From Romanomermis culicivorax (lineage: Eukaryota > Nematoda > Enoplea > Mermithida > Mermithidae): a stretch of 64,000 bases of DNA. The stretch spans positions 806,001-870,000 of the forward strand of contig CAWUHX010000130.1 of the NCBI GenBank assembly GCA_963922205.1, read 5' to 3'. This document shows positions 1 through 64,000 of this stretch, piece by piece. The notes beneath the pieces are model-generated. The model worked only from the letters and a program-made list of their open reading frames with translations. It was not told the DNA's origin and did not search any database. Position 1 is the first letter of the stretch. Every line of letters starts with the position of its first letter. The position numbers were made by a program, and so were the translations under genes.

Positions 1-110
1 ACAGTAATCCTACAGTCCTATACTAACCTGGAATGTTCTCGAAGTAAGCTACAGTAACCCCTACAGTAACCTACAATCCTACAGTAACCTTGAATGTTCC
101 TGAAAATCAA
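1..110. repeat. CTACAGTAACC motif cluster
   Basis: The motif CTACAGTAA(C/T)C recurs several times in the first 110 bases, mixed with a TGGAATGTTC motif. Single copies of CTACAGTAA are found throughout the window and inside several repeat families. I see no gene here. Confidence 0.6.
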
Positions 111-429
111 AATTTCCAAAAATTTTAATAAATTTTTTTCATGAATGTGTACAGGTCATAAAAAGCTGTATTATATTCTAGCATATTTACACTAAATCAC
201 AGAAATTTCGATGACCCGAAAAATTTGCATATGCTAATTTATACAGTTTTCATTTTCCAAATGTGTCAAATTTGGGCTAGAATTATTTAAACTGATATGA
301 AAAAGTTGAATGTTCAAAAATTCTACAGTAATCTTGTTCAATTTACACTAAAATGGTGTAAAGTAACATTTTTTTACAAAATGGATTTTCAACAGTTTAC
401 ACAAGTTTAATCATTTTTTAAACTCAATT

Positions 430-3400
430 TTTTGTCGAAGAAAAAACGAAATATGCAAATTTTTGAATATTGAATCACTGTGGTCGATAAAGTGGGACTA
501 AAATCAGTGTAAACTAGGATTTTTTTGACGAAATGGAGCTTTTTACAGTTTACACAATTTTTAAGTTAAAATTTTTTTTTCTTGAATTCAATTTTTTCTA
601 AAAAACATGTTTAAACAACGAAATATGCAAATTTTAGAAATTCAGTTCACTGTGGTCGATGACGCGAGACTAAATTTGTTGTAAAGTAGAATTTTTCGAT
701 CCACTTAAATTTTCGTTTAATTTACACAATTTATAAGTTTAAATTCTTTAAAATTTTTTTTTCTCGAAAAATTGGTTTAAACACCCAAATATGCAAATTT
801 TTGAAATTAAATTCATTGTAGTCGATGAAGTGGGACTGAAATGGGTGTAAAATATAGAATTTTTCATAAAATGAATTTTCTAGTTTTTTTTACAAAAAAC
901 TGGATTTGACAACAAATATCCAAGTTTTCAAAGTTGAATTCACCGTGGTCGATGAAGTGAGACTATAAAATTTTTGTAAAGTACGATTTTTGCCCGGAAC
1001 GAATTTCACTTACACTTTACACTTTCGATTTAAAGTGATCGTTCATGATATTGTGTTTACACCTAATTTGCATATTCAATTTTTTTTCAAACATCAATAT
1101 CTCGGTCGTTAATTATCCAAATAGGATAAAAATTATATATTTAGAATCGCCTTGAAGAGCTCTATCAGAAAATATAAAAATAAAAAAAAACAGATCGAAA
1201 TTCATAATTTGAAAAAAACCTATTTTTATGGGTTAATCAAGTGTTTTTAAAATTTTGCAAATTAAGTTCATTGTGGTCGATAAAGTGAGACTTTAATTAT
1301 TGTAAAGTGCCATTTTTCAATAAAAACCGACTTTCTTTAGAATTAAAAACCACACTTTCAAAATGTCGTCATTTGTTGTAGACCTCAATTTTGCAAAAAA
1401 ACTGGTTTAAACAACGAAATATGCAAATTTTTTAAACTTGATTTTACTGTGGTCGATAAAGTGAGACTAGAAAATTATTGTAAAGTACGCTTTTCTGTTG
1501 TACTTTACAATAATTATATATTGTATTCTTATATATTCACACTTTACACCATTTCTTTAAAGTGATGTTGGAATATCCACTTTACACCTAATTTGCATAT
1601 TCAAATTTTTTTCCAATGGTTGTATCTCGGTCGTTAATTATCCAATTAAGATTAAAATTATATATTTAAAATCGCCTCAAAAAGTTCTATCAGAAAATAT
1701 TAAAATCAAAAGCAGCAGACTGAAATTCGCGAATTTTTTCCCCCCATTGAAAAACCCCATTTTTGGGCAAAAAAAAAGCAAAAAAAAGATTTTTTTTTGA
1801 ACATTAATTTTAAAAAACTGCTTCAACCACGAAAATATGCTAATTTTTTTTAAAATTTTGATTTACTCTGGTCGATGAAGCGAGACTAAACAATTTTTGT
1901 AAAGTACAATTTTTTAATGAAACGAATTTTTCTTACACTTTACACAACCTTCAAACTCACCTTTTCAAATATGTAAATTTTTTATATGGTCGATGAACTG
2001 AGACTAAAATTGTTGTAAAGTTGGATTTTTCGACGGAGTAAAATTTTCTAACACTTTACACTATTGGTTTAAAGTGATTAGTTCTGAAATCGTGTTTACA
2101 CCTAATTTGCATATTCGAATTTTTTCAAACATTAATATCTCGGCCGTTAATTATCCAATTAGGATAAAAATTATATATTTAAAATCGCCTCAAAAATTTC
2201 TATCAGAAAATACTAAAATGAAAAGCAGCAGACTAAAATTCGCAAATTTCCCTCCTTGAAAACCCCTGTTTTTATGGGTTAATTAAATTTTTCTGAATTT
2301 TTTTCTTCTAATTAAGTTAATTATGGTCGATAAACTGAGACTAAAATTATTGTAAAATAAGATTTTTCGGTGAAATCAACTTTTTTTTTTACATTTTACA
2401 TCACACTTTCAAAATGTTGTCATTTTCTGTGAAGCTTAATTATTTGCAAAAAGACCGCTTTAAACAACGAAATATGCAAAATTTCCAAATTTTTTTTTTC
2501 ATTGTGGTCGATAAAGTGGGACAAAATTGATGTAAAGTTGGATTTTTGATGAAATAAATTTCTGTACACTTTACACTATTGGTTTGAAATGATGTCCCAA
2601 AAATCTTGTTTACACCTAATTTGCATATTCAATTTTTTTTAAACATTAATTAATATCTCGGGCGTTAATTATCCAATTAGGATAAAAGTTATATAATTAG
2701 AATCACCTGCAAAAGTTCTTCAAATAAATGACAATAAAAAAGAAACAGAATGAAATTATCTATGCAAAGAACCCAATTTTTATGGCTTAATTAGGCCCAA
2801 AAAAGCAAAAAAAGATTTTTTTGGACCTTAATTTTATTAAAAAAAAACTGCTTTAAACAAAAAGATATGCAAAATTTGCTAATTTTTATTCACTGTAGTC
2901 GATGAAGTGAGACTAAAGTTGTTGTAAAGTACAATTTTCTGGAAAAACTTTTTTTCTTACACTTTACACTATTGGTTCGAAGTGATTTTCCAAATATGGT
3001 TTTTACACCTAATTTGCATATTCAAGCTTTTTTTAAAAAAAAACAGCAATATCTCGGTCATTAATTATCCAATTAAAATAAAAATTAAATATTTGGAATC
3101 GTCTCGAAAAGTTCTTTCCGAAAATAACAATTATAAAAGCAAAAAATTAAAATTTAAAAAATTTTTCCCTGTGAAAAATTCCTAATTCTTAGGTATTCCT
3201 AGAATTTTTTTAATTAGTCGATAAAGTGGGACTAAATATGGTGTAAATTGTCATTTTTTGATGAAATCAACTTTCTTTAGATGTTACACCACATTTGCAA
3301 AATGTCTTTTTTTTCTCTGTGAAGCTTAATTTCGCCAAAAAAAACGGTTTAAACAACGAAATATGCAAATTTTTCAAATTTAATTTATTGTGGTCGATAA

Positions 3401-4190
3401 AGTGAGACTAGAAAATTATTGTAAAGTGTACTTTAAAATAATTTTATATTTTATTCTTATATTCTTACGCTTTACACCATTGGTTTAAAGTGATTGCTCA
3501 TGATTCTGTGTTTACACCTAATTTGCATATTCAAGCTTTTTTTTAAAAATAGCAATATCTCGGTCATTAATTATCCAATTAAAATAAAAATTATATATTT
3601 GGAATCGTCTCGAAAAGTTCTTTCCGGAAATATAAAAATAATAAGCAACAGGTAAAAATTCAGAATTTGCAAAAAAAAAACTTATTTTTATGGGTTAATC
3701 AAGTGTTTTTAAAATTTTGCAAATTAAGTTCATTGTGGTCGATAAAGTGAGACTTAAATTTTTGTAAAGTGCAATTTTTTTTCTATAAAAACCAATTTTC
3801 TTTAGAATTTAAACCACACTTTCAAAATGTCGTCGTTTTTTGTGAAGCTTAGTTTCGCCAAAAAAAAAACGGTTTAAACAACGAAATATGCAAATTTTTC
3901 AAATTTATTTCATTGTGGTCGATAAAGTGGGACAAAGTTGATGTAAAATAGGATTTTCGATCAAATGAATCTCTTTTACACTTTACATTATTGGTTTAAA
4001 GTGATTGCTTATGATTTTTTGTGTTTACACCTAATTTGCATATTCAAGTTTTTTTTTAAAACAGCAATATCTCGGTCATTAATTATCCAATTAAAATAAA
4101 AATTATATATTTGGAATCGTCTCGAAAAGTTCTTTCTGAAAATAACAATAAAAAAAGAAAAAACAAAAAATTGAGAATTTTCATCAAGAA
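430..4190. repeat. AT-rich satellite, unit about 510 bp
   Basis: Two landmarks recur in the same order. 'TTTACACCTAATTTGCATATTC' type sequence appears near 1051, 1582, 2096, 2609, 3003, 3509 and 4022. 'ATATCTCGGTCGTTAATTATCC' type sequence follows each time, near 1097, 1623, 2135, 2655, 3051, 3555 and 4067. Spacing is mostly 500-525 bp, with one shorter unit of about 395. A second motif, GTGGTCGATAAAGTGAGACT, occurs one or two times per unit and continues in more degenerate form back to about 480. Short open frames near 2074 and 2982 are simply this unit read in one frame. No coding content is supported. Confidence 0.85.
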
Positions 4191-4199
4191 AATGTGTTT

Positions 4200-4680
4200 T
4201 TATAGCTAAATTAAACTTGAGAAAATAATGACCTTGTTTTTACTTTTTTCGTCTCCCTACCCACACACAAACTACAGTATAATTATTTTAACTACTATGC
4301 GTGTTATTGCAAGCTCTTTGAAAAAGCTATAAAATAAGAGCCTAGAAGAAGCAAGATCCATCCACCAATGTCGATTTTTCGACAAATTATCTCCTCAAAA
4401 TTAGCTTGAACAATAGAGTCAGTTGCTAGCTGGCCGAAAATTCTTTCATCTTTTTGGACAACCGAAATTTTTTTCCCACTCTATAGAAGCTGGAGATGGA
4501 CTTCCTGGCCTTGCTATTTTAGCCCAAAAATATAGAAAACTAGCAACTGTTCTAGGAAAATTAGCTAAATTTTGATTAATTAGCAGCAACATTTGTCGAG
4601 CAGACGTTGAGGATCCGAAGCTCTGGGCAAAAATTGTGTGTGTGTGCGCGCGAAAATAGATGGCAAATAGAAATATGAAA
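4200..4680. other. Non-repetitive stretch, no gene recognised
   Basis: Sequence of more balanced composition between the 510-bp satellite and the next repeat block. It includes a short TG run near 4637. I see no long open frame with splice sites and no similarity to other parts of the window. Confidence 0.4.
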
Positions 4681-4684
4681 CTTG

Positions 4685-7260
4685 GTGTATGGAGATGTTA
4701 GTTTAGAGTCAAAATAAGAGGAAAAAAGAGGAAATTTGGGCTCGTAAAATTAAGTTATTAGGAGTTTTTTTTTGCGAAATGGGAAGATGCTCAGGAAAGG
4801 AAAAGGAATGCTACAGTAAGACATAGTGTAGTTGGATGTCAGGTTACTGTAGAAAAAAGTGAAATTTTGTATTTTTAAAAAAATCTAATTTTGAACTTGC
4901 GTACTACTCGAAATTCAAACCTCGAAAATAACAAAAAAAGCTCAAAATTTGGAATTCCAAGCTCAAATTTAAAAATTCAGACGTCAAAATTCAAAATTTA
5001 GAAGTCGAAATTCAACACTCGAAGATAAAAATTCGAAATTCAAGCCCCAAAGTTTGACACAAAAAGCTCAAAATTAGACAAAGAAGCTCAAAATTCGACA
5101 CAAAAAGCTCAAAATTCCAAATTCAAAACTCAAATTTCAACAAGAAAGCCTACAAACTCGGAATTTAGAGTTCAGAATTCGAAATTTAAACCTCAAAATT
5201 CAACACCCAAAATTAAAAATTTGAATATTTAAAGCTCAAAATTAGAAATCCAAAGCTGAAATTTCAACACTCAACGTTCGAAGTCCGAAATTCAAAACTG
5301 AAAATTGCAAAATTACAGCTAAAAATTCGAAATTAATAGCCTAGAAACAAGCTGAAAAAGCTCAAAATACGAAATTCAAAAGTTTAGGCTTAAAATTTGA
5401 AATGGAAAATTAAAAATTCAACACTGAACCCTCAAAATTTGATACAAAAAGCTCAAATTCGAAAAACCAAAGGTTAAATTTCAAATTCGTGGCTCAAAAT
5501 TCAATACTAAAGACTCAAAAATCGAATTTTAAGCTTCAAAACTCAACACAAAAGGCTCAGAATTCGAAATTAAGAGATCAAAATTCGAAATTAAAAACTC
5601 TAAATTCCAATTTTAAAGGTTCAAAATTCAACAACTAAGTTCAAAATTTCAAAATTTCATTTTTTAAGAAAGAAATTAATGGAGATGTTAGTTTAGAGTC
5701 AAAATAAGAGGAAAAAAGAGGAAATTTGGGCTCGTAAAATTAAGTTATTAGGAGTTTTTTTGCGAAATGGGAAGATGCTCAGGAAAGGAAAAGGAATGCT
5801 ACAGTAAGACATAGTGTAGTTGGATGTCAGGTTACTGTAGAAAAAGGTGAAATTTTGTATTTTTAAAAAAATTAAAATTTTTAAATGGTGTACTGTATGC
5901 GAAGTTCAAAGCTCAAAATTCAAAATTCTGAAGTCAAAATTCCAAATTCGAAACTCAAAAGTTCCAAATTTCAAATTCAAAAATTCGAAATCTAAAGCTG
6001 AGATATCCACACAATAAGGTTAAAATTCGAAATTCTAAGCTCAAATTTCAACAGTCAAACTTCAGAATTTAAAATTCAAGGCTCAAAATTTAACACCCAA
6101 CGTTTGAAAGTCGAAATTTAGAAATCGAAATTCAACACAAAAAGCTCAAAATTCCAAATTCAATGCTCAAAATTCGACATAAAAGACTAAAAATTCGGAA
6201 TTCAGAGCTCAAAATTCCAAATTCAGGGCTCAAAGTTCGATTCAAAATTCAACAAAAAAAGCTCAAAATTTAAAATTTCAGGCTCAAAATTCGAATATCA
6301 AAACTCAAAATTCGGAAGGCTCAAAATTTGAAATTTCAACTTTCAAGGGAGAAAATTATAAAAATGTTAGTTTAGAGTCAAAATAAGAGGAAAAAGGAGG
6401 AAATTCGGGCTCGTAAAATTAAGTTATTAGGAGTTTTTTTTGCGAAATGGGAAGATGCTCAGGAAAGGAAAAGGAATGCTACAGTAAGACATAGTGTAGT
6501 TGGATGTCAGGTTACTGTAGAAAAAAGTGAAATCGTGTATTTTTTTAAAAAATTAAAATTTTTAAATGGTGTACTGTATGCCAAATTCAAAGCTTGAAAT
6601 TCAAAATTCTGACGTCAAAATTCCAAATTCGAAACTCCAAAATTCCAAATTCGAAATTCAAAAACTCGACATCTAAAGCTGAAAGTTCCACACATTAAGC
6701 TTAAAATTCGAAATTCTAAGCTCGAATTTCAACAGTCAAACTTTAAAATTTGAAATTTGAAGCTCAAAATTTAACACCCAGCGTTTGAAAGTCGAAATTG
6801 AGAAATCGAAATTCAACACAAAAAGCCCAAATTTCGACATAAAAGACTAAAAATTCGGAATTCAAAGCTCAAAATTCCAAATTCAGGGCTCAAAGTTCGA
6901 TTCAAAATTCAACAAAAAAAGCTCAAAATTCGAAATTTCAAGCTCAAAATTCGAAATTTCAAGCTCAAAATTCGAAATTTAAAACTCTGAATTCCAATTT
7001 TGAAGTTCAAAATTCAACAACTAAGTTCGAAATTTCAAAATTTCAATTTTCGAGAAAGAAATTAATGGAGATGTTAGTTTTGAGTGAAAATAAGAGGAAA
7101 AAAGAGGAAATTTGGGCTCGTAAAATTAAGTTATTAGGAGGTTTTTTTGCAAAATGGGAAGATGCTCAGGAAAGGAAAAGGAATGCTACAGTAAGACATA
7201 GTGTAGTTGGATGTCAGGTTACTGTAGAAAAAAGTGAAATTTTGTATTTAAAAAAAAAAT
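4685..7260. repeat. Four copies of a ~190-bp module in 0.7-1 kb repeats
   Basis: Nearly identical modules begin at about 4692, 5681, 6362 and 7064. Each starts ATGTTAGTTT(A/T)GAGT(C/G)AAAATA, contains GAAGATGCTCAGGAAAGG and CTACAGTAAGACATAGTG, and ends near GAAATTTTGTATTT. The space between modules is AAATTCGAAATTCAAAGCTC-like low-complexity sequence, so the units are about 990, 680 and 700 bp. The 88-codon frame at 7065-7331 is one module read through, not a gene. Confidence 0.85.
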
Positions 7261-8040
7261 TTAATTTTGATCTTGTGCACTATTCGGAATTTAAAGCTCA
7301 AAATTCAACACAAAAAGATCAAAATTCGTAATTCAGAAATGAAAATTCAAAATAAAAATCTCGAAATTCGAAAATCAAAAGCACAAATTTAAAATACTAA
7401 ACGTTCAAAATTAGAAATTTAAGCTTAAAAATTCAACACAAAAAGCTCAAAATTCAAAATTTAAAGATCAAAATCTCAAATTCAAAACTCAAATTTCAAT
7501 ACTAGAAACTCAAAATTCGAAATTCAAGCCTCAAAACTCAACACAAAAAGTTCAGAATACGAAATTTCAAAGCTCAAAATTCAAAATTCTAAGCTCAAAA
7601 TTCAACATAAAAAAACTTCACAGTTCGAATTTCAAAGCCCAAAATTCAAAATTAAAATGCGCAAATTTCAAATCCGTAGCTCAAAATTTCACAGAAAAAG
7701 GTGAAAATTCGAAATTTTAAAGCCAAAATTCAATACTAAAGGCTCGAAATTCCTAATTTAAGCTCGAAATTTCGACACAAAAAGTTCGAAATTCGGAATT
7801 TTAAAGCTCAATATTCCAATTTCCAAAGCTCAAAATTTAACAACCAAAGATCATCATTTCAAGTTCATGGCTCCCAATTCAAAATGAAAAGCTCAAAATA
7901 CAACAAAATGAGCTGAAAATTCGGAATTCAAAGCTTAAAATTCAAAAATCAAAGCTCGAATTTTCAAATTCAGAGATCAAAATTCAACAAAAAAAAAAAA
8001 AAACTTTAGAATTCTAAATCAAAAGCTTAAAATTGAGCAA
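4870..8040. repeat. CTCAAAATTCGAAATTCAA low-complexity spacer
   Basis: Degenerate short-period repeats of AAATTC, GCTCAAAATTC and AACACAAAAAGCTC fill the space between and after the four modules. There is no open frame of note. Confidence 0.75.
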
Positions 8041-8044
8041 AAAA

Positions 8045-9310
8045 TGTATCTTTTTACTGTATTTTTTTATTACAGTAAGCCTAAATTTCACAAAATTGTT
8101 TTTTTAGGATTATTTTGATACAAAAACTATAAACTGTAAGATTAAAAAAAATATGTGATGCTATTTTTTGTCGTTTGATGCTCAGGTACTGTTTTTTCCG
8201 CCATTACAGTAAACCTCATTTTCAACAAATTGGTATTTTGAGGATTATTTTGATGATATTTTTTCTACTGTAACATTTGAAGAAATTTTTGATGCTCAGC
8301 TACTGTATTTTTTTTATTACAGTAAGTTTCAATTTCACAAAATTGTATTTTTAGGATTATTTTGATACAAAAACTATAAACTGTATAAAAAAAATATGTG
8401 ATGCTCAGGTACTGTTTTTTCTCGCCATTACAGTAAACCTCATTTTCAACAAATTGGTATTTTGAGGATTATTTTGATAATCCAAAAAACTATCTACTGT
8501 AACATTTAAAGAAATTTTTGATGCTCAGATACTGTATTTTTTTTATTACAGTAAGCCTCAATTTCACAAAATTGTATTTTTAGGATTATTTTGATACAAA
8601 AACTATAAACTGTATAAAAAAAATATGTGATGCTCAGGTACTGTTTTTTCTCGCCATTACAGTAAACCTCATTTTCAACAAATTGGTATTTTGAGGATTA
8701 TTTTGATAATCCAAAAAACTATCTACTGTAACATTTAAAGAAATTTTTGATGCTCAGATACTGTATTTTTTTTATTACAGTAAGCCTCAATTTCACAAAA
8801 TTGTATTTTTAGGATTATTTTGATACAAAAACTATAAACTGTATAAAAAAATATGTGATGCTCAGGTACTGTTTTTTCTCGCCATTACAGTAAACCTCAT
8901 TTTCAACAAATTGGTATTTTGAGGATTATTTTGATAATCCAAAAAACTATCTACTGTAACATTTAAAGAAATTTTTGATGCTCAGCTACTGTATTTTTTT
9001 TTATTACAGTAAGCCTCAATTTCACAAAATTGTATTTTTAGGATTATTTTCACGATGCAAAAAACTACATACTGTAACATCAAAAAAAGTTTTGATGCTC
9101 GGATTTTTGCATTTTCTGTCCTTTGATGTTCAGGTACATTTTTTTTGCCAATACAGTAAGCCTTACTTTTACAAAATTTTTTTTTTAGATTTTGTAATTT
9201 TGCCCCAAAAAAGCTATATAGTGTAACATTTATAAAAATATTTGATGCTCAGGTACTGTTTTTTTGGCCATTACAGTAAGCCTCACTTTTACAAAAATGT
9301 GTTTTTTTCT
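8045..9310. repeat. Minisatellite of ~120-bp half-units in ~235-bp units
   Basis: GATGCTCAG followed by TACTGTTTTTT or TACTGTATTTT, then ATTACAGTAA(A/G)CCTCA and GAGGATTATTTTGAT, recurs near 8180, 8292, 8399, 8520, 8630, 8749, 8860, 8979, 9094 and 9243. Two alternating half-unit types give a higher-order period of about 235 bp. Copies between 8400 and 8980 are almost identical, which suggests recent amplification. The frame at 8975-9226 is a shadow of the repeat. Confidence 0.85.
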
Positions 9311-9830
9311 GGATTTTTTTCTTAATCTGATGGATATTAATGCCTCATATCATCAAAACTAATTAAACATTTAGCTAATAATAATTGACATCCCCAATTA
9401 ATCTTGCCTCATCATTCTTAATTAAAAAGCCACGTGAACATTCTAATTGCCAATCATATATTAAAAATCGAGCCCTCATTTGCATATTATTATTATGGTA
9501 GATATTTCTAGCAATTAGAAACACTTTTCTTACTGTAGCTTGACATCATCAATAAGCATTCTAATTGTCTAATTAATTATTCATGAACCGTTATTATCCG
9601 TTTATACAGGATAAGCTTACTGTATAGCTAATTAAGCTCAAAAGTGTGGGAAGATTTTGATATGACGATTTTAGGAAATTAATACGCATGATCTATGTAA
9701 ATAATAGGCTACAGTAAGACGCGTTTGTAATTACTGATGAAACGTAAAAATGACGGATTCAGAAAAAAGCCTAATTTTGAGCTATTTAGAGGGGAAGCCT
9801 TTTTTCGGCTACAGTAAACCTGAAATTTTC
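9310..9830. promoter_or_regulatory. AT-rich single-copy island with clustered TAATTA-type sites
   Basis: This is the only non-repetitive stretch upstream of the homeobox exons other than 4.2-4.7 kb. It contains many ATTA/TAAT cores, for example CTAATTGCC near 9441, GCAATTAG near 9513, TCTAATTGTCTAATTAATTA near 9560 and GCTAATTAAGC near 9630, plus an ATTTGCAT octamer near 9479. Homeodomain proteins bind TAATTA-like cores and POU proteins bind ATTTGCAT-like sites. That it is an enhancer of the homeobox gene is only inference; the high A+T content makes such sites common by chance. Confidence 0.25.
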
Positions 9831-10180
9831 GACTATTCGTAAAAAAAATTTTCGAACTTGATTATCGCATTAATTCTTAGAACAAATAAAAAAACAAAAT
9901 CAAGAAAAAAGAAAAATGATAAATGAAAACTAGAAAAAAAACCGAAAGAACGAAAAAATAACACAGACAAAAGAAAAAAGAAGGAAGAATAAATAATGAA
10001 ATAAAAATTTAGAAGAAAACGAAAACAAAAAAAAATAATGCACACAAACGAAAAAAGAAGGAGGGAAAGTATTAGGAGAAAAAACGCAAAAAACGAAAAA
10101 AAGAAAGAAAAAAAGAAAAATAAAAGGAAAAAAAAGAAAAAGTCGAAAAATAGAAGTCAAAAGAAAACAGGAAAAAATTC
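9830..10180. repeat. Purine-rich low-complexity tract
   Basis: Mostly A with G and few pyrimidines (GAAAAAAGAAAAA-like). The frames read from it on both strands are compositional and do not look like proteins. Confidence 0.7.
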
Positions 10181-11335
10181 AAAATTCAGGATTCAAAAAA
10201 CCAGAATTCAAACCATGAAATTCAAAATTTGGGATTCAATATTAGATTTTCAAAATTCAAAATTCATAAAATTTTCAGAGTTCAAAATTTTTAAAATTCA
10301 AAATTCCAAAAGTCCAAGGTCAGAATTAGAAATTTCACTATTTAAAAGTCACAACTCGAAACTTAAAATTCAAAATTCAGAATTCAGAATTCAAAATTTA
10401 GAATTCAAAATTTAGAATTCAAAATTTAGAATTCAATATTAAAAATTCAAAATTCAAAATTTTCAGAATTCAAATTTTCAGAATTCAAAATTACAAAATT
10501 AGAGAGTCGGAATGAAAAATTTCAGCATTTAAAACTCAGAACTCAAAATTCAGAATTCAAAATTCAGAATTCAAAATTCAGAATTCAAAATTCGGAATTC
10601 AAAATTGAGAATTCAATATTAAAAATTCAAAATTCAAAATTTTCAGAATTCAAATTTTCAGAATTAAAATTCCAAAAGTAGAGAGTCGGAATGAAAAATT
10701 TCAGCATTTAAAACTCAGAACTCAAAATTCAGAATTCAAAATTCAGAATTCAAAATTCAAAATTCAGAATTCAAAAAACCAGAAATCAAAAGAACAGAAT
10801 TCAAACCATGAAATTCAAAATTTGGGATTCAATATTAGATTTTCAAAATTCAAAATTCATAAAATTTTCAGAGTTCAAAATTTTTAGAATTCAAAATTCC
10901 AAAAGTCCAAGGTCAGAATTAGAAATTTTACTATTTAAAACTCACAACTCGAAACTTAAAATTCAAAATTCAGAATTCAGAATTCAAAATTTAGAATTCA
11001 ATATTAAGAATTCAAAATTAAGAATGCGAAATTCAAAATTCATACATCATCGGAATTCAAAATTTTTAGAATTCAAAATTCCAAAATTAGAAGATCACAA
11101 TTAGAAATTCCAGCATTCAAAACTGAGAACTCAAAATTCAAGATTCAAATTTCAATCTAAAATCAAAATTCAAAATTTCAAATTTCAGAATTCAAAAGTT
11201 TAGAATTCAAAAATTTTAAAACTCAGAACTCCAAAGTTTAGAATTTTGGAATCAAAGTTCATGAATCCAGAATTCAAACTTATGAATTCAAATTTAAGAG
11301 AATTCAAAACTCCAAAGTTCAAAATCAGTAAATTA
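10180..11335. repeat. AATTCAAAATTCAGAATTC array with a 594-bp direct duplication
   Basis: The sequence is built from AATTCAAA and AATTCAGA words. A longer motif starting ACCATGAAATTCAAAATTTG occurs at about 10212 and again at about 10806, followed in both by GTCCAAGGTCAGAATTAG. So the 594-bp segment is itself duplicated. The two open frames of 125 and 98 codons start at this duplicated ATG and are repeat shadows. Confidence 0.8.
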
Positions 11336-11494
11336 TTATGTTGTATCGGTAATTTCAAAAAATTTAAGAATTAATTCAACAATTAAGAATTTGAAACCCA
11401 TAATTAAAAGTTCACATATGCTAAATTTAAAATTAAAAATATTCTTAAGAATTGGAAATTAAGAATGCAGGAATTCAAAAAGCAAAATTCAAAT

Positions 11495-11935
11495 TATTAA
11501 TTTTAAACTTTAAATTTTAAATTTTAAATTTGAAATTTGAAATTTGAAATTTGAAATTTGAAATTTGGAATTTGAAATTTGAAATTTGAAATTTGAAATT
11601 TGAAATTTGAAATTTGAAATTTGAAATTTGAAATTTGAAATTTGAAATTTAAAATTTAAAATTTGAAATTTAAAATTTGAAATTTGAAATTTGAGGTTTT
11701 AAAATTAAAATTTGAAATTTTTAGTTTTAAAATTAAAATTTGAAATTTTTAGTTTTAAAATAAAAATTTGAAATTTTTAGTTTTAAAATAAAAATTTGAA
11801 ATTTTTAGTTTTAGAATCAAAATTTGAAATTTTCAGTTTTAAAATTAAAATTTGAAATTTGAAATTTAAAATTTGAAATTTAAAATTTTTAGTTTTAAAA
11901 TTAAAATTTGAAATTTTTAATTTTGAATTTCAAAT
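11495..11935. repeat. 7-bp array (GAAATTT)n followed by 30-bp array
   Basis: From about 11515 to 11690 the heptamer GAAATTT is repeated about 25 times with few changes. From 11695 to 11930 it passes into a ~30-bp unit containing AAATTTGAAATTTTTAGTTT. Confidence 0.9.
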
Positions 11936-12270
11936 TCATGGCAAATTTTTTCCATGTATATAATATAAAAAATTGACAGTTATATTTCTATAACATGCAC
12001 TTATAAAAAGTTTATTTTTCACTCAAGGACCATATGGCTGGCGTAGAGGTATACTGTAGTTTTGTGATTTATGACCATATTTTATTGGTAGAAAAATATT
12101 CATTTGTTGAAAATGGAAATTTTTGAGCACAGCAGGTGGTCTGTGTACTAAAATTATTTTAAATATAAATATAAATATAAATTATAAATATAAATATTTA
12201 TAAATAAAAATTATTAAAAATTATATATATTATATAAAAATTATTTATAAAAAGTTCTTTTGCATATTAA
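11935..12270. other. AT-rich spacer, no gene
   Basis: AT-rich sequence with a short (ATAAATATA) tract at about 12158-12250. I see no coding or RNA feature. Confidence 0.4.
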
Positions 12271-15200
12271 TCTTGTTTTGTTTTTTATGTTTGTTTTTTC
12301 TTTTTTTTCCTTTTTGGTTTTTCGTTTTTTTTGTTTTTGTTCTCTGTTTTTCTTTTTTTCTTTTTTCTTTTCTCTTTTTTTCACTTTTTCTTTCTTATTT
12401 TCTTCTATTTTTTCTTTTTCTGTTTTCTTTTCTCCTTTTTTTGTTTTTATTTTCTTCTAAGTTTTTATTTCATTTTTATCTTTTTCTTCTCTTTTGTCTT
12501 TGTCTCTATTCATTTTTCTTTTTTTGTCGTTTTTTTTGTTTTAGTTTTCCTTGTTTTTTGTTTTTTGGTTTTTTGTTTTTTTTCTTTTCTTTTTATTTTT
12601 CGACTTTTTTCGTTTTTCATTTCTTTTTATTTCTCTTGTTTTTTTCTTTTTGCCTTTTTTCTTTTTTGTTTCATTTTTCCTTTTTTCCATACTTTTTTCT
12701 TGTTGTTTTTATTTTTCGACTTTTTGTCGTTTTTCTTTTCTTTTTATTTCTCTTGTTTTTTTTTCTTTTTGCCTTTTTTCTTTTTTGTTTTATTTTTTCT
12801 TTTTTTCAAACATATATCTTTTTTCTTGTTGTTTTTTTCGACTTTTTTTCGTTTTTCTTTTCTTTTTATTTCTCTTGTTTTTTTTTTGTTTTATTTTTTC
12901 TTTTTTTCCATACATATATCTTTTTTCTTCTTGTTTTTATTTTCCGACTTTTTTCGTTTTTCTTTTCTTTTTATTTCTCTAGTTTTTTTTCTTTTTGCCT
13001 TTTTTCTTTTTTGTTTTATTTTTTCCTTTTTTTCTCCATACATAGATCTTTTTTCTTGTTGTTTTTATTTTTCGACCTTTTTTTCGTTTTTCTTTTCTTT
13101 TTATTTCTCTAGTTTTTTTTTCTTTTTGCCTTTTTTCTTTTTTCTTTTATTTTTTCTTTTTTTCTCTATACATATATCTTTTTTCTTGTTGTTTTTATTT
13201 TTCGACTGTTTTTTCGTTTTTCTTTTCTTTTTATTTCGCTAGTTTCTTTTTCTTTTTGCCTTTTTTTTGTTTTATTTTTCTTTTTTTCTATACATATATC
13301 TTTTTTCTTGTTGTTTTTATTTTTCGACTTTTTTTCGGTTTTCTTTTCTTTTTATTTCTCTAGAGTTTTTTTCTTTTTGCCTTTTTTCTTTTTTGTTTTA
13401 TTTTTTATTTTTTTCCATACATATATCTTTTTTCTTGTTGTTTTTATTTTTCGACTTTTTTCGTTTTTTTTCTTTTTATTTCTCTAGTTTTTTTTCTTTT
13501 TGTCTTTTTTCTTTCTTGTTTTTTTCCTTGTTGTCTTTATTTTTCGAATTTTTTTCCGTTTTTCTTTTCTTTTTATTTCTCTTCTTTTTTTGCTTTTTTT
13601 TCTTTCTTCTTTTTTGTTTTATTTTTTCTTTTTTTCCATACATATATCTTTTTTCTGGTTGTTTTTATTTTTCAATTTTTTTCGTTTTTCTTTTCTTTTT
13701 ACTTCTCTTGTTTTTTTTTCTTTTTGCCTTTTTTCTCTTTTGTTTTACTTTTTCTTTTTTTCCATACATATATCTTTTTTCTTGTTGTTTTTATTTTTCG
13801 ACTTTTTCTCGTTTCTCTTTTCGTTCTTATCCTCTTTTTTTGTTTTTTTTTCTTTTTTCTTTTTTCTTTTTTGTTTAGTTTTTTCTTTTTTTCCGTACAT
13901 TTATCTTTTTTCTTGTTGTTTTTATTTTTTGAATTTTTTTCGTTTTTCTTTTCTTTTTTTTCTCTTGTTTTTTTTTCTTTTTGCCTTTTTTCCTTTTTGT
14001 TATATTTTTCTTTTTTTCTATACATATATCTTTTTTCTTGTTCTTTTTATTTTCCGACTTTTTTTCGTTTTTCTTTTCTTTTTATTTCTCTTGTTTTTTT
14101 CTTTTTGCCTTTTTTCTTTTTTCTTTTTTGTTTTATTTTTCCCTTTTTCCATACTTTTTTCTTGTTGTTTTTATTTTTCGACTTTTTTTTGTTTTTCTTT
14201 TCTTTTTATTTCTCTAGTTTTTTTTCTTTTTGCCTTTTTTCTTTTTTGTTTTATTTTTTCTTTTTTTCTCTAACATATATCTTTTTTCTTGTTGTTTTTA
14301 TTTTTCGACTTTTTTCGTTTTTCTTTTCTTTTTATTTCTCTTGTTTTTTTTCTTTCTTGTTTTATTTTTTCTTTTTTTCCATACTTTTTTCTTGTTGTTT
14401 TTATTTTTCGACTTTTTTTCGTTTTTCTTTTCTTTTTTTTCCTCTTGTTTTTTTTCTTTTTTTGCCTTATTTTGTTTTATTTTTTCTTTTTTTCCATACA
14501 TTTTTCTTGTTGTTTTTATTTTTCGACTTTTTTTTCGTTTTTCTTTTCTTTTTATTTCTCTTGTTTTTTTCTTTTTGCCTTTTTTCTTTTTTGTTTTATT
14601 TTTCCTTTTTTCCATACTTTTTTCTTGTTTTTATTTTTTGACTTTTTTTTCGTTTTTCTTTTCTTTTTTTTCCTCTTGTTTTTTTTTCTCTTTGCCTTTT
14701 TTCTTTTTTGTTTTATTTTTCCTTTTTTCCATACTTTTTTCTTGTTTTTATTTTTTGACTTTTTTTTCGTTTTTCTTTTCTTTTTTTCCTCTTGTTTTTT
14801 TTTCTCTTTGCCTTTTTTCTTTTTTGTTTTATTTTTCCTTTTTTCCATACTTTTTTCTTGTTTTTATTTTTTGACTTTTTCTTCGTTTTTCTTTTCTTTT
14901 TTTTCCTCTTGTTTTTTTTCTTTTTGCCTTTTTTCCTTTTTGTTTTATTTTGCCTTTTTTCCTTTTTATTTTATTTTTTCTTTTTTCCATACTTTTTTCT
15001 TGTTGTTTTTATTTTTCGACTTTTTTTCGTTTTTCTTTTCGTTTTTCTTTTCTTTTTATTTCTCTAGTTTTTTTTTCTTTTTGCCTTTTTTCTTTTTTGT
15101 TTTATTTTTCCTTTTTTCCATACTTTTTTCTTGTTTTTATTTCTTGACTTTTTTTCGTTTTTCTTTTCTTTTTTTTCCTCTTGTTTTTTTTTGCCTTTTT

Positions 15201-16405
15201 TCTTTTTTGTTTTATTTTTTCTTTTTTCCATACTTTTTTCTTGTTGTTTTTATTTTTCGATTTTTTTCGTTTTTCTTTTCTTTTTATTTCTGTTGTTTTT
15301 TCTTTTTGCCTTTTTTCTTTTTTGTTTTATTTTTCCTTTTTTCCATACTTTTTTCTTGTTTTAATTTTTCGACTTTTTTTCGTTTTTCTTTTCTTTTTAT
15401 TTCTCTTGTTTTTTTTTCTTTTTGCCTTTTTTTTGTTTTATATTTTCTTTTTTTCCATACTTTTTTCTTGTTGTTTTTATTTTTCGACTTTTTTTTCGTT
15501 TTTCTGTTCTTTTTATTTCTCATGTTTTTTTCTTTTTGCCTTTTTTTGTTTTATTTTTTCTTTTTTTCCATACTTTTTTCTTGTTGTTTTTATTTTTTGA
15601 CTTTTTTTTCGTTTTTCTTTTCTATTTTTTTCTCTTGTTTCTTTTCTTTTTGTCTTTTTTGTTTTATTTTTCTTTTTTTCTATACATATATTTTTTTTCT
15701 TGTTGCTTTTATTTTTCGCCTTTTTTTCGTTTTTCTTTTCGTTTTTATCTTCTTTTTTTTTGTTTTTTTTCTTTTTTCCTTTATGTTTTATTTTTCTTTT
15801 TTTCTATACATATTTTTTTTCTTGTTGTTTTTATTTTTCGACTTTTTTTCGTTTTTTTTCTTTTTACTTCTCTTGTTTTTTTTCTTTTTGCCTTTTTCCT
15901 TTTTGTTATATTTTTCTTTTTTTCTATACATATATCTTTTTTCTTGTTGTTTTTATTTTCCGACTTTTTTTTCGTTTTTCTTTTCTTTTTATTTCTCTTG
16001 TTTTTTTCTTTTTGCCTTTTTTCATTTTTCTTTTTTGTTTTATTTTTCATTTTTTCCATACTTTTTTCTTGTTTTTATTTTTCGACTTTTTTTTCTTTTT
16101 TTTTCTTTTTATTTCTCTTGTTTTTTCTTTTTGCCTTTTTTTGTTTTATTTTTCCTTTTTTCCATACTTTTTTCTTGTTGTTTTTATTTTTCGACTTTTT
16201 TTCGTTTTTCTTTTCTTTTTTTCTCTTGTTTCTTTTCTTTTTGTCTTTTTTGTTTTATTTTTCTTTTTTTCTATACATATATTTTTTTTCTTGTTGTTTT
16301 TATTTTTCGACTTTTTTTTCGTTTTTCTTTTCTTTTTTTTTCTCTTGTTTTTTTTCTTTTTGCCTTTTTTTCTTTTTTGTTTTATTTTTTCAATTTTTTT
16401 TCTCT
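12270..16405. repeat. Homopyrimidine minisatellite, ~125-bp unit, T-rich on + strand
   Basis: More than 4 kb of almost pure T/C on the + strand. The unit contains, in order, CTTTTTGCCTTTTTTC, TTTTGTTTTATTTTT, TTCCATAC(ATATATC), TTCTTGTTGTTTTTATTT and TCGACTTTTTTTCGTTTTTC, then TTTTTATTTCTCTTG. The CATACATATATC landmark recurs about every 120-135 bp early in the array; many later units lack ATATATC and are shorter. Very long open frames occur here on both strands only because T-rich sequence lacks stops in some frames. The array ends at the acceptor of the homeobox exon, so on the transcribed copy it is intronic. Confidence 0.9.
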
Positions 16406-16409
16406 AAAG

Positions 16410-19400
16410 GTCCCAGATGCCGCCGTTTGAAAAAGAAATCTAAGCCGGACGAAAAACGGCCGAGGACGGCGTTCACCGGCGAACAATTGACCCGTTTGAA
16501 AAAAGAATTCCAAGAAAACCGGTATTTGACGGAAAAACGTCGTCAACAATTGTCCAACGAATTGGATTTGAACGAGTCGCAAATTAAAATTTGGTTTCAA
16601 GTGAGCATTTTGAGGCTGATTTGAGGAAAAAAATTTTTTTTCTTACTGTAGAAATTTAGTGTTCATTATGAGGCAAATTTTTTCCTTCTTTTTTTCTCTA
16701 TTTTTCTTTTTTTTTCTTTTTTCTTTTTTTTCTCAATTTTTATCTTTTTTCTTTTTTTTCTTTTTTTTATTTCCTTTTCCTTTTTTTCTTATTTTTTTTC
16801 TACTTTCTTTTTTTCTTCCATTTTTTCTTTTCTCTTTTTTCGTTTTCCTTTTTTCTTTTTTTTATTTTTTTCTTTTATTTTTTTCCTTTTTTGTTTTTCT
16901 TTCTTCTGACTCCTTTTCATTTCTCTTCTAGTTTTTGATTTTTCTGATGTTTTTCCCATTTTTTAAATATTTATTCTATTTTTCTACTATATTTCTTTTT
17001 TCTCATTTTTTGTTTCTTTTTTTGTTCCTTTCATTTTTAGTTTCTTTTAGTCTTCTTAATTTATTTCTTTCTTAGTTTATGCCTTTATTTCTTTCTTAGT
17101 TTATGTCTTTATTTTTTTCAAGTTTATTTTGTTTATTTTTGTTTATTAGTTCCATTGTTTCATAGTACATTTGAAATTTATTTGTTTTTTTTATTTGTTT
17201 CTTTTTTTTCTCATTCTTTTTTCTCTTTTCTATTTTCTTTTTCTTTTTTTCTGTTTCTTTTTATCCTTTCGTCTTTATCTTTTTTTTCTTTTTTTGTTTT
17301 TCTTTCTTCTGATTATTTTTCCTTTCTCTTCTAGTTTTTGATTTTTCTGATGTTTTTCCCTTTTTTTAAAAATATTTATTTTATTTTTCTACTTTATTTA
17401 TTTTTTTCTCATTTTTCGTTTCTTTTTTTGTTCCTTTCATTTTTAGTTTCTTTTGGACTTTTTAATTTATTCCTTTCTTAGTTAATTTTTCCTTTTATCG
17501 TGTTTTACTTTGTTCCTTACATCATTTATTAGTTTGTGTTCTTTATCAGTTTATGTCTTTTTTCTTTCTAAGTTTATTTTGTTTATTGTTTATTATTACC
17601 TTTGTTTCTTAGGTAATTTGGAATTTATTTGTTTTTTGTTTATTTTTTCTTTTTTCTTTTTTATTTTTTCTTTTCTGATTTCTTTTTTCCCTTTCCTCTT
17701 TTTTCTTTTTTCTTTTTTCTTTTTTCTATTTCTTTTTTCTTTCTTTTTTCTTTTTTTATCTTATTTTCTCTTTTTTCTTTTTGTTTTTCTATCATCGGAT
17801 TCTTTCTCCTTTCTCTTCTAGTTTTTGAATTTTTTTACGTTTTTCCGATTTTTTAATATTTCTTCTATTTTTCCATTATTTCATTTTTTCTCATTTTTTG
17901 TTTCTTTGTTTGTTTTTTTCATTTTTTGTTTCTTTTAGTCTTCTTACTTTATTTCTTTCTTAGTTTATTTTTCCTTTTATTTTTTTCCTTAGTTCATTTC
18001 TTAGTTTATGTCTTTATATCTTTCTAAGTTTATTTTGTTTATTTTTGTTTATAATTTCCTTTGTTTCTTAGTTAGCTTAGAATTTATTTGTTTTTTGTTC
18101 ATTTGTTTCTCTTTTATTTTTTATTTTTCTTTTCTGATTTATTTTTTCTCTTTTTTCTTTTTTCTTTTCTTTTATTTTTTTTCTTTTCTTCTATTTCTTT
18201 TTTCTCCATTCTTTTTTCCTTTTTGTTTTTTCCTTTTTCTATTTTCTTCTATCTCTTCCTTTTTTATTTTTTTCTCTTTTCTTTATTTTCTTTTCTCTTT
18301 TTTCCTTTTTTTGTTTTTCTATGATCTGATTTTTTTCCTTTCTGTTCTAGTTTTTAAGGATTTTATGGTTCTTCCGACTTTTTTTATTTTTCTTCTATTT
18401 TTCTATTATTTAATTTTTTCCCTTTTTCTTGGTTTTTTTTCTTTTTTTATTTGTTTGTTTCTTTGCTTTTTGTTTTTTGTTTCCTGTTTTTTTGTGTCTC
18501 TGTTTATTACTTTCTTATTTGTTATTTCGTTTCCTTGTTGTTTCGTATCTTTATTATTTGGAATGTATTTTGATTTGTTTTTTTTGTTGTTTGTTTTTTT
18601 ATTGTTTTGCTTCTTTGTTGTTTGTTTTTTATTGTTTTGCTTCTTTGTGGTTTTTTAGTTTTTGTGTTTCTTTGTTATTTTTTGTTTTGTTTGCTTTGTT
18701 TCTATTATTGTTTTGTTTTTCATTGATTTGTTTATTTGTCGGTTTTTTATTGTTTTGTTGTTTTGCTTCATGATTGCTGTTTTTTTGTGCTATTTTTCTG
18801 TTGTTTTTTTTCTTTGTTGTTTTTTCTTTGTTGTTTGTTCTTTTATTTTTTTGTTTTTTTGTTGTTTTTCTTCGTTGTTTTGTTTCTTAGTAGTTTTTCA
18901 TTGTTTTGTTGTTTTGCTTCTTTACTGTTTTGTTTCTTTGTTGTTTTGTTTCTTTGGAGCTTTGTTTTTGTTTTTTTTGATATTTTGTCTCTTTTTTGTT
19001 TTGTTCCTTTAGTGTTTTGTTTGTCATGTGTTTTGTTTCTTCGCTGTTTTGTTTCTTTGCCGTTTCTTATTTTTTTGTTTCTTTGTTGTTTTGTTTCTTC
19101 ATTATTTTGTTTCTTTATTGTTTAGCTTCTTTCCTGCTTTGTTTCTTTTTTGCTTTGCTTTTTTGTTGTTTTTTTCTCTGTCGTCATATTTCTTTGTTGT
19201 TTTTCTTTATTCTTTTGTTTCTTTATTGTTTTGTATCCTTGGTGTTTGGTTTCTTTGTTGTTTTTTCTTGTTTTGTTTCTTTAGTCTTTTGTTTTTTTGT
19301 TTTCGTTCTCTATTGCTTTGTTCTTTCGCTATTTTGTTTCTTTATTGTTTTCTTTCTGTATTGTGTTATTTCTGTTGTTTCGTTTCCTTGTTGTTTTGTT

Positions 19401-20031
19401 TCTAAATTGTTTTGCGTTTTTGATATTTTATTTCTTCGTTGTTTTTTTTGTCGTTTTGTTTGTTTGTTGTTTTGTTTCTTTGCTTGTTTATTTGTTTGTT
19501 TGTTTTTTTGAATGTTTATTTATTTGTTTATTTGTTTGTTTATTTGTTTGTTTATTTGTTTGTTTACTTGTTTGTTTACTTGTTTGTTTACTTGTTTGTT
19601 TACTTGTTTGTTTATTTGTTTGGTTATTTGTTTGTTTATTTCTTTCTTGTTTGTTTCTTTGCATGTTTATTTGGTTGTTTTTTCTTTACTGTTTGTTTCT
19701 TTGCATGTTTATTTGTTTGTTTATTTGTTTGTTTTTTATTTGTTTGTTTTTTTATTTGTTTATTTGTTTGTTTATTTGTTTGTTTATTTGTTTGTTTATT
19801 TGTTTGTTTATTTGTTTATTTGCACTTTCTTACATTCTTTAGCATATTTTTCAGAACAAAAGAGCCAAAATCAAGAAACAATCGGGCGCCAAAAACGCCC
19901 TGACCTACCACCTAATGTCGCAAGGTTTGTACAATCACGCCACTGTGTCCATAGTGTCGGGCGATTCGTCCGACGACGTCGATTCGCCGGCTTGTTCGCC
20001 GTCCAACGGCGAAAATTTGACCGAAGATTGA
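16410..20031 (+). CDS. ceh-16: Engrailed-class homeobox gene, last two exons (ceh-16/en orthologue, 5' part outside)
   Basis: Exon at 16410-16600 and terminal exon at 19855-20031, joined in phase (CAA|AAC). The first encodes [10 protein letters not shown], then a homeodomain starting DEKRPRTAF and running to KIWFQ. The second starts NKRAKIKK and continues through [12 protein letters not shown], the engrailed-type extension after the homeodomain, then a short acidic tail ending GENLTED and TGA. The intron splits the homeodomain between Q50 and N51 of recognition helix 3. The first exon follows AAAG (an alternative acceptor would be at 16416) and ends at GTGAGC; the last exon follows ATTTTTCAG. 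Engrailed proteins are nuclear transcription factors; in C. elegans ceh-16 acts in seam-cell fate. The N-terminal exons, including any EH1 repressor and EH2 PBX-binding motifs, were not found in the 16 kb upstream. Assignment to the engrailed class is firm; orthology to ceh-16 is inferred. Confidence 0.9.
16630..19850. repeat. T-rich intron of the homeobox gene with (TTTATTTGTTTG)n
   Basis: The 3254-bp intron (16601-19854) is T-rich throughout. It passes from TTTTTCTTTTT words through TTTGTTGTTTTGTTTCTTTG to a nearly regular TTTATTTGTTTG array at about 19485-19825. A motif with TTCTTCTGA(C/T) and CTTCTAGTTTTTGA recurs near 16900, 17310, 17800 and 18320, so part of it is a ~450-500 bp tandem repeat. 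The large open frames are compositional. Confidence 0.85.
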
Positions 20032-20330
20032 AGGCCATTTTGGGGGACCAGTGAGCAAACTTATACATTTTTTAGCAGTTCATTTTGGCAATATTTTGAG
20101 CATTTATGTTTTTTTTTTAATTTTTGTTTTTTTGTTTAATTTTTTTAATTTTTTATTTTTTTAATTTTTTATTTTTTTAATTTTTAATTTTTTCAATTTT
20201 TAATTTTTTCAATTTTTTATTTTTTCTCTTTATTTTTTTATTTTTTTAAATTTTTAATTTTTTAATTTTTTATTTTATTTATTTTGTTTTTTATTTTGCA
20301 CTTGTGTAAAATTGTCAACTATCAATCAAC
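20032..20330. other. T-rich 3' flank of the homeobox gene
   Basis: Immediately after the stop the sequence stays non-repetitive to about 20105 and then becomes (TTTTTTAATTTTTTA)-like. There is no clear AATAAA close to the stop codon. The strand bias changes from T-rich to A-rich at about 20330. Confidence 0.4.
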
Positions 20331-23300
20331 TAGAAAAAAAGAAACAAGGAAAACAACAAACAAGGAAAGAAAATGAGGAGCAAAGAAACAACAAAAAACA
20401 ATGAAGGAAAGAAACAAAGAAAGAAAGTACGAAGCAAAAAAAAGAAACATGCAAGAAAACAAAAAAGGAAAAAAACTAAAAAGTGATAAAAAAGAAACAG
20501 GGAAAATAGGAAACAAGAAAAGCTAAGGATCTAAAACAGAAATAAAGAAAAAATGAACAAGGAAACAAACAAGAAAAGGAAAAAAAGAAAAGGAACTAAA
20601 AATAAAAAAAAAAACAAGAAAAGAAAAAAGGAACGAAGAAGCAAAAAAGGAAAAAAAGAAGGAAAGCAAGAAAATAAAAAACAAAGAAAAACAAAGAAGA
20701 AAAGATAGAAAGAAGCAAAAAACACAAAAAAGAAAAAGAAAGGAAGAAAAAAAATAACTGACGAGGAAATAAATAATAAAAGAAACAAACAATTCAAGGA
20801 ATTAAGAAACAAAGAAAGAAAGAGACAAAGCAGCAAAGAAGAGAAGAAATAAAAAAAAATTAAACAAACAAGCAAAAAAATAACAAAATAAAGTTGAAAA
20901 TTAAGCAGCAGCAAAAAAAAAGAAACAAAGAAGAAAATAAAAAACCAAAAACAACTAAGAAAAAAGAGAAAAGCAGAAACAAAAAAACAAGAGAAGGAAA
21001 GAAAGAAAAGAGCAAAAAGAGCAAAGAAAAATAGAAATTAGGAAGTAGAAAAAAAGAAATAAACTAGGAAAGAAACAAAAAACAATGAAAAAAGCAACAT
21101 AGAAGCAAAACAACAACAAAAAACACAAGAAATAAAGCAGGAAAGAAACAAATAAAGTAAGAAACTAAACAGCAGCAAAAAAAACAAAAAAAACAAATAA
21201 GGTAAGAAACTAAGAAAAAGAGAAAAGCAGAAGCAAAAAAAAACGGAAAGAAAGAAAAGAAAAAGCTGGAAAAGCAGAAAAAGATAGAAACTAGGAAACA
21301 CGACAAAGAAACAAACAAGGAAAGAAATAAAAGAAGAAAAAAACACAAAAAACATTACAAGCAAAGCAAGAAAATAGTACAAACAAAAGTGGAAAGAAAC
21401 AAATAAAGTAAAAAACTTACCAAACAACAAAAAAACAACGAAGAAAATAAACAAAAAAAACAGAAAAAGAAGAAAGCAGAAACAAAAAAAAGAGGAAGAA
21501 AGAAATAAAAAAGCTAAAAAAGCAAAGGAAGATAGAAAATATAAAGCACGAGAAAGAAAGAAACAAGGAAAGAAATAAAAAAAACGAAAAATACAAGAAA
21601 GCATTACAAGAAAAGCAAGAAAATAGAATAAACAAAAGTGGAAAGAAACAAATAAAGTAAAAAACTAACCAAACAACAAAAGAACAAAGAAGAAAATAAA
21701 CAAAAGCAAACAAGAAAAGAACAAAAAAGAGGAAAGTAGAAACAAAAAAAAGTGGAAGAAAGAAATAAAAAAGCTGAAAAAGCAAAGAAAAATAGAAACT
21801 AGAAAGCACGAGGAAGAAAGAAACGAGGAAAAAAATAAAAAAAAGGAAAAGCACAAAAAACATTACAAGAAAAGCAAGAAAATAGAATAAACAAAGTAGA
21901 AAACTAACCAACAACAAAAAGACAAAGAAGAAGAAAAAAAAACAAACAAGAAAAAAACTAAAAAAGAGGAAAGCAGAAACAAAAAAAGAGGGGGAAAGAA
22001 ATAAAAAAGCTAAAAAAGCAAAGAAAGATAGAAACTAAAAAGCACGAGGAAGAAAGAAACGAGGAAAAAAATAGAAAAAAGGAAAAGCACAAAAAAAACA
22101 ATCAAAGCAAGAAATTAGAACAAACAAAGTAAAAAACTAACCAACAACAAAAAGACAAAGAATAGCAAAAAAAACAAACAAGAAAAAAACAAGAGGAGAG
22201 GAAAGCAGAAACACAAAAAAAGAGGAAGAAGGAAATAAAAAAGCTATAAAAGCAAAGAATGATAGAAACTAAAAAGCACGAGAAAGAAAGAAACAAGGAA
22301 AGAAATAAAAAAAAGGAAAATACAGGAAAGCATTACAAGAAAAGCAAGAAAATAGAACAAACAAAAGTGGAAAGAAACAAATAAAGTAAAAAACTAACCG
22401 ACAAGACAAAAACAAACAAGAAAATAAAAAAACAAGAAAAAAACTAAAAAAAGAGTTAAGCAGAAACAAAAAAGAGGGAGAAAGAAATAAAAAAACTAAA
22501 AAAGCAAAGAAAGATAGAAACTAAAAAGTCAAAAAAAAATAAACAAGGAAAGAAATAAAAAAAATACAACAAAGCATTACAAGAAAAGCAAGAAAATAGA
22601 ATAAACAAAGGAGGGAAGAAACAAATAGAGTAAAAAACTAACCAAACAACAAAAAAACAAAGAAGAAAAATAAAAAAAAACAAGAAAAAAACAGAAAAAG
22701 AGGAAAGCAGAAACAAAAAAAAGAGGAAAAAAGAAATAAAAAAGCTAAAAAAGCAAAGAAAAATAGAAACTAAAAACCACGAGGATAAAAGAAACGAGGA
22801 AAAAAAAGGAAAAATACAAGAAATCATTACAAGAAAAGCAAGAAAATAGAATACACAAAGGAGGAAAGAAACAAATAAAGTAAAAAACTAACCAAACAAC
22901 AAAAAAACAGAGAAGAAAATAAACAAAAAACAAACAAGAAAAAAACATAAAAAGAGGAAAGCAGAAACAAAAAAAAGAGGAAGGAAGAAATAAAAAAATG
23001 CTAAAAAAGCAAAGAATGATAGAAACTAAAAAGCACGAGAAAGAAAGAAACAAGGAAAGAAATAAAAAAAAGGAAAATACAAGAAAGCATTACAAGAAAA
23101 GCAAGAAAATAGAATAAACAAAGTAAAAAACTAACCAACAACGAAAAGACAAGGAAGAAGAAAAAAACAAACAAGAAAAAAACTAAAAAAGAGGAAAGCA
23201 GAAACAAAAAAAGAGGGGGAATGAAATAAAAAAGCTAAAAAAGCAAAGAAAGATAGAAACTAAAAAGCACGAGAAAGAAAGAAACAAGGAAAGAAATAAA

Positions 23301-24070
23301 AAAAAAGGAAAATACAAGAAAGCTTTACAAGAAAAGCAAGAAAATAGAATAAACAAAGTAGAAAACTAACCAACAACAAAAAGACAAAGAAGAAAATAAA
23401 CAAAAAACAAACAAGAAAAAAACTAAAAAAGAGGAAAGCAGAAACAAGAAAAAGAGGGAGAAAGAAATAAAAAAGCTAAAAAAGCAAAGAAAGATAGAAA
23501 TTAAAAAGCACGAGGAAGAAAGAAACGAGGAAAAAAATAGAAAAAAGGAAAAGCACAAAAAAAACAATCAAAGCAAGAAATTAGAACAAACAAAGTAAAA
23601 AACTAACCAACAACAAAAAAACAAAGAAGAAAAATAAAAAAAAACAAGAAAAAAACAGAAAAAGAGGAAAGCAGAAACAAAAAAAAGAGGAAAAAAGAAA
23701 TAAAAAAGCTAAAAAAGCAAAGAAAAATAGAAACTAAAAAGCACGAGGATAAAAGAAACGAGGAAAAAAATAAAAAAAGGAAAAAATACAAGAAAGCATT
23801 ACAAAAAAATCAAGAAAATAGAACAAACAAAAGTGGAAAGAAACAAATAAAGTAAAAAACTAACCAAACAACAAAAAAAACAAAGAAGAAAATAAACAAA
23901 AAACAAACAAGAAAAAAACAGAAAAAGAAGAAAGCAGAAACAAAAAAAGTGGGAGAAAAAGCTAAAAAAGCAAAGAAAGATAGAACTAAAAAGCACGAGA
24001 AAGAAAGAAACAAGAAAAAAAAACAAAAAAAAAAGCATTACAAGCGAAGCAAAAAAAAAGAACAAAAAAA
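20330..24070. repeat. A-rich tandem array, unit about 240-250 bp
   Basis: Purine-dominated on the + strand. The motif AAAGCATTACAAGAAAAGCA, or a close variant, recurs near 21350, 21600, 21857, 22330, 22573, 22823, 23087, 23328, 23797 and 24036, with variant units near 22100 and 23565. Each unit also carries AAACTAACCAA(C/A)AACAAAAA, GAGGAAAGCAGAAACAAAAA and AAAGATAGAAACTAAAAAGC. The first ~700 bp are less regular. Minus-strand open frames (rich in F, S, L, C) are shadows. Confidence 0.85.
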
Positions 24071-24365
24071 CGTATTTTGTAAACTATACTCATGAAATTT
24101 TCATGTGCATCAAATGTTTCATTGTATGAGTAACTTTTTTTCAGGTCATGAAGCCATGATCACATGGATTTATCAGCATGAAATTTGACATTGAGCCATC
24201 TATTATATTCGATGACCAAAGAGCCGAAGTTTGTTTAATTACAAGTCATGAAATGGTATTATAGATAATTTACATGAGCACTTTTGAGAAAAATTACCAC
24301 TTCGTGACTGTAATTTTTTGATATTTTTCATTATATCATTTTTCACTTTTCTGTATTATGGGACT
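24070..24365. other. Non-repetitive AT-rich sequence, no gene
   Basis: Contains several TCATGAAAT-like words (about 24089, 24145, 24246) but no open frame of note. Confidence 0.35.
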
Positions 24366-24394
24366 ATACATTCACTGCGGTCGTGGAAAAAATT

Positions 24395-24672
24395 CATGAT
24401 CCATTTATGGTTCATTCATGATTCATGCATGATCCATTCATGATCCATCTTTGATTCATCCATGATCCATCCTTGATCCATGCATGATCTATCTTTGATC
24501 CATCGTTGATCCATGCATGGTCCATGCATGATTCATCCATGATCCATTTTTGATCCATCCATGATCCATCCATAATAAATCCATGATTCATTTTTGATCC
24601 ATGCATAATCCATTCATAATTCATCCATGATCCATTTTTGATCCATTCATGATCCATCCATGATCAAAAAAA
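24395..24672. repeat. CATGATCCATC tandem repeat
   Basis: Degenerate tandem copies of a roughly 12-bp unit, CATGATCCATxx, with TTTTTGATCCAT and CATGCATGATC variants. The minus-strand frame reading DHEWIKNGSWMN-like words is the repeat in one phase. Confidence 0.9.
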
Positions 24673-24918
24673 AATTTTTTTCCATGACCGCAATATTATG
24701 TGCAAAAAATTTTATTGTAAATGCACGAAACCTCATGTTTAATTCGAGAATGATGATTGATGTCGAAAATTATATTAATATCAATTACACGTTTAATTTG
24801 TGTTCTAAGATTGTGATCGCATGTGATTTTGTCAGGTCTATTATTATTATTTTGTTGGCCAATAACCTGTTGTATGTATAATATGGAAGTAAAATTTATG
24901 TAGTGGTTTTTTTAGAAA

Positions 24919-25132
<214 letters not shown>

Positions 25133-25139
25133 GATAATT

Positions 25140-27170
25140 ATTCTTTGTTTGGTTTTTTGTATTTTGTTGTTTGTTTTTCATTTTTCGTTTGTACGTTCCC
25201 TTCTTTGCTTCTATTTCTATGGTTATTATTTGTTTTTTTCTCTTTCTCTGCTTTTTTATTTCTCCGTTTTTTTCGTTTTTTCCGACTTTTCTTTTTTTTT
25301 CTTTTTGTTTCTTTGCTTCTCATTGTTGTTTCTATTTTTTTCGTCTGTGTGTTTCTCTCTCTCTGTTTCCTTCTTTGCTCATTTTATTGTTTATTTCTTT
25401 GTCTTTTTGTTTCTCTGTTTTTCGGCTTCTTTGTTTCTTCGTTTTTTGAGCTTTCTTCCTATACCTTTTGTTTCTTTCCTTGTTTCTTTTTTTGTGTTTT
25501 TGTTAATCTGCGTCTTTGTTTTTTGTTGCTTTCTTTTTTGTTTTTTTTGTTTTTTCGCTCATTTCCTTCTGTGTTCCTTGCCTAGTTTACTTATTTTTTT
25601 CTTTTTTATTCACTGTTTCTTGTTTCTTTGTTTTTTGTTTGTTTGTTTTTTGTTTCTTTCTTCATTTCCTTCTTTGTTTCTTGCCTAGTTTTTTTACTTC
25701 CCCTTTGTTTCTCTTTTCACTGTTTTCTTTTGTTTTCTTTGTTTTTGTTTCTTTTTTCACTGTTTTTTTGTTTTCTTTGTTTTTGTTTCTTTGTTTTTGT
25801 TCTTTTGATTCTTGTTTCTTTGTTTTTTTGCTCATTTCCTTCTGTGTTTCTTGCCTAGTTTATTTACTTTTTTTTTCTTTGCTCGTTTCCTTCTGTGTTC
25901 CTTGCCTAGTTTACTTATTTTTTTCTTTTTTATTCACTGTTTCTTGTTTCTTTGTTTTTTGTTTGTTTGTTTTTTGTTTCTTTCTTCATTTCCTTCTTTG
26001 TTTCTTGCCTAGTTTTTTTACTTCCCCTTTGTTTCTTTTTTCACTGTTTTCCTTTGTTTTCGTTGTTTTTGTTTCTTTTTTCACTGTTTTTTTGTTTTCT
26101 TTGTTTTTGTTTCTTTGTTTTTGTTTCTTTGTTTTTTGCTCTTTTGTTTTTTGTTTCTTTGTTTTTTGCTCATTTCTTTCTGTGTTTCTTGCCTAGTTTA
26201 CTTACTTTTTTCTTTCTTTTTCCACTGTTTCTTGTTTCTTTGTTTTTTGTTTTTTTGTTTTTTCTTCATTTCCTTCTTCGTTTCTTGCCTAGTTTCTTCG
26301 CTTCTCCTTTGTTTCTTTTTTCCGTTTTTATTTCTTTGTTTCTTTTTTTTTGTTTCCTTGCTTTTTGTTCATTTGCTTGTGTGTTTCTCTGCTCGTTTAT
26401 CGAAGTTACTTTATTTGTGTTTCTGTTTCTCTGTTTCTTTGTTGTCTGGTTTCTACATTTTTTCTTGTTTCTTTTTTCACCTTTTTTGGCTGTCTTTATT
26501 TCTCTGTTTTTCCTGTGTTGTTCTTTCTATTTTTGTTTCTTTAATTGTTTTTTTGTTTTCATTTTTCATTTTTTCTTTTTTCTCCCTTTTTCTATTTTTT
26601 GTTTTTTCTCAGTTTCAATGTACCTTTGCTTCTTTTATTTTTCTTTTGTTGTCCTTGTCCCTTTGCTTTTCTGCTTTTTTGTTTCTTGGTTTTCCCTTGC
26701 TTGTGTGTTTTTTGTCGTTTTATTGCTTATTCATTGTTTTTACATATATTCTTTTTTGTTTCTTAATTTTTTGAGTTGTGATTCTTTCCTTTTCAATTTT
26801 CTATTATTTTCGTTTCATATTTCTTTCCTCGTTTCTTTGTTTTTTTTCATTGTTTAGTTTTTTCGTTTTTTAATTTTTTTCCGTTTTCTTTGTTTTCTTG
26901 TTGATTTTTTCGCATAATTTTCATTTTATTATCGTGTGTCTATTTCAATGTTTTCTTTTCTCTGGTTTTTCTCATTTGTTGTTCCTTTTTTTGTTTCTTT
27001 TTTTTTGTTTTTTCTTTCTATGTTTTTTCTATGTTTCTCGATTTCTTTCTGTTTGTTTCTTTTTTCACTGTTTTGTGTTTCTTTTTCTGTTTGTTTTTGC
27101 TTCTTTTCTTGTTTGTTATTTTGTTTCTTTTTTTCGGTTTTTTGCTCATCTTCTATTTTCTATTCTTAAC
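25140..27170. repeat. T-rich low-complexity array with ~270-330-bp repeats
   Basis: T-rich on the + strand. A segment with TTCCTTCTGTGTT(C/T)CTTGCC, then TAGTTTACTTA, then TTCATTTCCTTCTTTGTTTC recurs near 25562, 25885 and 26165. The period is about 280-325 bp. The frames of 60-300 codons are compositional. Confidence 0.8.
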
Positions 27171-27179
27171 AGATCAGAT

Positions 27180-27885
27180 CATAAAAATTCATATCATCGC
27201 GTGTGGGCGAAAAAAGGCATGTTTTTCTACTTGCGAAAACTTTAACGGCTCGTGCCTGCCCCGAGGTCCAGATTCCCTAAAAAAACTTTTTTTTATATCA
27301 AAAAATCATTCCATTATTAATATCCTTATCAAATTTATATGAAAAAAGTAGAAATTTCGGGGTTTTCTGGAGCCAGAAAAGCGTGTTCTCGTGCCCCTAT
27401 GTCTTTTATAGAAAAATGCAATAATTAATGACAGTATGTGAAAAACCTGCATCCACTCTACACATACCTTTTGTATATAGGTCTGTATAAAAGAGATTGT
27501 AGACATGATACGCTTATCTTATGTTAACACAAGTGTTTATTTTGTAATCATATATTCTACAGTAATACCGTAACGATACGGTATACTGTAGCATGAATTT
27601 CAGGTTATTAATATGTTGCCTTTGGGTTGATATATATTTGCAAGAGATATTTAGGCATTAACTTTTTCAAGTCTGTTTATACATTTAGAGGCCTGGGGGG
27701 ATGGTAAACGTCGAATAATATGTTAATATTATAACCAAGAGAAAGAAAAAAGTTCAAGTTTTTGCAAAACATTGCTCCAAATAAGAACATTCCAAGTTGT
27801 TTAAGTAGTGATAAAAATCTAATAGAACGCGTCAATTAGTGGCTGTTTATTAAAAAAAGTGGCACAAAAAACGTGTACAAAAATC
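27180..27885. other. Non-repetitive region, no gene recognised
   Basis: Balanced AT-rich sequence. It includes an imperfect palindrome at about 27558-27593, starting CTACAGTAATACCGT and ending ACGGTATACTGTAG. I see no supported exon. Confidence 0.35.
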
Positions 27886-27889
27886 ATAG

Positions 27890-29495
27890 TGGCTGAAAAG
27901 AGACTGACTGACTAGTGCCTCGAAAGAACCTGACTGGTGGCTGAAAAAAATTTTGCTGGTGGCTGAAGAGGCACTGACTTTTGGCTGAGAGGAGAATGAC
28001 TGGTGGCTAAAAAGAGACCGATTGGAGGCTGAAAAAAGACTCTCTGGTGGCTGAAAAGAAACTGATTGGAGGCTGAAAAAAGATTCTCTGGTGGCTGAAA
28101 AGAGACTGATTGGAGGCTGAAAAAAGTATTGCCGGTAGCTGAAAAGAGACTGACTTTTGGCTGAGAGGAGACTGACTGATGGCTGAGAAGAGGCTTACTG
28201 GTGGCTGAAAGGAGACTGACTGGTGACTGAAAAGAGACTGACAGGTGGCTCAAAAGAGGCTGACTAGTGGCTGAATAGAGAACGTGTGGTGGCTGAAAAG
28301 AGACAGACTGGTGGCTGAAAAAACACTGACTGATGACTGAAAAGAGACTGGCTGCTACCCAGAAAAAGGCTCACTGGTGGCTGAAAAGTCGCTCAGTGGT
28401 GGCTGAAAAGTCGCTCACTGGTAGCTGAAAAGAACTGACTGGTGGCTCGAAAAAGGCTGATTGGTGGCGGGAAAAAAAACTGACTAGTAGCTAAAAAGGG
28501 TGACTGTTGGCTGAAAAGGGACCGACTGGTGGCTAAAAAGAGACGAAAGAGACTGTCTAGTGGCTGAAAAGTTACTGTGCCTGAAACGAGACTGACTGAT
28601 AGCTGAAAAAGATTAACTTGTGGCTGAAAAGGGACAGACCAGTGGCTGAAAAAAGACTGACTAGTGGCTGAATAGAGAACGTGTGGTGGCTGAAAAAAGA
28701 CTGACTGATGACTGAAAAGAGACTGGCTGGTACCCGGAAAAAGGCTCAGTGGTGGCTGAAAAGTCGCTCACTGGTGGCCTAAAAGTTGCTCACTGGTAGC
28801 TGAAAAGAACTGACTGGTGGCTCGAAAAAGGCTGATTGGTGGCTGGAAAAAAAACTGACTAGTAGCTGAAAAGAGTGACTGTTGGCTGAAAAGAGACCGA
28901 CCGGTGGCTAAAAAGAGACGAAAGAGACTGGCTAGTGGCTGAAAAGTTAGTGTGCCTGGAAGGAGACTGACTGATTGCTGAAAAGAGATTAACTTGTGGC
29001 TGAAAAGAGACTGACAGGTGACTGAAAAGCGACTGACCAGTGGCTGAATAGAGAACGTGTGGTGGCTGAAAAGAGACAGACTGGTGGCTGAAAAAAGACT
29101 GACTGATGACTGAAAAGAGACTGGCTGGTACCCGGAAAAGGGCTCACTGTTGGCTGAAAAGTCGCTCACTGGAGGCTGAAAAGTTGCTCACTGGTAGCTG
29201 AAAAGAACTGACTGGTGGCTCGAAAAAAGCTGATTGGTGGCTGGAAAAAACTGACTAGTAGCTGAAAAGAGTGACTGTTGGCTGAAAAGAGACCGACCGG
29301 TGGCTAAAAAGTGACGAAAGAGACTGGCTAGTGGCTGAAAAGTTACTGTGCCTGAAACGAGACTGACTGATTGCTGAAAAGAGATTAACTTGTGGCTGAA
29401 AAGAGACTGACAGGTGACTGAAAAGCAACTGACCAGTGGCTGTAAAGAGACAGACTGGTGGCTGAAAAGAGACTGATTTATGGCTGAAAAGAGAT
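27890..29495. repeat. 21-bp minisatellite (GACTGACTGGTGGCTGAAAAG)n with higher-order structure
   Basis: About 75 copies of a unit of roughly 21 bp. Blocks starting GTGGCTGAATAGAGAACGTG recur at about 28266, 28669 and 29040, so there is a higher-order period of about 370-400 bp containing the landmark CTGGCTG(C/G)TACCC. Because 21 is a multiple of three, the minus strand keeps open frames of 113-133 codons reading SLFSATSQ-like heptads. I do not call these genes. Confidence 0.9.
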
Positions 29496-29509
29496 ATTAG
29501 CAAAAATAC

Positions 29510-29640
29510 GCGAAACAGTGGCATCACAAATCTATGTAAACTTCTCTTTTCTATTGCCATTTTTTGCTGCATCCACGACCTGGGCACCAATGACCGAAGT
29601 TGAACATGTGCATCTACGGTAACCCTGACATTTAGCACAT
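29510..29640. repeat. Dispersed repeat, copy 1
   Basis: ACAGTGGC(A/T)(T/A)CA..., then a T-rich stretch, GCTGCATCCA(C/T)G and GTAACCCTGACA are shared in the same order with 32603-32713. The two are diverged copies of one element of about 120 bp. Confidence 0.5.
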
Positions 29641-29734
29641 ACAACTGATAAGGAGAAAAAGCGGCCGGATGATCTATAAATAGAAAATTGTGATTTCGTC
29701 AAATATTTTTCATTTTGATTATGAACATTATGAA

Positions 29735-30270
29735 CCTATGTTGGGGATGTATTTAGGGTAGCAGTAATCCCACATCTATGCAAAATTGGTGAATCGACAA
29801 AGTCACAATTCGACCAAGAAACAGGATGTTTATCATTCTTACACCTCGTTTGTGTTGTGGGCGTGTCACGTTCGTATAATTTTATATTTGTATTGTTCCG
29901 CCCAATAAAATGGAACCCTGACAGCCCACAACAATTTGCATAATAATTTTATATTATTATTGATATTTTTTCATTATTAATTACTCGCACATTAAGCGGA
30001 GGCAGGAACTTATTTACACGGGAACCATCAAAAGGACAGTTCCGGCATTCCCAGACATTGCTATAGTGAGTTCTCTATATTTGTGTAAACCTTTAGGAAG
30101 CATCTGGGGAGATCCTGATTGCCTTTCAATTGCAAAAGTTAGAGTTTCCAGTTACTAATTAGTGACTGAAGGTTGTGTTTATTTCTGCTTAAGAACTGTT
30201 GCACTGTGTTCAGTTGATTGCTAATAGGAAGCTCCGTTGAGTGACCTACACTAGTCAGTTGAATACAAGT
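29735..30270. repeat. Diverged ~0.5-kb dispersed repeat, copy 1
   Basis: Shares ordered blocks with 48250-48710: TGTTGGGGATG near the start, TATTGTTCCG, GACTGAAGGTTGTGT, AAGAACTGTTGCACTGT and GAGTGACCTAC near the end. It is truncated on the right by the LTR copy that starts near 30271. Confidence 0.65.
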
Positions 30271-30789
30271 AGGCAGGGTTGGGATCCCAGGATTCGTCCT
30301 CAATGTACGTGTTTCCCACACCCACGTTTACCCGATTGACTTAATTACTCATCCTTAAACCTGACACAAATATCCCACCAATTAAAAAAAGAATGTGTTT
30401 CCTTAATTGTCTCCCTAACTGCGTAAAAACTGAACAGAGAGAATTTTCTACCTTTATATTACGCAATTGAAAACAAAACACTTACGTACAAATGAAAAAT
30501 GGGCGAGAAGATAAAGCGAATCACTCCCACGCACTGGGACGAGAAACAAATGGGTTTCGTGCGGGGAGGTGGCGTGTGGCAAAATAAAAGTGGCCAGCGG
30601 GGCACACGTTTAATACGAAAAACATACAATAATAATAATGCACACCAGAGAGAGCCAGTGCACACGTACCCACGTGGGCTACAGTAAGACGACTGTTGAT
30701 GGTCCGCGTTGCTCACTCCACTTGCTACCTACAGGCCTCATGAGCTCTTTGACAAAAATGACAAAATCGGCGGAAAACACACTACAACA
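30271..30789 (-). mobile_element. Solo LTR-like element, family A, truncated
   Basis: Begins inside the family at GGCAGGGTTGGGATCCC and ends at the normal terminus ACACTACAACA. It shares with other copies the blocks TTACCCGATT, TTACGCAAT, CCCACGCACTGGGACGAG and CTACAGTAAGACG. The left end (TGTTGTATTTG) is missing, so no target duplication can be read. The strand assigned to this family is arbitrary: + means TGTTGTAGTG first. Confidence 0.75.
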
Positions 30790-30989
30790 GTTATATTGCT
30801 GACATCTTCTGACCTAAGCAGAGACGTAAACATAATACTTGTGCTCAAAGTTTCACGTTTTAATAGTCCAATACGGAAGTTAAAGTGCTGACTTTTACCG
30901 ATTGTTTGTGTGGGATCAATGGCAGTTGGTCATTTTAAGATGCTTACCTTGGAGCCAATATTGTAAAATCTGCATCTGTGATCAACAAA

Positions 30990-31235
30990 AACCCTAAAGG
31001 GCCATTTATACTTGCCTTTTTTGATGCAATGGAATGGAACCAATCGCCAACAGGTTGAAGCATTCGGCCTGAAAATCCGCTTTCGATCGCAAATGATAAT
31101 TGTAATTTTCTAGAAAATGACTGATGATAACATCCAAAGAAACCAAACGGAACGAAAAATTCCCTTTCAATCGGTAGTGTTGTGTTGATTGCATTTGGTT
31201 CCGCCAAAAAAAAGCAAGTATAAATGACCCTTAAG
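30990..31235. repeat. Short inverted repeat
   Basis: GGGCCATTTATACTTGCC followed by a T run near 31000 matches, in reverse, the GGGTCATTTATACTTGC that reads on the minus strand near 31230. Both arms sit in otherwise unique sequence. The minus-strand open frame of 126 codons that spans this (30944-31324) is therefore doubtful as a gene, even though ACCTTAC near 30945 could be a donor on that strand. Confidence 0.5.
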
Positions 31236-31329
31236 ATTACACACATTGGTGAAATAGGCAAAAATCGCCCATGAAATTCCCAAGCATTCAGCTGCAGTTG
31301 CCGACAATTCTGTAAATGTGACAAAATAT

Positions 31330-32050
31330 TGAATTTTTTTTCACTTGGGGTTAGAGATTAAGGCATGTTTTTTGAAAATACAGCGAAATATAAATTTCGA
31401 ACTTTTGATGGTCAGATGAATCTGCACACAAACATATGCATTTGAATAATCTTCAATAATCAGGCTCCAGTGGGTGTTGGATGATGAGACTGACCTTCCC
31501 GTTAATATGAAATAAACTGTAACAGTTGAATAACAGGCTGACACACAACAAACAGTTGGCAAAAATTTTCGAGGGGTGAGGGTCCTTGGAGTTCTTATGC
31601 AGGGGGTAGGGTGGTTGGTGAGCAAAGAAACTAAAAAAAGTTCTGAAAGCTTGTTTTTAATGCAAAATATGGAGAAAAATCATCAATAAAGCTGTCTTGT
31701 AAATGCAAGAAGTACATGGGGTGCCAGGGTCTCAGGTATAGGGGTTTATTCCCCTCTGCCCCCCCATGTCCATGTATGCTCCAGACTCTCGTATACCTCA
31801 CCACAAAACCCCAAATCCTGTAGCAGAACACTTTGACTCCTGAAAAACAGTTACTACCCTCATATCCAATTTCCCAATCTCGTTAGATACTCCCTTACAC
31901 TCACAAAACAAATCAGGTTACCTTGTTGAGCTTGTATTGAGTCCCAACAGTGCTACGTCAATACAGTAAAAGTCATGCAATATAAGATGCTGGGCAGGAC
32001 ACACAATAAAATCCCTAAAAAAACCACATGATAAAATGTTACCAAAAATA
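31330..32050. other. No gene recognised
   Basis: Mixed-composition sequence. Minus-strand frames of 60-94 codons exist, but without convincing splice sites or recognisable protein motifs. Confidence 0.35.
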
Positions 32051-32058
32051 CGTGAACA

Positions 32059-32601
32059 TGTAGTGTGTTTCCACCAATTTTGCCATTTGTTGTCAATCCG
32101 CCCATAAGGCCCGCTAGTACCAAGTGGAGCGAGCAACGCGGACCATCAACAGTCGTCTTACTGTAGCGCACGTGGATACGCTTGCACTGGCTCTCTCCTT
32201 GTGCATTATTGATTGTGTTCTTCTTTTAACGTATATTTTCCATTAGCCATACGTCGTACTTGTTGCCTGCCCGCACGCTCGTCTTTTGTTTGTTCTCCTC
32301 TAGTGCATGGGAGTGAGTTGTTTATAGTCTCGCCCAGCCACGTTTGTAAGTAAGTGTTTTTCTTTTGCTGCGTAAGATAAAGTTGAAGAAAGGTTTTCCT
32401 TTCTTGTGTTCAGCTTATTTTGGGAGACAATTAAGGAAGTATCTTTTCCTTGATTGGTTGGGTTATTAGTGTCCGGTTTAAGTACTATTGATTAAGTTAA
32501 TCCGGTAAGCGTGGGCGTGGGAAATACGTACATTAAGGACGAACCCTGGAATCCCAATCCTGCCTAACTCATCAGTCCCCCATACATCCACAAATACAAC
32601 A
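32059..32601 (+). mobile_element. Solo LTR-like element, family A
   Basis: Starts TGTAGTGTGTTTCC, three bases short of the usual TGTTGTAGTG, and ends AATACAACA. It is flanked by AACA on both sides (32055-32058 and 32602-32605), which is a 4-bp target duplication. It contains CTTACTGTAG, CCATCAACAGTCG and the block ending GGACGAACCCTGGAATCCC. Confidence 0.85.
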
Positions 32602-32602
32602 A

Positions 32603-32713
32603 ACAGTGGCTACATATATCTGTGTAAATTTGTCACTTCCAACCTGTAAACTGCATCCATGGCACCTGCGCACTGAGGCTGGAAGTTGAAAACTACAGTA
32701 ACCCTGACAGAGG
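32603..32713. repeat. Dispersed repeat, copy 2
   Basis: Diverged copy of 29510-29640, starting ACAGTGGCTACATA and ending GTAACCCTGACA. The LTR at 32059 sits at its left edge. Confidence 0.45.
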
Positions 32714-33070
32714 TGTTGAAAGTAGTCAAGCAAATTTTAGTTGGACTTTCCTTGGTTACATAGGATTTGGGTCTTGTATTTCACATGTCTCTTAGGAGGA
32801 TTCCTACACAGGTAGCATTCTGATACAGGTAACTTCACACCTCTTCTATGAATATGATTCGGATACAGGTAGCGTCAGGTTACACATGAAGGTTGGCGTG
32901 GCTGAATTCAGATCTAAAATATAGTCAAAATTCTTGCAACAGTATGCCAGCTTAAAATCCTTTACTCAAATATTGGCCATGTTAACAAAAAGCAGGAATA
33001 AGGATTTTTTCTCGATCATATGGAATAGGGGTATCAAATGGACATGACTGTCTTATTAATTTAGAGATAA

Positions 33071-33565
33071 TGTTGTAGTGTGTTTCCCTCGATTTTGCTA
33101 CACATTTGTCATTTTAGTCGATTTGCATATGAGGCCCGCAAGTACCAAGTGGAGTGAGCGATGCGGACCATCGACAGTCGTCTTACTGTAGTGCATGTGG
33201 GTACGTGTGCATTTGGTGGCTCTCTTGTGTGTGTTATATTCTTTGTGTATACTTATCATTGGTTTGTTTTCCTTACCTACTCGTCGCCTCCCAATGCGCC
33301 TAGCCTTTTCTTCCCTTATTCCTCATAGCGCTTGGGAGTGATTGTTATCTCACCCACCTTGTTTTGTATTAGTGAGTTTTATTTTTCGTGTCAGGTAAAA
33401 TAGGAGAGAATTCTCCTTTTATTCTGTTGGGTAGTGTCGGGTTTAGGTACATTTACTAAGTTAATCGGGTAAGCATGGGGGTGGGAAATACGTGCATTAA
33501 GGACAGACCCTGGATCCCCACTCCTGCCTAAATCTCAAAATCCTGATGCAAACACAAATATAACA
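33071..33565 (+). mobile_element. Solo LTR-like element, family A
   Basis: Starts TGTTGTAGTGTGTTTCCC and ends AATATAACA. Flanked by ATAA at 33067-33070 and 33566-33569. At 495 bp it is shorter than the 571-575 bp full copies. Contains CATCGACAGTCGTCTTACTG and TTAATCGGGTAAGCATGG. Confidence 0.9.
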
Positions 33566-33652
33566 ATAATAGTTAATATTGATAACCAAGCAACAAATGG
33601 TAAGACTGTATATACATTTCCAAATGTGACAGGTGATATCACTATGTATCTC

Positions 33653-34735
33653 TGTTATATTTGAAAAACGAAAGATTGATCTTTCGGTAGCTCAGACCGA
33701 TTTATTTCTTTCGAAGAAAGTGAAATCCATAAGAGGAATTGTTGGGCTGGAGAGAAAGCCAGGATGCGACCTATTTGTGTTGTATTTGTAAATGGGTCGG
33801 GCGCTGATGAGTCACAGGCAGGATTGGGATTCCAGAGTTCGTCCTTAATGTACGTGTTTCCCACACACACGTTTACCCGATTATCTTAATTAGTGGTACT
33901 TAAACCCGACGCTAATTATCTCACCAATTGAGGAAAAGACGAATTTTCCTTAATTGTCTCCCTTACTGCGTAAAACCGGAAGGAGGGAATTTTCTACCTT
34001 TTATATTACGCAATAACAACAGACGCAAACTTACTTACAAAACGAAAGCGGGCGAGAAAAAGTAAAAATGATCAACTCCCATGCACTGGGACAAGAAAAG
34101 AAGGCTGCGTGGTGGGAGGCGACGAATAGCGAAGAATAATAGTGGCCGGCGGGGAGTGCACTTAGTATACCAAACATATGATAATCATGAAAAACGAATA
34201 ATGATAGAGAGAGGTCAGCGCATGCGTACCAACGTGCGCTACAGTAAGACGGCTGCTGATGGTCCGCATTGCTCGCTCCACTTACCACCTGCAGGCCTCA
34301 TATGCGCTTTGACAAAATAGCGAAAATCGGGGAAAACACACTACAACATTTGCTAGTGCTTCCCTGTGCCTGCCTTAAACTTAGGATTGACTCCTCACTC
34401 CAGGGTGAGAAGTCCAGAACAGAAATCTTACCTACTCAAGAAAAGCCTGACTGAAAGTATCCAGACTAGGAAACCTCCTTACCTCCTTAGAGCGCCCCAT
34501 CCATAATAATACGTTTTTCGTATAAAATATACAAGACGAGTGGAGCCTTGGCCAAAATCAACAATAAGACATAAATGAGCACATGAGAGAATAATAATAA
34601 TTTTCACCAAAAAATTCACAAAACCATGTTATACAGTAAGCATAGCATTGGACCATTTTCAGCATGCTCGGACATTTTGTACCTGCCAGCTTTTTCCAAA
34701 ACTGACAGGAGTGTGTCAGATTTCATACCACAACA
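33653..34735 (-). mobile_element. Solo LTR-like element, family B, with a nested family A copy
   Basis: The outer element starts TGTTATATTTG at 33653 and ends CCACAACA at 34735. It is flanked by TCTC at 33649-33652 and 34736-34739. Its own sequence, about 508 bp, aligns with the family B copies at 38937 and 55309 through GCTTCCCTG(T/C)(G/A)CCTGCC, GACTCCTCACTC and a CTACAGTAA-like block. The family A copy at 33778-34348 is inserted inside it. Confidence 0.85.
33778..34348 (-). mobile_element. Solo LTR-like element, family A (nested)
   Basis: 571 bp, starting TGTTGTATTTGTAAATGGG and ending CACTACAACA, flanked by TTTG at 33774-33777 and 34349-34352. The host sequence on both sides belongs to the family B element, so this insertion is the younger of the two. 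Confidence 0.95.
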
Positions 34736-34979
34736 TCTCAATAATAATGCAGGAAGAATGACTCATTCAATTATGCGGAAAACAATTAATATCACCAAAA
34801 TCAGGAATGTATACATCTTCATGATAAATCCTGACAAGGTGATTTATCAATTCGGCTTTAGGTTTGAAGAGTACGCAATAACCCTGACACTCCATAATGG
34901 TACCAACTACACGCAATCAATGTTTGCTTATGGTTCGAAGCTTACATTCACAAAAACAACACATTCATGGTGGATATGA

Positions 34980-35280
34980 TTTTTCCCAAATCGTAGGGCC
35001 ATCTGTGGGATAGGTACAGCCAACTATTTGATCACTTTCGGGCTTCGCCCCTCGAGTTGAATGCGTATTCCAAGCCGGATGATAGATTTTTTGCCCTTAC
35101 CAAAAATGAAATTTGTTTCACGGACAGCGACGTCTTTTTCATTCTTCAAAACTAACTTTAAGGAATCAAGTGCCCGAAGTATCATCAAATGTAAATCATG
35201 TTACAATGTTACCCTGGTCGAGACCAGTTGTTGCGAGGATATGCGAAATATTTTCGAAAAAAGACCTTACTTACTTAGAC
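34980..35280. other. No gene recognised
   Basis: Sequence between the broken open frame and the LINE fragment. Frames of 69-80 codons overlap here but carry no recognisable motif. Confidence 0.3.
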
Positions 35281-36578
35281 TTAGATCCTCCCATGCTGTG
35301 TAGCATATCGGGCAGCAAATGATGGCCATTGGTTTCGGTCTTGGGCCAGGGTTTCTGCATCATCTCACAACATGTTCGATGCCTTCACGTCTTGAATGAA
35401 CGTCCTTCTCCAGGTATTTGGTGGATGTCTGCGAGGCCTTTTGGCGCCTCAAGGTTGCCAGTGCATCGCTATACTCTGCATCCGTGAGTGGTCAATTTGG
35501 AGGACGTGACCAGCCAGTCAGAGTCTTTGATGTGCGACGATGTTGTGGAGTTTGACTGCACCACTCCATCTCAGGACTTCTTCATTTGTGATGTGATTGT
35601 TGTATTTGTAGGTGGGCTGGTGGCTGATGATGAGTCTCAGGCAGGATTGGGACTCCAGGGTTCTTCCTTAATGTATGTGTTTCCGACACCCACGGTTACC
35701 CGATTAACTTAACTACTTGTACTTAAACCCGACACTAATTATCCCACCAATTAAGGAAAAAGACGAATTTCCTCAATTGTCTCCCTTATTGCGTAAAACT
35801 GGAAGGAGAGAATTTTCTACCTTTATATTATGCAATAACAACAAACGAAAACTTACTTACAAAATGAAAGCGGGCGAGAAAAGTAAGGATAATCAACTCC
35901 CACGCACTGGGATGAGAAAGAAGGCTGCGTGGTGGGAGGCAGCGAATGGTGAAATATAACAGTGGCCCGCAGGGCGCACACTCAGTATATAAAACGTACA
36001 ATGATAATAAAAGAGAATAATAATAAGAGAGACCAGTGCAGGTGTACCGACGTGGGCTACAGTAAGACGGCTGCTAATGGTCCGCATTGCTCGCTCCACT
36101 TGCCACCTGCGGGCCTCATAGGGGCTTTGACAAAAATAACGAAAATCGGCGGAAAACACACTACAACATGATCAGTGCAGTGGATCTTTAGGGTTGGGCA
36201 GAGGCAACATTGTTGGAAGACATCCAGCTTGTTGTTAATGATGACTGACGCCTTCCACCTCTCGCTGGCGTAGATTGATGGAGTTGAGTAGACGGAATTC
36301 GATCATCATGGAGATGGTCGGCAAGGCCCATATCTTGTTCATCCTCCTAAAAACTGCACCCACCTTCTGGATGGGGCATTTAACATCCACCTGAAGTTAC
36401 CATCTTCGGAGATCACACTACCTAAGTAGGTGAATTTCTCCACTTCCTCCAGTTTCTGCGTCCCAATAAACGCTCCCCGCCATGGATTGGTGTTGTTGAT
36501 ATTGATGATCTTCGATTTCTCGGCGCTAATCCTCAAGCCAACTTTCCCAGCTTCTCCTTGTGAGTCCAAAGTTCCCAA
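35281..36578 (-). pseudogene. Non-LTR retrotransposon (LINE) reverse transcriptase fragment
   Basis: Minus strand, 5'-truncated. The upstream part (about 36578 to 36340) reads GLRISAEKSKIININN and EEVEKFTYLGSVISEDGNF, typical of the distal part of a LINE reverse transcriptase. After frame changes, later parts read YASERWKASVIINNKLDVFQ, TNEEVLRWSGAVKLHNIVAH and TWRRTFIQDVKASNML, and the end reads DRNQWPSFAARYATQHG before a stop near 35283. This is the usual C-terminal order of RTE/CR1-like elements. There are in-frame stops and at least two frameshifts, and an LTR element is inserted at 35598-36168. The LINE is dead. The exact clade cannot be fixed by eye. Confidence 0.85.
35598..36168 (-). 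mobile_element. Solo LTR-like element, family A, inside the LINE
   Basis: 571 bp, starting TGTTGTATTTGTAGGTGGG and ending ACACTACAACA. Flanked by TGAT at 35594-35597 and 36169-36172. Removing it and one TGAT restores a LINE reading across the junction (HITNEEVL), so the target before insertion is known. Confidence 0.95.
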
Positions 36579-36589
36579 AGTTCAATTTA

Positions 36590-36853
36590 TTTAGCATTGA
36601 AATGATGGAAAAACTGGATGTTTTGGTCATAGTCTTCACAAACCTGACGGATTCACTAAAAAATTTGAAAAGTAATCATCATATGATGCGAATGGAACTC
36701 ACGCAAAAGTATAAGGAACAAGATGCAAATCTCGACGTTTCTGCAGTATCCAGGATTGAGCAGGTTAAGAGGACATATCCAATTGGGCAAGTTCTGTTGA
36801 TACACAATTTGAGGGATGATAAGCTGGACAAAAACATGAAGATAATAGTGTAA
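36590..36853 (+). CDS. Hypothetical exon or open frame
   Basis: Open frame containing MMEKLDVLVIVFTNLTDSL, a charged middle part ending TQKYKEQDANLDVSA, and RTYPIGQVLLIHNLRDDKL, ending in a stop at about 36853. ATTTAG at about 36585-36590 could be a splice acceptor. No family recognised. It may be a fragment of a decayed gene; the codon use looks more gene-like than its surroundings. Confidence 0.25.
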   Translation, partial: FSIEMMEKLDVLVIVFTNLTDSLKNLKSNHHMMRMELTQKYKEQDANLDVSAVSRIEQVKRTYPIGQVLLIHNLRDDKLDKNMKIIV

Positions 36854-36859
36854 GAGCAC

Positions 36860-37730
36860 TGCAAATCAATCAATAGCCATGGAACAATCTACAGTAAACA
36901 GCGATGCCCTCATAGTCACACACACACCAGACAAACCTACGCTATCCAATCCTACTGTAGACACTATAACAAGATCCTTTGCCTTACGTCACTGAGCGCC
37001 CTTTTTTATTTATTTATTAAAAACATACAATATACGTAACAGGAAAGCAATGGAGGAGCTTACTTTCAATTTCTGCGTCCCGTTAACACCGCCCTTTTCG
37101 TCACGACCACGCCTACAAAGAGTAGAATCTAAAGTCACATGATACTATGACATAATATCTTAGTTTTTATACCTCTTCTTTTATATATAAACGTCTGTTT
37201 TGTATGTAAAGATGACTTCACTTCATTTCATCTCACTTTATTTCCCCTTATTATCAATAAATTTAGCTTACCTGCTTGCTTTTCTGCTCTTTGACAAAGT
37301 CGTAGGGTCATCCTGTAAAACGTCGTCCACACCGTCCGGACTTGCGAACTATTGGAAGCTGCAAAGAAACGTATTTTTGTTACGAGGCTAAACTTTTCCT
37401 TTTAAATTACCTTAGTGTTTTCCTGAGCATTGCCATTGCCGTCAATCCTTTAACGTTTCCATTGGCGTTTCTGAAGAAAAAGGAATAACTCATTTTGAGC
37501 ATTCAGTCTGATTTGCAGGCTGTTCAGCTACAGTAACCTGTATTTACCCTTAACCCAAAAATAGACAACTCTTACAATAGCAAGATCAAACTTCATTTTA
37601 TCAAAAGATGACTCAACCAACCGCTTGAGAGTGGTACCACTGCCCATCAATGTTTCTCCATTCAGCCCAGTCGTGCTTCTCGACAGGCATTCAGTCGGGG
37701 AAAATCAGGTACTAATGTCCAGCGATCGCT
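36860..37730. other. No gene recognised
   Basis: Mixed sequence with a CTACAGTAA near 36890 and another near 37527. A 63-codon frame at 37200-37391 has no recognisable motif. Confidence 0.3.
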
Positions 37731-37732
37731 AA

Positions 37733-38194
37733 TTGCTAAACTATGACCTAGTAAAACTGGACGATTCCACTCTGATCATAACTAATTTAGTCAGCAATAT
37801 GGCCAAAAGCCTTATGATGACCCAAACAAGCATACCATTGTTGAGTATTATCATCAACAACTACAAGGACAACCGAATGCGCTCGTTGACGCTGAAATTT
37901 GAACAAGAATTAACATTCAACATTGCTCAATTGGATGAAAATCGAATGTTGCCATACTTTAAATTTACAAAAAGACTACACCTTATGGTCAATAGTATGA
38001 AGGAAGAAGAATTCACTTTGGAACATGATACGGGAATCAGCTCTGGCGGAAAATCTGTCCATTTGCTTGATGTTGAAAAATCAGAGAAAGCTACAACTAA
38101 CTCTATGCTGAAGACCAAGCAAGGAGCGACAATTTGCTGCAAGATCATGTGCAAGAGTGGTTCATGTCACATTCTGCGTCTATTTTTAGTATGA
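37733..38194 (+). CDS. Hypothetical open frame, 153 codons
   Basis: The frame opens just after a stop and has TTG rather than ATG at its first codon, so it is more likely an internal or terminal exon than a complete gene. It reads NMAKSLMMTQTSIPLLSII, then LKFEQELTFNIAQLDENRM, then SMKEEEFTLEHDTGISSGG, and ends with a cysteine cluster (ICCKIMCKSGSC). It lies outside any repeat I can see. No family recognised. It could belong with the open frame at 36590-36853. Confidence 0.35.
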   Translation: MLNYDLVKLDDSTLIITNLVSNMAKSLMMTQTSIPLLSIIINNYKDNRMRSLTLKFEQELTFNIAQLDENRMLPYFKFTKRLHLMVNSMKEEEFTLEHDTGISSGGKSVHLLDVEKSEKATTNSMLKTKQGATICCKIMCKSGSCHILRLFLV

Positions 38195-38536
38195 TTGAAA
38201 CATGATTAACTTTCACTCATCCTTTAGAACTTTGATAAACGTTCAATTATTCAAGTTGTATGTAAATTTCTCTAATTTTGTATCAATTTTAGAATATACG
38301 TTCTATTTTGAAGTGCTATATTCCTATCTTTTTTTATTTATTTGAGACTTTTGCTAGGTTGATCCACAGAGAATTGATAATTAATTGGCAAACCATGTAT
38401 ACTTGATGCAGGAGAATACCTAAAAAGTTCAGACCTTTAATGATTAAGACTTAATTTGTGTAAGGCCCAGGCACGTAGGCCCGTTGAGAAAATGTTTTAT
38501 GCTCAAATCCACGTTGCTGGTGCATCAGAAAAATAA

Positions 38537-38610
38537 TGCTCAGTGAGGGGCTCGAACCCTCAACCTTCTGCATACAAGGCAGATGCGTTATCCAACTGCG
38601 CTAACCAAGC
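38537..38610 (-). tRNA. tRNA-Thr(UGU)-like gene, structurally intact
   Basis: Reading on the minus strand: acceptor GCTTGGT pairs fully with ACTGAGC, including two G-T pairs. The D arm contains AGTTGG. The anticodon arm is TCTGC-CTTGTAT-GCAGA with anticodon TGT, and the T arm is GAGGG-TTCGAGC-CCCTC. T8, A14, T33 and the T-loop TTC are present. The structure is intact, but the block is part of a repeat and a decayed second copy lies 250 bp away. It may therefore be a SINE head rather than a working tRNA gene. Confidence 0.55.
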
Positions 38611-38786
38611 CACGTGGATGGTTCGGAAATTGTGGTTGTAGTGGTAGTGGTGAGTGCGGTGCATGCAGCATAATGAATCGCCAGATGCACCACTACAACA
38701 CCCCTTCCCACTTCGAGGACGAAGGGCCCCGATGGTTGCCAATGTTGTATGCCCGATTCCATGTGGCTGGCACATCAGAAAAATAA

Positions 38787-38858
38787 TGCTCGGTGGGGGT
38801 TCCAACCCTGAACCTTCTGCTCACAAGGCAGCTGCACTACCAACTGCACTAACCTAGC
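38787..38858 (-). pseudogene. tRNA-Thr-like pseudogene
   Basis: Same layout as 38537-38610 with anticodon loop CTTGTGA, but one acceptor mismatch and a T-loop changed to TTGGAAC, so the invariant C56 is lost. Confidence 0.65.
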
Positions 38859-38936
38859 CACGTGGATGGTTTGGAAATTGTGGTTGTAGTGGTGGGTGGT
38901 GAGTGCGGGGCATGCCGCGTAATAAATAGCCAGACC

Positions 38937-39532
38937 TGTTGTATTTTAAAATTGGATGGGCGGTTGGGGGCGGCTCTGACCGATTTCTTGCCTCATTGAT
39001 CCGTCAGGTCGGAGGAAGGAGTGTAAAATTGGCAAGGGGAATTGATGTGCAAGAGAGATAGCCAGGGATCGACCTTAACGCCAGTGCTTCCCTGCACCTG
39101 CCCTAAACCTCGGAATGACTCCTCACTCAGAGGGGAGAAGTCAAGAACAGAATACTAGCTTTCCAAGAAATGCCTCACTAAAACTAGTCAGACAAAGTAA
39201 CACACTTTTGGACACAAATAAAACGCTTTTCTAACTAACTATTTATTTATACCACTACCTAAAAATCGCCGTTTCCAAAAAACATGACGTCTTACCAATA
39301 TAAAAACCAGGCGAGTAATGTACAGGCGAAAATGATAATTATAATATGAGAGGCGAGACGCATGAGAAAAATCAATAATATACATTAACTAAGTCACAAA
39401 AACCGTCTTCTACAGTAACCGTCATGCTGGGCCAGGTTGGGCATGGTTGGATGTGTTGTACGTGTGGGCGTTTTTACAAATTGACAAATCTATTAGAAAA
39501 TCGTGAAAAATTGGCAGAAACACACTACAATA
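38937..39532 (-). mobile_element. Solo LTR-like element, family B
   Basis: 596 bp, starting TGTTGTATTTTAAAATTGG and ending CACACTACAATA, flanked by GACC at 38933-38936 and 39533-39536. It interrupts the second tRNA-derived repeat: GCCAGACC on the left rejoins CCACCACTACAACA on the right. Confidence 0.95.
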
Positions 39533-39559
39533 GACCCACCACTACAACAAAAACATGAT

Positions 39560-40630
39560 GGCAAAAAACCACTCGTAAATAAAATAAAATACAAAAATTT
39601 TAAATTGCAAAATCAGAGATTTCATGATTCAAAATATTAATTGAATGACAGTGGACGAATTGCACAACTAAGTTTATTGGAGAGTGAGCGAAGCTGACGA
39701 CTAGTCAATACTATATAAAATGAATAGAATTGAATCACTGACCAATTTCGGGTGTGCTAAAGATGGCATGACGAAAACATATGTATCCATGATTGTAAAG
39801 TAAGCAAGAATGTAAAGTGCAGATTAAAACAGAAGTGGACATTAAAAATGACTCTAGAACAGTAGCCACCAATTTATTTGCCTTTCAATATTCATTTCAG
39901 GTCAGGAAATGATTTAGAAAACCTGAAAAATTCTTATCAAAGGTTTATCAAATTCAAGATCCCTAGCTCCCTGTGAGCCAGAAATTTGTGTTGTGGGAGT
40001 ACACATGGTACCATTTAACCCACAAATCCACCAAAAGTAGGTAGTCATTTTTGTATTTTTTTGGTAGAGTGCGTGTCGTGCGTGAAAAAATAGAAGTGAC
40101 GACAGAACACAAAGCTGTGTAGCTTGACGATTTATCGCGCCTTTTAAGAGAGACGTACGGAACGTAGAAGAGCATGCGGAATGCTAGGAACGGAACACTC
40201 GGAGTGTTTGATGAAATCAATGCAACGATAGCTGTACGCAGGAGATTGACGGGCTCGTAGAGTGCTGTGTGAATTTATCCAGGGATCTTCGCTCAGGTTG
40301 TCAAAGGTTTTCGGATGCCGAAACTCGCGTCGTACTATCTTAACCGCTTCGGAGTTTCACCTGAATACTCAAACTATTTTCCAAATAGTTTGACTCAACC
40401 TAGAACACACACTTGGTTTTCGATTTACTAGCCATGCTCAGAGCCTCTCACAAAACCGACTGCTCACTAAGACAAACGAAACAACAACTGACTTTATCAC
40501 AAACTTGCTGCGAGTGTAATCTTTGATGTTGTGAACCTTCAGACAACTTTGAACAACTTTGAGCTCTGAAATGATGCATTCTTGCGAATCACTTTGAAAA
40601 GCTGACGAGCTTACTGTAGTCGATCGGTGC
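39560..40630. other. No gene recognised
   Basis: Mixed sequence. Minus-strand frames at 39963-40220 and 40438-40728 lack recognisable motifs, and the second overlaps the repeat that follows. Confidence 0.3.
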
Positions 40631-40639
40631 ACCACAACA

Positions 40640-41075
40640 TGTGTAATGTTAGTCACTGGGTGGTAGTGTGTGCTACCACCAACTGCACAGCCCTGCATCG
40701 CCTGAGCGAGTGCAGCAGTGCCCATCACAAATATCTGAGTGTGGGGCCCTGACTTGTGCGTGAAACATCAAGTCTACAGGTTCAGAGGAAAACGCCGATG
40801 GCAGTGTGTGGGCACCATGACTTCCCCCCCCTAGAGAAGAGTGATGCCCTCGTCACAACTTCTTCCCCCTGCTGAGGCATGCAAGGGGCCCCTCTCAGCA
40901 CGACCTCCATGTAATGTTAGTCACTGGGTGGTAGAAGTGCACTATCACCAACTGCACAGCCCTGCATCACCTGAGCGAGTGGGGCAGTGCCCGTCACAAA
41001 TATGCAGGTTTGGGACCTTGATTTGTGGGTGAAACATCAAGTCCACGGGTTCAGAGGTCTATGGATTAACACGAT
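40640..41075. repeat. Tandem duplication, period ~279 bp
   Basis: GTTAGTCACTGGGTGGTAG, ACTGCACAGCCCTGCATC, GTGAAACATCAAGTC and GGTTCAGAGG occur in this order at 40647-40785 and again at 40914-41065. Confidence 0.8.
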
Positions 41076-41092
41076 GGCAGCATGTGCGCATG

Positions 41093-41292
41093 CAGGTTAG
41101 GGTTAGGCTTAGGCTTAGGCTTAGGCTTGGGCTTAGGCTAGGGCTTAGGCTTAGGCTTAGGCTTAGGCTTAGGCTTAGGCTTAGGCTTAGGCTTAGGCTT
41201 AGGCTTAGGCTCAGGCTTAGGTTTACACTTAGGCTTGGGGTTAGGCTTTGGGTTAGGCTTAGAATCAGGCTTATACTTAGGCTTAGGGTTTT
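41093..41292. repeat. Degenerate interstitial telomeric array (TTAGGC)n
   Basis: About 30 hexamers of TTAGGC with variants such as TTGGGC, CTAGGGC and TTTACAC. It ends GGGTTTTATTTGCAC, as does the matching array at 54345-54435. It marks the left edge of the segmental duplication. Confidence 0.9.
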
Positions 41293-41775
41293 ATTTGCAC
41301 ATTAATTAAAATTTGGTTGATTTGTCCACTGGAAAGTTGCTTATTTCATTCTGCTTGAGAAATAAAAAAGCATAACTGTGCAAAAAATAGTTATGGATCA
41401 AATAATTTCGATGTTTAAGAAGAATGCAAGTATAACCTTGGATACGGTGTCCAAATAAGGTCATGGTCTTATGCTATAACATAGATCTGTGTTATAACAT
41501 AGGATATGTTGTAATATTGGAAATGCCTAAGACATTTTATATAATAGGACATGTTACAACTAGTCAGAGCTACAAGTTACACACAAGTAAATTACTCGAT
41601 TTTTAGAGCTTTCGCATCAAAAAACCTTGAACAATAATAGGAGGTCTTTGGACACTTTTTGCAAGCTAATCGGTCTCCACAGCATTTCTAAACATCCATG
41701 TAGCTATAGTAGGACACTCCGCATGTCACCATATCATTTTTATGCGTTCTGTCTACGACAAAGGTTCTTCACTTA

Positions 41776-41963
41776 TGTGTCACGTGTCCCATGACCATAC
41801 ATCACCCCTTCGTAAATATTGCAACACTGGCTCGGTAGTTCAATCGGAAGAATGCTGCACTATAGTCACAGAGACCCGGGTTCGAATCCCGGTCGAGCAT
41901 TATTTTTCGAACAGTGTTTGGCGATGGTTACGATGGCAACACATTTACCCATTACGTGTCATA
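41776..41963 (+). mobile_element. tRNA-containing insertion absent from the paralogous copy
   Basis: Copy 2 of the duplication reads straight through CTTATGAATACAG here. Copy 1 has ~188 extra bases flanked by TATG on both sides, with ends TGTCACGTG and ACGTGTCA. The tRNA-like block is followed by GAGCATTATTTTTC, the same tail as the tRNA-derived repeats at 38.5 kb. A deletion from copy 2 is the alternative. Confidence 0.5.
41829..41899 (+). pseudogene. tRNA-like sequence, degenerate
   Basis: GGCTCGG pairs with TCGAGCA except at the first pair. The D arm is GTTC...GAAT and the T arm is a perfect CCGGG-TTCGAAT-CCCGG. The anticodon arm CTGCA-CTATAGT-CACAG has two mismatches and would give anticodon ATA. 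A working tRNA is unlikely. Confidence 0.6.
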
Positions 41964-42038
41964 TGAATACAGTGACCAAAATTTCTCACTAGTGGTCACG
42001 GCTATTGGAGTAAGGCGCTGTTTTTTGACAGTGTAAAC

Positions 42039-42240
42039 TTGTCAGTTTTAGGAAGACATAAGCAGGATAACGTTATTTGGAATTCAAAGCTTGTAGAAGA
42101 TTCACAACATAGAAGATTACAGCAACAGAAAAAATTGTCAAAAATTCATTCTCATCTTCCGCTGCGGTCTTTAGTAGTTGTGCTTCTTGTTTGTCTTTCG
42201 CATCATATTGAACATTGTCAAATGGGAAAATTTACTTGGT
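42039..42240 (+). CDS. Possible upstream exon of the receptor locus
   Basis: The open frame reads NVIWNSKLVEDSQHRRLQQQ, KKLSKIHSHL and a short hydrophobic LVVVLLVCL, and ends at ACTTG|GTAAGT, a good donor. The duplicated copy at 55990-56160 keeps the frame, with a clean 36-bp in-frame deletion and the same donor. That argues for coding constraint or simply recent duplication. No joined acceptor before the ATG at 42518 was established. Confidence 0.3.
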
Positions 42241-42517
42241 AAGTTTTTGTACAATAAAATGTAGAGCCTTTTGGCTTCTCCATCATCTACATATTAAATG
42301 ATTTTCATTACTAATTAGTATCATTTTTCCTATTCAGATCAAATAATTTAGCTATCATGATGCTCTAGCAATCAATTTCCATAATATGCGGAAGTTTTCT
42401 GATTCTGTTTCATCAGTATTACAGATGAAGAATCAATGAAATTCTAATGAGCTATCAACTTTCCTTTATGGATTCTTAACTACTTTATCAGTTTTTCCAA
42501 GCCTACCAATTAAAAGA

Positions 42518-45500
42518 ATGTTCACCTTGGTTGTCACGCTCAGCATACTCTATATTATATTGGGATCGATCGGAATGACCGTTAATTTGTGTGTCACTTT
42601 GCTGATTTGCTTTAGTAGTAAATTCAAAAATCCAACTTACACTTACATCGTGAACCATTTGGCGTCGGATATGCTTTGCCTGTTCCCGATAAGCATTTAT
42701 ACGGGATTTTGTATGCTGATAGGAGAAAAGTATTTGGAAAGATTAATGTCGGTTTTGGTTGATTTGGGTAAGTAATGTTGTGGCATGTATGATTCAATTA
42801 TGAATCTATTTTTTTACTCATGCATATAACTTTGAAGTCCATTGCCACGTTAGTAAAAGTCAAACTAGGTAAAAATAGTAGCGTAGAGTGATTTCCATCC
42901 AGCAGTGCCGTCAAGCTTGATAATCTCATTTTGGTTTACTGTAATGGCAAAGTAGGGGAAAACTATCTATCCCGGTAGTCCTGCTCTGCTCCTGCTAAAT
43001 CAGATTCCTCAAGTCCTCACCAGTATAAATGCAGTATCTCGCTGAATTTTATATATAAAATCAATCCTATTATATTTTGAGTTAGTATGCAAATGTTTCT
43101 TTAATATTTTTAATTAAATAATTCTTTTCATTTTTGTATCTAAATTTTTTTTGGTGAATTGAAAAACTTTCTGTAACATTTTTTTCAGGTTATTGTTTAT
43201 GACTCCAATGAAAAGCTCCATCAATTTTCCATGATTTCCAACACATTTTTATTTACACATACATATATAAAGTGCATTAATATCTAGAAAAAATTGTCAT
43301 ATATAACAGATATAATATTAATAACATGTATAACATGTATAAAATATAAAAAACGTATAACATATACAACACACAGAACATGTATAGCACATATAACATA
43401 TAAAGTATCACAACATATATAAAATATACTATGTATATAGCACATATAACATATGCTATGTATATAGTACTTATAACACATACTATGTATATAGCATATA
43501 TTACACATACCATGTATGTAGCATATATAACACATAAATCATATACAAAATATTCACATATAACACATAAATCATATACAACATATTCATATATAACACA
43601 TACTATATATATAGCACATATAACATACAGAGCATATATATAACATATTCACATATAACATATACTATGTATGTAGCACATATAACATACACTATGTATA
43701 TAGCATTTATAACATATAAAGCATACATAACATATGCACATATAACATATAAAGCATACATAACATATTCACATATAATATATACTATGTATATAGTACG
43801 TATACCATATATTATGTATATAGCACATGCAACATATAAACCATATACAACATGTTCAGATATAACATATGCTATGTCTATAGCACATATAACATTTAAA
43901 GCATATACAACATTTGCACATATAACCTATATGGACTACATAATATATTCACAGATGATATATATACTATGTATATAGCACATATAACATTAACTATCTA
44001 TATAGCACATATAACATATACCATATATATATAACAATGTATATAACATAAGTAAAATATATGACATATGTAACATATATAACAGATAACACATACATAA
44101 CATATATAATGTATATAACCTATATAACATATATAACATATATAACATATACATATATAACATCTACACCATGTATAAAATAGATAACATATTTAACATA
44201 TATAATGTACTTAACATATATAACGTATATAACATATATAATGTACTTAACATATATAACGTATATAACATATAAAACATATATAACTTATATAACATAT
44301 ATAACATATTAACATTTATAACATACATAACATATATAACATATTAACATATATAACATACATAACATATATAACACATATGACAAATATAACGTATATA
44401 ACATATATAACATATATAGCTTATATAACATATATAACATATTAACATATATAAAATACATAACATATATAACATAACATATATACATAACATATATACA
44501 TAACATATATACATAACATATATACATAACATGTATACATAACATGTATACATAACATATATAACACGTATAACAAATATAACGTATATAACATATATAA
44601 CATATATAATGAGCCACATAAAACGCAAAGTTTTCGCACAATGAAAACAAATAGAAGATCCAAAAAACAAATGGAAAAACATATTGATTCCCATAAACAT
44701 CAATTTTATTACTTATGCAAATTTTATAAAGAGGAAAAAAAATTTTCAGAGACCAAAAATGTAGAAAAACAACATAAAATTGAAAGCATATAACATCAAG
44801 TACCAATAGAATAAAGGAATGGGAAACCAGGTTGATTCTCAGGTTGTGCCAACATTCAGCGTATGCTGCGAATCATTCTTGGTTTTGGTAAATTGAGTGT
44901 ATTTTGTTCAAAAGTTTACATTAATTATTGTAATAGTTAGCAAGATTATTGACAATTTTTTCCTATGAATCTTTATTATGTATTATTTTCTTCCTCTCTA
45001 GGTTGGTATCCGAGCGGCTTTTTCTATATTTGCATTGCTGCCACTAGGGTCATGGCTATTGGTTCCAAAACTCGTCTGGAGGAAACTTTAACCAAAAAAG
45101 CGACAATTGTTACAATATCCATTATATGGATACCTTATATAATTATTACTGGTGGCTATATGTTCAATGATCAGAAACCATCGGGCCTTGACTTTCGCGT
45201 GTATACATGGTGGTATGATACGGATGTGGCATATGGTTATTATATGAATATATACTACGCATATCACGGCGTCTTCACATCAATTTTAATTGTGATCCTC
45301 AATATAATAGCTATTGCGCTAATGAGGCAGAAATTACGTAATATCCACCCTAATGTGCAGTCAACAGTGAATCGAAACCGAGAAAGAAAATTGTTTAGGC
45401 AGTGTTTAATCACCAGCATGTTTTATAGTTTTACTGCTTTCATGTACACAACCCTTTACGAATCAACTTGGGGTCAATCCTTGGAATTGGAATATTATGC

Positions 45501-45708
45501 TATATTCCATATTGTATGGATATTCAATCATAGTTCAAGTTCAGTTATCTACTTTTTATTCAACAGAGATCTGATCAATATCGTGAAAAAATTTTTCAAT
45601 CAACACTCGTCTGATCGAGACAACAAAACAAGGATAATACCTCATATTAACTGTAGGAAGAAGAGCAATGCGGAAGTTATTGGAAACAGCATAGACACGC
45701 CTTTATGA
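42518..45708 (+). CDS. Nematode seven-TM chemoreceptor, srx-like, two exons
   Basis: Exon 1 is 42518-42767, ending GATTTGG|GTAAGT. Exon 2 is 45002-45708, after CTCTCTAG. They join in phase (G|GT) to give about 318 residues, normal for this class. Predicted membrane segments: LYIILGSIGMTVNLCVTLL (TM1); a second around LCLFPISIYTGFCML; GFFYICIAATRVMAI (TM3 with a TRVMAI motif where many receptors have DRY-like residues); ATIVTISIIWIPYIIITGG (TM4); GVFTSILIVILNIIAIAL (TM5); CLITSMFYSFTAFMYTTL (TM6); and IVWIFNHSSSSVIYFLFNRD (TM7, like the NPxxY region). Such receptors act in chemosensory neuron cilia. AATAAA lies 12 bp after the stop. Assignment to srx rather than a neighbouring family is tentative. 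The 2234-bp intron is mostly microsatellite. Confidence 0.75.
43290..44612. repeat. (ATATAACAT)n microsatellite in the receptor intron
   Basis: About 1.3 kb of ATATAACATATA words with GCATATA, CTATGTATATAG and ATACATAAC variants. All frames reading MYIAHITYT or ICYICYVC are shadows. The duplicated copy occupies 57190-57982, up to the N gap. Confidence 0.9.
44620..45000. other. Non-repetitive end of the receptor intron
   Basis: Unique AT-rich sequence leading to the TTCCTCTCTAG acceptor. No separate feature. Confidence 0.4.
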
Positions 45709-45820
45709 AACTTATCAACAATAAAGGAGTAGTTCTTAATAACAATGGTTTAAATGTTAGTTGCAGCTGATTCTAATAGGTCATTTTTCTGTCTGCTTTT
45801 TTGCCTGTACAAGCACATAA

Positions 45821-46500
45821 AAATGGTGAACAGTTTTATTATAACACACAATATAACACATGATATAACACTACAATACAACTTACCTAACAGAACAATA
45901 TGGATAGGCGACGTTTCCACAGTAACCCTGCTATATTCCTCAGGCCTTCTACAACTTTTTGCCAAATTTCGACTGGAGTGGGGTTTGAAGTGTGAGCTTT
46001 GAGTGAGCGCTATCCACTAGGCCATCTGGGCCATTTTTCATATGGCTAGATTTTCTATGTATCCTCGTGGGTAGGGTGATGGTTTTCCCTGCCTATAACA
46101 CATGTGACGAAACTTCTGTTCTATATATGAATGTTCTATATATGTTGTATATATATGACAAAAGTATAGAAATCCGTCATATATGGAACAGAAATTTCAT
46201 CACATGTGCTATAAGGCCATGAAAACCACTACTCTACCCACCAGCATATCTAGAAAATGTGGCCATGTAAAAAATGGCTGAGATGGCCAAGCGGATAGCA
46301 CTCTAGACTCATAAACTCATAGCACACAGTTCGAACCCCATTCCGGTCAAAATTTAGTAAAAAATTGTAGAAAGCCTGAGGAATGTAGTAGAATGTGGTA
46401 GTAGCCCAAGCGTCACTTATCCATATTGTTGTGCTACATATGTTGTATTGTTGTGTTATATTGTGTGTTATAATAAAGCATTCCACAATTTTCATGCAGT
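45821..46500. mobile_element. Foldback element: ~330-bp inverted arms containing tRNA-like sequence
   Basis: The left arm (about 45821-46135) and right arm (about 46170-46500) are reverse complements over their length with scattered differences. Outer blocks: TTTATTATAACACACAATAT against ATATTGTGTGTTATAATAAA. Middle blocks: ATTCCTCAGGCCTTCTACAA against TTGTAGAAAGCCTGAGGAAT. Inner blocks: GGGTAGGGTGATGGTTTTCC against AAAACCACTACTCTACCC. The centre is near 46150. Each arm has a tRNA-like block; on the right it is GCTGAGATGGCCAAGCGGAT ... GTTCGAACCCC at 46276-46345. Confidence 0.85.
46276..46347 (+). pseudogene. tRNA-like block (Leu/Ser-type D arm) in the foldback arm
   Basis: GATGGCCAAGCGGATAG resembles the D arm of class II tRNAs, and GTTCGAACCCC resembles a T arm. 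The acceptor and anticodon arms do not pair well. A reverse-strand counterpart lies at about 45970-46040 in the other arm. Confidence 0.5.
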
Positions 46501-47200
46501 TGTACGGGCCAAAAAGCAGATAGCAAAAGTGGGCTAATTCTTAATAAATAAAATTTTGATTAAAAAAATTTAATTTGATTGTGATACTTGGGAAATGTTT
46601 AATAAAATGAAATTTACCACTTCAAACAGTGACAATGCTCAATGGTTTTGTGAAATCAGTGGTCTGTATGCCCTCAGTTCCTGGAAGATTGCTGACTTGT
46701 CTCTATTCCTGATGCTAACACTGACAGAGTTACAAGCCTGCCGGGAATAAATGGAACTTATCTATAGGCCGGGTCTCACTTCGCATGCGTCGACTAAACC
46801 ACACATTGATGAGGGAATATTATTAAGGCAAAAAAAATGTGTCCAAATGACAAACGGCGAAATGAAAAATGTAGAATTATAAACAGTGATAAAACACAAA
46901 AAATAAATTCTGATCGACAAATACAAATAGGCAACCAAATATTAAAACACAATTTGCTGGAGTTTCAGTCACTGTCATAATTCAACTCAATAAACTAAAC
47001 TTAGGATGGTCAGAAAGATGACAGAAAACATGTAAAATACTAAGTCAGAGACTGGCTCTTCTATTGGAAAAAAAGATCAACTAAACAATAATACGAAAAA
47101 TGTCAAATAACAGATTTAGTAATCCTATACCTAACATCACCTACCAATATATGTCTTGATCAAAAATAGAACAACACGAACTATATTAAAACATGTGCTT
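46500..47200. other. No gene recognised
   Basis: AT-rich unique sequence without a supported open frame. Confidence 0.35.
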
Positions 47201-47201
47201 A

Positions 47202-47776
47202 TGTTGTATTTTGTATTGAGTCAGGTGCTGATGTGTCGCAGGCAGGATTGGGATTCCGAGGTTGCGTCCTTAATGTACGTGTTTCGCCACACCCACATTT
47301 ATCCGATAGCCTAATTACTTGTACTTAAACCCCAACACTAAAATATCCCACCAATTAAGGAAAGTCTAATTTCCTTAATTGTCTCCCTTATTACGTAAGA
47401 TCAAAAAGGCGAGAGTTTTCTACCTTTATATGTTACGCAATAAAACAAGAAAAACACTTAGGTACAAATGGAAAAACGGGCGAGAACAATAAAGTGATCA
47501 ACTCCCACGCACTGGGACGAAAAAGAAAAGAGTTGCGTGGTGGGAGGCGGCTAATGGTGAAACTAGTGGTGGCCGGCGAGGCACACAACTAGTGTATAAA
47601 AATGAATAAAAATATTAATCAATAACAATGAGAGAGAGAGACCAGCGCACGCGTACCGACGTGGGCCACAGTAAGATGGCTGTTAATGGTCCGCATTGCT
47701 CTCTCCGCTTGCCACCTGCGGGCCTCTTACGCGCTTTGTCAAAACAACGAAAATCGGCGGAAAACACACTACAACA
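47202..47776 (-). mobile_element. Solo LTR-like element, family A
   Basis: 575 bp, starting TGTTGTATTTTGTATTGAG and ending CACACTACAACA, flanked by CTTA at 47198-47201 and 47777-47780. It contains the family blocks CCCACGCACTGGGACGA and GCGTGGTGGGAGGCGG. Confidence 0.95.
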
Positions 47777-47814
47777 CTTACCTAGTGAACAGCAAAGCAA
47801 CTTCAACTACTGAT

Positions 47815-47960
47815 ACATATCTTACAGTATGATCACATTATGTGATGTGCAGGTATATTTCATGTACATTTTCTTGGAAAGTTCAAGAAACTTCAACAAT
47901 ATTCTATAATATGCTTTTTGTGTATATTCTGCAATATTCTAGAATATTTCGGGATTTCCA
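47815..47960. repeat. Dispersed repeat, inverted relative to 53995-54135
   Basis: CATATCTTACAGTATGATCA, GATGTGCAGGTA and a stretch rich in ATATTCTA-like words appear here. In reverse order and complement they appear at 53995-54135 (TGATCATACTGTAAGATATG). Confidence 0.6.
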
Positions 47961-48249
47961 TTTAATTATTTTGAATTCAGTACACTACTTTGGTATGTTG
48001 TCTTAGTTAGGCTTATTGAACTTGGCTATTCTCAAGCTAGTATTCCAGTTGGTGATTCAAAAATTATCCAAAGGCTAATCTATTTTCAATATAGTCCAGA
48101 CTAAGTACGCACCATATCCATAATAGAATGTAATTTAATAAAGCTATGTGACTGGATATAGATAGTTTCATTATTTTACATGGAAGCATCTATAACATAT
48201 CAAAACATGAAAAACTAAAAAAATTTCAAAGATGCAATTTTAGGCCGTT

Positions 48250-48710
48250 GTTCTACATGTTGGGGATGCACTTACGGTAGCAGGCATCCCATCCATGTAA
48301 ATTGTGAAATTGGCCAGAAGGCGTCATTAAGTGGGCATGACTGCCTTTATAAGGCAATATGTGATACGTGATAATGATTCTTATAAATTTATGTGTATTG
48401 TGCAAGCTGCCCGACCGACATTTTTTGTTATTGTTCCGTTACATCAATAAAGTGGGACGGCTGACGGCTGTATTGGGCCTCATACATTTTTCTACAGCAG
48501 CGTCTCACATCCCCGACTTATGGGAGAGCCATTGTTGGGTAAGGTTCTCTGGAGTATTCTGGTAGTTTTTCAGGTGCAAGCTGTTGGATTCCAGTTGCTG
48601 AACAGCGACTGAAGGTTGTGTGTATATCTGCTAAAGAACTGTTGCACTGTATCAGCGTTCACCAATAAGAAGCTCATTTGAGTGACCTACGGTAGCTAGT
48701 TTGGTACAAG
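48250..48710. repeat. Diverged ~0.5-kb dispersed repeat, copy 2
   Basis: Ordered blocks shared with 29735-30270, including ATGTTGGGGATG, TTATTGTTCCG, CGACTGAAGGTTGTGTGT, AAGAACTGTTGCACTGTA and GAGTGACCTACGGTAG. The short frame inside is not supported. Confidence 0.65.
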
Positions 48711-49265
48711 CCAATAGACTCTTTAGTCATATTGCAGACATCCTAGGATTTTAGCAAGGACTTCAAACATAACATACACTTGCAAATATAGTCAAAATTA
48801 ACCGCAGTGACTTTTGGGTGACACAGGATCAAGTGCAGAAGCGGATATGTGATTGGAAAACTTTTTGAGTAATTTTTAGTCTCACTTAAAAACAAGGATT
48901 GTTAAACTTTACTGATTCAACAAAGATATGTTATTAACGGTTGAATTTTTGAATATATCTTCCATCGTACTATATATCAATGGACTGAGGAAACTGTTGA
49001 ATACATCATACACAAAACTGATGACTTTTTCAATTAACCTGAAAAATTAAAACAACATTAAATAATTAGTTATCATGCAAAACACAAAATTGTGGATGCA
49101 TATGTGTCGAATGAATTATCAAAAAATGTGTTCCCGTTGACTGAAAACCAGGTCTTGAACAAAAATTTTTGTAAAAAAACCAGTAAACCCATAAAACCAT
49201 TGGACTCAAAGGATCCTGAGGGTCTCACATTACCCAAGGAGGGAGGGGTATTGTATGTTACCATA
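48710..49265. other. No gene recognised
   Basis: Unique AT-rich sequence. Frames of about 100 codons at 49073-49397 on both strands run into the repeat that starts at 49270 and are not supported. Confidence 0.3.
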
Positions 49266-49269
49266 CAAC

Positions 49270-49560
49270 ACCCTTCCCTCCTTGGAGCAACAGGGAGGCC
49301 TCTGGTATGGTCACCAGTGTTGAAGGGCTTCCTGGGTGGTGCTAAAGATGTCCCACTGCTGGCCAATGTTATGGTAGGTGTGACCATCCTGACTTAGGCT
49401 CAACAAAAATGGCCAGGTTAGATTCCATTCCACCAGTGTTGAAGGGCTTCCTGGGTGACACTGGAGCTGTCCCACTACTGGCCGATATCTGGGTACGTGT
49501 GACCATCTTGTCCAGGGCTCAACTAAAATGGCCTGCGTGAGGACCCATGGATTGGCTATA
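49270..49560. repeat. GC-richer ~140-bp repeat (CACTGGTGACCATACCAG family)
   Basis: Units contain CCAGTGTTGAAGGGCTTCCT, GTCCCACT(G/A)CTGGCC and GTGTGACCATC(C/T)TG, at 49310-49400 and 49433-49525. Further copies in the opposite orientation lie at 59740-60160. The frames on both strands here are shadows of the repeat. Confidence 0.8.
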
Positions 49561-49842
49561 ACGTTGATCCTACAGGTGGAATATCGTAAGTTACCATACA
49601 ACAAAACACAAAAATTAGGGTTTTATGGGTTTACTTATTTTTTTACAGGACATGATTTTCGCTCGTTCGGGGCATGTTCTTTGTTGATTCCCTATGCTAA
49701 AGCATTGCTTGCAGGACATGGTTATCATTGTTTCAGGATATGGTATTTGTTATTCAAAAGCTTTTGATACACTTATTATGGTAAAATTTTAGAATTTTTG
49801 CCCACAAACACATTATGTCATCAATTCTAAGTTTGAAAAATA

Positions 49843-49914
49843 GGGTGTAGCCAGGAGTCCAACCTGAGTTAGCCGCATTCCCGGCTGATGTCGTCACCAC
49901 TAGACCACCATACC
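49843..49914 (-). pseudogene. tRNA-derived SINE-like copy 1
   Basis: On the minus strand, GGTATGGTGGTCTAGTGGTG begins a tRNA-like fold and TTGGACTCCTGGCTACACC ends it. It is the most decayed of three copies (others at 51910 and 52194), all followed on the + strand by GA(G/T)(A/G)TGAACCCAGATTAA. Confidence 0.6.
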
Positions 49915-50108
49915 ATGAGATGAACCCAGATTAAGGTGCTTCTCTTGACTAAGATTTCTAGCATAAAACTCCAATGCTTGTTTTATGAATTGAGCCAAGG
50001 CGTACTTTCTACATTGACGTGGAATTTCACATGTTGAAGCTTCAAGCATACTTTGCACACCACCTGTATTGCAGCCTCCAAGTTATAGGAATTTGGATCA
50101 TATTACAG

Positions 50109-50819
50109 GGTGCACCAACAATTGAGCGCCGACAATTGAGCGTGGACAACTGAGCGCCGGACAATTGAGCGCCGTGACAACTGAGCGCTGAAAACTGAGT
50201 GCCATCAACTGAGCCCTGACAACTGAGCACTGGACAATTGAGCGCCGACAATTGAGTGCTGACAACTGAGCGCCAGACAACTGAGCGTCATGACAATTCA
50301 GCGCCGTGACAACTGAGCGCCAGACATTTGAGTGCTGACAACTGAGCACCGACTATTTAATGCATTATAATTGAGCGTTTTTTTCATTTACTGAGTGCTA
50401 CGGAATACGAGCATTTCAGTGATTATCTACCATAATGATTATCTACCGTAATGTATATATGTCCATATGTCTAATATTATGAATCAAACAAATATGGTCA
50501 TTTTTGATTCGTATGACGAAGCCTAAGCCTAAGCCTAAGCCTAAGCCTAAGCCTAAATGCAAAATAGTTACTTCAAACTGATTGGGTTATTTATCTGACA
50601 TTAAATACACGGCGGTCAGTTGTCGGCCCTCAGTTATCTGGGGCTCAGTTGTCTTGGCGCTCAGTTGTCGGCGCTCAGTTGTCGGTGCTCAGTTGTCGGC
50701 GCTCAGTTGTCGGCGCTCAGTTGTCGGCGCTCAGTTGTCGGCGCTCAGTTGTGTGGTGCTCAGTTGTTGGCGCTCAATTGTCAGCACTCAATTGTCCGGC
50801 GCTCAATTGTCGGGTCACG
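50109..50819 (+). mobile_element. Telomeric-core foldback element, small copy
   Basis: The left end is GGTGCACCAACAATTGAGCG, followed by about 15 degenerate copies of (GACAATTGAGCGCC), then TATTTAATGCATTATAATTG and an A/T spacer. The core is a short (CCTAAG)n at 50519-50557. The right arm, 50612-50819, is the inverse minisatellite (GGCGCTCAGTTGTC) ending GGGTCACG. Flanks are TATTACAG and TATTACAC, a near-perfect 8-bp duplication. No transposase frame is present, so the copy is non-autonomous. Confidence 0.8.
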
Positions 50820-51020
50820 TATTACACTGCTGACCATACTTTCTGTAGCTCCTGTATTGCACCGACAAATCAATCCAATATTGAAATACACGTTTTGTTG
50901 TAGTTTTTCATCAGATTTTCTGGTTTTCCATGTATAATTTTTTAAGTTTTTCACTAAACTTACCTGGCAATACTGTAACAGGGTGCTCTACAAGTTTCCT
51001 GCAACAGATAACTGACTTAC

Positions 51021-51579
51021 CTAGAGACAATGCTCTTGCTCTGATTTACTATGTTGACAATCATGCACGCATCATTCGAGGAGCTGAAAAAGCATAAAAT
51101 GGTTATCACATGGATTGCATGATATACATGTGACTCCATAACCTGTTGTTCCCACAGTCATTACTCGATCCATTTACATCACCAATGCGAGGAAAACTAA
51201 TATTTTGCAAATACAGATCTGGCTGAACTGTCAAATCTTCCGAGTTTAGCATCTAATACAAAAATAAATCATTATAATGTTGGTACGCTGGGAAAATATT
51301 CAAAATCCTACCACTTTGATCTGGATAGAAGAGGTTGTTTGGGTTACTGTAATTGTAGGAGTTACAACATCCTGCACAGATTGGCATATTCCTTCGACAC
51401 AACTGTTATGGTAAAAAGAATCATTCTCCATGGGCATACTCTTCCAATTGGTAAAATTGTCTTGCGTATTGTTTCTGGTGCCACAGCGGTCATTTCCAGG
51501 ACTACATTTCATTGCGGTAGGATAACATTTGCTCGTGCGACAAAAGTAGAATTTCGGACATTGTAGATTGTTTCTACAT
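51021..51579 (-). CDS. Cysteine-rich protein gene, three linked exons (partial)
   Basis: Minus strand. Exon A is 51312-51579, after TTTTCAACAG and ending at GTG|GTAGGA. Exon B is 51143-51252, after TTTGTATTAG and ending CAACAG|GTTATG. Exon C is 51021-51083, after CTTTTTCAG and ending TCTCTAG|GTAAGT. All junctions stay in one frame. Exon A reads CRNNLQCPKFYFC, RTSKCYPTAMKCSPG and NSCVEGICQSV, a repeated CxxxxxCPxxxFC-type pattern typical of secreted nematode proteins, with NxT/S sites. Exons B and C read LYLQNISFPRIGDVNGSSND and NDACMIVNIVNQSKSIV. The 5' and 3' exons are not found. After exon C the next acceptor-like site is only 22 bases away, too close for a normal intron. Family not recognised. 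Confidence 0.55.
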
Positions 51580-51909
51580 CTGTTGAAAAGATATGTAACC
51601 TTAGAAAGGTGAATTTGACACATTCATGACTAACTAGGGTTGGTGAAAGTCTCACTATGGACTGCTGGACTGTAGTCAAAAAGTATAATCTTTAGGATTT
51701 AGATCTGTATCTTTATAATGTGCAGGGTTTAGAAAGCGTGGTAGATGCTTCAACAAATTCAATATGAATGTTGAAAGTATACCTGGAGCTTTAAAGCTCT
51801 GCGTTCCACTTTATAATATAAAGTATGGTGAGTCGACCCTACTCAACTTAGACATGGTGGTCACTCTGGTACAAGTTGTGATGTAAAACATAGTAATTTT
51901 GAAAAAATG

Positions 51910-51981
51910 GGGTGTAGCCAGGAGTCGAACCTGAGTTACCAGCATTTGGGGCTGATGTCCTCACCACTAGACCACCACACC
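51910..51981 (-). pseudogene. tRNA-derived SINE-like copy 2
   Basis: Best preserved of the three. Acceptor GGTGTGG pairs with CTACACC. The D arm has TCTAGTGGTGAGGA, the T arm is TCAGG-TTCGACT-CCTGG, and the anticodon stem is TCAGC/GCTGG around CCCAAAT. C at position 33 instead of T, and its membership in a repeat, argue against a working tRNA. Confidence 0.6.
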
Positions 51982-52193
51982 TTGAGGTGAACCCAGATTA
52001 AGCTGCTCCCTTGGCTACAATTTTCAGCATACAACTTCAATGCTTGGACCTAGGACCTGCGGCAAATAGCAGCGTACCTGGGGCAAATAGCAGCGTACCT
52101 GTTGCTTTGAACTGCCGACCAATGAAGTTGCCAACTTTTTTTAGAATTGAAAATTATATGGAATTTTTTTGAGTGAAAATAAATTTGAAAAAT

Positions 52194-52266
52194 GATGTGT
52201 AGCCAAGAGTCGAACATGGGTTACCAGCATTTGGGGGTAATTTCCTCACCACTAGACCACCGCACC
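52194..52266 (-). pseudogene. tRNA-derived SINE-like copy 3
   Basis: Same layout as 51910-51981, with GGTGCGGTGGTCTAGTGG at its start and more changes in the T arm. Confidence 0.55.
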
Positions 52267-52339
52267 ATGAGGTGAACCCAGATTAACGTGCTCCACTTGA
52301 CTACAATTCTCAGGTATCGGATAGAGAAAGATTAAGGGT

Positions 52340-52881
52340 CCTAGCTCACTCACCATATTTTCTACAGTAAAGTGGCACTTGACCTAACAAAGCCTGACTG
52401 ACCGTACCATTTACATCGATGTGGAATTTTGCACATTGAAGCATCAACCATATTTTCTACACACCCTGTACTGCCCCATTCATCATAAGTGGTAGCCCTT
52501 GCAGCCTATACTTATAACGTGTCTGCGTTTTGTGCACACAAACTAGGGGCCCATATAACTACTGATACAACTTACTGAGGCGTCGAGAATCCTGTTTCAT
52601 ATTTACCATTCTGGAGGCCATGTTGAAAAAATAAGACTTTAAAGTAGTCATATGAATCCTTGCAAAGTGTACACGAAAGATACCCATGTTATAAGTATAG
52701 CTCCGAAGCCTGCCCCTTATAACATGTGGGGCAGTACAGGGGGGTAGAAAGTATGGTCAAGCGTGTAATTTGATCCAAATTTGTATAACATGTGGGGTGA
52801 TACAGGGCGCGTAGAAAGTATAGTGGATTGTGTAATATGAACCACATTCCTATATTATGCAGGGTGATGCAGGGGGTATAG
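52340..52881. other. Dispersed repeat remnants, no gene
   Basis: Contains several GGGGTAGAAAGTATGG / GGTATAGAAAGTACAC type blocks and TATAACATGTGGGG. These match the sequence on the far side of the large element (GTAGAAAGTACGCCTGAAGC near 58475) and, in reverse, the sequence left of 50109. Confidence 0.45.
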
Positions 52882-52945
52882 AAAGTACACCATGACCCGA
52901 CAATTGAGCGCTGGACAATTGAGCGCCAACAACTGAGCGCCGTGG

Positions 52946-53852
52946 CTTAGGCTTAGGCTTATGTTTATGCTTATGCTTAGGCTTAGGCTTAGGCTTAGGC
53001 TTAGGCTTAGGCTTAGGCTTAGGCTTAGGCTTAGGCTTAGGCTTAGGCTTAGGCTTAGGCTTAGGCTTAGGCTTAGGCTTAGGCTTAGGCTTAGGCTTAG
53101 GCTTAGGCTTAGCCTTAGGCTTGGGCTTAGGCTTAGGCTTAGGCTTAGGCTTAGGCTTAGGCTTAGGCTTCGGCTTAGGCTTAGGCTTAGGCTTAGGCTT
53201 AGGCTTAGGCTTAGGCTTAGGCTTAGGCTTAGGCTTCCGCTTAGGCTCAGGCTTCGGCTTAGGCTTAGGCTTAGGCTTAGGCTTAGGCTTCCGCTTAGGC
53301 TTAGGCTTAGGCTTCGGCTTAGGCTTAGGCTTAGGCTTAGGCTTAGGCTTAGGCTTAGGCTTAGGCTTAGGCTTAGGCTTAGGCTTAGGCTTAGGCTTAG
53401 GCTTAGGCTTAGGCTTAGGCTTAGGCTTAGGCTTAGGCTTAGGCTTAGGCTTAGGCTTAGCCTTAGGCTTGGGCTTAGGCTTAGGCTTAGGCTTAGGCTT
53501 AGGCTTAGGCTTAGGCTTAGGATTAGGCTCAGGCTTAGGCTTAGGCTCAGGCTTAGGCTCAGGCTTAGGCTTAGGCTTAGGCTTAGGCTTAGGCTTAGGC
53601 TTAGGCTGGCTTAGGCTTAGGCTCAGGCTTAGGCTTAGGCTTAGGCTTAGGCTTAGGCTTAGGCTTAGGCTTAGGCTTAGGCTTAGGCTTAGGCTTAGGC
53701 TTAGGCTTAGGCTTAGGCTTAGGCTTAGGCTTAGGCTTAGGCTTGGGCTTAGGCTTAGGTTTAGGCTTAGGCTTAGGCTTAGGCTTTGGCTTAGGGTTTG
53801 GCTTAGGCTTAGGCTTAGGCTTAGGCTTAGGCTTAGGCTTAGGCTTAGGCTC
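52946..53852. repeat. Long interstitial telomeric array, about 150 TTAGGC units
   Basis: Nearly perfect TTAGGC hexamers with scattered variants (CTCAGG, TTCCGC, TTCGGC, TTTGGC), some recurring in a regular pattern such as TTAGCCTTAGGCTTGGGC at 53107 and 53456. It is internal, not a chromosome end. The LRLRLR, GLGLGL and PKPKPK frames are shadows. Confidence 0.95.
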
Positions 53853-53994
53853 GGGGAGTTCACAGATTAACCCTAGCATAATTGAAATACTAGTTGGCAA
53901 ATAGCTACGTTTAATAAGGCTAACTAACACAACATGCAATAACAAATGAATGAATATACAAAACAATACGGCTTATATAGTATCATGGAAAATC

Positions 53995-54342
53995 ACGGAA
54001 TGTTCTAGAACAATGTAGAATGTAAGAGAATATTGTAGAATTTTGCGGAAGGTTCTAGAACTTTCGGAACAACAGAGTACGTGAAATGTACCTGCACATC
54101 ATATTATGTGATCATACTGTAAGATATGCATCATTTGTACTTGCACATCATGTCATAGGATCGTACTGTAAGATATGTATTTGAACTGAATCTACATGAT
54201 TAAGCATAGGCTATGCTTAAGCATAGGGAAAATGAAAAGACTTGGTGCTATGATGAAGCATATGTAATGCTTGAGCATAGTAACAGATCAAAAATAGTAC
54301 AGCTTGAAATTAATGTATATGATGAAGGATTGGCAATGCTTA
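53995..54342. repeat. Dispersed repeat, inverted copy of 47815-47960
   Basis: Shares TGATCATACTGTAAGATATG and TACCTGCACATCATATTATG with the 47.8-kb copy in reverse. A second, shorter TACTGTAAGATATG lies at 54165. The rest to 54342 is unique. Confidence 0.55.
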
Positions 54343-55308
54343 AGCAGGGTTAGGCTTAGGCTTAGGCTCAGGCTTACGTTTACACTTAGGCTTTGGGTTA
54401 GGCTTTGGGTTAGGCTTAGACTTAGGCTTAGGGTTTTATTTGCACATTAATTAAAATTTGGTTGATTTGTCCACTGGAAAGTTGCTTATTTCATTCTGCT
54501 TGAGAAATAAAAAAGTGTAACTGTGCAAAAAATAGTTATGGATGAAACAATTTCGATGTTTAAGAAGAATGCAAGTATAACCTTGGATATGGTGTCCAAA
54601 TAAGGTAAATAGAAAATCTATATTATTTAAAATGTAAGTGTGCATCTGTTTGTTTGTCTTTTTCTATGTCACAATTCACAAAATACACTGGTCTGTTGAA
54701 AGATCTACTTTTTAAAGCAAAAATCTACTTTATTTGCCCCAACAATTTTTCATTCCATTCCGTGAAATCTTGCGCAAGAAGAATTTTACGACGTTTGCCT
54801 ATGTCATAACATAGAAATTTTTTTTTCCAACAAATTTTGGACATAGGAGAGAAATAGCCTCATGCTATAATATAGCTCTATGTTATACCATGTAAAAAAT
54901 TTTCTTCCGCGAAAATTTTATTTTTAGAGATAACATAGTCCAATGTTATGATATATGCTAAAGCAATAAGATATAAAATTTTTTCTTTTAAATTAACCTA
55001 AGCTATATGTTATATCATGGGTCTCATGCTATAACATAGATCTGTGTTATAACATAGGATATGTTGTAATATTGGAAATGCCTAAGACATTTTATATAAT
55101 AGGACATGTTACAACTAGTCAGAGCTACAAGTCTCACACAAGTAAATTAGTCGATTTTTAGAGCTTTAGCATCGAAAAACCTTGAAAAATAATAGGAGGT
55201 CTTTGGACACTCTTTGCAAGCTAATCGGTCTCCACAGCATTTCTAAACGTCCATGTAGCTATAGTAGGACACTCCGCATGTCACCATATCATTTTTATGC
55301 GTTCTGTC

Positions 55309-55893
55309 TGTTATATTTTAAGATGGCGATGGGCGTTTGGGGGCAGCTCTGACCGATTTTTGCCTCCTTGATCTGTCAGGTCGGAGGAAGGGGTGTAAAA
55401 TCGGCAAGGGGAATCCAAGTGCAGGAGAGATAGCCAGGGATCAACCTTAACGCAAGTGCTTCCCTGCGCCTGCCCTAAACCTCGGAATGACTCCTCACTC
55501 AGGAGCGAGAAGTCCAGTACAAGAATACTACCTGCCCAAGAAATGCCTGACTAAAACTAGTCAGACAAGGAAACACACTTTTTGGACACAATAAAAACGC
55601 CTTTCTAACTAAACATTTATTTATAAAACTTACCTAAAAATCGCCCCTTCCATAAACGTTTCGACTTACTATTATAGAGAATGCAATGGCTAATGTACTG
55701 GCGAAAATAAGAATAACAACATATGATGAGACACACGAAAATTCACACACTAATTCACAAAATCCTTCTCCTACAGTAACCGTCGCGCTGGGCCAGGTCG
55801 GGCATGGTTGGATGTGTTGTACTTGTGGGCGTTTTTACAAATTGATAAATCTATTAGAAAAGGCTGAAAAATCCGCGGAAACACACTACAACA
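55309..55893 (-). mobile_element. Solo LTR-like element, family B, in duplication copy 2
   Basis: 585 bp, starting TGTTATATTTTAAGATGG and ending CACTACAACA, flanked by TGTC at 55305-55308 and 55894-55897. The paralogous site at 41745-41755 (GTTCTGTCTACGAC) is empty and has one TGTC, which proves the insertion ends and dates it after the duplication. Confidence 0.97.
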
Positions 55894-55989
55894 TGTCTAC
55901 GACAAAGGTTCTTCACTTATGAATACAGTAACTTAAATTTCTCTACTAGGGGTCACGGCTATTGTAGTAAGGTGCTGTTTTTTGACAGT

Positions 55990-56160
55990 GTAAACTTGTC
56001 AGTTTTAGGAAGACATAAGCTGGATAATGTTATTTGGAATTCGAAGCTTGTAGAAGATTCACAACATAGAAGATTACAGCAACAGAAAAAGTTGTCGAAA
56101 ATTCATTCTCATCTTCTGCTGCGGTCTTTAATAGTTGTGCTTATGGGAAAATTCACTTGG
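55990..56160 (+). CDS. Duplicate of the possible upstream exon
   Basis: Copy of 42039-42240 with an in-frame 36-bp deletion and the same ACTTG|GTAAGT donor. Coding status is as uncertain as that of copy 1. Confidence 0.25.
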
Positions 56161-56443
56161 TAAGTTTTTTGTACAATAAAATGTAGAGCCTTTTAGCTTC
56201 TTCATCATCTACATATTAAATGATTTTCATTACTAATTAATTAGTATCATTTTTCCTATTCAGATCAATTAATTTAGCTATCATGATAATCTAGCAATCG
56301 ATTTCCATAATATGCGGAAGTTTTCTGATTCTGTTTCATCAGTATTACAGATGAAGAATCAATGAAATTTTAATGAGCTATCAATTTTCCTTTATGGATT
56401 CTCAACTACTTTATCAGTTTTTCCAAGCCTACCAATTAAAAGA

Positions 56444-56693
56444 ATGTTCACCTTGGTTGTAGCGCTCAGCATACTCTATATTATATTGGGATCAATCGGA
56501 ATGACCGTGAACTTGTGTGTCACTTTGCTGATTTGCTTTAGTAGTAAATTCAAAAATCCAACTTACACTTACATCGTGAACCATTTGGTGTCGGATATGC
56601 TTTGCCTGTTCCCGATAAGCATTTATACGGGATTTTGTATGCTGATAGGAGAAAAGTATTTGGAAAGATTGATGTCCGTTTTGGTTGATTTGG
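56444..56693 (+). pseudogene. srx-like receptor exon 1, duplicated fragment
   Basis: Nearly identical to exon 1 at 42518-42767. The frame is open, the GTAAGT donor is intact, and amino-acid changes are few (for example LVVALS for LVVTLS and NHLVSD for NHLASD). Exon 2, with TM3-TM7, is not seen before the N gap at 57983 or after it. The copy is therefore truncated, unless exon 2 lies in the unsequenced gap. Confidence 0.8.
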
Positions 56694-57189
56694 GTAAGTA
56701 ATGTTGTGGCATGTATGATTCAATTATGAATCTATTTTTTTACTCATGCATATAACTTTGAAGTCCATTGCCATGTTAGTAAAAGTCAAACTAAGTAAAA
56801 ACAGTAGCATAGAGTGATTTTTTTTGGTTTACTCATTTTGGTTTACTGTAATGGCAAAGTGGGGGAAAACTATCTATCCCGGTAGTCCTGCTCTGCTCCT
56901 GCTAAATCAGATTCCTCAAGTCCTCGCCAGTTTAAATGCTGAATTTTATATATAAAATCAATCCTATTTTATTTTGAGTTAGTATTCAAATGTTTCTTTA
57001 ATATTTTTAATTAAATAATTCTTTTCATTTTTGTATCTAAATTTTTTTTGGTGAATTGAAAAACTTTCTGTAACATTTTTTTCAGGTTATTGTTTATGAC
57101 TCCAATGAAAAGCTCCATCAATTTTCCATGATTTCTAACACATTTATATTTACACATACACATATAAAGTGCATTAATATCTAGAAAAA

Positions 57190-57982
57190 ATTGTCATATA
57201 TAATACATATAATATCAATAACATGTATAACATGTATAAAATATAAAAAACGTATAACATATATAACACACAGAACATGTATAGCACATATAACATATAA
57301 AGTATCACAACATATATAAAATATACTATGTATATAGCACATATAACATATGCTATGTATATAGTACTTATAACACATACTATGTATATAGCATATATTA
57401 CACATACCATGTATGTAGCATATATAACACATAAATCATATACAAAATATTCACATATAACACATAAATCATATACAACATATTCATATATAGCACACAC
57501 TATATATATAGCACATATAACATACAGAGCATATATATAACATATTCACATATAACATATACTATGTATGTAGCACATATAACATACACTATGTATTTAT
57601 AACATATAAAGCATACATAACATATGCACATATAACATATAAAGCATACATAAGATATTCACATATAATATATACTATGTATATAGTACGTATACCATAT
57701 ATTATGTATATAGCACATGCAACATATAAACCATATACAACGTGTTCAGATATAACATATGCTATGTCTATAGCACATATAACATTTAAAGCATATACAA
57801 CATTTGCACATATAACCTATATAGACTACATAACATATTCACAGATAATATATACTATGTATATAGCACATATAACATTAACTATCTATATGGCACATAT
57901 AACATATACTATATGTATAACAATGTATATAACATAAGTAAAGTATATGACATACGTAACATATATAACAGATAACACATAT
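57190..57982. repeat. (ATATAACAT)n microsatellite, copy 2
   Basis: Copy of the receptor-intron microsatellite, cut by the N run. Small indels relative to copy 1 occur near 57590. Confidence 0.9.
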
Positions 57983-58082
57983 NNNNNNNNNNNNNNNNNN
58001 NNNNNNNNNNNNNNNNNNNNNNNNNNNNNNNNNNNNNNNNNNNNNNNNNNNNNNNNNNNNNNNNNNNNNNNNNNNNNNNNNN
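57983..58082. other. Assembly gap, 100 N
   Basis: Exactly 100 N between the microsatellite and a TTAGGC array. The round size suggests a gap of unknown true length. Confidence 0.99.
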
Positions 58083-58215
58083 CTTAGGCTTAGGCTTAGG
58101 CATAGGCTTAGGCTTAGGCTTAGGCTTAGGCTAAGGCTTAGCCTTAGGCTTAGGCTTAGGCTTAGGCTTAGGCTTAGGCTTAGGCTTAGGCTTAGGCTTA
58201 GGCTTAGGCTTAGGC
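58083..58215. repeat. Interstitial telomeric array (TTAGGC)n
   Basis: About 22 near-perfect hexamers with TAGCCTTAGG and CATAGG variants, ending at GGCCTCAGTAAATG. Confidence 0.95.
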
Positions 58216-58409
58216 CTCAGTAAATGAAAAAAACGCTCAATTATAATGCATTAAATAGGCGGTGCTCAGTTGTCGGTGCTCAAATGTCTCGCGCTCAGTT
58301 GTCACGGCGCTCAGTTGTCGCGGTGCTCAATTGTCTGGCGCTCAGTTGTCGGTGCTCAATTGTCGACACTCAATTGTCCGGCGCTCAATTGTCGGTGCAC
58401 CAAAGTACA

Positions 58410-58729
58410 CTTGAAGCTTTAACATGTAAAATTCAACATTGTTGTAGAAAATACGTCCTAAGCTTTTCCACCTTGTAGAAAGTACGCCTGAAGCTGTAAC
58501 ATGTAAAATTCCACACCACTGTGGAAAGTGTGTAGAGTCGCCCCAACTTGCCTTAGCTCAGACGTTAAAATTGCCGTTTTTTGAAAAAATTACAAATTTT
58601 GTGTGTAAAATCCTGGATTTTTAGTTTTTTCTTACAAATTCAGCACTTTTATGTTCTTCCTTGAACATAATATATCAAGAAACCATGTTCGGCATGACCA
58701 TGTTGAGCTTCCAGTTTTCAAAATTTAAC
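58410..58729. other. Dispersed repeat remnants, no gene
   Basis: Contains GAAGCTTTAACATGTAAAAT at 58415 and its paralogue GAAGCTGTAACATGTAAAAT at 58491. The second is preceded by an uninterrupted GTAGAAAGTACGCC, an empty-site equivalent of the large element's target. Confidence 0.5.
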
Positions 58730-59215
58730 GGTGCACCGACAATTGAGCGCCGGACAATTGAGCACCGTGACAACTGAGCACCGTGACAACTGAGCGCGAG
58801 ACATTTGAGCGCCGACAACTGAGCACTGACTATTTAATGCATTATAATTGAGCGTTTTTTTCATTTACTGTGGCCTAGGCCTAAGCCTAAGCCTAAGCCT
58901 AAGCCTAAGCCTAAGCCTAAGCCTAATCCTAAGCCTAAGCCTAAGCCTAAGCCTAAGCCTAAGCCTAAGCCTAAGCCTAAGCCTAAGCCTAAGCCTAAGC
59001 CTAAGCCTAAGCCTAAGCCTAAGCCTAAGCCTAAGCCTAAGCCTAAGCATAAACATAAACCTAAGCCTAAGGCACGGTGCTCAGTTGTCGGCGCTCAGTT
59101 GTCTGGCGCTCAGTTGTCTGGCGCTCAATTGTCACGGCCCTCAGTTGTCTGGCGCTCAGTTGTCGGGGCTCAATTGTCGGTGCTCAATTGTCCGGCGCTC
59201 AATTGTTGGGTCATG
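58730..59215 (+). mobile_element. Telomeric-core foldback element, small complete copy
   Basis: 486 bp. The left end is GGTGCACCGACAATTGAGCG, then minisatellite, then ATTTAATGCATTATAATTGA and a T run. The core (CCTAAG)n runs about 58870-59070. The right arm is (GGCGCTCAGTTGTC)n ending GGGTCATG at 59215. Flanked by a perfect 9-bp duplication AAATTTAAC (58721-58729 and 59216-59224). This copy defines the family's ends. Confidence 0.9.
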
Positions 59216-59224
59216 AAATTTAAC

Positions 59225-59740
59225 ATATCAAACTTACTTCGGGGTAATAAGCGGCTGGTAAGAAAAACATTCTTCGACATCTTCGCATCTACAATAATGA
59301 AAAACTTGCACCACTGAAGGCTAAAAATGCGAAAAATCTACTTTTTAAGAATGGAGGTCATTTCATTTTGCAAAACTTTGTCTTTTTTACAATCTGGACG
59401 TCGAGTGAACGTTTTCAATTTACCACACAAAGTTTCTAAACAATGATCGACGTTGTATCGGCAAAATGTCGCGCTGGATAAAAGTCATCCAAAATATGAT
59501 GAGGCGAACCTTCAACATGTCCAAGAACTTTTTTGCATAATTTTGAAGGCATCTTCAGGATCGAGCCTAACTTTTACTAAAATCTGGAGCAATAGGAATA
59601 GAGGTTGCCTCAATACTGACGGCCCTTGAGGGTCCATGGAACACGATAATGGTAACATACAACATTCCACCCGTAGGATTGATGGTTCTGGCAATCTATG
59701 AGTTCCAAACCTGGCAATTTTTGTTGGGCACTGGTCACCC
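59225..59740. other. No gene recognised
   Basis: Mixed sequence. The minus-strand frame at 59512-59844 overlaps the repeat that follows and is not supported. Confidence 0.3.
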
Positions 59741-60160
59741 TGGATACAAATATCCCAACATTGGCCAGTGGTGGGACAACTCAAGTCCCATTCAGGAAGC
59801 TCTTCAACACTGGTGACCATACCAGGGGCCTCCTGTTGCTCCATGGAATGGGACCAACCTGGACATTTTTGTTGAGCCTAAGTCAGGATAGTGACATCTA
59901 CCTCGACATTGGCCAGCAGTGGGATATCTATGGCACCACCCAGGAAGCCCTTCAACACTGGTGACCATACCGGGGTCCTTCCTGTTGCTCCAAGGGATGA
60001 GTTCTGAACTAGGCTATTTCTGTTGAATGCTAGTTGGTATGGCCATTCCAACCCTGACATTGGCCACTGTTGGGATATCTGGAGCACCACCCAGGAAGAC
60101 CTTCAACACTGGTGACTGTGCCAGGGGCCACCTTGCCGGCCATTATTGTTGAGCCTTGGT
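59740..60160. repeat. GC-richer ~150-bp tandem repeat
   Basis: CAGGAAG(C/A)(C/T)CTTCAACACTGGTGAC followed by ATACCAGGGGCC or close variants occurs at about 59794, 59940 and 60091. It is the same family as 49270-49560 in reverse orientation. Confidence 0.8.
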
Positions 60161-60324
60161 TCCAGGTGCAAGTCCTAGACCGAGCTCTAACTTTTACTGA
60201 AGATCTCAGCAATGTGAACAGTTTGCCTCGACACAGTCTGCTATTTTTGGAATTCTTGTTTGTCTAAAATTTTTTAAAATTAGAATTATGCAAATTTTGC
60301 CAGTGTATAGAATGAGGTGTTAAG

Positions 60325-60425
60325 GCCCCGTAATCCTGATCCTTAATCCTGACTTCCTGACCTGATAAGGATCAGGAAAGGATAGGACCGGGTAAAGTCG
60401 TCCTTAACGTCCCTTAATTTAAGGA
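60325..60425. repeat. Two short hairpins
   Basis: CCTGATCCTTA near 60337 pairs with TAAGGATCAGG near 60367 (11 bp, perfect). GTCGTCC near 60397 pairs with GGGACGAC near 60426. No run of T after either stem suggests a terminator. Confidence 0.4.
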
Positions 60426-60639
60426 TTGGGACGACTACACGAAAAATATTTTACAGTAAGATTAGATATTGAGATGCGTAAGTTGTATAAATAAAGACGA
60501 TCAGACAGTAGATTTTATACATTTTATTGATCTTGTACATTATTCTGATTATTTTTTTGTTTTCGTTCATGTTGCTCATGTTTACATACATGCATTTACA
60601 TTATTTTGTTTGGGTGTTTTTTTGTTTATTTGTCATATT

Positions 60640-61860
60640 TTAATTTCCCCTTAATTAATTTTTTTATTTTAAATTTTAAAATTTTTTAATTTTAAGTCTT
60701 AGAATTTTTAGTTTTGAATTTTATATTTTTCAACAATTTGTTTATTTGAAATTTTAAAATTTTCAGTTTTGAATTTTATATCTTTTTATAATTTGTTTAT
60801 TTTGAAATTTTGAAATTTTTAGTTCTGAATTTTATATTTTTTTATAAATTTGTTTTTTTGAAATTTAAAAATTTTTAATTTTGAATTTTATATTTTTTTA
60901 AAATTTGTTTTTTTGAAATTTAAAAATTTTTTAGTTTTAATTTTTTAAAATCCAAATTTTTTGATTTTAAATTTTTAAGTTTTAAATTTTTGAATTTTGA
61001 ATTTTCGAATTTTTATATTTTTAAATTTTTAAATTTTAAACTTAAAATTTTCGAATTTTAAAGTTTCAAATTTTGAATTTTTAAATTTTTGAATTTTAAA
61101 TTTTTAAATTTTAAATTTTCAAGTTTTAAATTTTTTAATTTTAAAATCTTTAATTTTAAACTTTTTAATTTTTAATTTTAAATTTTTTGATTTCAAATTT
61201 TTTAATTTTAAACTCAGAATTTTTGAATTCTAAATTTTTAAATTTTAAATTTTTCAATTTTAAATTCTTCAATTTTAATCTTTTTATTTTTTAATTTTAA
61301 ATTTTTTGATTTCACATTTGTTTAATTTTAAATTTTTTAATATTAAATTTTTAAATTTTAAATTTTTGAATTTTGAATTTTCAATTTTTAAATTTTTAAA
61401 TTTTAAATTTTAAATTTTTAAATTTTAAATTTTTAAATTTTTAAATTTTTAAATCTTAAATTTTTAAATTTTAAATTTTAAATTTTAAATTTTTCAATTT
61501 TAAATTCTCAAGTTTTAAATTTTTAAATTCTAAATTTTCTAGTTTCGAATTTCTGAATTTTAAATTTCTGAATTTAAAAAGTTTTCAATTTAAAACGTTG
61601 AAATTTTCTAATTTTAAACTTTAATTTTTTCAATTTTAATTTTATTTTTTATTTAATTTTTAATTTATGTATTTATTTATTTATTAATTATTGTTTACTT
61701 TATTTTTTATTTATTAATTTATTAATTAATTTATTAATTAATTTAAAATTTAATTAATTTAAAATTTAATTAATTTCAAATTTCAAATTTAATTAATTTC
61801 AAATTTCAAATATTTTAATTTTAAATTTCAAATATTTTAATTTTTGATTTTGGCTACGAT
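60640..61860. repeat. (AATTTTAAATTTTT) low-complexity tract
   Basis: About 1.2 kb built from AAATTTT and TTTTAAATTTT words with TTTGAATTT variants, ending in an ATTAATTAATTT stretch near 61720-61800. Confidence 0.9.
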
Positions 61861-62931
61861 CTTGAAACTATTTGAATAAAAGTTATGCAAATTTTTCAAA
61901 CTTATTATTAAGCCAGGTAGAATCAGGTTTTAGCGTTGGTTTAGAGTCCATTCAAATTCAAATTTATCAAATTAAATTTTCCCAGACAATAATGTATGTA
62001 TGTTCAGATATTAAATTTACAATCACATGAATGAAAATTATGCAAATATTAGGCAAATAAAATTTATGACATAATTTAATTTAAAATTAATTTGTTCCCA
62101 AATTGCTCTTAAATTAAAATGAATTTAAATTTTTCCATGGTTGTTTTGACTGTGAATTTGGAATAATTTGAATGAAAATTATGCAAATCGAATGAAATAA
62201 ACTCATAATTTTGTGTGTGTTTATCTTGATTTTGAGCTTAAAACAAGTAGAAACTGATACAACTGATAAAAATGACTCATCTTATCACATCATGAACTTT
62301 CAACATTGCACTTACTACGTCCTCGGATCTCCTCGACCGAAAAATCCATCACAAAAAGCAGCAAGACTGACAATCAAAATGCTTGAAACTAAAAAAAAAT
62401 GAAGAAATGATGGAAAATCAGCAAAATAATTTGGGAAAAAATGATCATTTTTTCACCTAACATGTTGTCATAAAAGGATAAAATGAAAAATTGATGTCCC
62501 AAAATACATAAAATTGGAACCAAATTGCATAAAAATCTAGACGTGTGTCCGTCTACGTGTCCTTTTTTCTATGTTAAATTTCAATTTGTTGATAATTTTA
62601 TCATTTTATTGATTCATACTATTGGATGGACTGTCATCAATTTTGAAGTTAAGAAATTGCATGTATATTAGGTGCAGAAAGAATGTCTTCTTCTTGAGTA
62701 CTATCACTATCCAGTCATCATGGGTGATGCATTAATATACAACCCAAAAATGATGGGGATGCAGATTGGATCAGGTTTTTCATGTGCGCGCCCTATCGGA
62801 TAACTTGATATTTTTCAAAATGATGAAAAAAAACCAAAAAAAACGTTTGTTTAAAAAATAAAAACGAGAATCAAAAGTCGATTTTCGTTTCAGTAGGACG
62901 GAGACGAAACGAAAATCATGCAATTGAAAAG
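61860..62931. other. AT-rich sequence, no gene recognised
   Basis: ATGCAAAT recurs near 61886, 62040 and 62180 in partly similar surroundings (GAATGAAAATTATGCAAAT). A 63-codon frame at 62211-62402 has no recognisable motif. Confidence 0.35.
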
Positions 62932-63504
62932 TGTTGTAGTGTGTTTTCCGCCCATTTTCGCTATTTTGTCAAAGCGCGTATGAGGCCCGCAGGTGGCAAG
63001 TGGAGCGAGCAACGCGGACCATTAGCAGCCGTCTTACTGTAGCCCACGTCGGTATGCTTCCCCTGGGCTCTCTCATCATTATTATTGTTGTTCACTTTTT
63101 AATATATACTTTGTGTACTAGTTGTGGGCCCCGTCGGCCACTGCTATTTTGTCGCCATTAGTCGCCTCCCACCACGCATTCTTTTCTTCTATTGCCCCAG
63201 TGCGTGGGAGTTGATTATTTTTACTTTTTTCCCCCGCTTTCGTTTTGTAAGTAAGTTTTCGTTTAATGTTATTGCGTAATATAAAGGTAGAAAATTCTCT
63301 CCTTCCCGTTTTACGCAATAAGGGAGACAATTAAGGAAACTAGATTTTTCCTCAATTGGTGGGTTAATAGTGTCGGGTTTAAGTACAAATAGTTAAGTTA
63401 ATCGGGTAAACGTGGGTGTGGGAAACACGTACGTTAAGGACGAACCCTGGAATTCCAATCCTGCCTATGACACATCAACCGCCAGCCCACCTACAAATAC
63501 AACA
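62932..63504 (+). mobile_element. Solo LTR-like element, family A
   Basis: 573 bp, starting TGTTGTAGTGTGTTTTCCG and ending AATACAACA, flanked by AAAG at 62928-62931 and 63505-63508. It contains AATATATACTTTG near 63102 and TAATATAAAGG near 63278, either of which could be a promoter TATA element in an LTR. Confidence 0.95.
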
Positions 63505-63517
63505 AAAGCTTCAAAAA

Positions 63518-64000
63518 TGTTGTATTTTGAGACGGTGTCCGAGTTTTGGGATCTGGAGCTGGGAATGGGTTCCAGGATTTGTCCTTAATGCACGTATTTC
63601 CAACACCCACGCTTACCCGATTAATTACTTAATTAACGTACTTAAACCCGACAATGCTTAGCCCGCAAATTAAGAAAGCTAGGCTCCTCAATTTGTCTCC
63701 CTATTACGTAATGGAAAATTGGGAGAGATTCTTCTCCTGATTTTATCTAACATAAAACCACACTTACGCATACAATTGGTGAGTGGGTGAGAAAAATACA
63801 AAGGCTTCCACATGCTGGGGGAAAACACTACTATAATTTGCGCAGGGGGAGGCGAACCAATGGTGAAAAATATAATACGGATAATAGGAGAGCAAGCCCA
63901 ACGCACACCTGCGGAATTGTGCTACAGTAAGACGCCTTTCGATGGTCCACTTCGCTCACTCCACTTTGAACTTGCCCGCCTTTTTGTACAAACGACAAAC
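63518..64000 (-). mobile_element. Solo LTR-like element, diverged, cut by the window edge
   Basis: Starts TGTTGTATTTTGAGACGG and carries the family blocks GTCCTTAATGCACGTATTTCC, TTACCCGATTAATT, GTACTTAAACCCGACA and CTACAGTAAGACG. The other end lies beyond 64000, so no duplication can be checked. Confidence 0.8.

Follow-up and report, generated by a model that had tools for sequence, protein, structure and literature searches.

The stretch of DNA analysed here, referred to as the window, comprises 64,000 nucleotides of contig CAWUHX010000130.1 (positions 806,001 to 870,000 of the forward strand, assembly GCA_963922205.1) from Romanomermis culicivorax, a mosquito-parasitic roundworm. An insertion was located at positions 52891-58401 of the window. 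It is bordered on both sides by the 9-mer AAAGTACAC (52882-52890 and 58402-58410), which was read directly from the letters and by flank comparison of paired copies and is identical at 9/9 positions. The first letters of the insertion, from 52891, are CATGACCCGACAATTG, and its last letters, up to 58401, are the reverse complement of GGTGCACCGACAATTG. Both ends and the two outer arrays lie on the minus strand. The A end (58215-58401) consists of the terminal GGTGCACC, minisatellite units of 14 bp and a spacer, and borders the A-side TTAGGC array of the core (58083-58214). The main TTAGGC array, which reads GCCTAA from A to B, occupies 52944-53853, and the B end (52891-52943) carries about three 14-bp units, fewer than in most copies, and the terminal CATGACCC. 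Next to the A-side array a scaffold gap is represented by 100 N (57983-58082), a figure read from the letters that need not represent its true size.

TTAGGC is described as the common nematode repeat (PMC9071541), and the core is called telomeric after this repeat. In the present assembly, 300 bases at each of 20 contig ends were searched for telomere arrays; none was found, a result that says little.

The preliminary description had read the two half-elements as one insertion, pointing to the identical 9-mer on their outer sides and to ends that correspond to those of small complete copies, and all three points were borne out. The same two unlike ends were found in the complete small copies E1 (subfamily I, 50109-50819, plus strand) and E3 (subfamily II, 58730-59215, plus strand). 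E3 is flanked by the 9/9 duplication AAATTTAAC, and E1 by an imperfect duplication of only seven matching bases (TATTACA, offset 1), not 8-9. When the left flank, a single AAAGTACAC and the right flank were joined, 11 genomic matches with up to three mismatches were obtained, compared to none for the reversed control. It is thus very likely that both halves mark one insertion site. The recurrence of AAAGTACAC itself is weaker evidence than that of a random 9-mer, since the 9-mer sits in a dispersed repeat motif.

Exact A ends were found 153 times and exact B ends 198 times in the genome, with no matches for the reversed controls. Target-site duplications of 9/9 were observed in 35 of 47 paired copies, and in none of 2162 cases when the flanks of different copies were paired. 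Allowing an offset of up to two or one mismatch, 8-9 bp duplications were present in 44 of the 47 copies (null 2/2162). The paired copies therefore show the duplications of 8-10 bp by which Mutator-like elements (MULEs) are recognised; the likeness to these elements proposed in the preliminary description held, as did the 8-9 bp duplications that it expected of flanks genome-wide. The family is further characterized by two unlike 8-bp termini and inverted arms of 14-bp minisatellite units. A TTAGGC core, with at least three GCCTAA, was present in 50 of the 51 copies read, and its direction was constant, with none of the 51 containing as many hexamers in the opposite direction. A further locus, L072, has the family ends, no TTAGGC core and an interior without nameable sequence. 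The extra length of L020 was due to a nested palindromic insertion with ACTGATTG at either side, so length by itself does not indicate capture; Pfam found no transposase domain in this copy.

The one exception among the copies read, L023, has the family ends and the duplication ATGAATAGG. Its homology to subfamily I ends at TATGACGAAG and restarts at TGCAAAATAG. Between these points it holds a fragment with 87% identity, across 56% of a 97-aa query, to an R. culicivorax protein that bears the name MULE transposase domain-containing. Only the C-terminal region of the transposase is kept in L023, and Pfam searches of three read-through frames gave no MULE domain. The TTAGGC array of subfamily I stands exactly in the place of the transposase-bearing interior of L023.

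Long inverted arms of tandem repeats, as in the present family, are a feature of the FB foldback elements and reportedly of Tetris, a foldback element of Drosophila virilis. This likeness is one of description, without sequence comparison, and to our knowledge neither of these foldback elements has a telomeric core. TTAGGC repeats are carried by Tc6 of Caenorhabditis elegans, a palindromic transposon relative with Tc1-like ends. Tm1, a Mutator/Foldback family of Meloidogyne, has, like the family described here, unlike short end motifs and inverted arms built of tandem repeats that are mostly 14 bp long and vary in number (PMC3169594). Its target duplications are reported as 8-10 bp, mostly 9, compared to 8-9 bp here, and the occurrence of non-autonomous groups alongside a MULE-coding form is a further likeness (PMC3169594). 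On the protein side Tm1 is marked by a Phantom-type FLYWCH + MULE transposase, to be set against the C-terminal region kept in L023. The Tm1 motifs A1 (CGGTTAA), A2 (CCTACCC) and C (CGATTCAGTATCGC) (PMC3169594) are, however, unlike the motifs found here, GGTGCACC, CATGACCC/CGTGACCC and GACAATTGAGCGCC. Because these motif sequences differ, the present family is said to work like Tm1 and is not filed as Tm1. The preliminary description knew of no described family with this combination of features. For the end architecture this has to be withdrawn in view of Tm1 (PMC3169594), and the telomeric core is left as the only part of the architecture that is new to us. The string "telomer" is absent from the main text of the Tm1 paper (PMC3169594), and no transposon with a telomeric core was found in the openly licensed literature searched, which is no proof of absence. 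The telomere-bearing elements (TBE) of Oxytricha are similar in being DNA transposons with the host telomeric repeat (PMC4724952). They are described as Tc1/mariner elements with the repeat at the very ends of their inverted repeats and a 3-bp target duplication (PMC4724952), whereas the present family is Mutator-like and its array is internal. Mammalian interstitial telomeric sequences are described as arrays inserted at double-strand breaks (PMC2246262, PMC8537989, PMC7215372), which is comparable to the array here that occupies the exact place of the L023 interior. The mammalian insertions each concern a single locus, in contrast to the array of the present family, which was spread by transposition.

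All features between the main array and the gap were assigned to the plus strand. Fragment X (53856-54336), with TTAGGC arrays on either side, is a dispersed repeat in truncated form. Other copies of X were found at 47811-48050 of the window and at the loci L002, L003 and L021, in each case outside the elements. Paired heat-shock-like motifs are a feature of some nematode Helitrons, and Helitron capture was considered for the motifs of this kind in X; it was set aside, X being a truncated dispersed repeat that starts in TTAGGC. A second, degenerate TTAGGC array (54340-54440) is homologous to an array at 41.1-41.3 kb. The first part of the cargo (54441-55308) is collinear with 41291-41754 and contains about 410 bp that the source is without. 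It is followed by a nested repeat (55309-55891), missing from the source at that point and 83% identical to 38937-39530. The second part (55892-57982) comprises the upstream region of an srx gene, exon 1 (ATG at 56444) and the beginning of an AT-satellite intron, and is collinear with the source as far as 44095.

The probable source of the cargo is located at 41097-45708 on the plus strand and consists of a TTAGGC array, the upstream region and a complete srx-like gene, with exon 1 from its ATG at 42518, an AT-satellite intron to about 44.6 kb and exon 2 within the open reading frame 44965-45708. A relative of exon 2 is named Srx, and Pfam searches of the exon-1 frames gave nothing but sub-threshold matches to 7tm_1 and Srt. 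The cargo is collinear with 41.2-44.1 kb with 2.8% substitutions (69/2458), and the homology starts in the TTAGGC array in both copies. The copied exon 1 is open and differs from the source by 8 bases and 2 amino acids. Rfam gave four tRNAs only over 30000-64000, none of them in 52891-58401. The copy of the srx exon 1 region reported in the preliminary description is thus present, and so is foreign DNA within the TTAGGC core. The size of about 4 kb given for this DNA did not stand and is a lower bound, because the 100 N do not give the true gap size. The right edge of the cargo and its right junction are hidden by the gap.

An explanation for this arrangement could be an assembly artefact, in which two real contigs or chimaeric reads were joined at TTAGGC and the srx copy does not in fact lie next to the element. 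The assembly is reported to consist of NextDenovo contigs that were placed into scaffolds with RagTag, guided by another assembly (PMC10879605), and the gap lies between two tandem repeats, the AT satellite on the left and TTAGGC on the right. Chimaeric joins are possible because amplification-primer-like sequence was present at 6 of 20 contig ends, and another copy of the family, L045, is likewise interrupted in its B arm by 100 N. An artefact was nevertheless judged quite improbable. Both flanks fit a single insertion site and joined-flank paralogues exist; the left half, fragment X and the cargo share one gapless stretch; and the cargo carries substitutions and insertions of its own, which mark it as a separate copy and not as source sequence put in the wrong place.

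Genome searches placed the full-length cargo at two places only, this locus and the source, 14 kb apart on the same scaffold; cargo part 1 was likewise confined to these two places, and BLAST against the fetched loci L001-L051 gave no match to the cargo. These results bear on the capture of a gene piece in the manner of Pack-MULEs, as suggested in the preliminary description, by which the element would have picked up the srx segment at the source or close to it and later carried it to the present site by transposition. Pack-MULEs carry a gene fragment between their ends and move it with the element. Here a fragment does lie between ends of the MULE type, within a 9-bp duplication that is intact, and one Tm1 group has been compared with host-sequence acquisition (PMC3169594). 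Such transduplication is nonetheless quite improbable given the distribution of the cargo, which moreover brings along the TTAGGC array of the source and sits within the telomeric core, not directly between the arms. Local duplication into an existing insertion is preferred because no full-length cargo was found beyond this locus and the nearby source, and no match to it in L001-L051.

We therefore consider 52891-58401 to be, with reasonable probability, one non-autonomous Tm1-like Mutator/foldback insertion, the core of which was later opened by local duplication. In an ancestor, the transposase-bearing interior was probably lost and replaced by a telomeric array, perhaps as filler during the repair of a break or gap. 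The resulting defective element would then have spread, mobilised in trans by a MULE transposase. After insertion, DNA from 41.1 kb rightwards would have been copied into the core. The source DNA itself begins with a TTAGGC array, and TTAGGC homology was perhaps the route of the duplication. The right cargo junction lies in the gap, however, which weakens the case for TTAGGC at both junctions. The dispersed-repeat fragment X may have entered the core along with the cargo; located between the main and the cargo-side arrays, it must be explained separately.

A sharper version of local duplication is unequal exchange between the 41.1-kb TTAGGC array and the core of the element. About 12 kb would thereby be duplicated in tandem, and most of the duplicate, with exon 2 and a second left half, would lie hidden in the gap. 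The two arrays have the same orientation and are 12-13 kb apart, the homology reaches the contig end in mid-satellite, and the openness of the copied exon 1, with its few differences, is as expected of a whole second gene. Fragment X is, however, absent from the source array, and exon 2 has a single close copy in the assembly, although the gap could account for the absence of a second exon-2 region. Unequal exchange is thus possible but somewhat doubtful.

Local duplication into the telomeric core could also be one case of a wider process, which we regard as unlikely. The TTAGGC core would serve as a landing pad, through which host DNA beside other TTAGGC arrays enters the transposon by telomere-repeat recombination. 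Before that, telomeric DNA would have taken the place of the transposase interior and reached many interstitial sites; gene capture of this kind would be a route unlike those of Pack-MULEs or Helitrons.

In nematodes, rearrangement and alternative telomere maintenance are associated with interstitial telomeric tracts (PMC9071541). If the present interpretation is true, at least 150 places of an animal genome have received oriented interstitial telomeric arrays from a transposon family. The family would provide a testable origin for interstitial tracts, by replacement of the transposase interior followed by transposition, and the present locus would be a concrete case of a telomeric tract that borders the duplication of a receptor gene. 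If, under the landing-pad reading, cargo once captured can also move on with the intact ends, telomeric repeats would become docking sites through which genes are captured more generally.

A search of the 359,112,060-base, 595-contig assembly, in which the window is G000:C130:806001-870000, was carried out with the two unlike ends of the transposon family. The A end, GGTGCACCGACAATTG, had 153 exact genomic occurrences and the B end, CRTGACCCGACAATTG, had 198, and the reversed control was absent in both cases. Fifty-one copies were read by their A end, comprising 48 of the 153 genomic places and three window copies: the large element E2 (52891-58401) and the small complete copies E3 (58730-59215) and E1 (50109-50819), the last with one mismatch in the 16-mer of its A end. 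A B end was paired by script in 47 of the 51. Target duplications were identical (9/9) in 35 of the 47 paired copies and matched at 8/9 or better in 41, compared with 0 and 2 of 2162 in a null made from the flanks of different copies. With small offsets allowed, duplications of 8-9 bp were found around 44 of 47 (null 2/2162), as the preliminary description had expected of copies with paired ends; L001, L041 and E1 had none. Among the copies unpaired by the script, L031 had the duplication GAGAAACCC (9/9) and L040 ATGTTTTC (8/8), CTAAACG was common to both flanks of L017, and L045 had a 100-N gap within its B arm. The median copy length was 851 bases (range 360-5511), E2 being the longest. Distances were surveyed for 75 of the 100 A places listed (of 153) against the 100 B places listed (of 198). 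Among these listed places, 57 of the 75 shared their contig with a B end facing them, at 360-1182 bases in 45 of the 57, followed by 1877 (L072), 2701 (L020) and 5511 (E2). Some of the nine longer distances had a nearer, inexact true B end; seven of the nine, all but those on C139 and C153, were read.

Read from A to B, GCCTAA occurred at least three times in 50 of the 51 copies, and TTAGGC occurred three times in none. Two core forms were found among the first 28 paired copies. In subfamily I (16/28, plus L015, left unclassed by the script) unique spacers adjoin the array, and in subfamily II (11/28, E2 included) the array lies directly against the arms, the 14-bp minisatellite inverted repeats. 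The mean spacer difference of 5.4% among the 16 subfamily I copies marks the spread as fairly recent. The same irregular hexamers near the A side recurred in different subfamily I copies, and the array was thus passed on through transposition, not newly added to each copy. The TTAGGC core was missing in two copies, L023 in the 51-copy sample and L072 (G000:C157:520180-522270), chosen for its length. L072 has family ends, a 9/9 duplication (CCCAAACTG) and a third type of core, about 1.3 kb long, which contains long inverted repeats and no TTAGGC. A further copy, L010:4717-5701 (9-bp duplication AGGCTTAGG), is adjoined by more TTAGGC-like pieces and is an insertion into telomere-like DNA.

L023 has both A and B ends and the duplication ATGAATAGG (9/9). 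Its homology to subfamily I ends at TATGACGAAG and restarts at TGCAAAATAG, with about 0.85 kb between them at the array position of subfamily I. In broken frames, this interior showed 87% identity over 56% of a 97-aa query (E 2.2e-24) to a R. culicivorax protein named MULE transposase domain-containing in UniRef; 22 other matches were unnamed or hypothetical. Two observations count against the transposase link: a Pfam search with three L023 frames gave 0 matches, and the interior is flipped relative to its own A and B ends. The flip could be due to recombination between the inverted arms.

E2 consists, in order, of a B end, a TTAGGC array, fragment X (a dispersed-repeat piece), a second TTAGGC array, the srx-type receptor-gene cargo, 100 N, a TTAGGC array and an A end, with AAAGTACAC on both outer sides. 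The joined flanks, 30 bases around a single AAAGTACAC, had 11 genomic matches with 2-3 mismatches (control 0). The host site is a dispersed repeat whose other copies are uninterrupted across the insertion point, and these matches support a single insertion even across the 100-N gap, with the caveat that AAAGTACAC is itself part of the dispersed repeat. The fragment X repeat (53856-54336) was also observed at 47811-48050 and in L002, L003 and L021, two of its copies lying no more than a few hundred bases from family elements; its paired TTCTAGAA-type motifs resemble heat-shock elements.

According to PMC10879605, the R. culicivorax v2 assembly has 359.1 Mb in 595 scaffolds, made with RagTag against another assembly, and 716 gaps totalling 70.6 kb of N. 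The gap figures are consistent with fixed 100-N gaps. A primer-like sequence, AAGCAGTGGTATCAACGCAGAGTACT, was present at 6 of 20 contig ends (L057, L058, L060, L061, L064, L070) and adjoining N inside a scaffold (L017:5641-5666). It resembles a SMART amplification primer and is adapter left behind in the assembly; the library was therefore probably amplified, and repeat-mediated chimaeras are possible. Since the left half of E2, fragment X and the cargo form a gapless stretch, and the cargo is a copy distinct from its source, an artefact at E2 is possible mainly across the gap. Family elements seem to break the assembly, as the 100-N scaffold gap in the B-arm minisatellite of L045 (G000:C90:606834-608334) indicates.

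At 54338-57982 lies the cargo, collinear with positions 41179-44095 of the srx-like gene locus (41097-45708); the two differ by 2.8% substitutions (69/2458 aligned bases) and by insertions on both sides, including a 583-bp repeat in the cargo only and a 208-bp tRNA-bearing stretch in the source only. The latter, which carries a tRNA-Tyr-like gene (41755-41961), was either inserted later in the source or lost from the copy. Exon 1 in E2 is open and differs from the source by 8 bases and 2 amino acids. A 1213-base srx part was found full-length at two genomic places, both on this scaffold and 13,956 bases apart, and its 35 other matches were short (68-85% identity); the first cargo part gave the same pattern. 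The exon-2 region had one other genomic match, at 71% identity on the same scaffold. A more distant relative of the srx-like gene at G000:C130:937529-941608 on this scaffold (exon 1 76%, exon 2 71%) makes this a local receptor-gene cluster. Two proteins from the window or one of the other loci read had R. culicivorax relatives at 65% and 87% identity. Homology of cargo and source begins within a TTAGGC array in both copies and ends in E2 at the contig end, mid-satellite, so the cargo's right edge at 57982 is only that of the assembled contig. The large AT-rich satellite, in the intron of the srx-like gene (43240-44612), is common to both copies over the assembled part.

The architecture of the family is that of Tm1, a Mutator/Foldback family of Meloidogyne (PMC3169594); the features are common to both, the motif sequences are not. 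The interior of an ancestor would have been swapped for telomeric repeats in break or gap repair, and a local duplication would most likely have been received later by the E2 core. TTAGGC homology is a plausible route for this duplication because same-orientation arrays are present at both loci, the right junction lying within the gap; fragment X requires an extra step. Copies of the family would be mobilised in trans by a MULE transposase.
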